Assembly: GCA_903875465.1 (NCBI GenBank)
Contig: CAIQWB010000122.1
Location: 1 to 64,000, forward strand
Source of the DNA: an uncultured Verrucomicrobia subdivision 3 bacterium
GTDB taxonomy: Bacteria > Verrucomicrobiota > Verrucomicrobiia > Limisphaerales > UBA11358
Length of the DNA: 64,000 nt
Direction: 5' to 3'
The position numbers and the translations under genes are program-made. This document shows positions 1 through 64,000 of this stretch, in pieces (position 1 is the stretch's first letter; every line of letters begins with the position of its first letter). The notes under the pieces were generated by a model. It searched no databases. It had not been told where the DNA came from and saw only the letters and a list, made by a program, of their open reading frames with translations.

Positions 1-121
1 GGACGAAGTCGTCGTTTTTGTGTCAATTGGTAGGCGCACCGTTTGGTCCGCCTCCTGTTGAGGCGCGGGAACTTGTTTTGGTTTCATCACCACAAGCCCG
101 CCAGACGGTGCGCCTCTTTTC

Positions 122-3100
122 AAGCTGAATCGTTCCGGCTCAGTATTCCTCAATGATGGCCAGGGACACCTTTCGTCACCGTCCATTTTAAGCGTGGGCA
201 AAAATCCCAACACGGTCGTCGTCGCCGAGTTGAATGGCGATAGTTGGCCGGACCTGGTCTGCGAGAACAGTTATGACAACTCGCTCGCGGTATTTTTCAA
301 CGATGGTAGCGGACACTTCAACCCCGGCCCATGGCCGGCCACCGGCTTAAAACCCTTAACCGTCGTCGCGGCCGATGTGAATGGCGATGGCAAAGTGGAT
401 TTGATCAGTGCGAACAGCGACGCCACGCTGACCGTCCTGACGAACAATGGCTTCGGTTCATTCTCGCTCGCATCCTCGCCCAGCGTGGAGTCCGGGTCCT
501 ATTCGCTCGTGGCGGCGGATGTGAATGGCGATGGCACCGTGGATTTGATCGCCGCGAACACTTATGTCGGTTCGTTGACAATTCTCACGAACAACGGCCG
601 CGGCGACTTCGGTTTAGCCGGCGTACACCGGGTCGGTGACGACCCGGATGTGGTGGTGGCAGCGGATTTCAATGGTGATGGCAAAACGGATTTAATCACG
701 CTGAATTACAACGAGGGTGGGATCAGCACGCTCACCATTTTAACAAATGATGGCAGCGGTGGCTTCCGCCTGGCGGCCTCCCCGGAATTAAGCACCCAGC
801 CCTATTCCATGACGGCGGCGGATATGAATGGCGATGGCAAAATGGATCTGATCACGGCGGATGGTTACGCCAACACCCTCACGGTGCTCACCAATGATGG
901 CCATGCTAACTTCACCATGGCGGCCGCGCCCGCCACGGGCGGGTCGGGTGCCATCACGGTGGCCGCCGCCGATTTGAATGGCGATGGCCGCCCCGATTTG
1001 GTCAGCGCCAATTTCACTTCCGCCAATGTCTCGGTACTGCTCAACACCTCGGAGTTGCAGGCCACATTCCGCGGCAACGTGGCGGGCAATCTGCTGGGCA
1101 ATGCCGCCACGGCAACCACCGCCACCAATTTTAGCGGCCGCCTCGCGGGCGATGTCACCGGACCGCAGAACGCCACCGTCGTCGTCAGCGTTGGTGGGGC
1201 GGGTGCTTACGATATCGCCCAGGCGGCAAATGCCTTCGGTGCCGCGGACTGGAGCAACACCCCCTACACCCTCGTGCGGCGGGATGGGACGGGGAATTTT
1301 TCCGCCGGCACCATCAGCGGCAGTTTCCAGGGCGATGGCGCGGGCTTGACGAATTTGAACGCCGCCCAGTTCACCGGTGGCACGGTGCCGGATTCCTTGA
1401 GTCTGGCCGGCGTGGCCTTTCTGTATGTGCGCGGCACGACGACCAATGCCGGGGGCGTGCCGATTGTCACCAGCGGGTTTGTAACGAGTGCCAATATCAC
1501 CAATGGCGGCGCCGGTTATACCTCCGCACCCACTGTGGTGGTCAATGACGCCACCGGTTCCGGTGCTGTCCTTACGGCCAATGTGGTGCATGGTTCCGTC
1601 GTGACGCTCGCGGTGCAAAACCCCGGCCACGGTTACAGCGCGGGCGCCTCGCTCACCATTGAACCGCCGCCGAGCAATGCGAGCCAGACCTTTGTCAGCA
1701 CCAACTTTTTTACTGGCGTGAATACCATGAACAACCCGGCAAACGTGTTCAATGGCACGTTCAACGGCAATGGCTCGGGATTGACGAATGTGAATGTGGC
1801 GGCCATCAGCGGTCTTGCAAACGCGGGCTTTTGGCGAACCAACGGCAATGCCGGGGCGGACCCGGCCAAGGGTGCATTCCTCGGCACGACGGATAATTTG
1901 CCGCTGGAATTGAAAGTCAACGGCCAGCGCGCCTTGCGGTTGGAGCCGATCGCCGATGAGGACTACAACCACGGCAGCATCGTCAATGTGGTGGCAGGAT
2001 CACCCGTGAATTTTGTCGGCACGGGCGTAGTTGGCGCGACCATCAGCGGCGGTGGCGCGGCGTATTATTGGGGCATCGACAGCGCGAATCGGGTGGATGC
2101 CGACTTAAGCACAATCAGCGGGGGGGGTGGCAACACGATTCAGACCGAAGACTTTGCCGCGACCATCGGCGGGGGCTGGCAGAACACGATTCAGACCCGC
2201 ACCTCTGCTGCTACCATCAGCGGGGGCGACCAAAATACTATTCAGACCGACGCATATGAAGCGACCATTAGCGGGGGTGCTAATAACAAGATTCAGACCA
2301 ATGCCACCTTTGCGACCATTGGTGGGGGCATTAACAATACAATTCTGAATCTCGCCGGATTTGCGACTATCCCTGGTGGTCGGGACAACAGCGCCACTAA
2401 CTTTGCCTTCGCCGCCGGTCGCCGCGCCAAGGCCAACCACACCGGCGCGTTTGTCTGGGCCGATTCGCAAGATGCAGACTTCGCTTCCACCATGAGCAAC
2501 CAATTCAACGTGCGCGCAAATGGCGGCGTGCGTTTCGTCACCAGTGGCGCGGGGCTTACCGTGGACGGCCAAAAAGTCCTTACCGTGGGTGAGCAATCCA
2601 CGAATAACGGTATATATTCCGCAACTATAGGTTATCGCACCACGGCAAGCGGCGCCGCTGCCATCGCAATGGGTGAATCCACAACGGCTTATGGCGACGT
2701 TGCCACTGCCATGGGAGAAGGCGCCGTCGCGAGCGGTAATGATTCCACCGCCATGGGAGCATTTACCTCGGCGAGCGGTGATTCTGCCACCTCAATGGGC
2801 GTGATCACCACCGCCAGCGGCCCAGTTTCCACCGCCATGGGAGACCGGACCGTCGCGAGCGGTAATGTTTCCACCGCCATGGGTGAATACACTTTGGCTA
2901 GTGGCTCTATTTCCACCGCCATGGGAGCAAGCACCGTCGCGAGCGGTAATGATTCCACCTCAATGGGCTTAGGCACCACCGCCAGCGGCTTAGTTTCCAC
3001 CGCCATGGGAGAAAGCACCACCGCCAGCGGCTCAGTTTCCACCGCCATGGGAGAAAGCACCGTTGCGAGCGGTCATGCTGCCACCTCAATGGGCTTGAGC

Positions 3101-3946
3101 ACCACCGCCAGCGGCCCAGTTTCCACCGCCATGGGAGCAAGCACTGTCGCGAGCGGTTATGCTGCCACCGCCATGGGAGCAAGCACTGTCGCGAGCGGTT
3201 ATGCTGCCACCGCCATGGGAAATCTTGCTCAAGCCATAAATCACGGCACTTTTGTTTGGGCTGACAATTTTAATTCTGTGCCTTTCGCTTCCACTGCCCC
3301 CAACCAGTTCCTGGTCCGCGCTGCCGGCGGGGTGGGGATCAACATGAATCATCCGGATGGCGCTTCGTTGTATGTGCAGGGGGAACGTACAAATGGCTGG
3401 CCACATTCCGTCGGCTTTTTTGAAAACACCAGCACGGCCACGAATGTCGCCCCGGCCCTGCGCGTGGTGAATGGCAGCGGCACCAGCCCGGATGGCGCGC
3501 TCAGTGTTTCCGCCGCCGGCCCCGGCCTCATCGCCGAATTTGGCAATGCGTTTTCGTTCGTGGTGACCATCACAAATGACGGCACGATTTACAGCAAAGG
3601 CCTGGCGCTCACCAGCGACCGGAATGCCAAGGAACATTTCACCGCACTCGACGCCAAAACGGTGTTAGCCAAAGTCGCCGCCTTGCCGGTGACACAATGG
3701 AATTATAAAGACGATGGCCTGGAGAAAAAACACATCGGCCCCGTGGCCCAGGATTTTCAAGCCGCCTTCGGTTTGAATGGTGGCGATGACCGGCATATTT
3801 CCGTGGTGGACGAGGGCGGCGTGGCCCTCGCGGCCATTCAAGGCTTGAACCAAAAGCTGGAAGCACAGCAAGCCGAGAATACGGCGTTGCAAGCGCAGTT
3901 GGCGGAGCTGAAAAAGCTGGTGCAATCACTGGTGGAAAAGCAATAA
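122..3946 (+). CDS. Large secreted/surface protein: N-terminal VCBS/FG-GAP repeats, 17-aa GGG-N-TIQT repeats, YadA-head-like 14-aa repeats, C-terminal peptidase S74 (intramolecular chaperone of endosialidase) domain and coiled coil; 5' end unclear (ORF track starts at GTG 194)
   Basis: Repeated DVNGDGKxDLI motifs; STAMGxxTxASG repeats; SDRNAKEHFTALDAKTVLAKVAALPVTQWNYKDD...HIGPVAQDFQAAFG is S74-like. VCBS-like coding continues upstream in frame to about position 122 with no clear start. Confidence 0.85.
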   Translation, partial: KLNRSGSVFLNDGQGHLSSPSILSVGKNPNTVVVAELNGDSWPDLVCENSYDNSLAVFFNDGSGHFNPGPWPATGLKPLTVVAADVNGDGKVDLISANSDATLTVLTNNGFGSFSLASSPSVESGSYSLVAADVNGDGTVDLIAANTYVGSLTILTNNGRGDFGLAGVHRVGDDPDVVVAADFNGDGKTDLITLNYNEGGISTLTILTNDGSGGFRLAASPELSTQPYSMTAADMNGDGKMDLITADGYANTLTVLTNDGHANFTMAAAPATGGSGAITVAAADLNGDGRPDLVSANFTSANVSVLLNTSELQATFRGNVAGNLLGNAATATTATNFSGRLAGDVTGPQNATVVVSVGGAGAYDIAQAANAFGAADWSNTPYTLVRRDGTGNFSAGTISGSFQGDGAGLTNLNAAQFTGGTVPDSLSLAGVAFLYVRGTTTNAGGVPIVTSGFVTSANITNGGAGYTSAPTVVVNDATGSGAVLTANVVHGSVVTLAVQNPGHGYSAGASLTIEPPPSNASQTFVSTNFFTGVNTMNNPANVFNGTFNGNGSGLTNVNVAAISGLANAGFWRTNGNAGADPAKGAFLGTTDNLPLELKVNGQRALRLEPIADEDYNHGSIVNVVAGSPVNFVGTGVVGATISGGGAAYYWGIDSANRVDADLSTISGGGGNTIQTEDFAATIGGGWQNTIQTRTSAATISGGDQNTIQTDAYEATISGGANNKIQTNATFATIGGGINNTILNLAGFATIPGGRDNSATNFAFAAGRRAKANHTGAFVWADSQDADFASTMSNQFNVRANGGVRFVTSGAGLTVDGQKVLTVGEQSTNNGIYSATIGYRTTASGAAAIAMGESTTAYGDVATAMGEGAVASGNDSTAMGAFTSASGDSATSMGVITTASGPVSTAMGDRTVASGNVSTAMGEYTLASGSISTAMGASTVASGNDSTSMGLGTTASGLVSTAMGESTTASGSVSTAMGESTVASGHAATSMGLSTTASGPVSTAMGASTVASGYAATAMGASTVASGYAATAMGNLAQAINHGTFVWADNFNSVPFASTAPNQFLVRAAGGVGINMNHPDGASLYVQGERTNGWPHSVGFFENTSTATNVAPALRVVNGSGTSPDGALSVSAAGPGLIAEFGNAFSFVVTITNDGTIYSKGLALTSDRNAKEHFTALDAKTVLAKVAALPVTQWNYKDDGLEKKHIGPVAQDFQAAFGLNGGDDRHISVVDEGGVALAAIQGLNQKLEAQQAENTALQAQLAELKKLVQSLVEKQ
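2111..2365 (+). repeat. Five tandem 17-aa (51-bp) coding repeats TI[SG]GGxxNTIQTxxxxA
   Basis: Direct reading of the 194..3946 translation. Confidence 0.85.
2620..3226 (+). repeat. Tandem 14-aa (42-bp) YadA-head-like coding repeats (STAMGxxTxASGxx)
   Basis: Direct reading of translation and DNA (repeated accgccatgggag / gcgagcggt). Confidence 0.9.
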
Positions 3947-4008
3947 ACCGCCATGAAAAACCTCTGCGAGCCAGCGTCCGGCCAGGGGTCGGTTCTTGAT
4001 TTTGCCAT

Positions 4009-4229
4009 GGGTGTGAGACAAATTTCTACCTTCGCCCGAGCCTTGCCCCGGAGGGGCGCCAGAAATTAGCCGGGGGCACCTGTCCGCCATCGCTCTGTGC
4101 GCAGGCGGAAGCTCGCCGCCGCCCCCGGTACCCAGCCCGGAACCATCGCGCCCCGGCCGGGGCGCTGGAAAATGGCGAATCCATGCAATCCCTGGACTTC
4201 TAGATATCGAAGAATTTTGTCTCACCCCC
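4009..4229. mobile_element. Putative MITE-like element, 221 bp, 18-bp imperfect TIRs (GGGTGTGAGACAAATTTC / GGGGGTGAGACAAAATTC)
   Basis: Inverted repeats 4009-4026 and 4212-4229 (16/18 match); same TIR found at 53431-53599. Confidence 0.55.
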
Positions 4230-4230
4230 C

Positions 4231-4294
4231 TTTTGCAATATCTTCCTGGCTGTCGGCTCGCTTTTAACCCGAACTCCGAAATTACAAAGGCCGG
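4231..4294. repeat. 64-bp dispersed repeat, copy 1
   Basis: ttttgcaatatcttcctggctgtcggctcgcttttaacccgaactccgaaatta..aaggccgg, near-identical to 4488-4551. Confidence 0.9.
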
Positions 4295-4487
4295 GTTACC
4301 CCCTGTTTTCAGTGGCTTTTGGCTCAGCTTGAGCCACTGGCAGCTTCGTTTCCGAATCCCAACGGGATTCCGCCCTCCAGCCCAGGGTTGCGACCCCGGA
4401 GCTACCCTGGGTAGGCATTGCCCCCGGTAACCAACCCCAACGGGGTTGCGCCCCATCGTGCCGGACGCGTAAAGGGTGGGTTCTTGA

Positions 4488-4551
4488 TTTTGCAATATCT
4501 TCCTGGCTGTCGGCTCGCTTTTAACCCGAACTCCGAAATTAAAAAGGCCGG
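4488..4551. repeat. 64-bp dispersed repeat, copy 2
   Basis: Differs from 4231-4294 at one visible position. Confidence 0.9.
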
Positions 4552-4799
4552 CTTGGTTTTTGTCACTGCCTTCGAAACCCGTCGCGCCATGCAGTCGTTC
4601 CTCTCGCACATCGCCTGGGAATCCGAGGTCTGGATCGCCGGAGATCCCGACCATATGATTCATTTCAATGGGGAGCGTTTTTTGGGCCCATACCCCGATG
4701 CCATGCCGAAATAAGAGCTGGCTGGGAGTTCATTTTGGCAGCAGCGGTGCCGGGGAGAAAAAGGCTTGACCGGATACGGGGTCGGAAATTGAATTAGGG

Positions 4800-7301
4800 A
4801 TGCTTTTTTCACGCGCGGGTCGCTTTTGGCTCCTGCCGGCAGTTCTGGTCCTGGGCGGCTGGGTCCCGGGGTTGGCGCAAACCAATCAACTGGATCAGCC
4901 GGCCTTTGAGGGTCCCTACCAGAACGGGGTGGCGGCGGGCTGGCGTAAGTTTCCCATTCGGGCACTGGTGCGCGGGCAATTCGCCGAGGCGAGCCCCGGG
5001 CACAGCGGCGCCAAGGCGCAATTGCTGGAGGTCACCGAGTTGATGGGGGCCTGGTTGCAATGCTCGGCGCCGATTCGCGGCGGAATTATCGCCGGGCACG
5101 ACTACGAGGCCCGGGTGTGGTTGAAGGGCGACCGCCTCCTCGAAAATACCGCCCTGCTGGTGCATGATGGCACCGATTGGTTTCCGGCCACCCACGCCGA
5201 AACGTCCCGCAACCTGGATCAACCCTGGCAGGAAGTGGTGCTGCGTTTCCGCGCCCGGAAAACGGATCCCCAGGCCTGGCTGGGCATCAAACTCGCCCAG
5301 GAAGGGAAACTGTGGGCGGATGATGCGAGCTTTCGTGAGTTAACCCCGGAAGAACGGCCGCCGGAAAAGCCCGGTAATCGGGTGCGCAATGGTTCATTCG
5401 AGGTGGGTTTGGACAATTGGGTGAGCTATTGGTGCGACACGAAAATAGTGGCGGATGCCCAGGCGCCCGATGGCGGGAAGGTCCTCGAACTGCCGGGCGG
5501 GGCACCCGGGCGCGAGCTGGCGAGCGCCGCGATTTTCGCACCCTGGGGCCGTCCGTGCACACTCGCCCTGTCCCTGCGCGCGGATGAAGCGGTAAAAGTG
5601 AAGGTTTTGCTGCGTCACGGAACGGAGGCATTCGGGGAGCAGGAAGTTGCGGTGGGGCGGCAATGGCAGCGATTTACCCTCACCGCCGCAGTGCCGCCCC
5701 TGCCGGATGGCTTTTTTCACATCGCTCTCCAGCCCGGACCGGCGCGGATTTTCGTGGATGCGGTGCAATTGACCAGCGGCGAACGGGCGCCGGCCTTCAC
5801 CCCGGCGGCCCCGGTGGAGGCGGGGCTGGTCATCGACCAAGCCATCGGGACCACCGGCGAGGCGGTGACGGCCACCTTGCGGTTGTACAATGCCACCCCG
5901 GAAACCCAAGCCTTGGATTTGACCTTGCGGGTCATTGACGCGGGACGACAGGAATGTTTGACGCAAGCCCTCCCGGTCAAGGCCGCCCCCGGGCTGACCG
6001 AATTGCCCCTGAACCTTGCGCCCCACGCGCGCACGGGCAGTTTCCGCGCCGAAATTACCGCCCGCACCAACCCGGCGGTGCCGCTGGCGGAACGGGCTTT
6101 CGCCCGGCTGCCGGCCTTGCCCGCCGACCCCGCCAGCCGCGCACCCCTCGGCGCCCAGATAGATTACGGGGGACTCAGTTTCATGCCGCGCGCCGGGTCA
6201 ACGTGGACCAAAACCTGGCGGTTGAGCTGGGACAGCATGGAATCCGCGACGAGTGAGTGGCATTTTCCGCTCGATGCCGAAGTGGCGCAATGGCGGGCGG
6301 CGGGCCTGGCAGTGATGGCCGTGCTCAGCGATCCGCCGCGAGCGCGGCAGGACCGGCCGGCGAACGCGCTGAACTGGGGCTGGTATCCGCCGCGCGATTT
6401 CGGCGCGGAAACCGAATATGCGCGCCGCGCCGCGGCGCATTATGCCGGCCAGGTGGCCGTTTGGGAGCTGCAAAACGAGCCAGATCAGGCGCTGCATCCG
6501 CCGCCGGGCCAAACCGGCGCGGCGGGTTACGCACGAGAAGCGCTCGCCCTGGCCGAAGGGGTGCGCGCGGCGCAGCCCACCGCCCGCATTGTGCTGGGGG
6601 GCGGGGTGACGATGGGCACCGATCCCGAACGCTGGCTGGCCGACGTCCTCGCCGCGCAACCGCATTTGCGGGAGTTGTGCGCCGCGTTCAGTTATCACAA
6701 TTACAGTGCCGACCCGGCGGTGACGCGCCGTAATGTGACGCGCCTGCGTGCCAAAATGCGCGAACTCGGCTGGGAGCGGCCCATCTGGGACACCGAATGG
6801 AACCCCACGGACAGCGTGGCCTCGGCCTATCGCACCGCGCCGCGGCATCTCAGCACCCACTGGGTCACGGCCGCGCGCGCGGCAGCCCTGCTCGTGCAGG
6901 GGTTTGTTGCCCGGATGGGTGAGGGGGTGGACCAGAGTTTTCTCTACCAAGCCTATGGGCCGGGGAGCATGGCCTCCTCGGCGTTCGACTTGTTTCATGA
7001 AGCCGACGGGTCCCCCCGCGCGGCGATGGTGGCGCAGGCGGTGCTCGCGGGGCAACTCGCCGGCACCAAGCCGCTGGGTCCGCTCGACGTGCCGGGTGGT
7101 TGGGCCTATCGCTTTCAGCGTCCGGACGGCTCCCAGTTGGTCGTGGTCTGGCAGCGCGACACCGAGCCGGGGCCCATTTCGCTGGCCTTGCCGGGCACCT
7201 GGCGGATAACGGACCTGATGGGCAATGATCTGGGACCGCTGACGAAGGATCTGCCCATTGACACAAATCCGGTGTATCTCAATGGTATCTTAAGGCACTG
7301 A
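4800..7301 (+). CDS. Putative secreted glycoside hydrolase (GH-A clan / GH39-like) with N-terminal carbohydrate-binding-like region
   Basis: Signal peptide; WELQNEPDQALHPP and WDTEWNP acid motifs; FEVGLDNWVSYW CBM-like segment. Confidence 0.65.
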   Translation: MLFSRAGRFWLLPAVLVLGGWVPGLAQTNQLDQPAFEGPYQNGVAAGWRKFPIRALVRGQFAEASPGHSGAKAQLLEVTELMGAWLQCSAPIRGGIIAGHDYEARVWLKGDRLLENTALLVHDGTDWFPATHAETSRNLDQPWQEVVLRFRARKTDPQAWLGIKLAQEGKLWADDASFRELTPEERPPEKPGNRVRNGSFEVGLDNWVSYWCDTKIVADAQAPDGGKVLELPGGAPGRELASAAIFAPWGRPCTLALSLRADEAVKVKVLLRHGTEAFGEQEVAVGRQWQRFTLTAAVPPLPDGFFHIALQPGPARIFVDAVQLTSGERAPAFTPAAPVEAGLVIDQAIGTTGEAVTATLRLYNATPETQALDLTLRVIDAGRQECLTQALPVKAAPGLTELPLNLAPHARTGSFRAEITARTNPAVPLAERAFARLPALPADPASRAPLGAQIDYGGLSFMPRAGSTWTKTWRLSWDSMESATSEWHFPLDAEVAQWRAAGLAVMAVLSDPPRARQDRPANALNWGWYPPRDFGAETEYARRAAAHYAGQVAVWELQNEPDQALHPPPGQTGAAGYAREALALAEGVRAAQPTARIVLGGGVTMGTDPERWLADVLAAQPHLRELCAAFSYHNYSADPAVTRRNVTRLRAKMRELGWERPIWDTEWNPTDSVASAYRTAPRHLSTHWVTAARAAALLVQGFVARMGEGVDQSFLYQAYGPGSMASSAFDLFHEADGSPRAAMVAQAVLAGQLAGTKPLGPLDVPGGWAYRFQRPDGSQLVVVWQRDTEPGPISLALPGTWRITDLMGNDLGPLTKDLPIDTNPVYLNGILRH

Positions 7302-7603
7302 CCTTGGCTTGCCCATCCCCGGCTTGCAGCCCTCATTGATGCGGTTCCCCCCATCAACGGCTTACCCCGCTTGCCATCGGTCTGCCACCAACTGAAATTT
7401 GGTGCTTGAATTTTCTCTGGAGCTTGGTGCTGGGAATTTGGAGCTTTCCACATAATTCCCCATCCCGAGCCACTTTGGCTCGCCCAGCGCCGCCACTGGC
7501 GGCAGAAAACCTCTCAAAAACGGCCTGTTTTATAATCTTTGCTGCTATTTTATGATTTTTGGCTTGGCCTGGCCCGTGGTTGGTGCGGTTCGCACCTATG
7601 GCA

Positions 7604-8194
7604 TCACGAAACCCGCCGCAACACCCGCAAACGCTCCCGTCCCAAACGCCCAGGAAAGGCCACGTCAGGCACATAATCTGCCAGGATTTCATAACCCTCG
7701 GCAAAAAGTGCCGTCAGGTCCGGCACGCTGAACGGGAACGGCGGTCCCTCTTCCCCGGGCTTCAGGTCCGGCTCGATAAACCAAACCCCAATCAGCAATC
7801 CCCCGGGCCGCAGGGCCAGATCCATTGCCCGTCGATAGTCCGCACGCAACGCCAGAGGCAACCCGCTCATACAAGTGTGCTCCAGCACCACATCAAACGC
7901 GCCCAGCAGGTCCTCGGGCAGCTGAAACAAATCCCCGATCACGAAGCGCCCGGCTAAGGTTGGATAGAGCGCCCGCGCCTCCGCCACCCCCGTCGGCGCA
8001 ATATCCAAACCCGTGGCATCCAGTCCCTGGGCCACCGCCAAAGCCACTTCATGCCCGCGACCACAGCCCGGCACCAAGGCACGCCCCGTCACGGGATGCC
8101 GTTCCAAATACTGCTCCAGCGGCGGGGACCAAGCGCCCCGGTCCCAGAAGGCATCGCCCTGACGGTACAGTTCTTCCCAATTCATGCGGAGCAT
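7604..8194 (-). CDS. SAM-dependent methyltransferase, thiopurine S-methyltransferase (TPMT)-like
   Basis: MNWEELYRQGDAFWDRGAWSPPLEQYL...ALVPGCGRGHEVALA. Confidence 0.8.
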   Translation of the reverse strand: MLRMNWEELYRQGDAFWDRGAWSPPLEQYLERHPVTGRALVPGCGRGHEVALAVAQGLDATGLDIAPTGVAEARALYPTLAGRFVIGDLFQLPEDLLGAFDVVLEHTCMSGLPLALRADYRRAMDLALRPGGLLIGVWFIEPDLKPGEEGPPFPFSVPDLTALFAEGYEILADYVPDVAFPGRLGRERLRVLRRVS

Positions 8195-8307
8195 GGTGCG
8201 CTATAACCAGTTGATGTCAATTCGGCGTGCCCGAACATCAAGAACCCCGGTGCCCGCTGAATTTTTCCATTTACTCCTTGGGCCGGAATGATTAAGCATG
8301 ATTCGCC

Positions 8308-8760
8308 ATGTCTGTTATTTTGCAACTCATCGCCGGACACCCCGTCAAACACTTTGCCACGGGGGACTTGATTATTGAACAGGGCACCGCCAGCGGCCCG
8401 CTGTATGTTCTAATCCAGGGGGAAATTGAAGTCTTGCGCGATCAGGTGCGGGTGGCGAAAACCGCCGCGCCGGGCAATATCTTCGGGGAGATGTCCGTCC
8501 TGCTGGGCACCCCGCACCACGCCACCGTGCGCACCTTGCAACCCAGTTCCCTGGCGGTCATCGCGAATCCCTTTGAGTTCCTCACCTCCTCGCCGGAAGC
8601 CACCCTGCAAGTGGCCAGGTTGCTGGCCACCCGCCTCAATGCCCTCAACCAATATCTGGTGGACGTAAAGCGGCAATACGAAGGTCACGACCACATGGGC
8701 ATGGTGGATGATGTGCTGGACACCCTCATGCACCATCAGCCACGGCGGCCGGCCCGTTAA
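8308..8760 (+). CDS. Cyclic nucleotide-binding domain protein (no HTH domain seen)
   Basis: GDLIIEQGTASGPLYVLIQGEIEVLRD...GNIFGEMSVLLGTPHHATVRTL. Confidence 0.8.
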   Translation: MSVILQLIAGHPVKHFATGDLIIEQGTASGPLYVLIQGEIEVLRDQVRVAKTAAPGNIFGEMSVLLGTPHHATVRTLQPSSLAVIANPFEFLTSSPEATLQVARLLATRLNALNQYLVDVKRQYEGHDHMGMVDDVLDTLMHHQPRRPAR

Positions 8761-9493
8761 CGGGGCTGGCAGGCTGGTCAAGGGACTGGGTGCCCTGCCC
8801 TTCCTGCGAATCCCAGCTGACGCTCATTTGCCCGAGATCAAAAACCAGGCTGGTGGGATGCGGACCGATTTGTTTGCCGGGATTAAACACCCAGGTCTTG
8901 CCCAGCCGGTCCATCCAGGAACCCCGCTTGACGAACGGCGCATTGTGAATGTGGCCGGACAGCACCAAGTCCGGCGCGAAGCGCTCGATCCATTCCACTA
9001 GGAACGGGTCGCCACCACTTTTTTTCCCCGTCCAACTCACCGGCGACCGGTCCGGCGGCGCATGATGAATCCAGATCCATTTCGTCTTGGGCCGGGAAGC
9101 CTCCCGCTGCAAGAGCCTTTCCACTTCGGCGCGCGACACCGGACCATCCCACCACGGGCAAATGGTAATGAGCATGCCCCCGGCCTCCACACTGTCCCCA
9201 TCCACAAACAAACGCCGGGCTTTGACGTCGTGCAGCCATTGGCAAATGGATTCATTGGCCGCTGACCGCGCATCGCAATCGTGATTGCCGGAACAAACCA
9301 GGAGCTGGGTAAGTTCCCCAATCCGGGCCAGGTATTTTTCCACCACCAAAATCTGCACCTCCAAATCGAGCACCGAGCCCAGATCCAGCAAGTCCCCGCC
9401 GATCACCGCCACGTCATAATTGGCCGCCTGCGCCGCCAGCCAGTCGAACTGCCGCAGCGCGTAATGCAGGTCGGAGACAAAGAGCAGCTTCAT
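8726..9493 (-). CDS. Metallophosphoesterase
   Basis: MKLLFVSDLHYALRQFD...VIGGDLLDLG...CSGNHDCD...GHIHN; start placed at internal Met. Confidence 0.85.
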   Translation of the reverse strand: MKLLFVSDLHYALRQFDWLAAQAANYDVAVIGGDLLDLGSVLDLEVQILVVEKYLARIGELTQLLVCSGNHDCDARSAANESICQWLHDVKARRLFVDGDSVEAGGMLITICPWWDGPVSRAEVERLLQREASRPKTKWIWIHHAPPDRSPVSWTGKKSGGDPFLVEWIERFAPDLVLSGHIHNAPFVKRGSWMDRLGKTWVFNPGKQIGPHPTSLVFDLGQMSVSWDSQEGQGTQSLDQPASPVNGPAAVADGA

Positions 9494-10908
9494 GGGTGGG
9501 GCGGGTTCTTGACTGCTTGGAACATGGCCAGGCACAAATCCCGCTGGACGTCATGCTGCACCATCCGCACTGGGTATTTGGACTTGGCCAGATACAGGGG
9601 GTCTTCCCAGGGTTGCTGGATGGTTTCGGCGGGAAAGGCGGTCAATTCCGGCACCCACTGCCGGACGAAGCGGCCCTCAGGGTCAAATTTCTCCCCCTGA
9701 GTCACTGGGTTGAAGATGCGAAAATAGGGCGCGGCATCCGTGCCGGTGCCGGCACTCCACTGCCAGCCGCCGTTATTCGCCGCCATGTCGCCATCCACCA
9801 GTTGCTGCATGAAATAGCGCTCACCCCATTGCCAGTTCAGGAGCAGATCCTTGGTCAGGAACATGGCCACAATCATCCGCAGGCGGTTGTGCAGGGTGCC
9901 CGTGGCATTGAGGCAGCGCATGGCGGCATCCACGATGGGATATCCCGTGCGGCCTGCGCACCAGGCCTGAAAATGCTCCTGGTTTTGCGACCACTGGAGC
10001 CGGTCGTACTCCGGCCGGAACGCGCCTTTGGTGACATGGGGAAAGTTGCTGAGCACCTGCGCGTAAAATTCGCGCCATATCAGTTCATTCAGAAAAACCT
10101 CCGAACTCGCGGTCTGGGCCGCCGTGGCCGTCGCCCGGGCGGACTGCCATTCCCGCAGGATCGTGCGAATCCCAATAGTGCCCGCGCGCAAATGCGGGGA
10201 CAGTTGCGAGGTGCCCGCGATGGCCGGGAAATTGCGTTGGGCGGAGTAGTCCAGCACCGGTCCGGCCATAAACTGGCGCAGCAAGTCCAGGGCGGCCCGC
10301 TCGCCCGCCGGCGGCAGGGTTTGCCGGCAGGGATGCCCGAACACCGCTGGATCCACCGGCAGAACTTCCGAGGGAAGGGCGGGCGCAGGCCCAGCCGGGA
10401 CGGGCTTAAATTTGGGCCGGGGCGGTGGGATGGGGCGCAGCTTCCAAGCTTTGGAATAAGGGGTGAAAACCGTATAGGGTTTGCCCGTCTGGGTGAGGAT
10501 TTCCGCCTCCTCCCAAACGACCGCATCCTTGTATAATTTGAATTCCACCCCGGCCCGGAAGAGCGTTTCCCCCAACCGGCGGTCACGCGCTTGGGCGTAG
10601 GGTTCGTAGCGTTTATTGGCAAAGACGGCCCGGGCGCCGGTTTCCCCACACAGGCGGGGAATAATGTCCTCCGAACGACCTGAACGAATAATCAGCGGAC
10701 AGCCCAATTCAGCGAGGTTTTTCCGGAGCGATTCGGCTGATTGCAGTAAGAAAGCCAGCCGCCCCGCGCCCACATCCGGGCCGGTGCGCAGGGAATCTTC
10801 CAGAATAAATACCGGCACCACCCGGTTTCCCAGCCGCGCCGCTTCCGCCAGGGCGGTGTTGTCCGAAATTCGTAAATCCCGGCGAAACCAGTGGATGACC
10901 ACATTCAT
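9490..10908 (-). CDS. phrB: Deoxyribodipyrimidine photolyase / cryptochrome family
   Basis: MNVVIHWFRRDLRISDNTAL...; W-rich C-terminal FAD region GTGTDAAPYFRIFNPVTQGEKFDPEGRFVRQWVPEL. Confidence 0.92.
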   Translation of the reverse strand: MNVVIHWFRRDLRISDNTALAEAARLGNRVVPVFILEDSLRTGPDVGAGRLAFLLQSAESLRKNLAELGCPLIIRSGRSEDIIPRLCGETGARAVFANKRYEPYAQARDRRLGETLFRAGVEFKLYKDAVVWEEAEILTQTGKPYTVFTPYSKAWKLRPIPPPRPKFKPVPAGPAPALPSEVLPVDPAVFGHPCRQTLPPAGERAALDLLRQFMAGPVLDYSAQRNFPAIAGTSQLSPHLRAGTIGIRTILREWQSARATATAAQTASSEVFLNELIWREFYAQVLSNFPHVTKGAFRPEYDRLQWSQNQEHFQAWCAGRTGYPIVDAAMRCLNATGTLHNRLRMIVAMFLTKDLLLNWQWGERYFMQQLVDGDMAANNGGWQWSAGTGTDAAPYFRIFNPVTQGEKFDPEGRFVRQWVPELTAFPAETIQQPWEDPLYLAKSKYPVRMVQHDVQRDLCLAMFQAVKNPPHP

Positions 10909-10915
10909 GCGAGCC

Positions 10916-11173
10916 TTAGCGCCGCTTGATGCCCGCCAGGCCCACCTCGCCCGCAATATCCGCAAATTCAGCGGCGCTCACTTCTTCGAGCGCCTTGCCG
11001 CGCTTTTTCAATTGCTCGTTAATTTTAACGGCCTTCTCGGTCATCAACTCGTGCGTCTCCTCACTGCCGCCCAGGAGCGCAAAATTCGGGCCGGTGGTCA
11101 GACGTTTGCTGCCGTCGGAGTCCAGACCGACCCCCACGATTATTGCCTTTTTATTTTTGGGCGCTTTGGCCAT
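10916..11173 (-). CDS. Small conserved-looking hypothetical protein (85 aa)
   Basis: Co-directional with phrB, 7-bp gap, good composition. Confidence 0.55.
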   Translation of the reverse strand: MAKAPKNKKAIIVGVGLDSDGSKRLTTGPNFALLGGSEETHELMTEKAVKINEQLKKRGKALEEVSAAEFADIAGEVGLAGIKRR

Positions 11174-11204
11174 GCACTGAATTAAGTTATTGCCCGCTGG
11201 CTTG

Positions 11205-12170
11205 TCAATCCCGCGGGTTAAATTTTGATTCCGCGGCGAGCTGTTCCCACAACTGCTTGACGGGTTCAGACAGTTTCACCGGCAGCGTCAGGCGGGTGAC
11301 CACCAGCAAATCGCCGGCCGGACCTTCGCGTTGCGGCAACCCCCGGCCACGCACCCGCAATTTCTGCCCCGGCTGCGTCCCGGCGGCAATTTTGATCTTC
11401 ACCGGACCGCTCAGCGTGGGCACTTGAATTTCCGCGCCCAACACCGCTTCCCAGGGAGCCAGCTCCAGCTCATGAATCAAATTATGACCCTCCACCTCAA
11501 AATCGGGATGCTTGGCCAGGCGCACCCGCAGGTAGAGGTCGCCCGCCGCCCCGCCACTGGTGCCAGCCTCGCCCCGCCCAGTAAGGCGCAATTTCTGCCC
11601 CTCGGTCACGCCCGCGGGGATTTTAACATGATGGGTTTCCGTTTTCACATTCCGGCCCACCCGATGCCGCACGCTCACCTCCCGGACGGAGCCGGTCATG
11701 GCTTCTTCAAGCGTAACCATGATGTCGCCCTCGATATCCTGGCCACGCTCACTTTCTTCCCCTGGCCGGGCGAATCCGCCTTGGTTGCCGAAGCGCGAAC
11801 CAAACATTTGCTCGAAGAAATTACTAAAGCCGGCCCCGTCAAATTCAAAGTCCGCCTCGCGGCCACCCGGGCCGGCCGGCCGGCCCGGACGCCGCCCGCC
11901 GTAAGGGGGACGGCCCGCCGCACCACCAAAATCCGCACCCGACTTCCAGTTCTCGCCCAACTCATCGTATTTGGACCGCTTGGCTGGGTCCGACAGCACT
12001 TCGTAGGCCTCGTTGATTTCCTTAAATTTCTCCTCGGCACGCTTTTTGTCCTTGGCCACGTCCGGATGAAACTCCCGGGCCAGCTTGCGAAAGGCTTTTT
12101 TAATGTCATCAGCCTTGGCCGTGCGCGGCACGCCCAGACTTTGATAATAATCTTTGTATTGGACAGACAT
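11205..12170 (-). CDS. DnaJ/CbpA-like co-chaperone (J domain + DnaJ C-terminal domain)
   Basis: DYYQSLGVPRTAKADDIKKAFRKLAREFHPDV. Confidence 0.92.
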   Translation of the reverse strand: MSVQYKDYYQSLGVPRTAKADDIKKAFRKLAREFHPDVAKDKKRAEEKFKEINEAYEVLSDPAKRSKYDELGENWKSGADFGGAAGRPPYGGRRPGRPAGPGGREADFEFDGAGFSNFFEQMFGSRFGNQGGFARPGEESERGQDIEGDIMVTLEEAMTGSVREVSVRHRVGRNVKTETHHVKIPAGVTEGQKLRLTGRGEAGTSGGAAGDLYLRVRLAKHPDFEVEGHNLIHELELAPWEAVLGAEIQVPTLSGPVKIKIAAGTQPGQKLRVRGRGLPQREGPAGDLLVVTRLTLPVKLSEPVKQLWEQLAAESKFNPRD

Positions 12171-12188
12171 GATCGTTCACCCAATAGA

Positions 12189-12230
12189 TTGCCCGCTCAG
12201 AGGCATTTGTCAAAACCTGTGAGCGGGCAA
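12189..12230. terminator. Inverted repeat (11-bp stem) downstream of the Deg-like protease gene
   Basis: ttgcccgctca ... tgagcgggcaa; no strong U-tract. Confidence 0.4.
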
Positions 12231-12250
12231 AATCGGGAGGGCGGGTGGAA

Positions 12251-13774
12251 TTATTTTAAGGGCTTGGTGTTATCCACGCTCAGGAAGCGGGTGCTGCCCG
12301 GCACCCCCCGGAAACGATGCCAGACTTTCAGCAGAATATGCTCGCCCTTCGCCTCTTTGCACAAACGAACGGCATCGTCCGTGCCGGAAACTGGTTGATG
12401 GTTAATCTCCAGAATCACATCGCCTTGGATCAAACCAGCCTGGGCAGCGTTGGAATCAGGGTCCACCTGCCGGACGAGCACACCTCGAATATGGTTGGGC
12501 ACCCCAAGTGCCTGGTGCGTTTCCCCGTCCAACTCGTCAACCGCGACCCCATCGAGCGAGTCAGTCGAAGAATTATCACGCTCCACCACCCGTTGCTTGG
12601 CCGGCCGGCCGGAGCCGGGCAACTCGCCCAAAACCACATTGATTGTTTTGGGGCTGCCATCCCGGATGAGTTTCACGACGGCGGTCGAGCCCGGAGCCGA
12701 CTCCGAGATGGCCAGGGTGAGGCTGTTGGCATCGGCAACCTCCGTGCCATTGAAGGTCGTGATCACGTCGCCCGATTTGATGCCGGCCTTGTTTGCCGGC
12801 GTATTGGGCAGCGCGTCATCAACCAGCGCGCCACTCTGGCCGGGCAAATTAAATTCATCCGCCAAATCCGGCGTCAAATCTTTAAGTGACAGGCCCATAA
12901 AACCACGGGCCACCCGGCCATCCGCAATCAGGCGCTCCATGACATGACGGGCCAGGTTGATCGGGACGGCAAAACCGATGCCCACACTGCCGCCCACACT
13001 GCCGCCGCCCGGGCTAATAATGGCGGTGTTGATGCCCGTCAGGCGGCCCTCCGCATCCACCAGCGCACCGCCGGAATTGCCCGGATTAATGGCCGCGTCG
13101 GTTTGAATAAAATCTTCATAGCGGCCGAAGCCCAATCCTTTACGGCCCAAGGCACTCACAATCCCCATGGTCACGGTTTGTCCAACGCCAAAAGGATTGC
13201 CAATCGCCAGCACAACATCGCCAACTTGCAACCGGCTGCTATCGGCCAGAGTGATGGCCGGCACGTTGGTGGCGTCAATTTTTAAGACGGCCACATCTGA
13301 AGCCTTGTCCTTGCCGATCACCCGGGCGGTAAACTCTTTCTTAATGCCTTTGATGGCCACTTTGATGATGTCGGCATCCTCCACCACATGGTTGGCCGTC
13401 AGGATGTAGCCATTGGGCGAGACGATGACCCCCGAACCCAAACTGCCTTCCCGGCGGGCGCGCGGCTCCTGATCTGAAGGGTCCGGAGCCCCAAAAAACT
13501 GGCGGAAGAAGGGATCCATTTGCAAGGGATTGCGCTCCACCTGCTCCCGGATAATACGGGTGGTAAAAATATTGACGACGCTCGGGGAGGCTTTTTTTAC
13601 CACCGGGGCAAAGCTCGTGGCCGGACGCAAGTCCCGATTCACCGGGGTGTCTTCCACCCGCACGATCGGCGGGAGGTCCTTGCCCCACAAATTCACGTGG
13701 CACAGCGCCACTACCGCCAGCAACCCCGTCAGGCCGGTAATAAATCCCACCAAAGATCTCGATATTTGTTTCAT
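12251..13774 (-). CDS. Do/DegP-like serine protease with two PDZ domains
   Basis: TANHVVEDAD, DVAVLKID, TDAAINPGNSGGAL. Confidence 0.93.
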   Translation of the reverse strand: MKQISRSLVGFITGLTGLLAVVALCHVNLWGKDLPPIVRVEDTPVNRDLRPATSFAPVVKKASPSVVNIFTTRIIREQVERNPLQMDPFFRQFFGAPDPSDQEPRARREGSLGSGVIVSPNGYILTANHVVEDADIIKVAIKGIKKEFTARVIGKDKASDVAVLKIDATNVPAITLADSSRLQVGDVVLAIGNPFGVGQTVTMGIVSALGRKGLGFGRYEDFIQTDAAINPGNSGGALVDAEGRLTGINTAIISPGGGSVGGSVGIGFAVPINLARHVMERLIADGRVARGFMGLSLKDLTPDLADEFNLPGQSGALVDDALPNTPANKAGIKSGDVITTFNGTEVADANSLTLAISESAPGSTAVVKLIRDGSPKTINVVLGELPGSGRPAKQRVVERDNSSTDSLDGVAVDELDGETHQALGVPNHIRGVLVRQVDPDSNAAQAGLIQGDVILEINHQPVSGTDDAVRLCKEAKGEHILLKVWHRFRGVPGSTRFLSVDNTKPLK

Positions 13775-13873
13775 AACCCTACGCAGTGGACAAAGTACAG
13801 CCGCAAATGTTCAAAGGGAGGCGGACCAACCTGGGATGGTAAACCCTTCGATTGACCGACCAGCAAAGTAAAA

Positions 13874-13904
13874 AACCGCGCCGGACTTATGGTCCAGCGC
13901 GGTT
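13874..13904 (-). terminator. Hairpin terminator downstream of FKBP gene
   Basis: aaccgcgccggac ttatg gtccagcgcggtt. Confidence 0.5.
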
Positions 13905-13919
13905 GGGAGAGTCAATAGC

Positions 13920-14774
13920 TTACTTGGGTGTGGAGTTGGTGGCTTGCGCCTGGGCTTTTTGCACGTCCTCCGGCTTGATCACTTCAATCTTGGCCCCCTT
14001 CTTCAATTCCTCGGCGGAAGGCACCTTGATAATGTCGCTCGTCAACGGCGGATTTTGCACGGCCGGGGCCACCGGCGCAGGTTTTGGTTCCTGAATGCCC
14101 AGCAATTCCACGTCAAAAACCAGCACGGAATTTCCCGGGATGGCCCGGTTGCCCTGGTCGCCATAGGCGAGGGCGGAAGGCACATACAATTGCCATTTGG
14201 AACCAACTTTCATGAGCTGCAAAGCTTCGGTCCAGCCTTTGATGACCCCGGTCACCGGGAAGGAAACCGGATGACCCGCCTTGGCGGAACTGTCAAACTC
14301 GGTGCCGTTAATGAACGTGCCACGGTAATTAACGGTCACCGTATTGGCGACGGTGGGGGTGGGGCCGTTGCCGGCCGTGAGAACTTTATATTGCAGCCCG
14401 TCCGGCAGGGTAATCACGCCGGGATTGTTTTTATTCGTCGCGAGAAACGCCTCTCCCTCGGATTTGTTTTTCAAACCCGCTTCGGCGCGAATGGCCTGCT
14501 GCTTGGCCTGCATGGTCTTGGAAAAAGTATTCAGTGTGTCCATTACCTCGGTTTGCGAAAGCAGGGTCGCCCCGCCCGCTTGGGCGTCTTTCAAGCCTTG
14601 CAACACCAGGTTATAATCCACGTCAATGCCATTTTGTTTCCAGCCGGTGCCGATCCGCAGGCCGATGGCATAACTGACCTTGGATTTTTCATCGCTCAGC
14701 ATGTTGGTGTTATCCGCCAAGAGCGGCGCGGCGAAACCAGCGCAGGCAATTGCCAATAAGATAGTTTTCTTCAT
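13920..14774 (-). CDS. FKBP-type peptidyl-prolyl cis-trans isomerase (Mip/FkpA-like)
   Basis: VTVNYRGTFINGTEFDSSAKAGHPVSFPVTGVIKGWTEALQLMKVGSKWQLYVPSALAYG; start moved to signal-peptide Met. Confidence 0.92.
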   Translation of the reverse strand: MKKTILLAIACAGFAAPLLADNTNMLSDEKSKVSYAIGLRIGTGWKQNGIDVDYNLVLQGLKDAQAGGATLLSQTEVMDTLNTFSKTMQAKQQAIRAEAGLKNKSEGEAFLATNKNNPGVITLPDGLQYKVLTAGNGPTPTVANTVTVNYRGTFINGTEFDSSAKAGHPVSFPVTGVIKGWTEALQLMKVGSKWQLYVPSALAYGDQGNRAIPGNSVLVFDVELLGIQEPKPAPVAPAVQNPPLTSDIIKVPSAEELKKGAKIEVIKPEDVQKAQAQATNSTPK

Positions 14775-15047
14775 ATGTAAATTTTGAGCAGATATTCTCG
14801 CCAAATCCCAAAAAATTGCAAATCGTTTTTAAGGTAAGACATCGGACAATGAGGAGTCACCGCCCCTAAATTTGTGCACTCCAGTAAACAGCACATCTGA
14901 AAAAACGAACTTATAACATGGCGTGGCACCGCCCAAACCCGCCCCAATCGAGACGTTGCAAGAAATTGCAGATCACAAGCGCATAGGTTGCGACTCGTTA
15001 GACCTGCCGGCAGGAATCGGCGGCCCGCCATAATTGCCTGACTGGCT

Positions 15048-15284
15048 TTATTTTGCCAGTTTTGGATTGGCCGGTGAAGCTTCCACCGGGCTGCTGAGGC
15101 TCCGGAAAATCTCTTGCCAGTCCGGCGGCATGGCGCAAACCTTGCGCGCTTCAAAAAATGCCGCAAACGTTTGGACCGAAAAAGCCAGAATCTGGCTACG
15201 GTTGGAGTCCAACTGGCGCGCCACTGCATCAATCTGCCCTAGCGATTCATGAGGTATTCTAACCGGTATTGGTTTGGTTGTCAT
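15048..15284 (-). CDS. Ribbon-helix-helix (CopG-like) small DNA-binding protein
   Basis: PVRIPHESLGQIDAVARQLDSNRSQILAFSVQTF. Confidence 0.6.
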   Translation of the reverse strand: MTTKPIPVRIPHESLGQIDAVARQLDSNRSQILAFSVQTFAAFFEARKVCAMPPDWQEIFRSLSSPVEASPANPKLAK

Positions 15285-15449
15285 AAGTCAGTTGAGAATA
15301 TCGACTGACGCGACCACTGACATTAAATTGCAATAAGCGTAGGAAATTATTCATTAAGCGCTTTAATCCATGACTAAAAGCCTGGGCACCAAAAATATTA
15401 ACTTTGGTTACCCGGCCGCGGGCATTACAATGTAATCAAGGTCTTTCAA

Positions 15450-16427
15450 ATGACAGCCCCCACGATCTTGGTCATCGACGACGAACCCGCCTTGAGCGAG
15501 CTCTTGGGCAGTTTTCTGCAGCTCAAAGGCTATCAGGTACTCATCGCCAGTGATGGCCGCCAGGGCTTGGAAATGGTCAAGGCGCATGCACCTGACTTGG
15601 TGGTGTGTGATTTACACCTGCCTGCGGTCGACGGGCTGGAGGTGATCACGCAACTCCGCCGAGATGATTGGGGGCGGGAAATTCCGGTGATTGTTCTTAG
15701 TGCCACGGCCGAACGCACGGAAATCCGCCAAAGCATGAACCTCGGAGGTGATGATTTTCTGGGTAAACCAGCCTCATTCACGGACATCCTCGCCGCCGTG
15801 GAAGCCCGACTTGCGCGCCGTCAGCAGCAATTACAACGGCAGGAAGAAATGGTTCAGTCGGCACTGGCAAGCTATTCCGGCATTGTGAATGATGCGGCGG
15901 GAATGAACCACCCCTCGCAATGGCGGGCTGACTTGGCGGCTTTGGAGCCAAACCCGGCACAATTTTCGGGGTCCAAACAAGCGGGCGCAAGCACTGCCAA
16001 GGCTTCGCGGCCGATGCTGAGCGAAGTTCCGGCCGCAGCCACCGACGCCACTTTTTTAGCGATCACCGGCCAGCGCCGGGAATATGTCAAACTTTCCGCG
16101 GTGTTGGTGTTCATGGCCTGCGGGGAGTACTCCAAAGCCTGTTGGGGCAAGAATCAAAGCATGATGTTTCGCAAACCTATGAAGCAATGGGCGCAGGAAT
16201 TGGCCGAAACCCCCTTCGTCCGCGTCCATCGGCAGGCGATCATCAACCTGGCCTTTTTTGATTTTTTGGACAAAACCAAAGCTGGCAAGCCCCAAGTCCA
16301 TTTGCGTGGATTTGGAACCGCCATTGCCGTGAGCCAGCGCTGCATGCCGGAATTAAATCGGCGGCTCAAAACCTTTCACCCCGCCGCGGCTTCGCCCCGC
16401 CCTGCCCCGCTCCTGAAACATATCTGA
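15450..16427 (+). CDS. LytTR-type response regulator (receiver + LytTR DNA-binding domain)
   Basis: TILVIDDEPALSELL...VVCDLHLP...; C-terminal FVRVHRQAIINLAFFDFL. Confidence 0.88.
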   Translation: MTAPTILVIDDEPALSELLGSFLQLKGYQVLIASDGRQGLEMVKAHAPDLVVCDLHLPAVDGLEVITQLRRDDWGREIPVIVLSATAERTEIRQSMNLGGDDFLGKPASFTDILAAVEARLARRQQQLQRQEEMVQSALASYSGIVNDAAGMNHPSQWRADLAALEPNPAQFSGSKQAGASTAKASRPMLSEVPAAATDATFLAITGQRREYVKLSAVLVFMACGEYSKACWGKNQSMMFRKPMKQWAQELAETPFVRVHRQAIINLAFFDFLDKTKAGKPQVHLRGFGTAIAVSQRCMPELNRRLKTFHPAAASPRPAPLLKHI

Positions 16428-16476
16428 GCCGTTTTCATTACGCAGAAATGCCAGTGATTGCGCCAGAGCGGGCAAT

Positions 16477-17553
16477 TCAGGGTTCGGCGGCTGGCAGGCC
16501 TTCCAACCGCACCCCTTCGCGCTCGTGCAAAACCGCCTCCATCCGTGGCACATACATTTGCGTTTCCGCGGGCAGATAACGGGCAATACGGTCATAATCA
16601 TGGGCTTTATGACGTGCCAGCAAGCGTCCCACCGTGCCCTCCCCCGCATTATAAGCGGCCATTACCAGCCGCCAGTCTTGGAAACGGTCATATAAATATT
16701 TAAAATAATCCGCCGACGCGGTCGCGCTGGGCACGGCTTGATACCGTTGGTCACGCGGCCAAAGGGAAAGACCGAAACGCCGGGCGGTGTCCGGCATTAA
16801 CTGAAACAAACCCGCGGCCCCGGCCGGGCTTTGTGCCTGCCTGTCGAAGGCCGACTCCACCTCTGCCACCCAAACCAGTTCCGGGGGCACCTTCCGGGAG
16901 GCAAACACCGGCTTTAATTCCTGGACATAAGCCCGGGCTCCGGCTGGCCATGGGCGGCCAGCTTCCTGGCGGCTCCAAATCTCGCGCTCGCGTTGCGGGG
17001 GTGGGTTGCGAGTTGCCGGGACCGGGGTGTTGGTCCTCACCGCAGGCGGCGGTGGTGGAGCGTTGGTGCGAATTTCCTCCGCCACCTCAAGGTAATCCAT
17101 TTGTGCATGCAGCCAGGCGGCATAAGGCCGGGTTTCCGGCTGACTTTGCAAAAGCGGCAGCAAGGTCCGCGCCGTATCCCTTACTGCCGCCACATCAACC
17201 ACCTCATTTCCCTGCATCCGGACTGACAAATCCTGAAAAAAGCGATTTATCAAAACTGGATCCACTGCGGGCAACGCCGCAACCACATTGGTGTCCAAAT
17301 TATCCTGCGCCCATTGGCGGGCATTTTGAATCACCTCCGGCAAGGTGATGACATCATCGTCATTCGTCTGCGCCGCCTGGACCATGCCACCCGCCAAAGT
17401 GGTTAAGAGAAAGGCTTTCGTGATGATTTTGCATAATTCCCAAATCACCCCTTCACATTGGGGCAGCGCAACCGGTTTATCAAATGGAAACGCATGGATC
17501 CCGGCAGGTTCGGTATTACGACCCGCACGCAATCCCCGGCTCAGGAAGATCAC
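16477..17553 (-). CDS. Lytic transglycosylase (SLT domain), secreted
   Basis: VPPELVWVAEVESAFDRQAQSPAGAAGLFQLMPDTARRFGL...VMAAYNAGEGTVGRLL; exact start uncertain. Confidence 0.85.
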   Translation of the reverse strand: MIFLSRGLRAGRNTEPAGIHAFPFDKPVALPQCEGVIWELCKIITKAFLLTTLAGGMVQAAQTNDDDVITLPEVIQNARQWAQDNLDTNVVAALPAVDPVLINRFFQDLSVRMQGNEVVDVAAVRDTARTLLPLLQSQPETRPYAAWLHAQMDYLEVAEEIRTNAPPPPPAVRTNTPVPATRNPPPQREREIWSRQEAGRPWPAGARAYVQELKPVFASRKVPPELVWVAEVESAFDRQAQSPAGAAGLFQLMPDTARRFGLSLWPRDQRYQAVPSATASADYFKYLYDRFQDWRLVMAAYNAGEGTVGRLLARHKAHDYDRIARYLPAETQMYVPRMEAVLHEREGVRLEGLPAAEP

Positions 17554-18656
17554 CGGCTACTTTTTGCTTGCCGGGCGGCAGGGAAAAACTGGACTCAGTA
17601 AGGCGACCAGGCGGTTGTCCCAAAGCCATGCCCTTATCGCGCATTTACTGGTCGATTCAGGCAGCCGTAGGACTTTCAAAGTCTGCCGCTGATGCTGGCG
17701 CGGGACCCGGTGATTCTGGCCGGATTAACCAGCCTCGCCCACCCGGAAGTTGCCAAAAACAACCCGGGCGAATCTGTCTTGGATAATTTAAATGCCTTGT
17801 TGCACCGCGTGCAGGGAACGATCGGTCCGGATATTAATTGGGTTGATGGATAAGCCTGGCATCTGTATGGCCTCGAGCAACAGCGGCCAGCCAAGCTCGG
17901 GCGTGGTGGGGTGAGCAATTTGCCATTGGTCGCAAGGTGCGCAAACCGGGGTTGTATTTCTGCGCGCGGGTCACCCAAAACGAACCTGTTATTGGCGAAG
18001 TCGCCATCCAATTGACTTTGGACCGGCAAAGCGACTCGCTGGATTTGAGGACGGTTTTTACGTGGACGGCAACGGCGTGGTCATCAGGCAAAAAACCCGG
18101 CTTTTTGCCTGACCGCCCTGCCCTCCAGCCGGGTGAAAGAAATCAGTCCGGCTATGCGCCTGGAGCGCTACCAGCAGGAACACTTTGCCCGGCTATCGAT
18201 GGTTCACTGTTGTTATACTAATTCCGCCCCCCCTCGTATTCTTAAACCAGGAGACCCCGCCCCGGTTGCTGTTTTCAAACGCCCTTGCCCTTGAGGAGTT
18301 GCGGGTTTATGTACGGAGGGCCTTGCCGAATCATTCACGCTGCGGCGGGATTATTTGCAAACTTTTATGCTGCTGGCCACGGCATGCGTTTCCTTAATTC
18401 TACTAGTAGTCGCCATCTTGAATTATCCGAGTAGGCAGGGGAAATATTGCAGGTGCCACCCGGCCAGGCCCCGGGCACCCATGCGTATTTTGCTGAATTG
18501 GCCATACCCAATGATCAGCAACGGGTACGGCAGGTCATTCACCAGGTGATTGATCAAGGGGAAACCGTTAATTTGGAGTAGGAGCTAGTCCGTCCGGATG
18601 ACGGCCAGTCCATAATTCATTCGCAAGGACGGATGATAAAAGGCTCCCACGGCTGA
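17539..18656 (+). pseudogene. Decayed DctB-like sensor histidine kinase (Cache + TM + PAS remnants), multiple frameshifts and stops, kinase core missing
   Basis: Pieces in different frames: LPLMLARDPVILAGLTSLAHPEV..., LMDKPGICMASSN, WGEQFAIGRKVRKPGLYFCARVTQNEPVIGEVAIQL, EDGFYVDGNGVVI, LQTFMLLATACVSLILLVVAILNY, QRVRQVIHQVIDQGETVNLE*ELVRPDDGQSIIHSQGRMIKGSHG. Confidence 0.75.
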
Positions 18657-18778
18657 CAGTCCGCAGCGTTTCAGTTTCGTCCGGCTCATGGCGGGGCAAA
18701 GCTTCAGTGTGTTTGTGCCACGATACCAGTTCGGCAACCCCGGATTGTGACCGGGCGGGATAAACCAACCCAAGCTGC

Positions 18779-19174
18779 TCAAGCCTGCATGGCCAGCTCA
18801 CCATTGATGCGGGTTAGTAATTCATCGCGTGAAAAAGGTTTGGCCAGTGTGCTTGCCACGCCCATGCACTGGACAATTCCCAATAAATCCTGTGCCGATG
18901 CCGTGTTGCCACCGCCTGACATCGCAATGATCCGGGTCCGGGGATACTTTTTTCTGAATGCCAGAATCGTCTCCACCCCCTCTTTACCAGGCATGATCAA
19001 ATCGGTAATTAGCAGGTCGAAATCTTCCCGCGCAGCCAGTTTCAATGCCTGATCTCCATCGGTCGCAACCCTTACGGCATGACCCGCCTGAGTAATGACT
19101 TGCCGCAATAAATTAAGGACGTCCGGGTTGTCATCCACCACTAGTATTTTAGCCTGGCTGCGCATCTTAATCAT
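18779..19174 (-). CDS. Single-domain response regulator (receiver only)
   Basis: AKILVVDDNPDVLNLL...DLLITDLIMPGKEGVETI...LAKPFSRDEL. Confidence 0.9.
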   Translation of the reverse strand: MIKMRSQAKILVVDDNPDVLNLLRQVITQAGHAVRVATDGDQALKLAAREDFDLLITDLIMPGKEGVETILAFRKKYPRTRIIAMSGGGNTASAQDLLGIVQCMGVASTLAKPFSRDELLTRINGELAMQA

Positions 19175-19368
19175 TTTTACCTTCGCCGGTTCAGCCCCCC
19201 TGTTGACCGGCTTTTCCCCGGCTGCATATCAATGTGAATTTGCAAGGCGTTTGCGTCAATATATTAAAACCGGAACTATAGACAAAGCTAGACATAAGTC
19301 CACGCGCCAAAATAGGTTAGGTGGGTGAATGGAAAGGAGGTGCAACTGCTAAATTTAACCAGATTTTG

Positions 19369-20382
19369 CTAATCTACCCGGGGTGGAGCCGTGCTCTTGC
19401 GCTGTATCAATTCCGCCGTCAGCCGTTTGGGCTGGATTTTTTCGTCCCGCAACAGACACATCATTGCGTTCACCGCCGCCACTCCCAGCCGGAATTTTGG
19501 CTGGCGCACGGTGGTGAGGGGCACGCGGAAATATTCGGCCGCCAGCACATTGCCAAAACCCACTAGGGAAATATCCTCGGGGATGCGCAAGCCCTGGGAA
19601 ATCAGGGTCTCGGCACAGCCAATGGCCACCAGGTCACTGACGGCCTGAATGGCCGTGGCCCGGCAGGCTTCGTTCAAATATTGTAGTGTGGCCTTCGTTC
19701 CTTCCTCGATGGTATTGCCGGCTTGGAAAACGAGCTTGTCATCCACCTCAATGCCCGCCTCCCGGAGAGCCCGGCGATACCCCTCAAACCGTTCATGCGC
19801 CCACGGCGCAGCCGGCGGCCCGGTCAGGTAGGCGATGCGCTTGTGGCCAAGTTTAAGGAGATGCTGGGTCATGTTATAACTCGCAATCAACTCCTCGATC
19901 TCAATGCTGTGAAAGGATCGACAAAATGGCGCCGGCGGTCCCAACAGAATGGTGGGGGTGGCCCGGGATTTGATTTCCTGATAGATGCGTGCCTCCGCTT
20001 CATATCGGTAAACGGGCGAGATGAACAATCCATCCACCCGCCGGGAGAGCAAATGACGCAGGCAAACTTCCTCCCGCTCCGACTGGTTGTGGGTGTGCGC
20101 CAGCAATATATCATAGCCCAGTTCATGCGCCCGCTCCTCAATGGCAAACACGATGCGCGCGTAAATCGGATTCGTGGTCGCCGGGATGACCAGCCCGAAA
20201 AGCTTGGTCGTTTTGGTGCGCAGTCCCTGCGCGCTCGAATCCGGCACATAACCCATCTGCTGGGCCAGTAATTTAACCCGCTGCTTGGTGGCGTTCGAGA
20301 CATCCGGTTCGTCGCGCAGCGCTTTCGACACGGTCATCACCGATACCCCCGCCAGTTGTGCCAGATCTTTTAGTCTAACCAT
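19369..20382 (-). CDS. LacI-family transcriptional regulator
   Basis: MVRLKDLAQLAGVSVMTVSKALRDEPDVSNATKQRVKLLAQQMGYVPD. Confidence 0.95.
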   Translation of the reverse strand: MVRLKDLAQLAGVSVMTVSKALRDEPDVSNATKQRVKLLAQQMGYVPDSSAQGLRTKTTKLFGLVIPATTNPIYARIVFAIEERAHELGYDILLAHTHNQSEREEVCLRHLLSRRVDGLFISPVYRYEAEARIYQEIKSRATPTILLGPPAPFCRSFHSIEIEELIASYNMTQHLLKLGHKRIAYLTGPPAAPWAHERFEGYRRALREAGIEVDDKLVFQAGNTIEEGTKATLQYLNEACRATAIQAVSDLVAIGCAETLISQGLRIPEDISLVGFGNVLAAEYFRVPLTTVRQPKFRLGVAAVNAMMCLLRDEKIQPKRLTAELIQRKSTAPPRVD

Positions 20383-20386
20383 GATG

Positions 20387-21271
20387 TTACAAGTAGGTTC
20401 CCCGCCAGTGAAGCTTGCGGCGCAAGGCTTCCAAGAATGAGCTGTCCGGGAGTTGTACCAGTCGGATCGCCCGCCGGCTGCGCCGGATTACGACCTCGTC
20501 CCCGGCATCCAGCTCATCCACCACCTGGCCATCGGCACTCAGAATCGTGGCCGGCAGCGGTGTCACTGCCTTGACAGTGATGCGCGAAGACAGGGGCAGA
20601 ATAATCGAACGGTTGGAGAGCGAATGCGGACAGATGGGCGTGAGCGTGAATACTTCCGCCGTGGGCAATACAATCGCCCCGCCGGCCGCCAGGGAATAAG
20701 CAGTGGACCCGGTCGGTGTACTGATGATCAAACCGTCACAACGGTAGCGTGTGATCGGCTCGCCATCCACTCCCACATCCAAACTAATGAGTCGGCCGAC
20801 CGCACCACGGCTGACCACAATGTCATTTAATGCCGAACCTTGAATTTTTTTGCCCCGGGAAACGCCGGAGACCTCTATCAAGGCCCGCGATTGTAGCGAG
20901 TATTCACCGGCCCAGACCGACTTGAGCGCCTGGGGCAGATGATCCGACGGGACAGCGGTCAGGAAACCCAGCCCGCCAATGTTCACGCCGAGAATGGGCG
21001 TGGCACAGCCGGCAATATCCCGGGCCGCCCGGAGAATCGTGCCGTCACCGCCAAAAACCAGCAACAAATCAACCGCCCGGGCCAGGGCCCCCGCGTTTTC
21101 AAAAGTGGCACCGCCAGCACCCGCGAGCCGCGCGGTTGCCACGTCACAACAATAATCCAACCCCGCCAGGCGGATCAAACGAACCGCCTCGCGAACGATG
21201 TCCGCGCAGGCTGCTTTCTCGGAATTGCCCAGCAAGCCAATCCGGCGGATATGCTTAATTAATTTTTTCAA
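20387..21271 (-). CDS. nadK: NAD kinase
   Basis: LLVFGGDGTILRAARD...GVNIGGLGFLTAV...DGLIISTPTGSTAYSLAAGG. Confidence 0.93.
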   Translation of the reverse strand: MKKLIKHIRRIGLLGNSEKAACADIVREAVRLIRLAGLDYCCDVATARLAGAGGATFENAGALARAVDLLLVFGGDGTILRAARDIAGCATPILGVNIGGLGFLTAVPSDHLPQALKSVWAGEYSLQSRALIEVSGVSRGKKIQGSALNDIVVSRGAVGRLISLDVGVDGEPITRYRCDGLIISTPTGSTAYSLAAGGAIVLPTAEVFTLTPICPHSLSNRSIILPLSSRITVKAVTPLPATILSADGQVVDELDAGDEVVIRRSRRAIRLVQLPDSSFLEALRRKLHWRGTYL

Positions 21272-21998
21272 TCAACACCAAGAATTCCTTGTTGCCCGCC
21301 GGCCCCAGCAAGGGGGATTCGGTCACGCCCTGCCAGCGGCACGCCGGCAAACCGGCCACAAAACCGGCCAGTTCCGCCAGCACCCGGTCGTGAATGGCGG
21401 CATCCGTGATCACCCCCCGGCCTTTGTCGACTTCCGCTTTGCCGGCTTCAAATTGTGGTTTGATCAGCGCGATGATTTTGCCTTCGCTTTTTAATAAAGC
21501 AATCGCCGGTGGTAAAATTTTTTTCAGGGAAATGAAAGAGCAATCAATCACGGCCAGGTCGGCCGGGGTGTAACCCGCCGGCATGCGAGCCAGTTCAAGG
21601 TTACGGGCATTGGTCTTTTCCATCACTACCACCCGGGGATCCGTGCGCAATTTCCAAGCCAGCTGCCCCTGCCCCACATCCACCGCATGCACCCGCGCCG
21701 TGCCGTGCTGCAGCAGGCAATCCGTGAAACCACCGGTGGAGGCCCCCAAATCAATGGCCAGTAAATCTTTGACCTGAATTCCGAAGTGGCTGAGCGCATG
21801 TTCGAGTTTGTGCCCGCCCCGGCTGACAAATTTTTCGGGGGTGTCAATCGTCAGCACATCTCCGGGACGCACCGAATCGCTGGCCTTGTGGGCCGTCTGG
21901 GCATTGATCCGCACTTGCCCTGCAAGGATCGCCCGCTTCGCGCGCTCGCGACTTTCGCAAAGACCGTTTTCCACCAAGGCTTGATCAAGGCGTGTCAT
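21255..21998 (-). CDS. tlyA: TlyA-family rRNA 2'-O-methyltransferase (hemolysin A family)
   Basis: MTRLDQALVENGLCESRERAKRAILAGQVRINAQ...DLGASTGGFTDCLLQHG. Confidence 0.92.
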   Translation of the reverse strand: MTRLDQALVENGLCESRERAKRAILAGQVRINAQTAHKASDSVRPGDVLTIDTPEKFVSRGGHKLEHALSHFGIQVKDLLAIDLGASTGGFTDCLLQHGTARVHAVDVGQGQLAWKLRTDPRVVVMEKTNARNLELARMPAGYTPADLAVIDCSFISLKKILPPAIALLKSEGKIIALIKPQFEAGKAEVDKGRGVITDAAIHDRVLAELAGFVAGLPACRWQGVTESPLLGPAGNKEFLVLIEKIN

Positions 21999-22145
21999 GC
22001 TCAGCCACCATGGTTGCTGAAATCCTGCGGGAGTTGAAGCTCCAATTTCCACGCGCTGCCTGCCTTGGTAATAGTTTCTCCAATAGCAACAAAACCAAAG
22101 AGTTAGCCCAATGAGACCCGCTGCGCTACCGGCCATTTAGGCTGC

Positions 22146-22973
22146 TTACCGGTTAAAAAATACCACGGCGAATGGCGCAAGCCAGCTGGTTTGGACGGTG
22201 TGGACCGGCTCCACGCAATGGTGCAAAAACTCCATGGGCACAGCACCCGCCAGCAAATAAACATTATCCCCCGCCTGCCACGCCGCAATTGCATTCTGGT
22301 TGATGCTGGCAAACTTGGGTTGGCCGGGTGCCGGCACATCCGTCAGACTGGCCGCCCGGGCCACAAATAAATCCACATGGTGAGGACCGGGCAGCACATA
22401 GCACAACATGGAGACGGCCTGCCCATGCCACTGCAGGATGCGGCACCCCATCAAGTCCGGGGAATGTTGCATAGGGACCGGTAATTCCAGATCGGCCGGG
22501 CCATGGTGCTCGGCCAGCCAGCCCGTTACCTTGGCCAAATCGGCTTGCCGGACATCCACATGACGCAAATCTTCCGGAGCCGCGGCAAGCATGTCCTTGG
22601 CAAAGCTGGCCAGTTTGTTGTCCGAATTGGAATGCGACCAATTGACCGCCAGACTCAAAAACAGAACTACAGCCGCCGCCAGCCCCCAGAAAAGCGGCGT
22701 GGGCCAGTCAAAAAAGGACGACTTGGCATCCGCCCTAGTCAAGGGTACGACCTTTTGCCCGGCCAAGATTTGCGCCCTCAAGGCGGGCGGCACGGTAACA
22801 TTGGTCAAAGACTGCCGCACGTGGGCATCCCAAAGCCGCTCCCGCTCCCACCAAGCCCCCAACTCGGCGTCGCGCCGAGCCAATGCCAGCGCCTCGGCCA
22901 GTTGGGGATCGGCGGCGCCGTCGTCGCCCGGCCGGGCCACGGTCAGAATTAATTTGGCTTCGTTTTGGTTCAT
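22146..22973 (-). CDS. Putative membrane anti-sigma factor
   Basis: Single TM after N-terminal cytoplasmic region; 4-nt overlap with the ECF sigma gene. Confidence 0.65.
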   Translation of the reverse strand: MNQNEAKLILTVARPGDDGAADPQLAEALALARRDAELGAWWERERLWDAHVRQSLTNVTVPPALRAQILAGQKVVPLTRADAKSSFFDWPTPLFWGLAAAVVLFLSLAVNWSHSNSDNKLASFAKDMLAAAPEDLRHVDVRQADLAKVTGWLAEHHGPADLELPVPMQHSPDLMGCRILQWHGQAVSMLCYVLPGPHHVDLFVARAASLTDVPAPGQPKFASINQNAIAAWQAGDNVYLLAGAVPMEFLHHCVEPVHTVQTSWLAPFAVVFFNR

Positions 22974-23470
22974 CCCACGTTCTTTTGCCCCACCGCCATC
23001 CGCAGCAGCGCTTTACCCCGCGAAATCCGGGACATCACCGTACCAATCGGCACATCCAAAATTTCCGCAATGTCGCGATAGGACGTGTCGTCCAGATAAA
23101 ACAACGCGAGCGGCGCGCGATAGGTTTCATCCAGTTCCTGCATGGCGGCCATGACCGTGGCACCATCCATGAGTTTCTCCGGCGAGGCGGACACGGCCAT
23201 CAACTCGCCCTCGTCCACCACCGCCATGTCCACTTTGGGAAACTTATCCTCGTGCCGCCGCTGGCCCAGAAACTCCCGGTGCAACGTCGTAAAGAGCCAC
23301 GATTTCACTTTGGTCGTGTCCCGCATTTGATCCCCTTTCGCTGCCCAGCGATAAAAGGTCTGCTGCACCAAGTCGCACGCATCGGCTTCGGAACGGGCAA
23401 GGCTGAGCGCGAAACGAAACAGCGGTTCGTAATGCACTTTCACCAAATCTTCAAAATCAGGTCCGGCCAT
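22970..23470 (-). CDS. ECF RNA polymerase sigma factor
   Basis: Region 2 and 4 motifs: ARSEADACDLVQQTFYRW; LDDTSYRDIAEILDVPIGTVMSRISRGKALL. Confidence 0.92.
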   Translation of the reverse strand: MAGPDFEDLVKVHYEPLFRFALSLARSEADACDLVQQTFYRWAAKGDQMRDTTKVKSWLFTTLHREFLGQRRHEDKFPKVDMAVVDEGELMAVSASPEKLMDGATVMAAMQELDETYRAPLALFYLDDTSYRDIAEILDVPIGTVMSRISRGKALLRMAVGQKNVG

Positions 23471-23582
23471 AAGTAAGAGCGACGGGCCGGATTTTTATTC
23501 CATCCGGCCGGTCACGTCCATTTTATTCCAATTGCTGAAATTGCATTTTGACCCAAGCCTCGGGAAACTTTAACCTGCCAGC

Positions 23583-24350
23583 GTGCAAAATGAACCAGTT
23601 TCCACGCCGTCCTTGATCGCGCCGGCCCGGGCCGACGGCCGCCAGGCCAGCCAGTTGCGGCCCATCACTTTTCAAAATCATATCGCGCCTTACGCGGCCG
23701 GCTCCACCTTGATTTCCTGGGGCAATACCCGGGTCATCTGCGGGGTGACCATTGAGGAAAACGTGCCGCGCTGGATGAAGGAACAAGGCGTGACCGGCGG
23801 CTGGATCACGGCCGAGTATTCCATGCTCCCCTACTCCACCCTCCAGCGCAAACAACGGGATATTTCGAAGGGTAAACTGGACGGTCGCTCCTCAGAAATT
23901 CAGCGGCTGATTGGCCGGTCCATCCGCGCCGCCATTGATTTGGAAAAAATCGGCACGCGCACCATCTGCGTGGATTGCGACGTGTTGCAGGCGGATGGCG
24001 GCACCCGCACTGCGGCCATTACGGGAGCGCGCGTCGCGCTGGCCCTGGCGGTGAAAAGGCTGATCAGCTCCGGTAAACTGGCCGCTGATCCCATGTTAAG
24101 CGGGGTGGCAGCGGTGAGTGTTGGCATGGTCGCCGGCCGGGCGCTTCTGGACCTGTGCTATACCGAGGATGTGGCCGCTGCCGTGGATTTGAATTTGGTG
24201 ATGAACGCTCGGGGCGAATTTATTGAAATTCAAGGCACCGGCGAGGAGTCCACCTTTACCGAAAACGAACTGGCTGAATTACTGGCCCTGGGCAAGGCTG
24301 GCGTCCGCGAATTGCTGGCCGCCCAAGCCGCTGCCATTCAGCAAGGCTGA
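23583..24350 (+). CDS. rph: Ribonuclease PH
   Basis: DGRQASQLRPITFQ...YSMLPYSTLQRKQRDISKGKLDGRSSEIQRLIGRSIRAAID. Confidence 0.95.
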   Translation: MQNEPVSTPSLIAPARADGRQASQLRPITFQNHIAPYAAGSTLISWGNTRVICGVTIEENVPRWMKEQGVTGGWITAEYSMLPYSTLQRKQRDISKGKLDGRSSEIQRLIGRSIRAAIDLEKIGTRTICVDCDVLQADGGTRTAAITGARVALALAVKRLISSGKLAADPMLSGVAAVSVGMVAGRALLDLCYTEDVAAAVDLNLVMNARGEFIEIQGTGEESTFTENELAELLALGKAGVRELLAAQAAAIQQG

Positions 24351-24363
24351 TCCCCATTTCATT

Positions 24364-25029
24364 GTGACTAAACCATCCAAGCCCAAAGCGGCCCCCGCCC
24401 ATCAACCGCCGCCCGCCACCCGCCTGTTGCTGATCCGCCATGCGGAAGTGGAGGTCAAATACCACCGTGTCTTTGGCGGACGGATTGATATGAACCTCTC
24501 CCCACGGGGACTGACCATGGCCCGGACGCTGGCCCGGTACTTGGAGAAAAAAACGATCGATGCAGTTTATGCCAGCCCCATGAAACGGGTGCAACAAACC
24601 CTTGCCCCCAGCTTGCGCAAAGGCTTGCCGAAACAAACGATGCTGCCCGACTTGCGGGAAATTGATTTTGGTGAATGGACCGGCCTGGGCTGGCAGGCCG
24701 TGAGTGACCGCTTCGGCTTTCATTCGCATCAATGGCTGGAACAGATTGAACACCATGGTGTGCCCAACGGCGAAAACGGGCAGGTCTTCCGCAGCCGCGT
24801 GGAGCCCAGCTTGCGCCAGATCGTCAAGGCCCATCCCGGGCAAAACGTGGCCGTCTTTTGCCATGGCGGGGTCATCCGCATGATCCTGGCCATTTTACTG
24901 GACCTGCCGCTCCCCAAGACCAACTCGTTTGAAATCGAGTATGCCAGCATCACGCAAGTAGCCCTGCATCCGCACATGGCGGAGATTGAACTGATGAATT
25001 TCACCCCGTGGCGGGATTTGGTGGCATGA
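24364..25029 (+). CDS. Histidine phosphatase (phosphoglycerate mutase-like)
   Basis: LLLIRHAEVEVKYHRVFGGRIDMNLSPRG; GTG start chosen. Confidence 0.88.
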   Translation: MTKPSKPKAAPAHQPPPATRLLLIRHAEVEVKYHRVFGGRIDMNLSPRGLTMARTLARYLEKKTIDAVYASPMKRVQQTLAPSLRKGLPKQTMLPDLREIDFGEWTGLGWQAVSDRFGFHSHQWLEQIEHHGVPNGENGQVFRSRVEPSLRQIVKAHPGQNVAVFCHGGVIRMILAILLDLPLPKTNSFEIEYASITQVALHPHMAEIELMNFTPWRDLVA

Positions 25030-25955
25030 AAACCAAACCAGAAAAAATCCTTTGGCGCATCTCCGTGGCCACCACTTTGGAAGCCGAGGATGCGGTGGCG
25101 GATATGCTGGCCGGCTTGATCGGCGAATCCGCCTCCAGCTATTATGATTTGGAACGACAGGCCAGTCTGGTGAGTGTATATTGCCAGCAGGCCAAGTCGC
25201 CCGCCCCCAAATTCCGCGCGGCGATTCGCGCTGGCCTGGCCAACATCCAACATTGCGGCCTGCCCACGGGATCAGGGCAAATAAAAATGGGGCGCGTGCG
25301 CCCCGAGGATTGGGCGGAATCATGGAAACGCCATTTTAAGCCGCTGGAAATTGGCCGATCACTCTTGATCAAGCCCAGTTGGAGCAAACGCCCGGCTAAA
25401 AAAGGTCAAGCCACGGTGATCCTCGACCCAGGCCTGAGTTTTGGCACGGGACAGCACCCCACCACCTCTTTTTGCCTCAGTGAAGTGGCCCGTCCGGGGG
25501 AAACCTCTGCGGAAAAAATCGCAACCCGCTCATTTTTGGACATTGGAACCGGTTCTGGCATCCTCGCCATTGCCGCAGCCAAGCTAAATTTCGCACCAAT
25601 TGACGCTTTTGATTTCGATCCGGAATCAGTCCGGGTGGCCAAAAGTAATGCTAAAATTAACCGAGTTTCGCAAAAAATTTCACTCACCCAGGCTGATGCC
25701 ACCCGGCTCCCGCTGCGTCCCGCCCGACGTTACGACCTGGTCTGCGCCAACCTGATCTCCAACCTTCTCCTCGCCGAACGAAAACGCATCATTGCCCAGT
25801 TAAATAAGGGTGGAACGCTTGTTTTGGCCGGAATTTTGCAAACGGAATTTCATACGGTTCGCGCTGCATTTGCCGATGTGGGATGGGAGCTGGTGCGGAC
25901 GGAAATACAGAAGGAATGGCAATCCGGCGCTTTCCAGAACAAAAATAAAGATTGA
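25026..25955 (+). CDS. prmA: Ribosomal protein L11 methyltransferase
   Basis: DPGLSFGTGQHPTTSFCL...FLDIGTGSGILAIAAAKL; ATGA overlap with upstream gene. Confidence 0.9.
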   Translation: MKTKPEKILWRISVATTLEAEDAVADMLAGLIGESASSYYDLERQASLVSVYCQQAKSPAPKFRAAIRAGLANIQHCGLPTGSGQIKMGRVRPEDWAESWKRHFKPLEIGRSLLIKPSWSKRPAKKGQATVILDPGLSFGTGQHPTTSFCLSEVARPGETSAEKIATRSFLDIGTGSGILAIAAAKLNFAPIDAFDFDPESVRVAKSNAKINRVSQKISLTQADATRLPLRPARRYDLVCANLISNLLLAERKRIIAQLNKGGTLVLAGILQTEFHTVRAAFADVGWELVRTEIQKEWQSGAFQNKNKD

Positions 25956-26073
25956 ACATTTTTTGTTTTGGACGAGTCTGAATTGTAACGATTCGGTTAC
26001 AACAACCGAAAACTGTTGACAGCGGTTGGCATGATTCCCGCTATCAATCCCATGGAAGGACGAAAGGAAACGT

Positions 26074-26238
26074 ATGATGAAAACAATCGAAACAATGAGT
26101 GAAGCAATCCGTAATCCAAAGCATCCGTTCCGTAAGACCGAAAATACCCCAAAAAAGGCGCTCAAGAACCGTCATGAACGCCGCAAAATCAAGGAATACC
26201 TCCATTTAGGAGATTGGTTATCCGAAGAAATGGCCTGA
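26074..26238 (+). CDS. Small basic hypothetical protein (54 aa), below the ORF-track cutoff
   Basis: MMKTIETMSEAIRNPKHPFRKTENTPKKALKNRHERRKIKEYLHLGDWLSEEMA with purine-rich upstream gaaggacgaaagg. Confidence 0.45.
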   Translation: MMKTIETMSEAIRNPKHPFRKTENTPKKALKNRHERRKIKEYLHLGDWLSEEMA

Positions 26239-26449
26239 GTTCCCCATGCCGGAACTCGGATCATTCAGCTTAAGACGTATTTAAAGCAAGGTTTTTATCT
26301 TGGATAAAAACTCAAGGTTTGAGTATGAAAATTCCGAAGCTTGGGGAAGACCGCAACCAAGTAATATACCAACCCTCATGCTTGGTTGGCAGTTTGGTCG
26401 TCAGCCGAAGTATGCGTCAACTTCGCTGGCAGAATCGATAGCAAAAATA

Positions 26450-26478
26450 CCGCCCGCTGGCTATACACCAGCGGGCGG
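26450..26478 (-). terminator. Rho-independent terminator downstream of rpsR
   Basis: ccgcccgctgg ctataca ccagcgggcgg, followed on the minus strand by tatttttgc. Confidence 0.85.
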
Positions 26479-26489
26479 TAATTGAAAGA

Positions 26490-26750
26490 CTACTTCATTA
26501 ACAACATTTGGCGGGCCCGTTTGATGGCCGTGGTCATCCGGCGCTGATAGTGCGCGGGCAACCCGGTGTACTTGCGCGGCAATATACGACCCTGATCCGT
26601 CACAAACTGACGGAGCAAATTGATGTTTTTGAAATCCAGCGCGTCTTCGGTGAAGTCGATTTTCGGCTTCGGACGGGGCGTACGGGCTTCAGTGGTGCGG
26701 CTCTTACCGCCACGGCGGTCAGACTTCTCAGTGTTGGTCTTGCGGGGCAT
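26490..26750 (-). CDS. rpsR: 30S ribosomal protein S18
   Basis: DFKNINLLRQFVTDQGRILPRKYTGLPAHYQRRMTTAIKRARQMLLM. Confidence 0.95.
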   Translation of the reverse strand: MPRKTNTEKSDRRGGKSRTTEARTPRPKPKIDFTEDALDFKNINLLRQFVTDQGRILPRKYTGLPAHYQRRMTTAIKRARQMLLMK

Positions 26751-26752
26751 AA

Positions 26753-26920
26753 TTACTTAATTTCCTTGTGAACCGTATGACGGCGCAAGGCGGGATTATA
26801 TTTCTTAATCTCGAGCTTTTCCGTCTTCAATTTCTTGTTGCGGGTGGTGGTGTAGCGGGAAGGAGACTTGGCCTCCTTGCGAGCTTCCGTGCATTCAATG
26901 GTGATGATTTCGCGCGCCAT
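26753..26920 (-). CDS. rpmG: 50S ribosomal protein L33 (55 aa), missed by the ORF track
   Basis: [55 protein letters not shown]. Confidence 0.92.
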
Positions 26921-26923
26921 AAA

Positions 26924-27526
26924 TTATTCTTTTTCTTTAACTTTTTCCTCGGGTTCCTCTTCGTCGCCTTCCACCTCGTTGGCTCCGGCATTATCAATGG
27001 TCCCCAATTGCCCCAAACGCCGCTGGCGCAGGGCTCCGTCTTTTTCCAACTGGGCCTGGGCTTCCACGGTAAACCGTGTCCAGGGAATTGCTTCTAAACG
27101 AGCCTTCGGAATCGGCTTGTTGGTCAATTCGCAAACGCCATAGGTTTTCTTCTCTATGCGCTTGAGAGCTTCTTCAATCTCATAAACCGCATCCTGATCC
27201 GAGGACAGCAGGCTCAAGGCAAAATCCCGGTCGAAATTATCCGTGCCCGAATCCGCCATGTGCAGGCTGTAACCCGGCATCTCCTGCGCGGATTCCTTGG
27301 CCAGACCGCTCATCTGGGCCAGCAATTGCTCTCGCAATTGCAATAAATTATCGTAATAACCCTGCCATTCTGGCTTGACCTTCTTGGCCTCGGCCACCGC
27401 GTTGGTCCGGGCAATCGCCTTTCCCAAAATGGAATCCGCCGTGGCCTGAACCTGAGCCCGGCCGGGTTTGATTTCTTTTTTCTTCGCGGTCACGTTTATA
27501 GATGTCAATTTTACGCCAATATCCAA
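26924..27526 (-). CDS. DksA/TraR-family protein lacking the four-cysteine zinc finger
   Basis: ALKRIEKKTYGVCELTNKPIPKARLEAIPWTRFTVEAQAQLEKDG; only one Cys. Confidence 0.75.
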   Translation of the reverse strand: MDIGVKLTSINVTAKKKEIKPGRAQVQATADSILGKAIARTNAVAEAKKVKPEWQGYYDNLLQLREQLLAQMSGLAKESAQEMPGYSLHMADSGTDNFDRDFALSLLSSDQDAVYEIEEALKRIEKKTYGVCELTNKPIPKARLEAIPWTRFTVEAQAQLEKDGALRQRRLGQLGTIDNAGANEVEGDEEEPEEKVKEKE

Positions 27527-27649
27527 AGATTCAAGTGGGGAAATAAAATTTCCCCCCCGGAGTCAAGGGCGTGCGAATGTATCAAAAAACCCAGGTTAAG
27601 CCAGAAAAATCTTTTGGAATTTTGGTCATGCCCTTTGCCACTGCCCATT

Positions 27650-28474
27650 TTAACCCTTTTCTATGCAGGCGTAGGCATTGTGATTATGGATGCTTTCAAA
27701 ATTTTCCGCCTCCACCTTGTACCAGCTGATCCGGTCATCAGCATTGAGTTTCAGCGCGACATTGCGCACCAAATCCTCCACAAACACCGGGTTTTCATAG
27801 GCCCGTTCCGTGACCGCTTTTTCGTCCTGGCGCTTCAGCAGCGCATACAATTCCGAACTGGCCGAGCTTTCAATCATCCCAATTAATTCTTCAATCCAGA
27901 CGGATTTGGTGAACCGGATGGCCACGCTCACCAAACCACGCTGGTTATGCGCCCCATACTTGGAGATGGCCTTGGAGCAGGGGCACAAAGTGGTTACGTG
28001 GGCTTTAACCGTCAGAATAAAATCAATTTCATTACCACAGGCCGCGGCGTCGAACCGGGCCACGTAGTCCATCAGGCTTTCGCGGCGGGACACCGGTGAA
28101 ACCTTGGTCATGAAAAACGGAAATTCCAATTCCAAATGGGAGGTGGCGGATTTTAATTTTTCCTGAAGGGACATCAAGATTTCCGAGATGTTTTCCACGT
28201 GGATCACCGCCCCATGGGCGTTAAGCACCTCCACAAACCGACTCATATGCGTGCCCTTGAATTCCTTGGGCAAATCCACAAACATCCCAATGGTGGCCAC
28301 AGTGTTTTGCACCGTTCGGGCACGATCTTGCACTTGAATGGGAAAACGCAGCCCGCGGACGCCCACTTTGTCAATCCGCAACTCGCGGTGATCGCGCTCG
28401 CTTTGCTTGTCATCCAATTTCACGCGGACCACTTTTTGGCTCCGCCCACCAACGGGACGGCTAATTTTAAGCAT
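27650..28474 (-). CDS. folE2: GTP cyclohydrolase IB (FolE2)
   Basis: GVRGLRFPIQVQDRARTVQNTVATIGMFVDLP...; CPCSKAISKYGAHNQRG. Confidence 0.92.
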   Translation of the reverse strand: MLKISRPVGGRSQKVVRVKLDDKQSERDHRELRIDKVGVRGLRFPIQVQDRARTVQNTVATIGMFVDLPKEFKGTHMSRFVEVLNAHGAVIHVENISEILMSLQEKLKSATSHLELEFPFFMTKVSPVSRRESLMDYVARFDAAACGNEIDFILTVKAHVTTLCPCSKAISKYGAHNQRGLVSVAIRFTKSVWIEELIGMIESSASSELYALLKRQDEKAVTERAYENPVFVEDLVRNVALKLNADDRISWYKVEAENFESIHNHNAYACIEKG

Positions 28475-28551
28475 GTCACCATATTAGCAGAATCTGCCCC
28501 ATTTGCAAAAAGTTCTTTGACTTGTGGTGGCGGCGGGATTATCTCCGCGAC

Positions 28552-29487
28552 ATGAATTTGCGCGTCCCCATGGCCGCTTTGGCCGTACTGTTCTGGCTGT
28601 TCCTCACCACCCGCCCCGCCCCCGCCGAAACCTTCCGGGTAGCCACTTACAACCTGGAAAACTACCTGGACGAACCCACCTACACCCGGCCAAGGATCAA
28701 ATCCCCGGCGGCTCGCGCAAAAATCCGCGAAAGCATCCAAGCGCTGCATCCCGATGTTCTCGCCTTGGAAGAAATGGGCACCACCAATGCCCTGTTGGAA
28801 TTGCGGAACTCCCTCAGAGCGGCTGGCTTGGATTATCGTTATTGGGAACATGTGAGCGGCTTTGACACCAATATCCACCTGGCCGTGCTGAGCAAGTTTC
28901 CCATCCTCGCCCGCCGCCCGCACACCAATGACACGTTTTTGTTGGATGGCCGGAGTTTTCAGGTCAGCCGGGGATTTGCGGAGGTCGATCTTCAGGTCAG
29001 CACCAATTTCGCTTTCACACTGATTGCCGCGCACTTGAAATCGAAACGCCCCGTGCCCGATGCCGATGAAGCGGAGCAACGCCTCGGGGAGGCCCAAATC
29101 CTGCGCGGCATTATCGATGAGCGCCTCCATGCCAACCCTGACCTCCCCCTGATCGTGCTGGGGGATATGAATGACGTCAAGGACGCACCCTCCACTCGGG
29201 CACTCATGGGCCGGGGCAAGTACCGGTTGGTGGACACGCGACCGGCGGAACGGAATGGCGACACCACCCCGGCCACCAGCGCCCGGATGGAACCCCGGGA
29301 CATCACTTGGACGGAATATTTTGCCAAAGAAGATGCCTACACACGGATTGATTACATTTTGCTAAGCAAAGCCATGGCGGCACATTGGCTGCCGGGCGAT
29401 ACCTATGTCCTCGCCCTGCCTAATTGGGGAGTGGGATCCGACCACCGCCCCTTGGTGGCGGGATTTGATACCGCGGCTAAACCTTGA
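28552..29487 (+). CDS. Endonuclease/exonuclease/phosphatase family protein, secreted
   Basis: FRVATYNLENYLD...LALEEMGT...GDMNDVKD...GSDHRPLVA. Confidence 0.88.
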   Translation: MNLRVPMAALAVLFWLFLTTRPAPAETFRVATYNLENYLDEPTYTRPRIKSPAARAKIRESIQALHPDVLALEEMGTTNALLELRNSLRAAGLDYRYWEHVSGFDTNIHLAVLSKFPILARRPHTNDTFLLDGRSFQVSRGFAEVDLQVSTNFAFTLIAAHLKSKRPVPDADEAEQRLGEAQILRGIIDERLHANPDLPLIVLGDMNDVKDAPSTRALMGRGKYRLVDTRPAERNGDTTPATSARMEPRDITWTEYFAKEDAYTRIDYILLSKAMAAHWLPGDTYVLALPNWGVGSDHRPLVAGFDTAAKP

Positions 29488-29650
29488 AGCGTTGGCACGA
29501 TTTACTTTTGAAGGCCCGACGACCGTGGAACGGGCATTCCGAGCCAGCACCTTCCGTTTTGCAGCATCAGCTTGCCGACCGGGTTAATAGCTGTCAAATT
29601 ATCGCAAACATCTTGCTTGGAAGGCGTCACGGTGAGCATCCTAAAACATC

Positions 29651-29941
29651 ATGAATCCGCAGGGCGAGTTAGATTTTAGTGGTGGCCAGGCCGAGGATGG
29701 TTTTACTCACTGGCAGGCACAGCGCAAGCTTGCGCTCCTCGAACTGGCCCGGGCGCTCAATTTACCGCTCAATCACCAGGTCGAAGTCTGGCTGCCCGGC
29801 GGCATTCGCTTAAGAGGGAAGCTGCTGTTGCAGGAAGAAAAGCTCTTTTTACCAGTGAATGGTGCGGAACAGGTACGGCTGGAGGTGGATCATGTGCCGT
29901 TTTTCATGCACGAGATGGAATCATGCGTCCGTTTGGATTGA
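29651..29941 (+). CDS. Hypothetical protein (96 aa)
   Basis: ORF with plausible start and composition. Confidence 0.5.
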   Translation: MNPQGELDFSGGQAEDGFTHWQAQRKLALLELARALNLPLNHQVEVWLPGGIRLRGKLLLQEEKLFLPVNGAEQVRLEVDHVPFFMHEMESCVRLD

Positions 29942-30087
29942 AGGCCATCGGTTCTCGATCAACTGCCAGGGCCTTTCCTGCACCTTGGCCTCAGGGCTGC
30001 CCTCTTCGGTGTATCTACGCTCCCAAATGATGATTTTGCAGATTTCAATCCTCTGGCCAAACGCCTTCAGTTTGTTACTTTACAAAC

Positions 30088-31020
30088 ATGGACATTTTCA
30101 CCATTTGCCGCCCGAGCCTCTGCCTCGCCCTGCTCCTGGCCTTTGCCAGTCTGGCGCGCGCGGCGGAGCCCAGCAGTTTGTTCCCGGCCAAGGTCAAGCG
30201 GGTGGTGTTTCTCGGTGATAGCATTACTTATGCAGGCCAATATGTTGAGGACATTTCGGCTTATCAGCGAACCCGATTTCCCGACGCACCCGTGGAAATC
30301 ATCAATGTTGGCTTGCCCAGTGAGACGGTTTCAGGACTCTCCGAACCCGGTCATGCCGGCGGGAAATTTCCGCGTCCCGATTTGCACGAACGGCTGGCCC
30401 GGGTGCTGGCCAAAACCAAGCCGGATCTTGTCCTCGCTTGTTACGGCATGAATGATGGAATTTATATGCCCCTGGATGAGGTGCGTTTCAAGGCCTATCA
30501 GGATGGCATTAATTGGTTGCATGCCCAAGTAATGCAAGCCGGGGCCGACGTTATTCATCTCACCCCCCCAGTTTTTGATGAGGTAAAAGGCGGGCACGCT
30601 GGCTATGACCAGGTACTTACGATTTATGCCGACTGGCTGATGAGCCAGCGGACCAATGGCTGGCAGGTGATCAATCTGCACACCCCCATGCGGTCCTACC
30701 TAAACCACCGGCGGGCTTGGGACGCGACCTATTCGCTGGCCAAAGACGGCGTCCATCCCGGGGAATTTGGCCACTGGCTGATGGCCCAGACCATCTTGGA
30801 ACAACTGGGGGTGCCTGAGGCTGAAAGGGCCGATAGCATCGGCAAATTACTGGCCACATTTCCACGGGGCCACGATATCCTGGATCAGGAACAGGCAAAC
30901 CAGCGCCAGTGGAAAGATGCCTGGCTAACCGCCATTGGTCACAAACGTCCCGGCATGAACCGCGGCGCGCCCATGGAAATCAACCCTCAAACGGGCGCCG
31001 CGCGGTTATTGACAAACTAA
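30088..31020 (+). CDS. SGNH/GDSL hydrolase, secreted
   Basis: VVFLGDSITYAGQY...LACYGMNDGIYMP...DGVHPGEFGH. Confidence 0.9.
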   Translation: MDIFTICRPSLCLALLLAFASLARAAEPSSLFPAKVKRVVFLGDSITYAGQYVEDISAYQRTRFPDAPVEIINVGLPSETVSGLSEPGHAGGKFPRPDLHERLARVLAKTKPDLVLACYGMNDGIYMPLDEVRFKAYQDGINWLHAQVMQAGADVIHLTPPVFDEVKGGHAGYDQVLTIYADWLMSQRTNGWQVINLHTPMRSYLNHRRAWDATYSLAKDGVHPGEFGHWLMAQTILEQLGVPEAERADSIGKLLATFPRGHDILDQEQANQRQWKDAWLTAIGHKRPGMNRGAPMEINPQTGAARLLTN

Positions 31021-31252
31021 GCAGCCGCCCCAGCTCTAGCCGTGGTTTAATGCCAGGCAGTGGATGATTTTGACCGACGTAGCCCTTGTGAAAACGACCC
31101 AAAGAGCCATGGCGAATTACCACCGAAAAAATTATGGCAAGTCGCCGAAGGATAAGCCCATTTACATCAACGCCAGCGCCATGCTTTCACCATATAAAGT
31201 CACAAAAGGCCGGCTAGCCGACCACCAACAACACCTCTTTTATCTGGGAGCT

Positions 31253-31687
31253 TCAGTTGCTGGCAACTGGACCTTGTGGACTCCTGATTTTATTGGGTTT
31301 GGCCCCCCGGTTGGATAAAAGCTTTGGCTTGGCGCGCACCGGAGTTGCAACCCCGAAACCCACCGGCTGGCAAGTAATCAATTTAAGACGCCTCAGGTCG
31401 GCCAGGATCTGCGGCTCTGCCTCCACACAATTCAACGTCTGCGCCACGAGGCGTGCCAGATTTACCGGCAGTTTTTTCAGGCGGTAATGCGTCCACTTGC
31501 CATCCGCCCGGGCCTCCACCAGGCCGGCTTTCCGCAAATAGGCCAGATGCCGCGATATTTTGGGCTGGTTGGTTTGCAACACCCCTTGCAACTGACAAAC
31601 ACAAATCTCGCCGCCCCGGAGCAAGTTAAGCAAGCGCAGGCGGTTTTCATCGGCCAGGGCCGCGTGGAACAAAACGAGGTTTTGCAT
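31253..31687 (-). CDS. arsR: ArsR-family repressor
   Basis: LVLFHAALADENRLRLLNLLRGGEICVCQLQGVLQTNQPKISRHLAYLRKAGLVEARADGKWTHYRL; CxC As(III)-type motif. Confidence 0.92.
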   Translation of the reverse strand: MQNLVLFHAALADENRLRLLNLLRGGEICVCQLQGVLQTNQPKISRHLAYLRKAGLVEARADGKWTHYRLKKLPVNLARLVAQTLNCVEAEPQILADLRRLKLITCQPVGFGVATPVRAKPKLLSNRGAKPNKIRSPQGPVASN

Positions 31688-31692
31688 GGGGT

Positions 31693-31750
31693 ATAAATAC
31701 GCATTGACATATTTGAAGGCAAGGCCGAAGATAAATACGGATTGGCATAT
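31693..31750. promoter_or_regulatory. 20-bp direct repeat in the arsR-aqp divergent promoter (putative ArsR operators)
   Basis: ataaatacgcattgacatat (31693-31712) and ataaatacggattggcatat (31731-31750), 18/20 identical. Confidence 0.7.
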
Positions 31751-32435
31751 GCATCTTATGTTTAAAAAACTCCTTGCCGAATTTATCGGCACCTTCTCCC
31801 TGGTCTTTGCCGGCACGGGAGCCGTTGTAATTAATGACGTGAGCGCCGGCAGCATTACCCATGTTGGGATTGCCCTGACCTTTGGGCTGGTGGTGATGGC
31901 TATGATCTATGCGGTGGGGGATATTTCGGGAGCGCACTTTAACCCGGCTGTGACCAGCGCATTTTGGCTCGCCGGCCGGCTGCCCGGCAGCACGGTAATA
32001 CCCTATTTGCTTAGCCAGGGTTTGGGTGCCCTGGCCGCCAGCACGGTGCTGCATTTTCTCTTTCCCGCGCACAGCACCCTTGGCACCACACTGCCCGCCG
32101 GAGGGGATGCCCAATCGTTTGTCCTCGAATTGATATTAACGTTCATCCTGATGTTCGTCATTTTAAATGTGTCCACCGGAGCGAAGGAAAAGGGTATCAC
32201 CGCAGGAATTGCCGTGGGTGCGGTCATCGGCTTGGAAGCCATGTTTGCCGGCACCATTTGCGGAGCCTCCATGAATCCCGTCCGTTCCCTCGCACCCGCC
32301 GTGATTTCCGGACATTTAGAACATCTCTGGATTTACTTGACGGCCCCTTTCGCCGGCGCCTGGCTGGCCATCTTGGCCTGTCGCGGCTGCCAGGACGCAA
32401 CGTGCTGCCCCCTGCCTGGCAATCCTCAACGTTGA
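31749..32435 (+). CDS. MIP-family aquaglyceroporin of the ars operon (AqpS/AqpN-like); start at 31749 or 31758
   Basis: SGAHFNPAVTSAF and GASMNPVRSLAPA motifs, LWIYLTAPFAGAWLA; located between arsR and arsC. Confidence 0.88.
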   Translation: MHLMFKKLLAEFIGTFSLVFAGTGAVVINDVSAGSITHVGIALTFGLVVMAMIYAVGDISGAHFNPAVTSAFWLAGRLPGSTVIPYLLSQGLGALAASTVLHFLFPAHSTLGTTLPAGGDAQSFVLELILTFILMFVILNVSTGAKEKGITAGIAVGAVIGLEAMFAGTICGASMNPVRSLAPAVISGHLEHLWIYLTAPFAGAWLAILACRGCQDATCCPLPGNPQR

Positions 32436-32483
32436 AATTTGGATCCCAACATATAACATACCTTGACTCCCGACCAACCTCCC

Positions 32484-32939
32484 ATGACCACCATCAAACC
32501 AACCGTATTAATTCTCTGCACCGGCAACTCCTGCCGCAGCCACCTCGCCGAAGGAATTCTCCGGGCAACCGCCGGTGACATACTCAATGTCCAGAGTGCC
32601 GGCTCCAAACCGGCGGGCTACGTTCACCCGCTGGCTATCCAGGTGATGCAGGAAATTGGCATCGATATCTCCGCCCATCACTCGAAACACATGAATGAAT
32701 TTTTGTCGCAGCCGATTGAAACGGTCATTACCGTTTGCGGCAATGCGGACCAGGCTTGTCCACTGTTCCCCGGCCAGCTAAACCGCCATCATTGGGGATT
32801 TTTTGATCCGGCCCACGCCACCGGCACGGACGAGGAAAAGCTGGCCGTGTTCCGGCGGGTGCGGGACGAAATCAAAATGGTTTTCACGGCTTATGCCGAC
32901 GGCCGCCGGGATCAGGCCAAAACGGCAAAAAGCTTATGA
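32484..32939 (+). CDS. arsC: Arsenate reductase, LMW-PTPase/thioredoxin type
   Basis: [19 protein letters not shown]...[15 protein letters not shown]. Confidence 0.93.
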
Positions 32940-33307
32940 TGCCAACCACTCAAACGCTTCAGGTTTTTGATCCAGCCATGTGCTGTTCCACCGGTCTCTG
33001 CGGGCCGGAAGTTGACCCCAGCTTGGTGCAATTCGCCGCCGATCTGGACTGGCTCAAATCAAAAGGGGTGATTGTTCAACGGCACAATCTGTCCCAGAGT
33101 CCCGCCGCATTTGTCCAAAATGAAATCGTGAAAACCGCGCTGACGGTGCACGGTGAGAGCGCATTGCCCGTCATGCTGGCCAATGGCAAAGTGGCGACGA
33201 CCGGATCCTATCCCAACCGCTCCGCCCTCGCTGCGCTGTTCAAATTACCCACCACGGCCACACCGGAACCTCCAAATTCAAGTTGTGGCTGCAGTGGGTC
33301 TTGCTAA
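32936..33307 (+). CDS. arsD: ArsD arsenite metallochaperone
   Basis: [34 protein letters not shown]-terminal SSCGCSGSC. Confidence 0.93.
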
Positions 33308-33313
33308 ACCAGC

Positions 33314-35107
33314 ATGAATATCCCCCCGGAACAAACCCTGGCCCGGCTTTTGGAATCTCCCACGCGGTTCCTGTTTTTCACGGGTAAAGGCGGGGTGGGT
33401 AAAACTTCCCTCGCCTGTGCGTCGGCTATTCATCTCGCGGACGCCGGCAAGCATGTCCTCCTGGTGAGCACCGACCCGGCCTCAAATTTGGATGAAGTCC
33501 TGGGGGTGCCGCTCGCGGTCACCCCCACGGAAATTGTGAGGGTTCCCGGGCTGGCAGCACTGAATATTGATCCCGTCGCCGCCGCGGCGGCGTATCGTGA
33601 AAAACTGGTGGGCCCCTATCGCGGGCAACTCCCCGAAACCGTTTTGCGCAGTATGGAAGAGCAACTTTCCGGTGCATGTACCATGGAAATTGCTGCTTTT
33701 AATGAATTCGCCAAATTATTGGGGGATCCGGTGGCAACCGCTGGTTATGATCACGTAATTTTCGACACCGCACCCACCGGCCACACCCTGCGATTGCTCT
33801 CCCTGCCCGGTGCATGGACCAGCTTTTTGTCCAACAGCACCAGCGGCACTTCCTGTCTTGGCCCATTGGCTGGCCTGGATCAAGCGCGAGGTGTTTACGA
33901 CCAGGCAGTGGCGGCCCTCGCCGACGGGGCGCATACCACCCTGGTGCTGGTGAGCCGGGCACAACGGGCCGCGCTGGCGGAGGCGGAACGAACCAGCCAG
34001 GAATTAACCGCCATCGGTGTCCGTAATCAAAAACTAATCCTCAACGGCCTGTTTCGCGCCTCCGGAGCCGACCCGATCGCCCTCGCCTTGGAACACCGGG
34101 GCAACGAGGCTTTGAATGCTGCTGGCGCTTTTCTGGCCCGAATGCGACTGGCCAAAGTTCCGCTGCGGGCCAAAAACCTTCTGGGCATCCCGGCGTTGCG
34201 GGCCCTGGTAACGGCGGATTACTTTCAATCGGCAAGCCCGCCGGACGCGGCCGAGTTACCGCCCCTTACCGCAACCGAATCACTGGGGCAATTGGTGGAT
34301 CGTCTCGCCCGGGCTGGCTGCGGGGTGATCATGACCATGGGCAAAGGCGGGGTGGGGAAAACCACCATCGCCGCGGCCATTGCCACCGAACTGGCGCGGA
34401 GGGGTTACCCCGTGCATTTGAGCACAACTGACCCGGCCGCTCACATAGCGGCAGCCGCCGGAGAGATCAAAGGCATGCGGGTGAGCCGCATTGACCCGCT
34501 GGTCGAGACCCGCGCTTATGTGGAATCGGTGCTGGCAGACGCTGGCAAAAATCTTGATGCGGCTGGCCGTGCCATGCTGGAAGAGGATTTACGTTCGCCA
34601 TGTACCGAAGAAATCGCCGTGTTTCGCGCCTTCGCCCGCGTGGTTGCCGAGGGGCAAGGTTCCTTTGTGGTTCTCGACACCGCCCCAACCGGACATACGC
34701 TGCTCTTGCTGGATGCCACGGAATCCTACCATCGTGAAATCGCCCGCAAGGCCAGTACTTTGCCCGAATCAGTGCGGGAACTATTGCCGCGTTTGCGCGA
34801 TCCAAATTTCACCCACGTGCTGATCGTCACTCTGCCGGAAGCCACCCCCGTCCACGAAGCCGGCATGCTGCAAGCCGATTTACGCCGAGCCCATATTGAA
34901 CCATTTGCCTGGATCATCAACCAGAGCTTCGCTTTGAGCGGTTCGCAGGATCCGCTGCTCATGGCCCGGGAACGGGGCGAGGTTCCATTCATCCGGGAAG
35001 TGACGGAAAAACTTTCTACCCGCACCATCCTGGTTCCTTGGGTGTTGGCAGAACCGGCCGGTCCAGAACGCCTCCAACAGTTTTTTCCAGGCCACCCGGC
35101 GATTTAG
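33314..35107 (+). CDS. arsA: ArsA arsenite-translocating ATPase (two fused ATPase halves)
   Basis: Two P-loops GKGGVGKTS and GKGGVGKTT; two DTAPTGHTLxLL motifs. Confidence 0.96.
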   Translation: MNIPPEQTLARLLESPTRFLFFTGKGGVGKTSLACASAIHLADAGKHVLLVSTDPASNLDEVLGVPLAVTPTEIVRVPGLAALNIDPVAAAAAYREKLVGPYRGQLPETVLRSMEEQLSGACTMEIAAFNEFAKLLGDPVATAGYDHVIFDTAPTGHTLRLLSLPGAWTSFLSNSTSGTSCLGPLAGLDQARGVYDQAVAALADGAHTTLVLVSRAQRAALAEAERTSQELTAIGVRNQKLILNGLFRASGADPIALALEHRGNEALNAAGAFLARMRLAKVPLRAKNLLGIPALRALVTADYFQSASPPDAAELPPLTATESLGQLVDRLARAGCGVIMTMGKGGVGKTTIAAAIATELARRGYPVHLSTTDPAAHIAAAAGEIKGMRVSRIDPLVETRAYVESVLADAGKNLDAAGRAMLEEDLRSPCTEEIAVFRAFARVVAEGQGSFVVLDTAPTGHTLLLLDATESYHREIARKASTLPESVRELLPRLRDPNFTHVLIVTLPEATPVHEAGMLQADLRRAHIEPFAWIINQSFALSGSQDPLLMARERGEVPFIREVTEKLSTRTILVPWVLAEPAGPERLQQFFPGHPAI

Positions 35108-35138
35108 TTTGCGGGGGGAGGCTGACTTCCAAACGCAA

Positions 35139-35172
35139 ATGGTGCTGCGGCTACTTAATTCCGCAGCACCAT
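35139..35172. terminator. 12-bp perfect hairpin between arsA and the convergent Gloeo_Verruco gene
   Basis: atggtgctgcgg ctacttaatt ccgcagcaccat. Confidence 0.7.
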
Positions 35173-35216
35173 AATAGCAAGCCCCAGATGATCGGAGCGC
35201 AACTGCCCTGGTCGGA

Positions 35217-37790
35217 TTATTGAAACAATTGGTAAAACAGCTGTGGCCCGCTGATGGAATTAGTCACGCCGTTTTGTCCATTAACAATGGCCGGCATGGG
35301 CGAAACCGGGGTCCAAACCACAGGTGGAACCAGACTTGGAGTGGCGTGCAAAGAGAATCCCGCGGATGTGTTTGGCCAAGTCACAATGACATTTGTGCCA
35401 TAAGTCGAAATCGCGAGCTGCGGCAAGGGCAGCGCGAGACTGAAAACCGTGCCGACCCCTGCGGCCCCGCCATATTGGGCTGTACCATAAAGGACATTAG
35501 TCGACAGAATAAGGCCCGCTACCGGATTGGCACCGTCGCCACCACCAGTAAAATCATAGAGATTGGTAAAACCGGAACCATCCGTGTTGATGGCAAACAC
35601 GGTGCCATTGCCGAATTTACCACCAATATTTGCGGTTCCAAAGAGCGTGTTGCCGGAGAGCACCAAGTTCGCATAGGGAGACGTCCCATCATAATTGGTA
35701 GTGAAACGGCCGGTGGCTTTAGTGAAATGATGAAGCACCGAGAACCCGGAGCCATCCGTGTTGACCTTAAATAAAGTGCCAGCGCCAAATTTACCACCCG
35801 CAGAAGCCGCCCCATACAGCGTGCTGCCGGACAGAATCACGCCGCCATACAATTGCCCACCCTCGCTATTAGTGTCGTTGATAATGGCGGGGAAATTATG
35901 CAGATTGGCGAATCCAGTCCCGTCGGTGTTAATTTTGAACAAAGTGCCACTGGCGTGTGTGCCGCCAGAGGTCGCCTCACCATAAAGTGTTCTGCCCGCA
36001 ATAAAGAGTCCCGCGGCGGGATTGGCACCATCAGGATTTATGGTGCCTGTCGCAAAAGTTGAGAAATTATAAAGGTTGGTGAAATGGGTGCCGTCAGTAT
36101 TGACGGCGAAAATCACGCCATTGCCATAAACCCCACCGCTCTGGGTGGTTCCATAAAGAATGTTGCCAGATTGAACCAGGCTCCCATTCGGAAAAGCACC
36201 GTCGGAATTGGTGCCCAAGCCGGCTGACCCAATAGTAAAAGCCGAAAACCGGTGCAGGTTGACAAAACCGGTGCCATCCGTATTCACAGCAAAAATAGCC
36301 CCATGTTCAGCTCCACCATCAGCGGTTGCCCCATACAGGGTGCCTCCAGACAAAGTCAATTGGTCAACCGGGTAGATGCCATCCGTATTGGTGAAAGCAT
36401 GTAGCAATGTAAAATCGGATCCATCAGCGTTGACCTTGTAGACAGTACCACCCCCAAAACTGCCACCGTACTCAGCAGTGCCGTAAAACGTCTTGCCCGC
36501 GAGAATTAACGCGGATTGGGGAAGGGTTCCGTCTTCACTGGCTGAAAAACTATAGAGACTGGCATAGCCAGATCCATCAGTATTCATGGAAAAAACCGCA
36601 CCCGAACCAGCCACACCGCCATATTCAGTAGTCCCAAAGACTTTACCGCCGGAAAAGGCTAGGCTGGCATATGGACTATGCCCTTCGCCGCCCGTAAAAC
36701 TATGCAGGCTGAGAAAGCCCGTTCCGTTGGTACTGAGGGTGAAGACCGTGCCGAAACCCCAATTGCCGCCATAGTAGGTGGTGCCATAGAGTTTTCCGCT
36801 CGACAAAAGTAACCCGCCATAGGATGAGGCCCCATCGGTGTTGGTGGCCCCACTGCCAGTCAGGGCGGTAAAATGATACAGATTGGTATATCCGGATCCA
36901 TTAGTATTAATGGCAAAGACCGTGCCGGCATTGCCAATACCGCCACCTGCAGTGGTGCCATAGAGAGTGGATCCGGAAACAATCAAAGCACCACCAGCAG
37001 CAGCACCATCAGTGGTATTACCCATGAAATTATGCAAATTGCTAAAGCTCGAACCATCTGTGTTCATTGCAAACACAGTGCCGTAACGGCCAGCACCACC
37101 CGTTTGGGTTCCACCATACAAAGTGTTGCCGGAAAGCACCAGTCCGCCCACAGGCTGGGCACCATCGCGGTTGATGCTGGTTGTGTTTAAAGCGGAAAAA
37201 TTATGCAGATTCGTGAACCCCGAACCATCGGTTTTGATGGCAAATATAGCGCCCTGGGCTCCGGTACCGCCTAAGGTACAAGTACCAAAGAGCGTATTGC
37301 CGGAAAAACTTAATTTACCTTGCGGGTTGGCACCGTCAAGGTTGGTGGCCGTCGTTACATCCATGGATGAGAAATTATGAAGGTTGGTAAATCCAGAACC
37401 ATCCGTATTGATCCGAAACACGGTCCCCTCCCCGCCGCCACCGCCATACTGCGTCGTTCCATACAAGCTGCCGCCCTCCAGCGTCAACAAACCGCCGGGG
37501 TTGGCCCCGTCAACGTTCGTGTTGCCGTTCAAGGCAGAAAAATTGTGCAGAATGGTTACACCCGTGCCATCGGTATTAATGGCAAAAACCACACCGCCGC
37601 CCCATTTGCCTCCATTTTGTGCCGTCCCATATATCGTGCCGTCTGAAATCGTCACCCCGGCAATCGGGAAAGCCCCATTGACCGGGCCTTTGAAGCCGTG
37701 CAGAGTGGTCAAGGTTTGGGCCTGCAGAGAGCAGATCGGTCCCCAACCGAAGCCAGCTATGAATGCAGAAAACAGGAATAAGCTTTTCAT
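35217..37790 (-). CDS. Gloeo_Verruco (TIGR03803-type) tandem repeat secreted protein
   Basis: About 14 repeats of GSTLYGTTxxGGxxGxGTVFAINTDGSGFTNLHNFS; C-terminal FSLHATPSLVPPVVWTPV region. Confidence 0.9.
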   Translation of the reverse strand: MKSLFLFSAFIAGFGWGPICSLQAQTLTTLHGFKGPVNGAFPIAGVTISDGTIYGTAQNGGKWGGGVVFAINTDGTGVTILHNFSALNGNTNVDGANPGGLLTLEGGSLYGTTQYGGGGGEGTVFRINTDGSGFTNLHNFSSMDVTTATNLDGANPQGKLSFSGNTLFGTCTLGGTGAQGAIFAIKTDGSGFTNLHNFSALNTTSINRDGAQPVGGLVLSGNTLYGGTQTGGAGRYGTVFAMNTDGSSFSNLHNFMGNTTDGAAAGGALIVSGSTLYGTTAGGGIGNAGTVFAINTNGSGYTNLYHFTALTGSGATNTDGASSYGGLLLSSGKLYGTTYYGGNWGFGTVFTLSTNGTGFLSLHSFTGGEGHSPYASLAFSGGKVFGTTEYGGVAGSGAVFSMNTDGSGYASLYSFSASEDGTLPQSALILAGKTFYGTAEYGGSFGGGTVYKVNADGSDFTLLHAFTNTDGIYPVDQLTLSGGTLYGATADGGAEHGAIFAVNTDGTGFVNLHRFSAFTIGSAGLGTNSDGAFPNGSLVQSGNILYGTTQSGGVYGNGVIFAVNTDGTHFTNLYNFSTFATGTINPDGANPAAGLFIAGRTLYGEATSGGTHASGTLFKINTDGTGFANLHNFPAIINDTNSEGGQLYGGVILSGSTLYGAASAGGKFGAGTLFKVNTDGSGFSVLHHFTKATGRFTTNYDGTSPYANLVLSGNTLFGTANIGGKFGNGTVFAINTDGSGFTNLYDFTGGGDGANPVAGLILSTNVLYGTAQYGGAAGVGTVFSLALPLPQLAISTYGTNVIVTWPNTSAGFSLHATPSLVPPVVWTPVSPMPAIVNGQNGVTNSISGPQLFYQLFQ

Positions 37791-38015
37791 TGTTTGATAC
37801 GGTTTGAATTTGCCGGACGCGTGACATTAAGTTGAATGCGCCATCTGAGGTCGTTGCACTCTTTTTATTTTACATTTCATCATACGCCAGATCCTAAAAT
37901 GTGCAAGTCGTTTTATTATTAGGAAGTGTCCCCGCCAAACGGCAAGCAAACCGGACGACCGGGCAGCCATTCCGACATTGACGGGGACACCGTTAAGCTA
38001 GAAATTATCCCTCAT

Positions 38016-38747
38016 ATGAGAAACCCGTCCTCCGGGAGCTTCAGTTGGGGCGGTCTGCTGCTTGGCCTGGGGCTGGCAGCGGGCCTCATTATCTCCGCCG
38101 CTCAAGTAACCCGCGCCTGGTTGCATATCGCCGATTCCCAGGTGATCAGCGCCACCGGCTCCGCCCGCCAGGATGTCACCTCCGACCTGGCCATTTGGAT
38201 GGCCAACTTCAGTGTCGAGGCCGACAACTTTACCACCGCCCAACAAAAACTGAAGGCAGACGCCACCCAGGTGGCGGAATTTTTCCTGCAACGGGGTATT
38301 ACCAACGCCGAAATTTCCGCCATTAATATTCAACGGCTTCGACCGCCGGGTAGCGATAGCACCAAGACGGTGGGCTTCCGGTTGAGTCAAACGGTCACCC
38401 TGGAGTCCGGCGACGTGGTGCGGGTGATGGAATTACAACAACTCTCCAGCAAACTGGTGGAGGCGGGCGTGGAACTGGATGACGCCGGCATTCAGTTCAT
38501 TTACACCCACACCGCCGCCGCCAAAATTGAAATGCTGGCCGCCGCGACCAAGGACGCCCGCCAGCGGGCCGAGCAAATCGCGAGCCAGGGAGGACGACAA
38601 ATCCGGGCCTTGCGCTCCGCCAAGATGGGGGTGTTTCAGATCACCCCGCGCAATTCCAGCGAAACGAGTTCCGAGGGATTCAACGACACCTCCGCCCGGG
38701 AAAAAAGCATCCGGGCGTTTGTCTCCGCGAGTTTCATCCTGAAGTGA
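38016..38747 (+). CDS. SIMPL (DUF541) domain protein
   Basis: ISATGSARQDVTSDLAIWMANFSVEADNFTTAQQKLKAD; TVTLESGDVVRVMEL; internal start preferred to 37926. Confidence 0.8.
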   Translation: MRNPSSGSFSWGGLLLGLGLAAGLIISAAQVTRAWLHIADSQVISATGSARQDVTSDLAIWMANFSVEADNFTTAQQKLKADATQVAEFFLQRGITNAEISAINIQRLRPPGSDSTKTVGFRLSQTVTLESGDVVRVMELQQLSSKLVEAGVELDDAGIQFIYTHTAAAKIEMLAAATKDARQRAEQIASQGGRQIRALRSAKMGVFQITPRNSSETSSEGFNDTSAREKSIRAFVSASFILK

Positions 38748-38755
38748 CGCGCCGC

Positions 38756-39061
38756 TTATTCTGCGGCAGCATCAGCGCTGGCCTCAGGACCGCGGGGTTT
38801 GGGACGAAATAACACCACCACATGCCCCACACTGGTGACGATGTGACTGCCGGTTTGCTCCGCCAGTTGGAGAGAAAGTTCCTTTTTCTCCTCCTTGAAC
38901 TGTTCGAACTTCACTTTGATCAATTCCAGATGCTTCAGGGTGGCATCCACCTCGGCTAAAAATTGCGGGCTCAGCCCGTCCTTGCCCACTTTCAGGGTGG
39001 GTTTGAGCAGTTGCGCACGGGCTTTGAGCTCGCGCAGGGTGGCGTTAGTCATTTCGGACAT
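38756..39061 (-). CDS. YhbY/CRM-family RNA-binding protein
   Basis: LRELKARAQLLKPTLKVGKDGLSPQFLAEVDATLKHLELIKVKF. Confidence 0.88.
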   Translation of the reverse strand: MSEMTNATLRELKARAQLLKPTLKVGKDGLSPQFLAEVDATLKHLELIKVKFEQFKEEKKELSLQLAEQTGSHIVTSVGHVVVLFRPKPRGPEASADAAAE

Positions 39062-39116
39062 TCCATCAGCATGCCCGAAATCACGGCGGAAATCACCGTC
39101 ATTTTGGGAATAATTT

Positions 39117-42100
39117 TTAACGCACCGGCAGCCATTGAGCGGTGCGCAGGGTCACCGGCCCCAGCAAACCGGATTCCAGCAGCGGCGAATCCTTGGTCCA
39201 ATGATGCCAGGTTGTGAAGGTCAGCCGTCCCGTGGGACTCGGCTTGCCATCCAGCAACCACTGCGGCCATTCCTTGAGTTGCTTGCCGTCCCATTCCACA
39301 TCCGGCGGCAATTGCTCATCGCCAATCAACCGGTTGGGCCAGAGGTTGGTAACCTTGACGACCAGATGGTTCGCCCCGGCTTTCGCAGCGGCGGTCACAT
39401 TCACCCGGTAGGGCGGCTTCCACAGCACCCCGAGGTTCTGCCCATTCCACTCCACCTCGGCAAAGTTTTTCACTCCTCCCAAGTCCAGCCAGAGTTCCCG
39501 GCCAGTCTTCAAGCGCTCCGCCGGCACCTCCACGGTTTTATCATAAGTTGCCGTGCCGGAAAAATAGCGCACACCGGCCTCCGGGTGATCTGTCCAGGAA
39601 ATGAGCTTGTCCAATTGCACCTCGGCGGGCGCGCCCCAATGGGGCGGGAAACGGAGACTCCACGCGCCTTTGACCTCCCGGGGCTTCGGCACATCGGACG
39701 GGGACACCGACCGCACCTGGCCGTTCGCCATGCGCATTTCCAAATGGCCATTGGCCCAGGTGCGCACCTGCGGCGAACCATCGGTGGCCGCTTGAATTTC
39801 CCATTGCGGCGGTTCCCCGCCGCTCACTTTGCCCGGCAGCGTGAAAATCTCGCCTTCCGCCAGCTTCACGTGTTTGGCCTGCCCATCCAGCGTATAATCC
39901 AGGCGTAATTCCTTCACGTGGTTGGGGATCGGATCCCCACCGAGCGCGTCATTGCCGGCCGAGAAAGCGGCTAGGCCATCCTGGGCCAGCGCCACCACCG
40001 CCGCCGTCACATCACTTGCCCCAGCCCCATCCGTGGCGGCATAAACCGCGTGCAAAATTTTCAAGCGGTTGCCCGCCTCCGCCACCGGGGCCTGCGTGCC
40101 ATTCAGGGCCACCACATGGTCCGCCGCCCCTGCCCCATGCCGAAAGACCACGAACACCGATTCCGCCGGGGCAAACTCCAATCGCACGGTGGTGCGGCCA
40201 TCGGCGGCACTCCACACCGGCGCCGTTTCCATCAGACCGGTCTCGGGATGCCACAACTCCGGCACCCGCCCGCCACTCCGGAACGTGACTTCGGCGGAGT
40301 CAAACTGCCGCCGCTGGTTCGATACGAAGTAAATATCCGCACCTTCCGCCACCCGGTGCGCAAACGCCAGGCGCGTGCTGGTCGTCGCGCCTTTGACACC
40401 AAAATCCGGCGGTAATGCCTGCGCGGCAAAAACCTCGGCTAGCGGTTTGCCCCAATAGACATGGCCCTGCCCGGCCGCATGCTCGCGCACCGTTGAGCCA
40501 TCGCAGTCCCCCCAAATGTCCTGGGCAAGCTGTTTAACCTTGGCATCACAATCCGGATAATCCGCCAGACTGGGCGAGTGTTGCGGACGGGGACCAACCA
40601 CGGTCGCCCCGGCCAGCACCAGATCATGGATGGCTCGCAACGTCGCCGGGGTCAGGTTGGCATCATTCGGTGGCAGCACCAGCACCGCATAGCTGGCCCC
40701 GCTGGCCAGAGTAATGCGGCCAGCCCGCACCGTGGCCCCATGCACCAGCACATCGGCATTGATGGCGTCATAGTCGTAGCCGGCCGGCAAAGCCGGATTC
40801 CCCACGCGCATTTCCACCGGGGTGCTTTCTCCAGTGAAGTAGGCGGCATCCGCCACGGCGCGGCCCTGCTGCAGCATAAATTCGCAGTGGGCGATGTAGG
40901 CCAGCCAGGACTGGCTCTGCTCCCACCAGGTCACCGTGCGCTCAAAATGAAAGCCCCACTGCCCCATGGTCATGCCGGGCCAATGGTTGGTCCAGGGCTG
41001 CATGGCATAGCGGTGAAATACGTAACGATTCAGCCCCTGGCAGTACATCAGATCCCCCAGGGTCTTCAAGGAATAGGGATCATTCTGCCAGCGCCCCGCC
41101 TCGGGTGCCGCAGTGAAAGATTCCGCGCCCACGTAGGTTTTGCCGTAGATATGAGCAATGGAAGACGCCAGCTTCACCGAAGGATGCCCCGCGCTGCCGC
41201 TCCAAAACTCGCCCATCACAAAGTCAGCCGTGCCGCCGGCTTGCATCGATTCAAAAGGTCCGGTGTAGGGTTCCACCGCGCTGGTCAGGCCGTGCTGATG
41301 GCATAATTCAGCAAAATGGCCGAAATAATTCTCATCAAACAAATCCGCAATCGTGCGGCGCACATCCCAAAGGAAGCGTTCGGTGACGGCCGGACTGTCA
41401 ATGACCCGGCCGGTGAAGGCCGGCAGGAAGGGCAGCAGATCATAGCCGCGCCGCTTTTGAAATTCCGCGCGGAACAAGGCCGTCCAGTTCTGGCCGCCCA
41501 CTTCGTAACTGTCAATCAGCGAACTATCCAGCGCCTTGCCCGCCGCCGTCGGCCCAAGGTCATCCAGGATTTTTTGCATGAAGCCCGCCCAATGCGCATC
41601 CAGGGCGGTTTTGCTAAATTTATCGCATTCCAGCCCCTCGCCTTCCTGGGGCGCGGGATGATTCCTCACCCCCGTCGGCGTGTAGCCCACGCGCAGCACC
41701 ACCCAATCACCAGCCGGCACCTGCCAGTCCAGCTTGCCCTCTGCGGTCAACGTGTCGGTTAAATCCACAATTTGCTGGCGCGGAATGGCCCCCACCGTGC
41801 TGGCATCAGCCTGGGCGTCGGCGAGCACCGCATTGCCCGTAAAACCGGCCTTGGACTCGATGTTATCAATGGTCAGGCGCGGCGTGAGGCTGATTTCCGC
41901 CAGGGGGATGGTTGCCGTGGCTTTCACTTTCTTGCCAATGGCATTGAATTGCACCCGCCAGTAGCGGGCCGTAACGGGCTCGGCCCCCAGGCTAAAAGTC
42001 CGGGTGGATAGCGCCCCCTTGTTCAAGGCAAATGGGGCCACCGCATGGAACACCTGCCCGTCATCCGAGACCATGATCGCCCCGCTGCAATCCGGCATGG

Positions 42101-42818
42101 CCGTCTGCCCGCCCACGGTAATCGCCCGCGCTGAAAACGGCTGCGCGAACGCCAGTTGTGCGTATTGCGGTTGGTTTGGCCGGGGCAACGGGAGGCGGAC
42201 ATAGGTGGTCGGGTCACCATCCGTAAGTGTGTTAGCCGGAGTCTCCCCCGAACTGATGCTGACCAGCGGCGCAAACTCACTCATGCGCGGGTTTTGCTCG
42301 CCCGCGGCGCGAAAGGCCAGCACCGCGATGTCCCGATAGTATCCCAAGTTGGTCGGCGGCTGCGACAGCGTGGACACAAAATGCTGCGGTCCAGTAAGGT
42401 GCGCTTCACTGGTCGTCACCTTTTGCATGGCATTTTCCGGGGTGTTCCACGGACCGCCGCTGCTCGACCAGCCCGCGCAATTTTCCACACACAAGCTGAG
42501 CCCCAACCGGCTGGCTTCCGCCACGGCAAACTTAAACATTTCCCGCCATTCCGGCGTCATAAAACTTACCGGACCGCGCGGGATGCCACAATCCACATTC
42601 ACAATGGTCGCCCCGCCCTCCCCCGCCCGCTTCATGGCTTCCAGGTCGGCCGTGATCCCCGCCCGGGTGATATTCCCGTTCATCCAATGCCACCAAGTCT
42701 GGGCCTTGGCTGAATCCGGCGGGTGCTGAAACCCGGATTCCAAGGCATCCGGGCTGGCCATCACGGTTAACGCCAGGCACACATTGGCGCCAAGCAATAC
42801 GATCTGAGACAATTTCAT
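39117..42818 (-). CDS. GH106-like alpha-L-rhamnosidase family glycosyl hydrolase, secreted
   Basis: FQHPPDSAKAQTWWHWMNGNITRAGITADLEAMKRAGEGGATIVNV; C-terminal beta-sandwich VEWNGQNLGVLWKPPYRVNVT. Confidence 0.85.
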   Translation of the reverse strand: MKLSQIVLLGANVCLALTVMASPDALESGFQHPPDSAKAQTWWHWMNGNITRAGITADLEAMKRAGEGGATIVNVDCGIPRGPVSFMTPEWREMFKFAVAEASRLGLSLCVENCAGWSSSGGPWNTPENAMQKVTTSEAHLTGPQHFVSTLSQPPTNLGYYRDIAVLAFRAAGEQNPRMSEFAPLVSISSGETPANTLTDGDPTTYVRLPLPRPNQPQYAQLAFAQPFSARAITVGGQTAMPDCSGAIMVSDDGQVFHAVAPFALNKGALSTRTFSLGAEPVTARYWRVQFNAIGKKVKATATIPLAEISLTPRLTIDNIESKAGFTGNAVLADAQADASTVGAIPRQQIVDLTDTLTAEGKLDWQVPAGDWVVLRVGYTPTGVRNHPAPQEGEGLECDKFSKTALDAHWAGFMQKILDDLGPTAAGKALDSSLIDSYEVGGQNWTALFRAEFQKRRGYDLLPFLPAFTGRVIDSPAVTERFLWDVRRTIADLFDENYFGHFAELCHQHGLTSAVEPYTGPFESMQAGGTADFVMGEFWSGSAGHPSVKLASSIAHIYGKTYVGAESFTAAPEAGRWQNDPYSLKTLGDLMYCQGLNRYVFHRYAMQPWTNHWPGMTMGQWGFHFERTVTWWEQSQSWLAYIAHCEFMLQQGRAVADAAYFTGESTPVEMRVGNPALPAGYDYDAINADVLVHGATVRAGRITLASGASYAVLVLPPNDANLTPATLRAIHDLVLAGATVVGPRPQHSPSLADYPDCDAKVKQLAQDIWGDCDGSTVREHAAGQGHVYWGKPLAEVFAAQALPPDFGVKGATTSTRLAFAHRVAEGADIYFVSNQRRQFDSAEVTFRSGGRVPELWHPETGLMETAPVWSAADGRTTVRLEFAPAESVFVVFRHGAGAADHVVALNGTQAPVAEAGNRLKILHAVYAATDGAGASDVTAAVVALAQDGLAAFSAGNDALGGDPIPNHVKELRLDYTLDGQAKHVKLAEGEIFTLPGKVSGGEPPQWEIQAATDGSPQVRTWANGHLEMRMANGQVRSVSPSDVPKPREVKGAWSLRFPPHWGAPAEVQLDKLISWTDHPEAGVRYFSGTATYDKTVEVPAERLKTGRELWLDLGGVKNFAEVEWNGQNLGVLWKPPYRVNVTAAAKAGANHLVVKVTNLWPNRLIGDEQLPPDVEWDGKQLKEWPQWLLDGKPSPTGRLTFTTWHHWTKDSPLLESGLLGPVTLRTAQWLPVR

Positions 42819-42957
42819 GTGAGCGATGTTCGCGAGCATAAGCCCTTGTGCTCCAAAAATCACCGTCATTTTGTGATTAATTTAATTAAAAATATCGAGG
42901 GATGACGTATGTTGCCAGTGTAGTACGCATGGAGCCATGGCTCCCCAGCATAAGCTT

Positions 42958-43284
42958 ATGAAACCAGCCCACCACGATCCAGAACTCCGCCAACTGCTCC
43001 GCGCCTGGCCGGGCAACGCCTCGCTACCGCCCCGTTTCCGCGCGGGTGTATGGCAACGCATCACCACAGCCGAACGTGTCGCCGCCCCCGCGCTTTCCCT
43101 GCCGGCCTGGCTGGCCAATTGGTTCGCCCAACCAGCCTGCGCGCCCGTTTGCACGGCAGTCCTCCTGTTCGCCGGACTGGGCACGGGTTATTATTGGGCC
43201 GGACACGCTGCCGCCCGCTGGGAAGCCCAATTATCCAGTCAATACGCCGCTTCGATCAACCCCTATGCGGCCACTCCGCCCTGA
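42958..43284 (+). CDS. Small single-TM anti-sigma factor-like protein (CnrY position)
   Basis: LRAWPGNASLPPRFRAGVWQRI plus one TM; first gene of sensor/ECF operon. Confidence 0.6.
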   Translation: MKPAHHDPELRQLLRAWPGNASLPPRFRAGVWQRITTAERVAAPALSLPAWLANWFAQPACAPVCTAVLLFAGLGTGYYWAGHAAARWEAQLSSQYAASINPYAATPP

Positions 43285-43299
43285 ATTTCACGCCCGCTC

Positions 43300-43767
43300 A
43301 TGAAACGTCTCGTCACCATCCTCTTCTTGGGTCTTGCGCTGGGCGGGTTGGCAGGCACGGGGGTGTACCTCGCCCGCACGACTCCTGAACGGGCCATGTT
43401 GTGCTGCCCAAAACCCGAGCAAGCCTGGTTGCAGCATGAATTCCAGTTGACGGATGCCCAATTCGCCCGGGTGCAAAAACTGGAAACACAGTATCAAGCT
43501 GAATGCCAGGAACGCTGCCGCCGCGTCAACTCCACCAATGACCTGGTCCGAAGGCAATTTACGAGCCATGCCGCCTCCACCCCGGAATTGGAACGTCTTC
43601 TGGCATGTGCCGCCCAACTCCGTGCCGATTGCCAGTTACGCATGCTGGAATATTGCTACGCCGTCAGCCGGGAAATGCCGCCAGACCAGGGCCAGCGCTA
43701 TCTCAATTGGGTGTGCGACCAGGTGCTCACCATGCCCCGCGATGGCACCATGATGCATGCCAAATAA
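43300..43767 (+). CDS. Periplasmic heavy-metal sensor, Spy/CpxP/CnrX-like, Cys-rich
   Basis: Signal/TM anchor; WLQHEFQLTDAQFARVQKLETQYQAECQERCRRV, MPPDQGQRYLNWVCDQ. Confidence 0.75.
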   Translation: MKRLVTILFLGLALGGLAGTGVYLARTTPERAMLCCPKPEQAWLQHEFQLTDAQFARVQKLETQYQAECQERCRRVNSTNDLVRRQFTSHAASTPELERLLACAAQLRADCQLRMLEYCYAVSREMPPDQGQRYLNWVCDQVLTMPRDGTMMHAK

Positions 43768-44368
43768 TCCGGGCATGGAAACCGATCCCTTGGACCAACC
43801 CGATGCCCAGGACCGGACCGACATGGCCCGCCTGGTGGCCGGTTACGATGCCGCGCTCAACGACCTGATGGAACGTCACGGTCCACGCCTCTTCAATTAC
43901 CTGCTACGCCAGTTGCACGACGAGGGCGAGGCCGAAGACGCTGCCCAGGAGAGTTTTGTCCGCGTGTTTCAGCACCGGGCGAAATACGATCCTCAGTATC
44001 GTTTTGCCACTTGGCTCTACACGATCGCCACCAATCTCGCCCGCAACCGCCAGCGCCACCAGGCCCGGCATCCGGAAATTTCGCTGCAAACCGAGGACGC
44101 GACCGGCAAAGGCACCTTGCAAGATCATTTCGCCTCCCCCCTGCCCGGCCCCAACGAACACATGGCTGCCGCAGAACGCGCCGCCACGGTCCGCCGGGCC
44201 GTGGCCCAACTGCCGGAAGATCTGCGCGCACCACTGATTCTGGCCGAATACGAAGAACTGTCCCATCTGGAGATTGGCCAAATCCTGGGTTGCTCCCCCA
44301 AGGCCGTGGAAATGCGTATTTACCGGGCCCGGCAGCAACTTCGCGTGGCATTGGTTAAATGGCTTTAA
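43757..44368 (+). CDS. ECF RNA polymerase sigma factor (CnrH position)
   Basis: AEDAAQESFVRVFQHRAKYDPQYRFATWLYTIATNLARNRQR; HLEIGQILGCSPKAVEMRIYRARQQL; overlaps the sensor gene by 11 nt. Confidence 0.93.
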   Translation: MPNNPGMETDPLDQPDAQDRTDMARLVAGYDAALNDLMERHGPRLFNYLLRQLHDEGEAEDAAQESFVRVFQHRAKYDPQYRFATWLYTIATNLARNRQRHQARHPEISLQTEDATGKGTLQDHFASPLPGPNEHMAAAERAATVRRAVAQLPEDLRAPLILAEYEELSHLEIGQILGCSPKAVEMRIYRARQQLRVALVKWL

Positions 44369-44458
44369 ATAATTCTGAGGGCTTTGCCCGGCCGTGTAGT
44401 AATAAGCTCATAACGCGGATATAACGTCCGACCTAAAAAGATAAATTAACCAACGATT

Positions 44459-44863
44459 ATGAAAACCAGCAACCTCACCCAGTTCCTCCTCGGTTCCACT
44501 GCCACCATTGTTTTGGCTGCGCTGCTCATTGTTCCAGCCCCCAACGTGGCGGCCGGCACGTTGAAAGGTGCGGAACTCCTCCGCGGGGCAAGTCCCGCGC
44601 CGGTGCCCGTCCTGACCGTGGCGGTCGCCGTTCCCGCCAGCCACCAGGCTTGTGCTGCGTGTACAAATCTGACCAAGCCCTTTGCCACGGAGGCAGGTCG
44701 CGGGGCCTTTGTCAAAACCGGCGTTACCGTCACCCACCTATGTCCGAGCTGCCAGACCACCATCGCCACCGTAGGCTCCGGCCGGGCCAAAGTGGATCAA
44801 GCCGTGCACACCTGCGCGAATGGCACACTCCCCTCCTGCTGCAGTGGCATGGCCGGCATGTAA
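44459..44863 (+). CDS. Small secreted Cys-rich protein, putative metal binding
   Basis: Signal peptide; CAAC, CPSC, HTC, CC motifs. Confidence 0.65.
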   Translation: MKTSNLTQFLLGSTATIVLAALLIVPAPNVAAGTLKGAELLRGASPAPVPVLTVAVAVPASHQACAACTNLTKPFATEAGRGAFVKTGVTVTHLCPSCQTTIATVGSGRAKVDQAVHTCANGTLPSCCSGMAGM

Positions 44864-44886
44864 TTTCCAAACCAACCAATCAAAAC

Positions 44887-44911
44887 GACGGACCGAGCTG
44901 TTCTGTCCGTC
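44887..44911. terminator. Hairpin between the two Cys-rich protein genes
   Basis: gacggac ... gtccgtc. Confidence 0.35.
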
Positions 44912-44929
44912 ATTGTTAATATAAAAAGC

Positions 44930-45154
44930 ATGAATCCCCTAAAATCCTTCCTTCCTATAACCGTCCTGCTGGCCACCGGTGCCACGCTCTTGCTGGCCAG
45001 CGGGTGCAGCCGCCAGGATAAACCGACCGTAAGCAATCCCCCTGCCGCGGTTGCCACCAATGCCGTGTTCACCTGTTCCATGCACCCCGAGGTGGTTTCC
45101 AACACCCCGGGTGAATGCCCCAAATGCGGCATGCATCTCGTTCCCAAGAACTAG
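44930..45154 (+). CDS. Lipoprotein with heavy-metal-binding domain (YHS-like CxMHPE...CPKCGM)
   Basis: Lipobox LLASGC; FTCSMHPEVVSNTPGECPKCGMHLVPKN. Confidence 0.85.
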   Translation: MNPLKSFLPITVLLATGATLLLASGCSRQDKPTVSNPPAAVATNAVFTCSMHPEVVSNTPGECPKCGMHLVPKN

Positions 45155-45382
45155 CCTTAGCCCGGCTGGGCCAGTCCGCCTACCTGCCAAAACGGTTCTC
45201 CCGCCACCCCGGTCCGCGATACTGCTGCGAACCGGGGGTTTCCCGCAATCCTGCCTTGCCCGGGACGCACACCATGGATCGGGGATCACCCCTGGCATTT
45301 GGCCAAAAGCTGGCCCGGGGAACCTGGTGCCTATGACGGTTCTCGCCTTGTCCGCCAGCCGGATTCCAGTAAACTGCGGCCC

Positions 45383-46432
45383 ATGCGAATATTTTTGTCA
45401 GTGTGTTGCTGGCTGTTGGCGGCTTCTGCTTTTGCTGCGGAAATCAAAATTGATTTCACCGGTCTGGCCACCGGCCAGGCCCCCACCAATTTCTCCAGCA
45501 CCGTGGCCGGCAACGGCCCCGCCGGCAACTGGACCATCCTTTCCGCCAAAATCCCCTCACTGCTCGCCCCCTTGACGCCCCAGGCGGAATCCATGGCCAG
45601 TCAGCTCGTCCTGGCCCAGACCAGCCAGGATCCCACGGACGAACATTTTCCCCTCCTGGTTTACCAGGGCGAATCCTTCAAAAATTTCAAACTCACCACC
45701 CGCTTCAAAATGATCAGCGGGATTGCCGAGCAAATGGCCGGAGTCGTGTTTCGTTACCAAAACGCCTCCAACTTTTATGTCGTCCGCGCCAGCGCCCTGG
45801 GGCATAACGTGCGCTTTTATAAAATGGTGAATGGCCAGCGGTCCGACCCCATCGGCCCCACGGTGGATTTGTCCCTGGACAAGTGGTACCAGCTCAGTGT
45901 GCAATGCACCGGCAATCAGATCACCATCTGGCTGGATGATTCCCTGGTCATGCCCCCCTTGCAGGACAACACCTTTAATTCCGGCAAAGTGGGCTTTTGG
46001 ACCAAGTCCGATGCCGTGAGTTATTTTAACGGCTTCACCGTGGATTACACCCCGGAAATTCCCGCCGCCCAGAGCCTGGTCAACCGGCTGCTCGCGCAAC
46101 AAACCCGGCTGCTCGGCCTCAAGTTATATACGTTGAACGCGCAAGGCGAACCCCGGGTGCTCGCCAGCAAGGATCCTCAGGATATTGGCCAGCCGGGCGG
46201 CAAAGCCGAAAAGGAAGCCCTCACCCAGGGGACCATTTCGTTTGGCCGCAGCCCCGGCACCGTGGCGGTTTGGCTGCCTTTGCGCGACCGCAACGGTGAT
46301 CCCATGGCCTCCGTCTGGGTGCGTTTAACTTCCTTTTTCGGGGAGACCCAGGACAACGCCATCGCCCGCGCCACCCTGGTGATTAAAGCCATGCAGGAGG
46401 AAGTCACCAGCCTCGACGATTTGCTCAAATAA
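45383..46432 (+). CDS. Secreted LamG/concanavalin-like protein
   Basis: Signal peptide; FKNFKLTTRFKMISG...GVVFRYQNASNFYVVRASAL...GKVGFWTKSDAVSYFNGFTVDY. Confidence 0.65.
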   Translation: MRIFLSVCCWLLAASAFAAEIKIDFTGLATGQAPTNFSSTVAGNGPAGNWTILSAKIPSLLAPLTPQAESMASQLVLAQTSQDPTDEHFPLLVYQGESFKNFKLTTRFKMISGIAEQMAGVVFRYQNASNFYVVRASALGHNVRFYKMVNGQRSDPIGPTVDLSLDKWYQLSVQCTGNQITIWLDDSLVMPPLQDNTFNSGKVGFWTKSDAVSYFNGFTVDYTPEIPAAQSLVNRLLAQQTRLLGLKLYTLNAQGEPRVLASKDPQDIGQPGGKAEKEALTQGTISFGRSPGTVAVWLPLRDRNGDPMASVWVRLTSFFGETQDNAIARATLVIKAMQEEVTSLDDLLK

Positions 46433-46443
46433 TAATCGCCGGC

Positions 46444-47328
46444 CTAGTGCCTGGCGGGTTCCATCACTTCGTTCGGCATCTTCACCCGCGGCATTTCCGT
46501 GGGTTTGAGCCGGCGCACCCCGCCGGCAACGGTGAGCTCGCCATCCGTGTTCACCTGCAATCGGGGGCGGCTGTTCACATAGTCGAATATTTCCCGGCGC
46601 ACAAACTCGCCGTTGGCATCCATCACCGTATAACTGAAAATCGAAGCCCCACTTTGATAGAGCACATGTAAATCACCCAGTCGGTCCACCTGCGCCTCCG
46701 GCTGGCTGAAGGAGACCAGCGGACCCACGGAAACCACTCTGTACACCCGGGCGTCACTGGGATCACTCACCTGCGCATACAAGCGCAACTGGGTGCGCAG
46801 GTAATTGGCTTTAATGAGTGTATACTTGCGCAGCTCCGGCACCCGGTTCGTGGCGTCTGGCGGCATGGGCACGCCAAACTCTTGCGACCAGATGTTGACC
46901 CCGTTGACCACGTCAAAAAAGGTCGGTTCGCTCGTCTCCTGCGCGCTCCAGTCCTTGATGCGCAAGGTGGCGGTCACATGATAGCGCCCGGCTTTGTTGA
47001 GGGTAAAATAAGGGGCCAGGTCCACATGCTTGGTGGCCATCTGCGAGGACTCCAGGTCAAAGGGCCCCACCACCGGCACCTCTGCATTTTTAAACACCAC
47101 GAAGCCATCCTCCGACTCCACGCTGAAGGTCAGCCAGTTAACCTCGTCACCCAGATGCATCGGCTGGCCGGAACGATTCGTAATTTTTACGTCCGTCGGA
47201 ATGCTCTCACTCGGCAAATATTGCTTTTGTTCCAACGCCACTTCCAGCGTCAACTGGGCCGGGCTCACCGTGACCCAACCAGCAACCACCCCGAGAATTA
47301 ACAACAGTTTTTTCATTTGCTCAGCCAT
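46444..47328 (-). CDS. Hypothetical secreted protein
   Basis: Signal peptide KKLLLILGVVAGWVTVSPAQ; long ORF. Confidence 0.6.
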   Translation of the reverse strand: MAEQMKKLLLILGVVAGWVTVSPAQLTLEVALEQKQYLPSESIPTDVKITNRSGQPMHLGDEVNWLTFSVESEDGFVVFKNAEVPVVGPFDLESSQMATKHVDLAPYFTLNKAGRYHVTATLRIKDWSAQETSEPTFFDVVNGVNIWSQEFGVPMPPDATNRVPELRKYTLIKANYLRTQLRLYAQVSDPSDARVYRVVSVGPLVSFSQPEAQVDRLGDLHVLYQSGASIFSYTVMDANGEFVRREIFDYVNSRPRLQVNTDGELTVAGGVRRLKPTEMPRVKMPNEVMEPARH

Positions 47329-47748
47329 ATTTTAAACCTCCCTTGCGGGGAGGCAACTCTATTCCAAGCGCATCCAGCCTGCCCCCGGACGGAATCACCC
47401 AGAAATGCCATTACGGTGTTTATCATTATTTGTTTACTGTTTTACGATGTTTATTTATTGAATTATTAACTAACTGGCTTTATTCTCGCTTCCATGGCCA
47501 TGAACGAAACGGTTCCAAGGTTCAAATTCCGGCGTAACTGCATAAAAACGGTAGTCGCCGGGGCTTTGTCATGTCCATAACGGCCGTCCGAAATCTCCCG
47601 AAAGAACCGACCATCCCTGTTTAGCCAGCCAACCCACAAACTTATGAAAAATTTTGCCAGTATGTTCGTCAACGTTGTGGCCTGGCTGTTAAGGGCGGCT
47701 CAGGAGTTGCAATCCAAACCGTCATTTATCGTGTGACATCTTAATTTT

Positions 47749-48276
47749 ATGAATCGACCACCGATTGATCCCTTCCGGAAAAATCTCACCAGCGCCGGCA
47801 CCCTGCGGATCCGGCGCATCAGCCGGTTTTTGAAAGCCTTGGTGCTCATTTATTTTGTGGCCATGCCCTTGATCGGCACCGCCGGCAGCCTGTTCCGCTC
47901 CCACGGCGGTTCGACCGGCTGGCACTGGGCCGCCGGCAATTTGTCCGCGGCTGAACAATGGTTGGCCGTCTTTACCGCGGTCATTTGCCTGGGCATCGCC
48001 GTGACTTTTTACCGTTTATTGAATCTGTGGGAAACTGGCATCTTTTTTTCCCAGGCGAATGTCCGACTGCTGAGGTGGCTCGGTCATCTGGCCTTCGGCA
48101 ATGGGTTGCTCGGAGTGGTGGCACCCGTCGTCGCCTCCGGTTTGGTGACCTTCCCCACCCTCTTATTATCCCCCTTCAGTTCCCCGTGGGTGGTGGGTGG
48201 TTTGTTTGTCATCATGGTTTCCCACGTCATGGAGGAAGCCTGCAAGCTGCGGGAAGATCAAGCTTTGACGGTCTAA
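47749..48276 (+). CDS. DUF2975-like membrane protein
   Basis: Four predicted TM segments; immediately followed by YozG-like HTH gene. Confidence 0.7.
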   Translation: MNRPPIDPFRKNLTSAGTLRIRRISRFLKALVLIYFVAMPLIGTAGSLFRSHGGSTGWHWAAGNLSAAEQWLAVFTAVICLGIAVTFYRLLNLWETGIFFSQANVRLLRWLGHLAFGNGLLGVVAPVVASGLVTFPTLLLSPFSSPWVVGGLFVIMVSHVMEEACKLREDQALTV

Positions 48277-48280
48277 GCCT

Positions 48281-48511
48281 ATGCCCATCATTGTAAATTT
48301 GGATGTGGTGCTGGCGCAGCGGAAAATGCGGCTCAATGACCTGGCCGAGGCCGTGGGCATCACCCCGCAAAACCTGTCCATCCTCAAAACCGGCAAGGCC
48401 CGGGCCATCCGCTTCTCCACCCTCGAAGCCATTTGCCAGACCCTCCACTGCCAGCCCGGAGAAATCCTGGAATTCCGCCCCGGCCCGCCCGGTGCCGAAC
48501 CCGAGGTGTGA
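48281..48511 (+). CDS. Cro/CI-type HTH regulator (YozG-like)
   Basis: MPIIVNLDVVLAQRKMRLNDLAEAVGITPQNLSILKTGKARAIRFSTLEAICQTLHCQPGEILEF. Confidence 0.9.
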   Translation: MPIIVNLDVVLAQRKMRLNDLAEAVGITPQNLSILKTGKARAIRFSTLEAICQTLHCQPGEILEFRPGPPGAEPEV

Positions 48512-48554
48512 GCCGGTTGCCGCGATCACGCTTTTTCCATCCACCCCGCAGTCC

Positions 48555-49541
48555 TCATGCCCGTGGATGTGCGGCATCATAAGCCCGCTTGAGCCGCTCC
48601 GTGGTCACATGCGTATACACCTGCGTGGTGACCAGGTGCGCATGCCCCAGCAACTCCTGCACACTCCGCAAATCCGCCCCGGCATCCAGCAAATGGGTGG
48701 CGTAGCTGTGCCTCAATTTATGCGGAGTCAGTCCGGGATCCAGCCCCGCCTGAGCGAGATAATTTTTCAATCGTCGCGTGAGTTGCAACGGCCGTACTGG
48801 GGCAACTTTTTTAGTTTCCGCCAAAAACACGGGCCTGGCACCGGTCGGCACCGTCCTCAACTGGTTCCAATATTCCTGAATCGCCCGCAACGCCGGCGCC
48901 CCAATGGGCACCAAGCGCTCCTTTTTGCCCTTGCCGCGCACTCGCAGTAATTGTTCCTTCCAATCCACATCCTCCGCGCGCAACCCGCACAATTCGCTAA
49001 TCCGCAACCCGCAGGAGTAGATCGTTTCCAGCACCGCGGTGTCGCGCGCCGAGGCAACCGCTGAGAAGCGACGGCCGGGCCCTGCTTTGACCCCTTGCCG
49101 CGCCAGCAACGCCGCCGGGGCGGCCAGCAACGCCAGCATTTGCTCCTTCGTCAGGTATTGGGGCAACCGGCGGCTCCGCTTCGGCAGGGCCAGATTCTTA
49201 ACTGGAGATTCCGCGATCAGCCCGTGGCGGACCAGATACTTGCAAAACGTGCGCAGGGCGGAAAACCGCAGGGAGATGGCCGCCCGACTCAACTGTTGCC
49301 GGCCCAAATAACGCAGAAAACTGCGGAAATCATCACGCCCCAGCGCCCCCCAAACGGGCGCGCCCGCATTTTCCGTTTCGTACCAGCGATAAAACTCCCG
49401 GAGTGCCTGCCGGTAATTTCGCTGGGTATAAACCGAGGCATCCCGGTCCACCGCCAGGTGATTCAGGAACTGCCGAATTAAGGGATCGGCAATTTCCAAG
49501 TCCTTCGGGGTGGCGGGCGGGCTCAAGGTCAGGCGCGGCAA
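48555..49541 (-). CDS. Tyrosine recombinase XerC/XerD-like
   Basis: GCGLRISELCGLRAEDVDW; TPHKLRHSYATHLLDAGADLRSVQELLGHAHLVTTQVYTHV. Confidence 0.92.
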   Translation of the reverse strand: MPRLTLSPPATPKDLEIADPLIRQFLNHLAVDRDASVYTQRNYRQALREFYRWYETENAGAPVWGALGRDDFRSFLRYLGRQQLSRAAISLRFSALRTFCKYLVRHGLIAESPVKNLALPKRSRRLPQYLTKEQMLALLAAPAALLARQGVKAGPGRRFSAVASARDTAVLETIYSCGLRISELCGLRAEDVDWKEQLLRVRGKGKKERLVPIGAPALRAIQEYWNQLRTVPTGARPVFLAETKKVAPVRPLQLTRRLKNYLAQAGLDPGLTPHKLRHSYATHLLDAGADLRSVQELLGHAHLVTTQVYTHVTTERLKRAYDAAHPRA

Positions 49542-50755
49542 GTCAGCCGGAATTTACCCGAAGGCGTGGGCGGCAACATCGTCACCTGCTCCATCGCAAT
49601 CGGCGCCCCCGCTTCCATTAGTTCCTCCAGGCGCGAACGCAAGCGAATCAGGTCCACGGGTGCCGGTCCGGTGGCATCCGCAATCCATTGCAGCCCCAGG
49701 CTGCCGTCCGGCGTCTGGCGTAGTTGATAATGCATCAGGCCCGCAATCCCGGCAAAACACTGGTCCACCTGCCACGTGGTCACCCGCCGGCCATCGCGGC
49801 GGCACAGGGCATCCCGCGCACGACCGTGAACAATATAGCTTCCACTGTCCGGGCCTTCGCAAAATTCCACCAAGTCCCCCACCCGGTAGCGTAGCAACGG
49901 CATGAGCTCGTTGGTCAGGGTGGTGACCACCATGTCGCCAATTCCCTGCTCATCCGGCGCGCACACTTCATAGAACACCGCCTCGGGGCATGGCTTCATT
50001 TCCCCCTGCTGATTTTCCATCAACAAATGGCCGGTTTCGGTGGAACCATACAGGTTCAACACCGGCACGCCAAACACCCTTTCCAGAATGCGCCGGTGCA
50101 CCACGCTGACAAATTCGTAACTGCACAGGATGAATTGAATCGAGGGAAACCGGAGTCCCTGCCGTTCACAATAAAGCGCAAACCACGCTCCCTGTACCGG
50201 GTCCAAATCCAGGAATTGGGGTGCCCAGTCGGCCGTTTCCGCGGCCATCCGCGCCAGTTCCGCCTCGGAGAGCAGGAACGGTATGCGGGCCTGGTTGACA
50301 AACAAAGTCCGCCCGGCAATCCGCTCCGCCCGGGCATTGAAGTTGGAAAAACAAACCAGGCCATTACAAACCGGCGGTACAATCGTCACCCGCCGGGCCT
50401 CGGGATATTCCGTCAGCACATGCCGCGCCAGCGGATGTAGCTGCAAAATCCGGGCTTCTTGCTCGTCCCACCACCCCCGGCCAAACAAGACTGCCGTACG
50501 GTCTTCCGAAGTGCCGGAAGAATGTTCCAGTTCCACCGCCCGGCTATCTACCAAAGCCTCGAGATTTTGCCCGGGCGGCAGGAAATTGGCGGGAAAATCC
50601 TCCCGTAATTCCCGCTTCCCCATGATCGGCAGTTGCGAAAAATCCCCGCCGCGCAGGGCGTCGCGGTACAACGGCACACTGCCCCAGCGCGCCAGGAAAG
50701 GTTCCAGGCGCGCGTATTGGGCCGCCTCGTGGACGAGTTGCGAAGAAGCAAACAT
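49529..50755 (-). CDS. PaaK-like adenylate-forming enzyme (phenylacetate-CoA ligase family)
   Basis: VELEHSSGTSEDRTAVLF; LNLYGSTETGHLL; LLRYRVGDLVEF; start uncertain. Confidence 0.75.
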   Translation of the reverse strand: MFASSQLVHEAAQYARLEPFLARWGSVPLYRDALRGGDFSQLPIMGKRELREDFPANFLPPGQNLEALVDSRAVELEHSSGTSEDRTAVLFGRGWWDEQEARILQLHPLARHVLTEYPEARRVTIVPPVCNGLVCFSNFNARAERIAGRTLFVNQARIPFLLSEAELARMAAETADWAPQFLDLDPVQGAWFALYCERQGLRFPSIQFILCSYEFVSVVHRRILERVFGVPVLNLYGSTETGHLLMENQQGEMKPCPEAVFYEVCAPDEQGIGDMVVTTLTNELMPLLRYRVGDLVEFCEGPDSGSYIVHGRARDALCRRDGRRVTTWQVDQCFAGIAGLMHYQLRQTPDGSLGLQWIADATGPAPVDLIRLRSRLEELMEAGAPIAMEQVTMLPPTPSGKFRLTCRA

Positions 50756-50838
50756 CTTACCATACAGATGCCCCATCCCGGCGAAAATTCCAGTAGTTAT
50801 TGGAATTATGTGGTCGCCCGGAAGGATGATCTGTCCGC

Positions 50839-51969
50839 TCAAATCAATTTTTTCAACCGCTTGTCCGCCCCCAATTTCTTAACCAGGTCCTTGATTTTCT
50901 GGGCCTCGTTCTTGGTGGCGATCAGCACGGCGTCATCCGTTTGCACCACAATCGTGTCGGCGAGCCCAACCAGGGTAATCGGGGTGCGGTTCTTTTTGCG
51001 GGCATCAAACACAATGTTCCGGGCCGCATCCACGTGGATAATTTCACCCACCCCACAGTTGCCCGCCGCGTCCGGTTGCAAGTGCCGCGCCAGGGCCGGC
51101 CAGGCACCCAGATCATCCCAGGTGAACGCGCCATCCGCGCACACCACATTCTTGGCCGGTTCCATCAACGCAAAATCAATCGAGATTTTGGTGATGCCTG
51201 GATATTCCTTCGCCAGCAAACGCGCCAGTTTGGCCGGCTGGCTGGCCACCTTCACCCAACGCTGGCTGGCCGCGTACATTTCCGGCTGATGCTCTTTCAA
51301 GCCCTCAGTAACCGTGCCATAGCTCCAGACAAACATGCCGGCATTCCAGCGATATTGTCCGCTCGCCAGATAACTCTCGGCCGTGGCCAGATTCGGCTTT
51401 TCCACAAATTGCTCCGCCTTGAAAAAGGTGGTCGCGTAAGGCACTCCCCCCGCCGGTGGCGGGAGCTTGGCCCCCGTGCGAATATAGCCGTATCCCGTGG
51501 CCGGTTCGGTGGGCTTGATGCCAATCGTCACAATCACCTTGTCCCGCGTGGCCACGGCAAACGCATCCGCCAGCACTTGTTGGAATTTCTTTTCCTCCGG
51601 AATCACGTGGTCGGCCGGCAAGACCGCCATCACCCCGCTCGCCGAGCGCGCCCCCACCAGCGCCGCCCCCAGGGCCACCGCCGCGCAAGTATCCCGGCCA
51701 ATCGGTTCTGCCACCACATTGTCCTTGGGCAATTTGGGCAATTGCTTCCGTACGGCCGCCGCCTGCGCCTGGTTCGTGATGATGAAAATGTTACGCAGCG
51801 GGACCAGCGGCAAAACGCGGTCCACGGCTTGTTGCAGGAAGGAGCGTTTGCCCAGCAGGGTGAGCAATTGCTTGGGCGTTTTTTCGCGACTCAACGGCCA
51901 GAAACGCTCGCCGCGTCCGCCCGCCATGATGATGACAAATTGATCCGGGTTTTGGGTGCTGGTTTTCAT
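50839..51969 (-). CDS. manC: Mannose-1-phosphate guanylyltransferase
   Basis: FVIIMAGGRGERFWPLSREKTPKQLL; FVEKPNLATAESYL. Confidence 0.93.
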   Translation of the reverse strand: MKTSTQNPDQFVIIMAGGRGERFWPLSREKTPKQLLTLLGKRSFLQQAVDRVLPLVPLRNIFIITNQAQAAAVRKQLPKLPKDNVVAEPIGRDTCAAVALGAALVGARSASGVMAVLPADHVIPEEKKFQQVLADAFAVATRDKVIVTIGIKPTEPATGYGYIRTGAKLPPPAGGVPYATTFFKAEQFVEKPNLATAESYLASGQYRWNAGMFVWSYGTVTEGLKEHQPEMYAASQRWVKVASQPAKLARLLAKEYPGITKISIDFALMEPAKNVVCADGAFTWDDLGAWPALARHLQPDAAGNCGVGEIIHVDAARNIVFDARKKNRTPITLVGLADTIVVQTDDAVLIATKNEAQKIKDLVKKLGADKRLKKLI

Positions 51970-52126
51970 AAATATGACCGCGCGCAAAATAACACCCGGC
52001 CGCCGGACGGGAAAGCCCAAATTCCGGGACCGCCAGCCGCCCCAGCCACGCAACAATTTATGCCAATCCCCTGCCAAGCCATGGTTGGCGTTTAAATCCT
52101 ATCGGCGCACCCTGATGGCCGACGCT

Positions 52127-52468
52127 ATGCACGAAGTGGCCATCATGGAAGAAGCCGTGCGGACGGCTGTAGCCACGGCGCAGGCGTCCGGGGCCAGCCG
52201 CATCCTCGAATTGCGCTTGCGCGTGGGCAGCTTAAGCGGTGTGGTGCCCGAGGCCTTGCAGTTTGCCTTCGATGTGGTCTGCCGCGGCACCCTGGCGGAG
52301 GGGGCCGCGTTGGTAGTGGATACCGTCCCCGCCACCGGCTGGTGCCCGGATTGCCAGGCGGAATATGCGTGCGCTCATTATTTTAGCGAATGCCCGCACT
52401 GCCAGAATTTTAACGGACAACTGCGGCAGGGCCGCGAACTCGAAATCAGTTCGGTGGAGATCTCTTGA
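52127..52468 (+). CDS. hypA: Hydrogenase/urease nickel maturation protein HypA
   Basis: MHEVAIMEEAVRTA...LRVGSLSGVVPEALQFAFDVV; CPDC...CPHC zinc site. Confidence 0.93.
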   Translation: MHEVAIMEEAVRTAVATAQASGASRILELRLRVGSLSGVVPEALQFAFDVVCRGTLAEGAALVVDTVPATGWCPDCQAEYACAHYFSECPHCQNFNGQLRQGRELEISSVEIS

Positions 52469-52469
52469 T

Positions 52470-53321
52470 ATGTGCAAAGCTTGCGGATGCGGTTTGGGTG
52501 GGAAAGTGACCATCGGCGGCCACTCCCACGAATCTGATCATGACCATGACCATGACCATGACCATGGCACCGGCCACCACCACGCTCACAGTCATGGCCC
52601 TGAGCACGCATCAGCGGCGCCTGGCCATGGCCAAGGGCGGCAAACCGTTACGCTCCAGCGCTCCCTGCTGGACAAAAACGAACGCCTGGCCCAGCAAAAC
52701 CGGGGCTATTTCCGTGCCAAAAACCTACTGGTGCTCAACGTCGTCTCCTCCCCCGGTTCGGGTAAAACGACCTTCATCCGGGAAACGGCGGTCCGGCTTG
52801 CCGCCCGGTTGCGCGTGGGTGTGATTGTCGGCGATCTGGCCACGGATAACGACGCCGCCCGGCTGCGCACCGCCGGCATACCCGTGATCCAAATCACTAC
52901 CGGCACAGTGTGCCATCTGGATGCCGAAATGATCTCCCGCGCGGCGGGCCAACTGGATTTGGACCAATTGGATGTGCTGGTCATCGAAAATGTCGGCAAT
53001 CTGGTCTGCCCCGCAGATTATGATCTCGGGGAGGATCTACGGGTTGTGCTGCTCTCGGTCACAGAAGGCGAGGATAAACCCCTGAAATACCCGCCTATGT
53101 TCCATTCAGCCCACGTGGCCATCATTACCAAAAGCGACTTGGCGGCGGCGGCGGGATTTGACCGGCCCCTGGCCCTGGCCAATCTCGCCCGGGCCAGCCA
53201 CCATGCCCGCATCTTCGAATTATCCTCCAAAACCGGGGAGGGCATGGCCGCCTGGCTGGACTTTCTGGTGTCTAAACGCACTGGGGAACATCCCTTCGCC
53301 AGCGTGCACCATCCCCAATAA
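52470..53321 (+). CDS. hypB: Nickel incorporation GTPase HypB with His-rich N-terminus
   Basis: MCKACGCG; HSHESDHDHDHDHDHGTGHHHAHSHGPEH; NVVSSPGSGKTTFIRET; VIVGDLATDNDAARL. Confidence 0.95.
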   Translation: MCKACGCGLGGKVTIGGHSHESDHDHDHDHDHGTGHHHAHSHGPEHASAAPGHGQGRQTVTLQRSLLDKNERLAQQNRGYFRAKNLLVLNVVSSPGSGKTTFIRETAVRLAARLRVGVIVGDLATDNDAARLRTAGIPVIQITTGTVCHLDAEMISRAAGQLDLDQLDVLVIENVGNLVCPADYDLGEDLRVVLLSVTEGEDKPLKYPPMFHSAHVAIITKSDLAAAAGFDRPLALANLARASHHARIFELSSKTGEGMAAWLDFLVSKRTGEHPFASVHHPQ

Positions 53322-53430
53322 GTGGGCAGGCCAGTGTCCCAAAAAGTGCTTGTTCCGGAGCCAGGCAGATTTCGGTGTATTCACTGGTTAATCCCTTAAC
53401 GCCTCAAAGCCCATGCGATTGGGCGAGGGT

Positions 53431-53599
53431 GGGTGTGAGACAAATTTCAGGAAACCGCCCGGTCTGGCCGGGGAGCGCCGATGGTTAATCGGCTGTATCG
53501 CCGGCTGGCAGCCGGCTTGTCCGCGGAAGTTGCCAGCCTGCCTCCCTCCCAATCAAATGGTTAAAAAAACCGCTTTTGGAAGAAATTTGTCCCACGCCC
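53431..53599. mobile_element. Putative MITE-like element, 169 bp, 18-bp TIRs (GGGTGTGAGACAAATTTC / GGGCGTGGGACAAATTTC)
   Basis: Inverted repeats 53431-53448 and 53582-53599 (16/18); same TIR family as 4009-4229. Confidence 0.6.
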
Positions 53600-53700
53600 G
53601 GCGAGGGTCGATCGCCCCCTTTCCCCCTTGCGGGAACCTGCTTCTGTGGTATTCTGCCAGTCGGCTGTCGCGGAAAACCAGCCGGTAAACAAACACCGCA

Positions 53701-54945
53701 ATGCATCCAGAATTACTCACTTTCGCCGCGCGCTTGCGCGCCTTGATCTCCGTTTGCCCCGCTTTGAGCCCGGCTGTGCCCGAAACCGGCGCACTCCCCG
53801 GGGGAGCCCATCCCAAACCCACCGTTCCCGCCTCCACCCCCCTGTCGCTGCCGGCCCCGACCGAGGCCAGCTTTGACGAACTGGCGTTGGAATTGTTCAC
53901 CCTCCAGTTTCACGGCAATCCCGCCTATCAAACGCTTTGCCTCGCCCGGGGGCGGACGCCGGGGACGGTGCAAGAATGGACCCAAATTCCCGCCGTGCCC
54001 ACGGCCGCGTTCAAAGAATTGGAACTCTCCAGCATTCCTGCAACCGGGCGCACCACCGTGTTTCATTCCAGCGGCACCACCGAGCAGCGGCCCAGCCGCC
54101 ATTTTCATCATGCCACCTCCCTGGCAGTTTATGAAGCGTCCCTTACCCGGTGGTTTGCGCACTATTTGGGAACCGGGGATACCCTGCGGTTTTTGACACC
54201 GGGGCGGACGGCCGCACCGCATTCCTCGCTGATTCATATGTTCGAAACCCTGCGGCAGCAGCGCGCCCTGCCCGCCTCGGTTTTTCTCGGGAACCTGGCC
54301 ACCGATGGTTCGTGGGCTTTGGACTTTCCGGCCGTCCAGGCGGAATTAGCATCATCCGTTCATACCGGACGCCCCGTGACACTGCTCGGCACCGCCTTTT
54401 CGTTTGTGCATTTGCTGGATCTCCTGGCCGAACATCAGCTCAAATTCCGGCTCCCGACCGGTTCCCGCGTGATGGAAACGGGCGGATATAAAAATCGTTC
54501 CCGCACCATGCCCAAGGCCCAGTTGCATGCGTTGATCACCGCGCAACTGGGCGTGCCCGCCGGGGGCATCGTTTGTGAATACGGCATGAGCGAATTGAGT
54601 TCTCAGGCTTATGGAGTGGCGAGTGACGAGGGGCGGTTGGCGAGCGGGGACAATGCTGCGCCAAACCCGTCACTCCCCCCTCATCACTCATCACTCGTCA
54701 CTGGCCCCTCGCCCCTCGCCCTCCACTTTCCCCCTTGGGCGCGGGCACAGGTAATCTCGCCGGAAACTTGCCGGGAGGTGCCTGAAGGCGGCACCGGCAT
54801 CATCCGGGTGCTGGATTTGGCGAATGTGTTTTCTGTGGCCGCCGTGCAGACGGAGGATTTGGGCATTCGCCGCGGCACCGGCTTCGAGTTGCTTGGGCGC
54901 GCGGAAAAAGCCGAGCCGCGCGGGTGTTCCCTCATGACCATATAA
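53701..54945 (+). CDS. LuxE-family acyl-protein synthetase
   Basis: FKELELSSIPATGRTTVFHSSGTTEQRPSRHFH; VCEYGMSELSSQAY; FPPWARAQVISPET. Confidence 0.85.
   Translation: MHPELLTFAARLRALISVCPALSPAVPETGALPGGAHPKPTVPASTPLSLPAPTEASFDELALELFTLQFHGNPAYQTLCLARGRTPGTVQEWTQIPAVPTAAFKELELSSIPATGRTTVFHSSGTTEQRPSRHFHHATSLAVYEASLTRWFAHYLGTGDTLRFLTPGRTAAPHSSLIHMFETLRQQRALPASVFLGNLATDGSWALDFPAVQAELASSVHTGRPVTLLGTAFSFVHLLDLLAEHQLKFRLPTGSRVMETGGYKNRSRTMPKAQLHALITAQLGVPAGGIVCEYGMSELSSQAYGVASDEGRLASGDNAAPNPSLPPHHSSLVTGPSPLALHFPPWARAQVISPETCREVPEGGTGIIRVLDLANVFSVAAVQTEDLGIRRGTGFELLGRAEKAEPRGCSLMTI
54619..54720. repeat. Low-complexity/inverted-repeat insert kept in frame within the luxE-like gene
   Basis: gagtgacgagggg (54621-54633) vs cccctcatcactc (54677-54689); splits SSQAY from LHFPPWARAQ. 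Confidence 0.6.
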
Positions 54946-54946
54946 T

Positions 54947-56314
54947 ATGAACTTGCCGAATTATTTTCTCGCGGACCTGCCACCGGAAGCAACCTTGTCG
55001 CCGTTGATGGTGGCCGAAGCGTGCCAGGCCTTGAAGCGCAACCGGGAACAATACCTGGTCCGGCGGACCACCGAGCAGCAGGTGACCTTGCTGAGCAAGC
55101 TCGCCGATGAATGGCAGGACCCGGCCAGTCCCTTCCGGCAGTTGGCCCTGGAACGGGGGCCTGCCGAAACGGGCTTTTCCCGGGCGACCATCGAGCGCGG
55201 GTTGGACGGTTTCTTCCGCCAGCTCACCCGGGAAAATTTGCAAGCCCTGCTGGTCCAGGATTTGGGGGATGCCCACCGCCTGGATGACTTGGTGGCCGTC
55301 ACTTCCGGCCAGTCGATCCAAACCGCCGCGCTGGCGATGGCCCCGGAATTTCTCGTCCACATCACGGCCGGCAACCTGCCGAATCCCGCGCTCATGAGCA
55401 TGGTGCTGGGGGTGCTGACGCGTTCGGCCCAGTTCGTGAAGTGCGCCAGCGGCACGGCCTTTCTGCCCCGGCTGTTTGCCCATTCACTGTATGAATCCGA
55501 CCCCAAGCTCGGCGCGTGCCTGGAAGTGGCCGAGTGGCGGGGCGGCTCGATGGACCTGGAGAACACCCTGTTCGCCGAGGCGGATTGCGTCACGGCCACC
55601 GGCAGTGATGAAACCCTGGCGGCCATCCGCGCACGCCTGCCCCAGCGCCTGCGCTTTCTCGGTTATGGCCACCGGGTGAGTTTTGCGTACGTAACCGGCG
55701 AGGCCCTGCCCTCCAGTTTCCGCGCCAAACAAGTCGCCACCCGCGCGGCGGATGATGTGGTGGCCTGGAACCAACTGGGCTGCCTCTCGCCCCACGTGAT
55801 CTATGTGCAAAATAGCGGAGTAATCACGGCGGAAGGCTTCGCGGAATTGCTGGCTGCGGAACTGCAATTGCGCGAGGCCAGTGAACCCCGCGGCGAAGTC
55901 CCCGTGGAAACGGCGGCCGCGATTGCCGCCCGGCGCGGGATCTACGAAGTGCGCGCCGCCCATGCCCCGGGCGACACCCGGCACTGGTGCAGTCCGGATT
56001 CCACCGCCTGGACCGTCATCTACGAATCCGATCCACGCTTTCAACTCTCCTGCCTGAACCGGTTTGTGTATGTCAAAGCCGTGCCCGACATCAAAACGTT
56101 GCTGGAGCACGTCGACAGCATTCGCGGCCACGTTTCCACCGTCGGCGTCGCCATGAACGGCGATGCCGCCTCCGCCACCGCCCGCCAACTGGCCCGCTGG
56201 GGCGTCTTGCGCATCTGTCCGCTGGGCCAGATGCAAAACCCGCCCCTGACCTGGCGCCACGATGGCCGCCCCGCCCTCGGCGATCTCGTCACGTGGTCAG
56301 ACTGGGAAAAATGA
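54947..56314 (+). CDS. LuxC-family acyl-CoA/fatty-acyl reductase
   Basis: VHITAGNLPNPALMSMVLGVLTRSAQFVKCASGTAFLPRLFAHSL; WNQLGCLSPHVIYVQ. Confidence 0.88.
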   Translation: MNLPNYFLADLPPEATLSPLMVAEACQALKRNREQYLVRRTTEQQVTLLSKLADEWQDPASPFRQLALERGPAETGFSRATIERGLDGFFRQLTRENLQALLVQDLGDAHRLDDLVAVTSGQSIQTAALAMAPEFLVHITAGNLPNPALMSMVLGVLTRSAQFVKCASGTAFLPRLFAHSLYESDPKLGACLEVAEWRGGSMDLENTLFAEADCVTATGSDETLAAIRARLPQRLRFLGYGHRVSFAYVTGEALPSSFRAKQVATRAADDVVAWNQLGCLSPHVIYVQNSGVITAEGFAELLAAELQLREASEPRGEVPVETAAAIAARRGIYEVRAAHAPGDTRHWCSPDSTAWTVIYESDPRFQLSCLNRFVYVKAVPDIKTLLEHVDSIRGHVSTVGVAMNGDAASATARQLARWGVLRICPLGQMQNPPLTWRHDGRPALGDLVTWSDWEK

Positions 56315-56319
56315 AAACC

Positions 56320-56769
56320 GAGGCTTTAGGCTCTGGGCGTGGGGCTAGAGGCGGGAAATGGTTGTTCAATATTATGAATGAAATTGGGTATCGCTCATTA
56401 GTGGTGTGGCAAAAGGGAAAAAGTCTGGCCACCGATATTTACCGAATCACGAATAGTGAAAGCATCCGGCGCGATTTCTCCCTAATTGACCAAATGCGCC
56501 ACAGCGCGGTAAGTGTCCCCAGCAATATCGCCGAAGGCGATGAGCGCTCATCGGACAAGGACTCAACACGGTTCTTTTACATCGCCAAGGGCTCCCTGGC
56601 GGAACTGGCAACCCAATTGGAAATCGCCCGTGACGTGGGATATTTCAATACCGAAGATACCGAACCTCTCATTAACCGATGCGTGGAACTCGGAAAAATG
56701 CTGGGCGCGCTGATCCGAGCGCGAAGCGCTTCCCCGCCCCGCGCCCCGCGCCCCGAGCCTCGCGCCTGA
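56320..56769 (+). mobile_element. S23/IVP four-helix-bundle ORF with flanking G-rich imperfect inverted repeats; candidate mobile unit
   Basis: Left gaggctttaggctctgggcgtggggc vs reverse complement of right gaggctcggggcgcggggcgcggggc, 20/26. Confidence 0.5.
56374..56769 (+). CDS. Four-helix-bundle protein (23S rRNA intervening-sequence protein / S23 family)
   Basis: YRSLVVWQKGKSLATDIYRIT...RRDFSLIDQMRHSAVSVPSNIAEGDERSSDKDSTRFFYIAKGSLAELATQLEIA. Confidence 0.92.
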   Translation: MNEIGYRSLVVWQKGKSLATDIYRITNSESIRRDFSLIDQMRHSAVSVPSNIAEGDERSSDKDSTRFFYIAKGSLAELATQLEIARDVGYFNTEDTEPLINRCVELGKMLGALIRARSASPPRAPRPEPRA

Positions 56770-56774
56770 TTTTT

Positions 56775-57137
56775 ATGCATATCGAACTCCGCAAATCGTT
56801 CCAATTCGAAGCCGCGCATTTGCTGCCCCTCCTGCCCGTGGCCCACAAATGCCGGCGCCTGCATGGCCACAGTTTCAGCGTGGAAATCGTCGTGGCCGGC
56901 GAGTGCGATCCCCGGCTCGGCTGGCTGATGGATTACGCCGACATCTCCGCCGCCTTCAAACCCATCTGGGATCAGCTGGACCACCATTATCTCAATGAAA
57001 TCCCCGGCCTGGAAAATCCCACCAGTGAGATCGTGGCCGTCTGGATTTGGAACCAGCTAAAGCCCAAATTGCCCTTGCTCACCGAAATTGTCGTCGCCGA
57101 AACCTGCACCGCCCGGGCCGTGTATCGCGGCGGGTGA
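56775..57137 (+). CDS. queD: 6-carboxytetrahydropterin synthase / 6-pyruvoyl-tetrahydropterin synthase family
   Basis: FEAAHLLPLLPVAHKCRRLHGHSFSVEIVV...GWLMDYADI...LDHHYLNEI. Confidence 0.92.
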   Translation: MHIELRKSFQFEAAHLLPLLPVAHKCRRLHGHSFSVEIVVAGECDPRLGWLMDYADISAAFKPIWDQLDHHYLNEIPGLENPTSEIVAVWIWNQLKPKLPLLTEIVVAETCTARAVYRGG

Positions 57138-58277
57138 CTAAATTTTCGCCGGATGCAATTCCGCATGCGTCTTGATCAAACCCTTGATCAGCGCCTCCCA
57201 GTCCGCCTCCGTGGTTTCCCAGCCGGCGCTGTAGCGCACCGAGCGGACCGCCTGCGCCGCCTTGTAGCCCATGGCGCTGAGCACATGCGAGGGCTCCTCC
57301 TTGCCGGTGGTGCACGCGGACCCGGTGGAAACCGCGAACCCCGCCTTGTCCAGCCGGATGACCCACTGCAACTTCCGGTCCCCATCCGGCATCAGGGCCG
57401 ACACCGTGTTCCACAAGCGCGGCTGGTTCGCCCCCACAATGCTCGTGCCCGGCAGGTGCCGGAGCAATTCGCGCTCAAAATTATCCCGCCAGATGCCGCG
57501 CAGCAGATGCTCGTTGCGGGCAATCTGCTTCTCGCGCACCGCCAGCGCCGCCATCATGGCCGCAATGATGGCAATGTTCTCCGTCCCCGCACGGCGGCCG
57601 CCCTCCTGCTTGCCGCCATGGAGCAGCGGCGTGAGGGTGCTGCGGTGCGGAATTTTCAAGAACCCCACCCCGCGCGGCCCGCCAAATTTGTGCGCGGCCC
57701 CGCTCACATAATCGCATTCCCCCAGCGCTTTCACCGGCATCTTGCCCATGAACTGGACCGCGTCCGTGAAGAACGGAATGTCGTATGCCTCGCAGATCGA
57801 GCGAATTTCGCGCCAGGGCTGGATGACCCCCGTTTCGTTATTGGCCGCCATCACCGCCACCAGGCCCGGACGGGTGTCCGCCAGTTCAGCGGTCAGCCAT
57901 TCCATGTCCACCACGCCGTCCCGGGTGACCGGAATCAGCCGGACACGTTTGCCAAAATAAAATTGGGCGGAATCGAACACACAAGGATGTTCAATCGCCG
58001 AAACCCAGATCTCACTCGCCGGCCCGAGCTTCTTCGCAAAATGATGAATCACCATGTTGTTCGCCTCGGTGGCGCCGCTGGTCCAGATGATGTCCTGCGG
58101 ATGGCACCCAAGATACGCGGCGAGCTCTTCGCGCGCCTCCGCCAGCGCCACGGCCGCCTTCTGACCAAACTGGTGCATGGAAGAGGGATTGCCCGCAATC
58201 CGCTCAGTCACCGCCAGCCAGGCTTCGCGCGCCTCGCGCATCACCGGCGCGGTGGCGTTATAGTCGAAGTAAATCAT
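57138..58277 (-). CDS. Cysteine desulfurase (NifS/IscS family)
   Basis: IYFDYNATAPV; TSGATEANNMVI; SGAAHKFGGPRGVGFLKI; STGSACTTG. Confidence 0.92.
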   Translation of the reverse strand: MIYFDYNATAPVMREAREAWLAVTERIAGNPSSMHQFGQKAAVALAEAREELAAYLGCHPQDIIWTSGATEANNMVIHHFAKKLGPASEIWVSAIEHPCVFDSAQFYFGKRVRLIPVTRDGVVDMEWLTAELADTRPGLVAVMAANNETGVIQPWREIRSICEAYDIPFFTDAVQFMGKMPVKALGECDYVSGAAHKFGGPRGVGFLKIPHRSTLTPLLHGGKQEGGRRAGTENIAIIAAMMAALAVREKQIARNEHLLRGIWRDNFERELLRHLPGTSIVGANQPRLWNTVSALMPDGDRKLQWVIRLDKAGFAVSTGSACTTGKEEPSHVLSAMGYKAAQAVRSVRYSAGWETTEADWEALIKGLIKTHAELHPAKI

Positions 58278-59440
58278 CGGCCAGACAGGATACTTTTGAC
58301 AGCGGCGGTGGCGAGTCTTTTATGAGCGGCTGTGAAGGCCAGTTCTTGGAGGCGGTCCAGTTTGACCCACTTTCCGGGCAGGTTGGAGGGGCGGCGGGAC
58401 AAAGTAGCTTGGTAGGCGGTCAGGGTAATGCGGTAACGGGTGATGGAGTGTTTGACAATGGACAGGGGTTTGAGTGCTGGGGGCTTAACATCAAACAGCC
58501 CTCGGAAAACCAGCGACGGATCGGGGGTTGGGCCGGTGATTTCCACATTCGGAAACTCCCATAAATGGGCATTGACCACCCCGGCGGGGCGCTGGCGGAT
58601 GAAAATTTCACCGCGCGAGGTCATAACGAAGGCCATGAAGGCGCGGGCGGTGCTGGTGGCGCGTTCGCCGAGGTTGGGCAATTCCTCGGTGCGCTGCTGG
58701 CGGAAGGCGGCACATTCGGATTGCACAGGGCACAGCAGACATTGCGGCTGGCGCGGGGTGCAGATGAGCGCGCCAAGCTCCATGAGGGATTGGTTTAGGA
58801 AGGAGGCTCTGGGCTCTGGGCTTTGGGCTTTGGGTGGCAAAATCTGGGCACGGGGCGCGAGGCTTGGGGCGCGGGGCGAGGATGCCACGGCTTGCTGGAC
58901 GAGTTGGGTGGCGAGGGTCCAGAGGTGGGTGTTGGTGGTTTTGTCCTTGGGATTTTCGGCGATGGCGAAAAGACGGGTGAGGACGCGGATGACATTGCCA
59001 TCCAAAATGGGAGTGGGCTGGTTGAAGGCGATGCTGCAGATCGCGCCGGCGGTGTAACGGCCAATGCCCGGCAGGGCCAGCACCTCGTCAAAGGCTTCCG
59101 GGAACCGGCCGCCATGCTGCACCACAATCGCCTGCGCCGCCTTTTGCAAATTCCGCACCCGGGTGTAATAGCCCAACCCCTCCCAGAGCTTGTGAATCTG
59201 GTCTGCCGGCGCTGCCGCCGCCGCCTCAATCGTGGGGAGCGCCTGCATCCATCGTTCCCAATAAGGAATGACCGTCTTCACCTGCGTCTGCTGCAGCATG
59301 ATTTCCGACACCCAAATGGCGTAGGGATCACGGGTGCGCCGCCAGGGGAGGTCGCGGGCTGCGCGGGCGAACCAGGCGAGCAAGTTGGAGGCAATGGCGG
59401 GGGCTTTTTTCAGGTCCCGGGGTAATTTGTCAACGGGCAT
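58274..59440 (-). CDS. mutY: A/G-specific adenine glycosylase
   Basis: RDPYAIWVSEIMLQQTQVKTVIPYWERW; LPGIGRYTAGAI; LNQSLMELGALICTPRQPQCLLCPVQSEC. Confidence 0.93.
   Translation of the reverse strand: MPVDKLPRDLKKAPAIASNLLAWFARAARDLPWRRTRDPYAIWVSEIMLQQTQVKTVIPYWERWMQALPTIEAAAAAPADQIHKLWEGLGYYTRVRNLQKAAQAIVVQHGGRFPEAFDEVLALPGIGRYTAGAICSIAFNQPTPILDGNVIRVLTRLFAIAENPKDKTTNTHLWTLATQLVQQAVASSPRAPSLAPRAQILPPKAQSPEPRASFLNQSLMELGALICTPRQPQCLLCPVQSECAAFRQQRTEELPNLGERATSTARAFMAFVMTSRGEIFIRQRPAGVVNAHLWEFPNVEITGPTPDPSLVFRGLFDVKPPALKPLSIVKHSITRYRITLTAYQATLSRRPSNLPGKWVKLDRLQELAFTAAHKRLATAAVKSILSGR
58802..58880. repeat. G-rich low-complexity insert kept in frame within mutY
   Basis: ggaggctctgggctctgggctttgggctttggg...cgaggcttggggcgcggggcgagg; encodes SSPRAPSLAPRAQILPPKAQSPEPRAS. 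Confidence 0.65.
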
Positions 59441-59485
59441 ACCTCAAACGAACAACATGCCCACGGAGCAATTCAAATAGACGAA

Positions 59486-60220
59486 GTGAATGCGCGTTGC
59501 TATTTTCACCGTATGCATAAGTGGTTCCAAATTCCTGTCTTAGTCGGAATTATTTTATTTATTCTGCAACCTGCCAATTTATTTGTGGTGCCTGCCCAGA
59601 CAAATGCCAACGAGCCAAAGTATTCTTTGCCTGACATTAAAACTGAATTTGTGGAAGGAGCCAAGCTTTCAGCAGCGGAAATAAACCAAGTCGTATCACT
59701 TGCTAAACAATGTGGCATTCCCGACGTTGAGTATGTAAGGACCTTCCACTACCTCCCTGCTGGCGGAAGTGGCATTTCGGTCACCAGCCAGGAAAGAAAG
59801 GTTGGGCGAAGTGTCTCGTACGACTGTGTAATGGTCAATCGGACTGGGTGGGGATACCCCATAACGGCGGAAAGGAAAAAGAAAGTTGGAGCATTTTGGG
59901 TGACTGAGCCATATCTAAGCACAACTCATTTACGTGAATTCGTCATTGTCAAAAAAGCCATCCGTCTTGCTATCGGAAAAGATGTAGATGTTGCCCTGGC
60001 TGATCGAGTCATACCTTTAATTACCGCAAGGAAAGTTCATTGCAAGGATGACTGGACTCGCCGCGAATTTGAAAGTCTGGACGTCTCGCAACCCGAGAAT
60101 ATTTTAAAGAGCCCAATCGGGGAGGGATACGAAGTTTATTTACCAGGAATGAAAATCCTCGAATTTAAGGAGGAGAAAGGGCAAGTAATTGTAATCGGCA
60201 TAGCGAGTTATGTCATTTAA
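59486..60220 (+). CDS. Hypothetical secreted protein
   Basis: Signal peptide-like N-terminus; long ORF of lower GC than its neighbours. Confidence 0.6.
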   Translation: MNARCYFHRMHKWFQIPVLVGIILFILQPANLFVVPAQTNANEPKYSLPDIKTEFVEGAKLSAAEINQVVSLAKQCGIPDVEYVRTFHYLPAGGSGISVTSQERKVGRSVSYDCVMVNRTGWGYPITAERKKKVGAFWVTEPYLSTTHLREFVIVKKAIRLAIGKDVDVALADRVIPLITARKVHCKDDWTRREFESLDVSQPENILKSPIGEGYEVYLPGMKILEFKEEKGQVIVIGIASYVI

Positions 60221-60264
60221 GATCAGCCAGTCTGTAACTCGGCTAATTGAAGGTTGAAAAGTGA

Positions 60265-60516
60265 TTACCTAGACCCAAATGGGATGGGCGCGCGGTGGCA
60301 AAGCGGTGTCTGGGGCTCACCATGCACGTAATGATCGAGGTTGGCGGCGAGATCGGCGGGCATATCACGGGCCATGCCGTCAAAATCTTTGAGCGTCTCG
60401 AACAGTGTGGGTGTCTGTTCCTCCACCGGCTCAATGCGAACGATGGTCCCCGGTGCCCATGGCACATCGCCGGGCAGTTGGATCATTCCCTTTTCAATGC
60501 CGGCGGTATTGCTCAT
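60265..60516 (-). CDS. Small AF2212/DUF104-like putative antitoxin
   Basis: GMIQLPGDVPWAPGTIVRIEPVEEQTPTLFETLKDFDGMARDMPADLAANLDHYVHGEPQ. Confidence 0.55.
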   Translation of the reverse strand: MSNTAGIEKGMIQLPGDVPWAPGTIVRIEPVEEQTPTLFETLKDFDGMARDMPADLAANLDHYVHGEPQTPLCHRAPIPFGSR

Positions 60517-60636
60517 GCCGTGCCAGATAACCGACCCATCGGTTTCGTCGAACGGCAAAAAATAACCGTGACGAAAGGCCACCGAGCGTGAAAATCCTGG
60601 TGTTCATTTCCACTGGATGCAGCTAATTTTCCCCTG

Positions 60637-61599
60637 GTGAATCCCATCACATCCTATACCTGCAAATTGACCGATGAACAGGCCGCGGCGCTGGAAACGG
60701 CGATCAGCTCGCGCGGTTTCAAGTTCCGCGCGGTGCCCTATGCCCGGTTCGCCGGCGAGAAGGACAAGATCAACGTGGTCTTTTACGAGAGCGGCAAGCT
60801 CGTGCTCCAGGGCAAGGGCACCCAGGAATTCATTGAATTCGTCCTGGAACCCGAGGTGCTCAAGCAGGCCAAACTGGGCTACGAGACCCTGCTGAACCCC
60901 GACCTGCTCCTGCCCCGGCTGGGCGTGGACGAAAGCGGCAAGGGCGATTTCTTCGGGCCCCTCTGCATCGCCGGGGTTTATCTGAATGAATCCGTGATCA
61001 AAGCCTGGGAGGGCAAGGGCATCCGGGATTCCAAAAACATTTCAAGCGACAAGCGCATGGCCGAGCTGGCGGATTTGATCCGGAACACCCCCGGCTGCGT
61101 GACCACCGTGGTGCCCATCGGCAATGAGGCGTACAACCGGCTCTACACCAAAATGCGCAGTGTCAACGCCATGCTGGCGTGGGGCCACGCGCGGGTCATC
61201 GAAAACCTCATGGGTCAGAAGCACCGGATGAATCCCCCGCCGGTCCGGGCCATCAGCGATCAATTCGCCGCCAGCAAGAGCGTGGTGGAGAAGGCGCTCA
61301 TGACCAGCGGCCGGCAGATCGAGCTGGTGCAACGACACAAGGCCGAAGAGGATCTGGCCGTGGCCGCCGCCTCCATTCTCGCCCGCGACGAGTTCGTGCA
61401 AGGCCTCGCGAAGCTCGAGCAGCAGTACGCCACCAAACTGCCCAAGGGGGCGTCGAAGGCGGTGGATGCAGTGGCCAAAACGATTTTCGCGGAGCGCGGC
61501 CTGGAAACCCTCGCCAAAGTGGCCAAGCTGCATTTCCGCACGGCGTTGCGCGCGCAGGGACTGCCGGAACCGGAGAAGACGGAGTGGCGTAAAGGCTAA
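60637..61599 (+). CDS. rnhC: Ribonuclease HIII
   Basis: LGVDESGKGDFFGPLCIAGVYL; IRDSKNISS; KAEEDLAVAAASILARDEF. Confidence 0.93.
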   Translation: MNPITSYTCKLTDEQAAALETAISSRGFKFRAVPYARFAGEKDKINVVFYESGKLVLQGKGTQEFIEFVLEPEVLKQAKLGYETLLNPDLLLPRLGVDESGKGDFFGPLCIAGVYLNESVIKAWEGKGIRDSKNISSDKRMAELADLIRNTPGCVTTVVPIGNEAYNRLYTKMRSVNAMLAWGHARVIENLMGQKHRMNPPPVRAISDQFAASKSVVEKALMTSGRQIELVQRHKAEEDLAVAAASILARDEFVQGLAKLEQQYATKLPKGASKAVDAVAKTIFAERGLETLAKVAKLHFRTALRAQGLPEPEKTEWRKG

Positions 61600-61745
61600 A
61601 ACAACAAACCGAAGTTCGCTTCCGCTTGACTTGGATGACCTACCCCCGTCGGTCCATCAGCGAAACGCCCTCATCTTTGTAGGAGACGACGTAAGGAGTC
61701 TCTGAATGCCCCTTTTGCCCCGGCTTCCTCCGTTTGCTCCTGTTC

Positions 61746-61973
61746 AACCCGAACTCCGAAATTAAAATGCCTGGGATGCGTCAAGATATTGGAGCAGAAA
61801 CGCTTTGGCAAAATCGCAGCATACCCGCAGAGGTCTGGTAAGACTGCCGCTGCGCGCAGCGCGCATCCTTAAATGGGCAACTGCTTGGCAGCGGCTTGGG
61901 AAGCCAATTTTCCCAAGCGTTTATGCCCAAGAGCTTGACACAGACCGGCCGTTTTAATTTCGGAGTTCGGGTT
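61746..61973. mobile_element. Putative non-autonomous element, 228 bp, perfect 22-bp terminal inverted repeats AACCCGAACTCCGAAATTAAAA
   Basis: 61746-61767 and 61952-61973 are perfect reverse complements; same sequence recurs in the 4231 and 4488 repeats. Confidence 0.65.
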
Positions 61974-62091
61974 TAATCATCGGGACTTCATTCATCGGGT
62001 AAGCAAGCATCTTTAGAAGCTGGTCCTGCCAGAAACTTTACGAGTGCGCCGACTTGGTCGCCGTGGCCAAAAATGCGAAGTCAGAAAATTA

Positions 62092-62125
62092 AAACGGCCG
62101 GGCGAATGGATTCGCCCGGCCGTTT
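62092..62125 (-). terminator. Rho-independent terminator of ilvB
   Basis: aaacggccgggcgaa tgga ttcgcccggccgttt, 15-bp perfect stem with T-rich tail on minus strand. Confidence 0.9.
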
Positions 62126-62143
62126 GAATTAAATCCGTTACGG

Positions 62144-64000
62144 TTACGCCTTCCAGATCATGTCCGCCACGGTCTTGCCGGCGGGGATGAACGGAATCAC
62201 GTGGGTGGAGTACGGGGTGATGACATCCAGCACGTAGGGCTCGGTGGAATCCAGCATGCGCTGCATGGCGGCGCGCAGATCCTTCTTGAACATCACGCGT
62301 TCGCACTTCACACCGAAGGAATTGCACACCCGGACATAGTCCGGATAAATATCCGCGCGTTCCTCAGGATTGCCGAGGTAGGTGTGGCCGCGGTTGCCGG
62401 CGTAGAAATTATCCTCCCACTGCACCACCATGCCGAGGTGCTGGTTGTTCAGGATGATCGCCTTGGCCGCGATTTTCTCAATGTGCGCCGTGGCCAGTTC
62501 CTGAATGTTCATCAGGAAGGAGCCGTCGCCATCGATATCCACCACTTGCTTGTCCGGGTGGGCAACTTTCACGCCCAGCGCGGCGGGATAGCCGTAACCC
62601 ATGGAACCCAGGCCGCCGCTGGTGATGAACTGGCGCGGGTATTTGTACTTGTACCACTGGCCGGCCCACATCTGATGCTGGCCCACCCCGGTGGTGATGT
62701 ACGCCTCGCCCTGGGTGAGTTCGTACAGCATTTCCACGACCATTTGCTGGAGGATCACCTGGTCCTCGTGGCCCTGCATGTGGTCAACCATGTGATCGCT
62801 GGTGGCGATTTCCGGAGTAATGCGGTAGGCAAACGGCGCCTTGGCCTGCCACTCGGCGATTTGCGCGAGCCAGGGGGTGTGCTTCTTGGTAATCGGCCGC
62901 TGTTCGATCAGCTTGTTCAGGCGGGTCAAGGCGTCCTTGATGTCACCCACGATGGGCAGGTGCGCCTTGCGGTTTTTATTGAGCTCGGAGGCGTCGATGT
63001 CCAAATGCACAATTGTGCCGTTCTTGCAAAATTCCTCAAACTTGCCGGTCACCCGGTCGTCGAAGCGCACGCCAAAGGCGAGCAACAAGTCGGCGCCGTC
63101 TTTCAATTTGACCATCGGCGCATCGAAACTCTTGCGCAATTCGTACTCACCGTTGACGGCCCAGTTGGCCGAGGCGGAGCCGTGCATGCCCAGCCAGCGC
63201 AGCGAGAGCGGATGGGTTTCGGGAAAACCACCGATGCCCATGAGCGTGGTGGTCACGGGAATATTCGTCGCCTCGGCAAATTTGAGCAATTCGGCGGCCG
63301 CGCCGCTGGAAATGATGCCGCCCCCGACGTACAGGACGGGACGCTCGGCTTTTTCGATCAAGCCCATGATCTCGTTCAGGGCTAGTTCATCAGCCTTCAA
63401 ATCGGGCTGGTTGTAACCGCGCAAGCCGGCCTTCACCTGCTCCAAGGTGGGCCACACGGGCTGGGTTTTGGCCTGCTGCAGGTTTTTCGGGAAATCCAGC
63501 ACCACCGGACCGGGCCGGCCGGATTGGGCGAGATAGAAAGCTTCTTTAACGATGCGCGGGATGTCGTTAATGTCGGTAATCAGGTAAGAATGCTTCACGA
63601 TCGGCAAAGTCACGCCGATGATGTCCGTTTCCTGGAAAGCGCCGCGACCAATCATGGCCTGGGTAACCTGGCCAGTAATGGCGATCAGCGGGCAGGAATC
63701 CATGTAGGCATCCGCAATGGCCGTGACGAGGTTGGTGGCCCCGGGACCGCTGGTGCCCATGCACACACCGGCTTTGCCGGTGGCGCGGGCATACCCCTCG
63801 GCGGCGAAGCTGCCGCCCTGCTCATGCCGGGGCAAAATGGTGCGAATCTTGGATTTGGTGAGCGACTGGTGAATTTCCATGCTCGCGCCGCCGGGATAAG
63901 CGAAGATGACCTCCACGCCTTCGCGTTCGAGCGCCTCCACAAAGATGTCGCGACCGAACATCACCGGACCGACTTCCCGCTGGCCCGCGGGCGTTTTTGA
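62144..64000 (-). CDS. ilvB: Acetolactate synthase large subunit, reading frame open through the right window edge (partial)
   Basis: EALEREGVEVIFAYPGGASMEIHQSL; TSGPGATNLVTAIADAYMDS; GDGSFLMNIQELATA; in-frame upstream codons SKTPAGQREVGPV reach the edge. Confidence 0.95.
   Translation of the reverse strand, partial: SKTPAGQREVGPVMFGRDIFVEALEREGVEVIFAYPGGASMEIHQSLTKSKIRTILPRHEQGGSFAAEGYARATGKAGVCMGTSGPGATNLVTAIADAYMDSCPLIAITGQVTQAMIGRGAFQETDIIGVTLPIVKHSYLITDINDIPRIVKEAFYLAQSGRPGPVVLDFPKNLQQAKTQPVWPTLEQVKAGLRGYNQPDLKADELALNEIMGLIEKAERPVLYVGGGIISSGAAAELLKFAEATNIPVTTTLMGIGGFPETHPLSLRWLGMHGSASANWAVNGEYELRKSFDAPMVKLKDGADLLLAFGVRFDDRVTGKFEEFCKNGTIVHLDIDASELNKNRKAHLPIVGDIKDALTRLNKLIEQRPITKKHTPWLAQIAEWQAKAPFAYRITPEIATSDHMVDHMQGHEDQVILQQMVVEMLYELTQGEAYITTGVGQHQMWAGQWYKYKYPRQFITSGGLGSMGYGYPAALGVKVAHPDKQVVDIDGDGSFLMNIQELATAHIEKIAAKAIILNNQHLGMVVQWEDNFYAGNRGHTYLGNPEERADIYPDYVRVCNSFGVKCERVMFKKDLRAAMQRMLDSTEPYVLDVITPYSTHVIPFIPAGKTVADMIWKA

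Follow-up and report, generated by a model that had tools for sequence, protein, structure and literature searches.

Dispersed five-core boxes as probable in-frame insertions in a mutY gene, and their putative link to S23 genes

An uncultured Verrucomicrobia subdivision 3 bacterium carries, inside its mutY gene, a G-rich stretch which resembles the ends of an S23 unit lying only 2 kb away, and this raises the question of what the stretch is and how it came to be there. The locus belongs to a contig (CAIQWB010000122.1) of which 64,000 nucleotides, hereafter called the window, were analysed, and its features are collected in Table 1. The initial annotation of this DNA had read the stretch as a solo element or an excision footprint of the S23 unit. 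To our knowledge, no function has been established for the S23 (23S rRNA intervening sequence) proteins. The family is likewise presented as lacking an established function in a published account (PMC4990558).

Table 1. Positions in the window of the mutY insert, its boxes, the neighbouring S23 unit and a further heptad array.
Feature	Position	Strand	Remarks
mutY, 388 aa, intact; carries the insert	58274..59440	-	HhH-GPD, HHH, NUDIX_4; FeS cysteines present
Extra in-frame stretch of mutY	58802..58881		Loop flanked by predicted helices 167-186 and 211-225
Box 1: GGCTCTG twice, GGCTTTG twice, GG	58805..58834	+	Absent from sister species
Spacer TGGCAAAATCTG, 12 nt, separating boxes 1 and 2	58835..58846
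Box 2: GGCACGG, GGCGCGA, GGCTTGG, GGCGCGG, GGCGAGG	58847..58881	+	Matches the single mutY box of G012
S23 unit, left end: five-core GGC box	56322..56356	+
S23 gene (PF05635, 23S rRNA-intervening sequence protein)	56374..56769	+	E = 2.3e-35
S23 unit, right end: five-core GGC box	56732..56766	-	Inverted relative to the left end
Further period-7 array, GAGTGAY type plus GCCCCTC units	54665..54741	-	Another heptad family

The G-rich text was confirmed to lie in frame within MutY, to which it adds the residues SSPRAPSLAPRAQILPPKAQSPEPRAS. The invariant columns of a 23-member MutY alignment include the cysteines of the FeS cluster along with further core residues. Comparison with 49 orthologues identifies the stretch as an insertion, as had been proposed, the linker not being conserved in other MutYs. 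Among 50 MutY sequences of the genus and the order, the linker between ..LV..A and ..LNQSLMELGAL ranges in length from 9 to 43 aa; the shortest ones (L062-L064) have 9 aa, that of the organism studied 33 aa and that of its nearest relative (G012) 19 aa. In the structure prediction, with a mean pLDDT of 82, residues 191-207 remain below 50, and the loop is taken to be disordered and at the protein surface. The linker-length comparison and the structure model together establish, therefore, that the insert is real, in frame and within a loop, while at the protein level it is most likely a tolerated passenger.

At the DNA level, the linker matches itself at period 7 with a value of 0.51 (p<=0.005 against codon shuffles). 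It holds two boxes, which are direct copies on the same strand with GGC cores 7 nt apart, the first being made up of four heptads followed by the start of a fifth core. In general, a box comprises five GGC cores at a spacing of 7 nt and totals about 31-36 nt. When 54 GGC arrays of at least three units were collected from parts of the own and G012 genomes, about 29 of them had five units; an A usually precedes the array, and the final unit is often GGCGGGG or GGCGGGA, followed by AA. Both the mutY boxes and the arms of the S23 unit share the form of these dispersed arrays. The exact three-unit GGC pattern gives 18 matches in the own genome, 58 in G012 and 0-12 in 57 other relatives, and, across 50 aligned orthologues, GGC boxes within mutY occur in the own genome and G012 only. 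Other genes with similar text were also found, namely a 520-aa ORF without Pfam match, which contains PAPSLKPKAQSL, and an AMP-binding enzyme in which PCPAPRAS directly precedes the YVIYTSGSTG motif; both copies lie in open frames and are candidate insertions. RLGALGAR of a threonyl-tRNA synthetase (C46) was discarded as an insert, having three units only and being probably ordinary protein sequence, and a plain text match to S23 alone proved too narrow, given that GGC heptads are scattered over dozens of genomic sites. No Rfam match was obtained within 54500-60500. It is very probable that mutY has taken up, in frame, a five-core box of this dispersed kind. Two further observations concern the neighbourhood: the plus strand of 58795-58890, antisense to the insert, is predicted to fold unusually strongly (-44 kcal/mol, z = -3.5), pairing the two boxes via G-U and G-C pairs, and the S23 unit on contig C1 has arms with the same GAGTGAY-type heptad as the 54665-54741 array.

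The same MutY loop holds at least eight unrelated repeat types among 50 relatives. Family A is a GTAG...CTAC hairpin (L027, L044, L056 and L032) which looks like a GTAG REP dimer, family B consists of GGTGGGGCGAG hairpins, and families C and D of CGCGAAG and GCAAAG hairpins, respectively; there are also heptad arrays with different sequences (AACTCAA, CACTCAT, TTCATCC), and the L025 linker (mutY of G017) nests three families, still in frame, by combining C with an AAAGCGG heptad array and a portion of A. Linkers of at least 15 aa (n=45) yielded 16 significant hairpins and 10 significant period-7 arrays, as against 3 and 3 in control coding segments of the same genes (n=50), with significance taken from 100-200 shuffles and p-values correspondingly coarse. 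A tree of MutY sequences with the linker removed requires 22 or more switches of repeat class, 19 of them within the 31 genus members, a count that is rough because 24 of the 47 inner branches are open; shuffled labels give a mean of 26 changes and a minimum of 22. The repeats of families A, B1 and C are dispersed, and the loop tends to hold whichever family is abundant in the genome that carries it (p=0.0003 for C, 0.004 for B1 and 0.04 for A, the link for A not being significant within the genus, 0.14). In G019, an apparent second heptad array lies near the 5' end of mutY (L116:8020-8051), besides the linker array. With high confidence, the MutY loop can be regarded as a recurrent acceptor of small repeats, and one loop collecting unrelated repeats lineage by lineage is, as far as literature searches show, a new observation. 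It also bears on whether the insert might be just a proline-rich linker, functional or neutral, shaped by ordinary substitution: MutY linkers do differ in length and sequence in all the relatives examined, but the period-7 structure of the DNA, the fact that it is of the same type as the dispersed boxes and the unrelated repeat families at this spot in relatives leave that explanation a negligible chance.

As for the origin of the boxes, the S23 unit itself sits between a LuxC-like and a PTPS gene, outside any rRNA gene. Its right-end box encodes the C-terminal tail of the S23 protein, SPPRAPRPEPRA, and the protein is matched weakly, below cut-off, by the bAvd profile; in the own genome, arms of GGC type are present on only some S23 genes. 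The likeness between insert and unit ends that had been noticed at first was borne out as far as the kind of box is concerned, since all of them are five-core GGC boxes, and a solo element of the S23-end type does exist, twice in mutY and in dozens of solo copies elsewhere; the pair arrangement, on the other hand, differs, as the mutY boxes lie on the same strand whereas the S23 ends are inverted.

The sister species, G012, whose MutY is 79% identical to the own one, is informative in this context. Both MutYs are sisters with a support of 100, the next branch (L020) having no box. The mutY of G012 contains exactly one box and the own gene two, a difference of 42 nt or 14 codons, and the S23 unit is located at the same place in both genomes. 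The S23 gene is 97% identical between them, with a third-codon identity of 0.92 compared with 0.65 and 0.68 for the genes flanking it, and the S23 core thus appears to be younger than its surroundings, or else unusually constrained, perhaps at the RNA level. No clean empty box site was found between contig C122 and G012, which are collinear only over about 54-64 kb. In G012, the PTPS and aminotransferase genes are separated by a segment of about 870 bp (L115:3602-4475), which is absent from the own genome and resembles by eye a small two-gene module of toxin-antitoxin type, with putative DUF433-like and PIN-like members.

One could suppose that mutY once received a complete S23 unit, the ends of which stayed behind as a solo remnant or excision footprint, given that the mutY boxes are of the same family as the unit ends 2 kb off and that the S23 gene, by its third-codon identity, looks mobile or horizontally exchanged. 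Nevertheless, loss of an S23 core would leave inverted boxes, while those of mutY are direct, the sister species has its single mutY box without any trace of an S23 core, and dozens of solo boxes exist elsewhere. The direct boxes and the lack of an S23 remnant speak against an excision footprint, so this part of the initial annotation is abandoned, and such a history must be considered highly improbable.

The association of boxes with S23 genes was followed among relatives and in the phylum. Genomes of the genus hold 1-14 PF05635 genes, and S23 flanks show lag-7 matches of 0.43 and 0.36, compared with 0.24 farther away. Period-7 arrays were found in 27 of 62 S23 flanks of the genus and in 22 of 56 of the phylum, the latter being an independent draw, with 1 array in the controls of each; period-8 arrays occurred in 8/56 phylum S23 flanks versus 0/56 controls. 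Arms pair within their own unit in 21 of 31 cases (genus) and 20 of 28 (phylum), as compared with 8 of 300 and 9 of 270 cross pairs, and the period is identical in both arms in all 27 S23 units with both arms called. The heptad sequence varies between S23 units, yet it is common to both arms of a unit (L085-L114, L135-L153, L215-L243). Five cores are the mode, both at period 7 (22/34 arrays) and at period 8 (11/21, a few of these arrays being one Phycisphaerales locus counted twice), while two period-9 arrays have five cores and three have ten. A search of related loci for generality covered three loci, two of which were useful, from Phycisphaerales and Patescibacteria; the S23 flank arrays of periods 8 and 9 at L186/L212 (Phycisphaerales) and L187/L209 (Patescibacteria) often have five cores. 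Long arrays also occur, from 7 to 22 units overall, and a few S23 flanks bear very long ones of 10-22 units (L226, L243, L230 and L150).

Solo arrays share this format. In about 425 kb, mostly from the genus, 40 solo arrays of period 7 were detected, the other periods tested giving 0-10, and their spans peak at 30-33 nt (25/40), that is, four heptads plus a fifth core, like the S23 arms; the detection threshold disfavours short imperfect arrays, and the scarcity of longer ones is left unexplained by it. What usually recurs, and is proposed here as a class, the S23 box, is a set of five cores at a constant spacing of 7-9 nt, either inverted around S23 or solo. Solo boxes are abundant mainly within the genus. 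A strict dependence of solo boxes on S23 was not supported, the comparison of box density between S23-positive and S23-negative genomes, in a sample of 13 single-contig phylum genomes, being non-discriminating and slightly against it: S23-negative G148 has two five-core boxes per 100 kb, and in S23-positive G078, G081 and G093 none were found in 80-100 kb.

The sharp format also allows local growth of the repeat to be weighed. Bacteria in general show an over-representation of heptanucleotide repeats (PMC4679880, PMC4692102), and L059 and L062 differ by 21 nt between AATTCAAAA repeats, as slippage or its reversal would lead one to expect; the insert could accordingly be pictured as a heptanucleotide repeat that expanded locally because the loop tolerates it, mobile elements playing no part. 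However, the same GGC heptads are found at dozens of unlinked sites in just two sister genomes, the second own box is of a different subfamily and set off by a spacer, and lengths peak sharply at ~4.4 units with few longer arrays, where slippage alone predicts a smooth spread, all of which makes slippage unlikely.

The closest known repeats are the GGGNATC heptamers of Xanthomonas and Nostoc (Rehm et al. 2015, PMC4692102), which are likewise dispersed 7-nt tandem units, mostly outside genes. They prefer four full units, where the boxes described here have four plus a fifth core, and G-tracts are their defining trait, quadruplexes being the explanation given for them, with no S23 link mentioned (PMC4692102). 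The sequence of box 1, GGGCTCTGGGCTTTGGGCTTTGGG, is a canonical motif with four tracts, and, with the four-unit preference reported by Rehm et al. (PMC4692102), this would suit a G-quadruplex repeat in which four G-tracts are kept as a structural requirement. Nevertheless, the length and period preference is the same in arrays without G-tracts (GATTTAC, AAAGCGG, AATCGTA, ACTCAAA) and it extends to periods 8 and 9, so that quadruplex formation is not the common cause. As a general explanation it was rejected, because most genus arrays have no G-tracts and AT-rich boxes share the format; as an account of the insert it is improbable, although a quadruplex role for the GGC boxes themselves is possible. 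In short, the 7-nt unit, the dispersal and the preferred unit number are those of GGGNATC-type repeats, whereas most families here lack G-tracts, inverted pairs flank S23 and periods 8 and 9 occur. The TAACTGA repeats of Beggiatoaceae (PMC4679880) and the cyanobacterial STRR are also dispersed heptanucleotide direct repeats, but they belong to one heptad family and lie mainly upstream of start codons, with no S23 link mentioned (PMC4679880).

REPs and REPtrons, as well as Rickettsia palindromic elements, are also small dispersed repeats found in frame within genes, repair genes included, intragenic GTAG/CGTC REPs having been described in DNA-repair genes of Opitutus (PMC3733652). The box behaves likewise in its dispersal and its in-frame genic copies, and REPtrons, like the S23 unit, have a gene between inverted repeat copies and solo copies elsewhere. 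The own box, in contrast, is non-palindromic and has no GTAG/CGTC tag at its ends, as it starts with GGC after an A and ends with GGCGGGG before AA, and the flanked gene is S23 rather than a tyrosine transposase. The analogy with Rickettsia palindromic elements drawn in the initial annotation consequently holds in principle, for repeats within coding genes, but not for palindromicity: the coding-strand fold of the insert has z = -0.10, and the single mutY box of G012 (L016) contains no inverted repeat (p=0.88). With respect to the IVS of Coxiella (PMC4990558), the S23 ORF lies within inverted repeats as here, and tandem heptamers (GACAGAT) whose number varies between strains are found just upstream of S23 (PMC4990558), which was the only case of S23 with heptad repeats that literature searches brought up. 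The Coxiella IVS, however, resides in 23S rRNA, whereas the present unit, although encoding a PF05635 protein, lies between protein genes and its heptad boxes also stand alone elsewhere.

Taken together, the reading which is moderately favoured is that a dispersed box entered an acceptor loop of MutY, the box being a putative binding site of S23 and the solo boxes non-autonomous relatives of the S23 unit. The full unit would consist of an inverted pair of boxes plus the S23 gene, and solo boxes would relate to it as REPs do to RAYT genes. Boxes would reach new sites by a transposition-like or recombination process. Coding selection retains only those insertions that leave the frame open and have a length divisible by three, an extra box with its spacer measuring 42 nt. 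Against such spreading stands that boxes were not seen to move and that no duplication of a target site was delimited. No catalytic domain is known in S23, so this protein alone cannot account for the copying, and it may be a passenger or regulator rather than the mover.

Within this scheme, a box would most likely be the stretch of nucleic acid to which the S23 protein binds, although the odds that S23 is the cognate protein of the boxes are even. The S23 protein of X. campestris is a homopentamer (PMC4990558), and the solved S23 homologues 2gsc and 2rld have five chains each. One core could then be bound by each protomer of the pentamer, an attractive but tentative correspondence between five cores and five protomers. 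In TRAP, eleven subunits read eleven triplets. By analogy, and with somewhat greater reserve still, the repeat class might be set by its format and not by its sequence: five cores at a fixed spacing of 7, 8 or 9 nt, read by an S23 homopentamer with one protomer per core, the inverted pairs forming the full unit and the solo boxes spreading into genes, mutY among them, while core sequences drift freely and the two arms are kept alike.

As far as literature searches show, both the box format and its tie to S23 genes are new. The format common to S23 flanks and solo arrays, at three spacings, leads to a concrete hypothesis on what S23 proteins bind, which, if true, would provide a common explanation for the over-represented heptanucleotide repeats of bacteria. 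Furthermore, the MutY loop can be seen as a natural trap, which keeps a log of the small repeats spreading through these genomes lineage by lineage.
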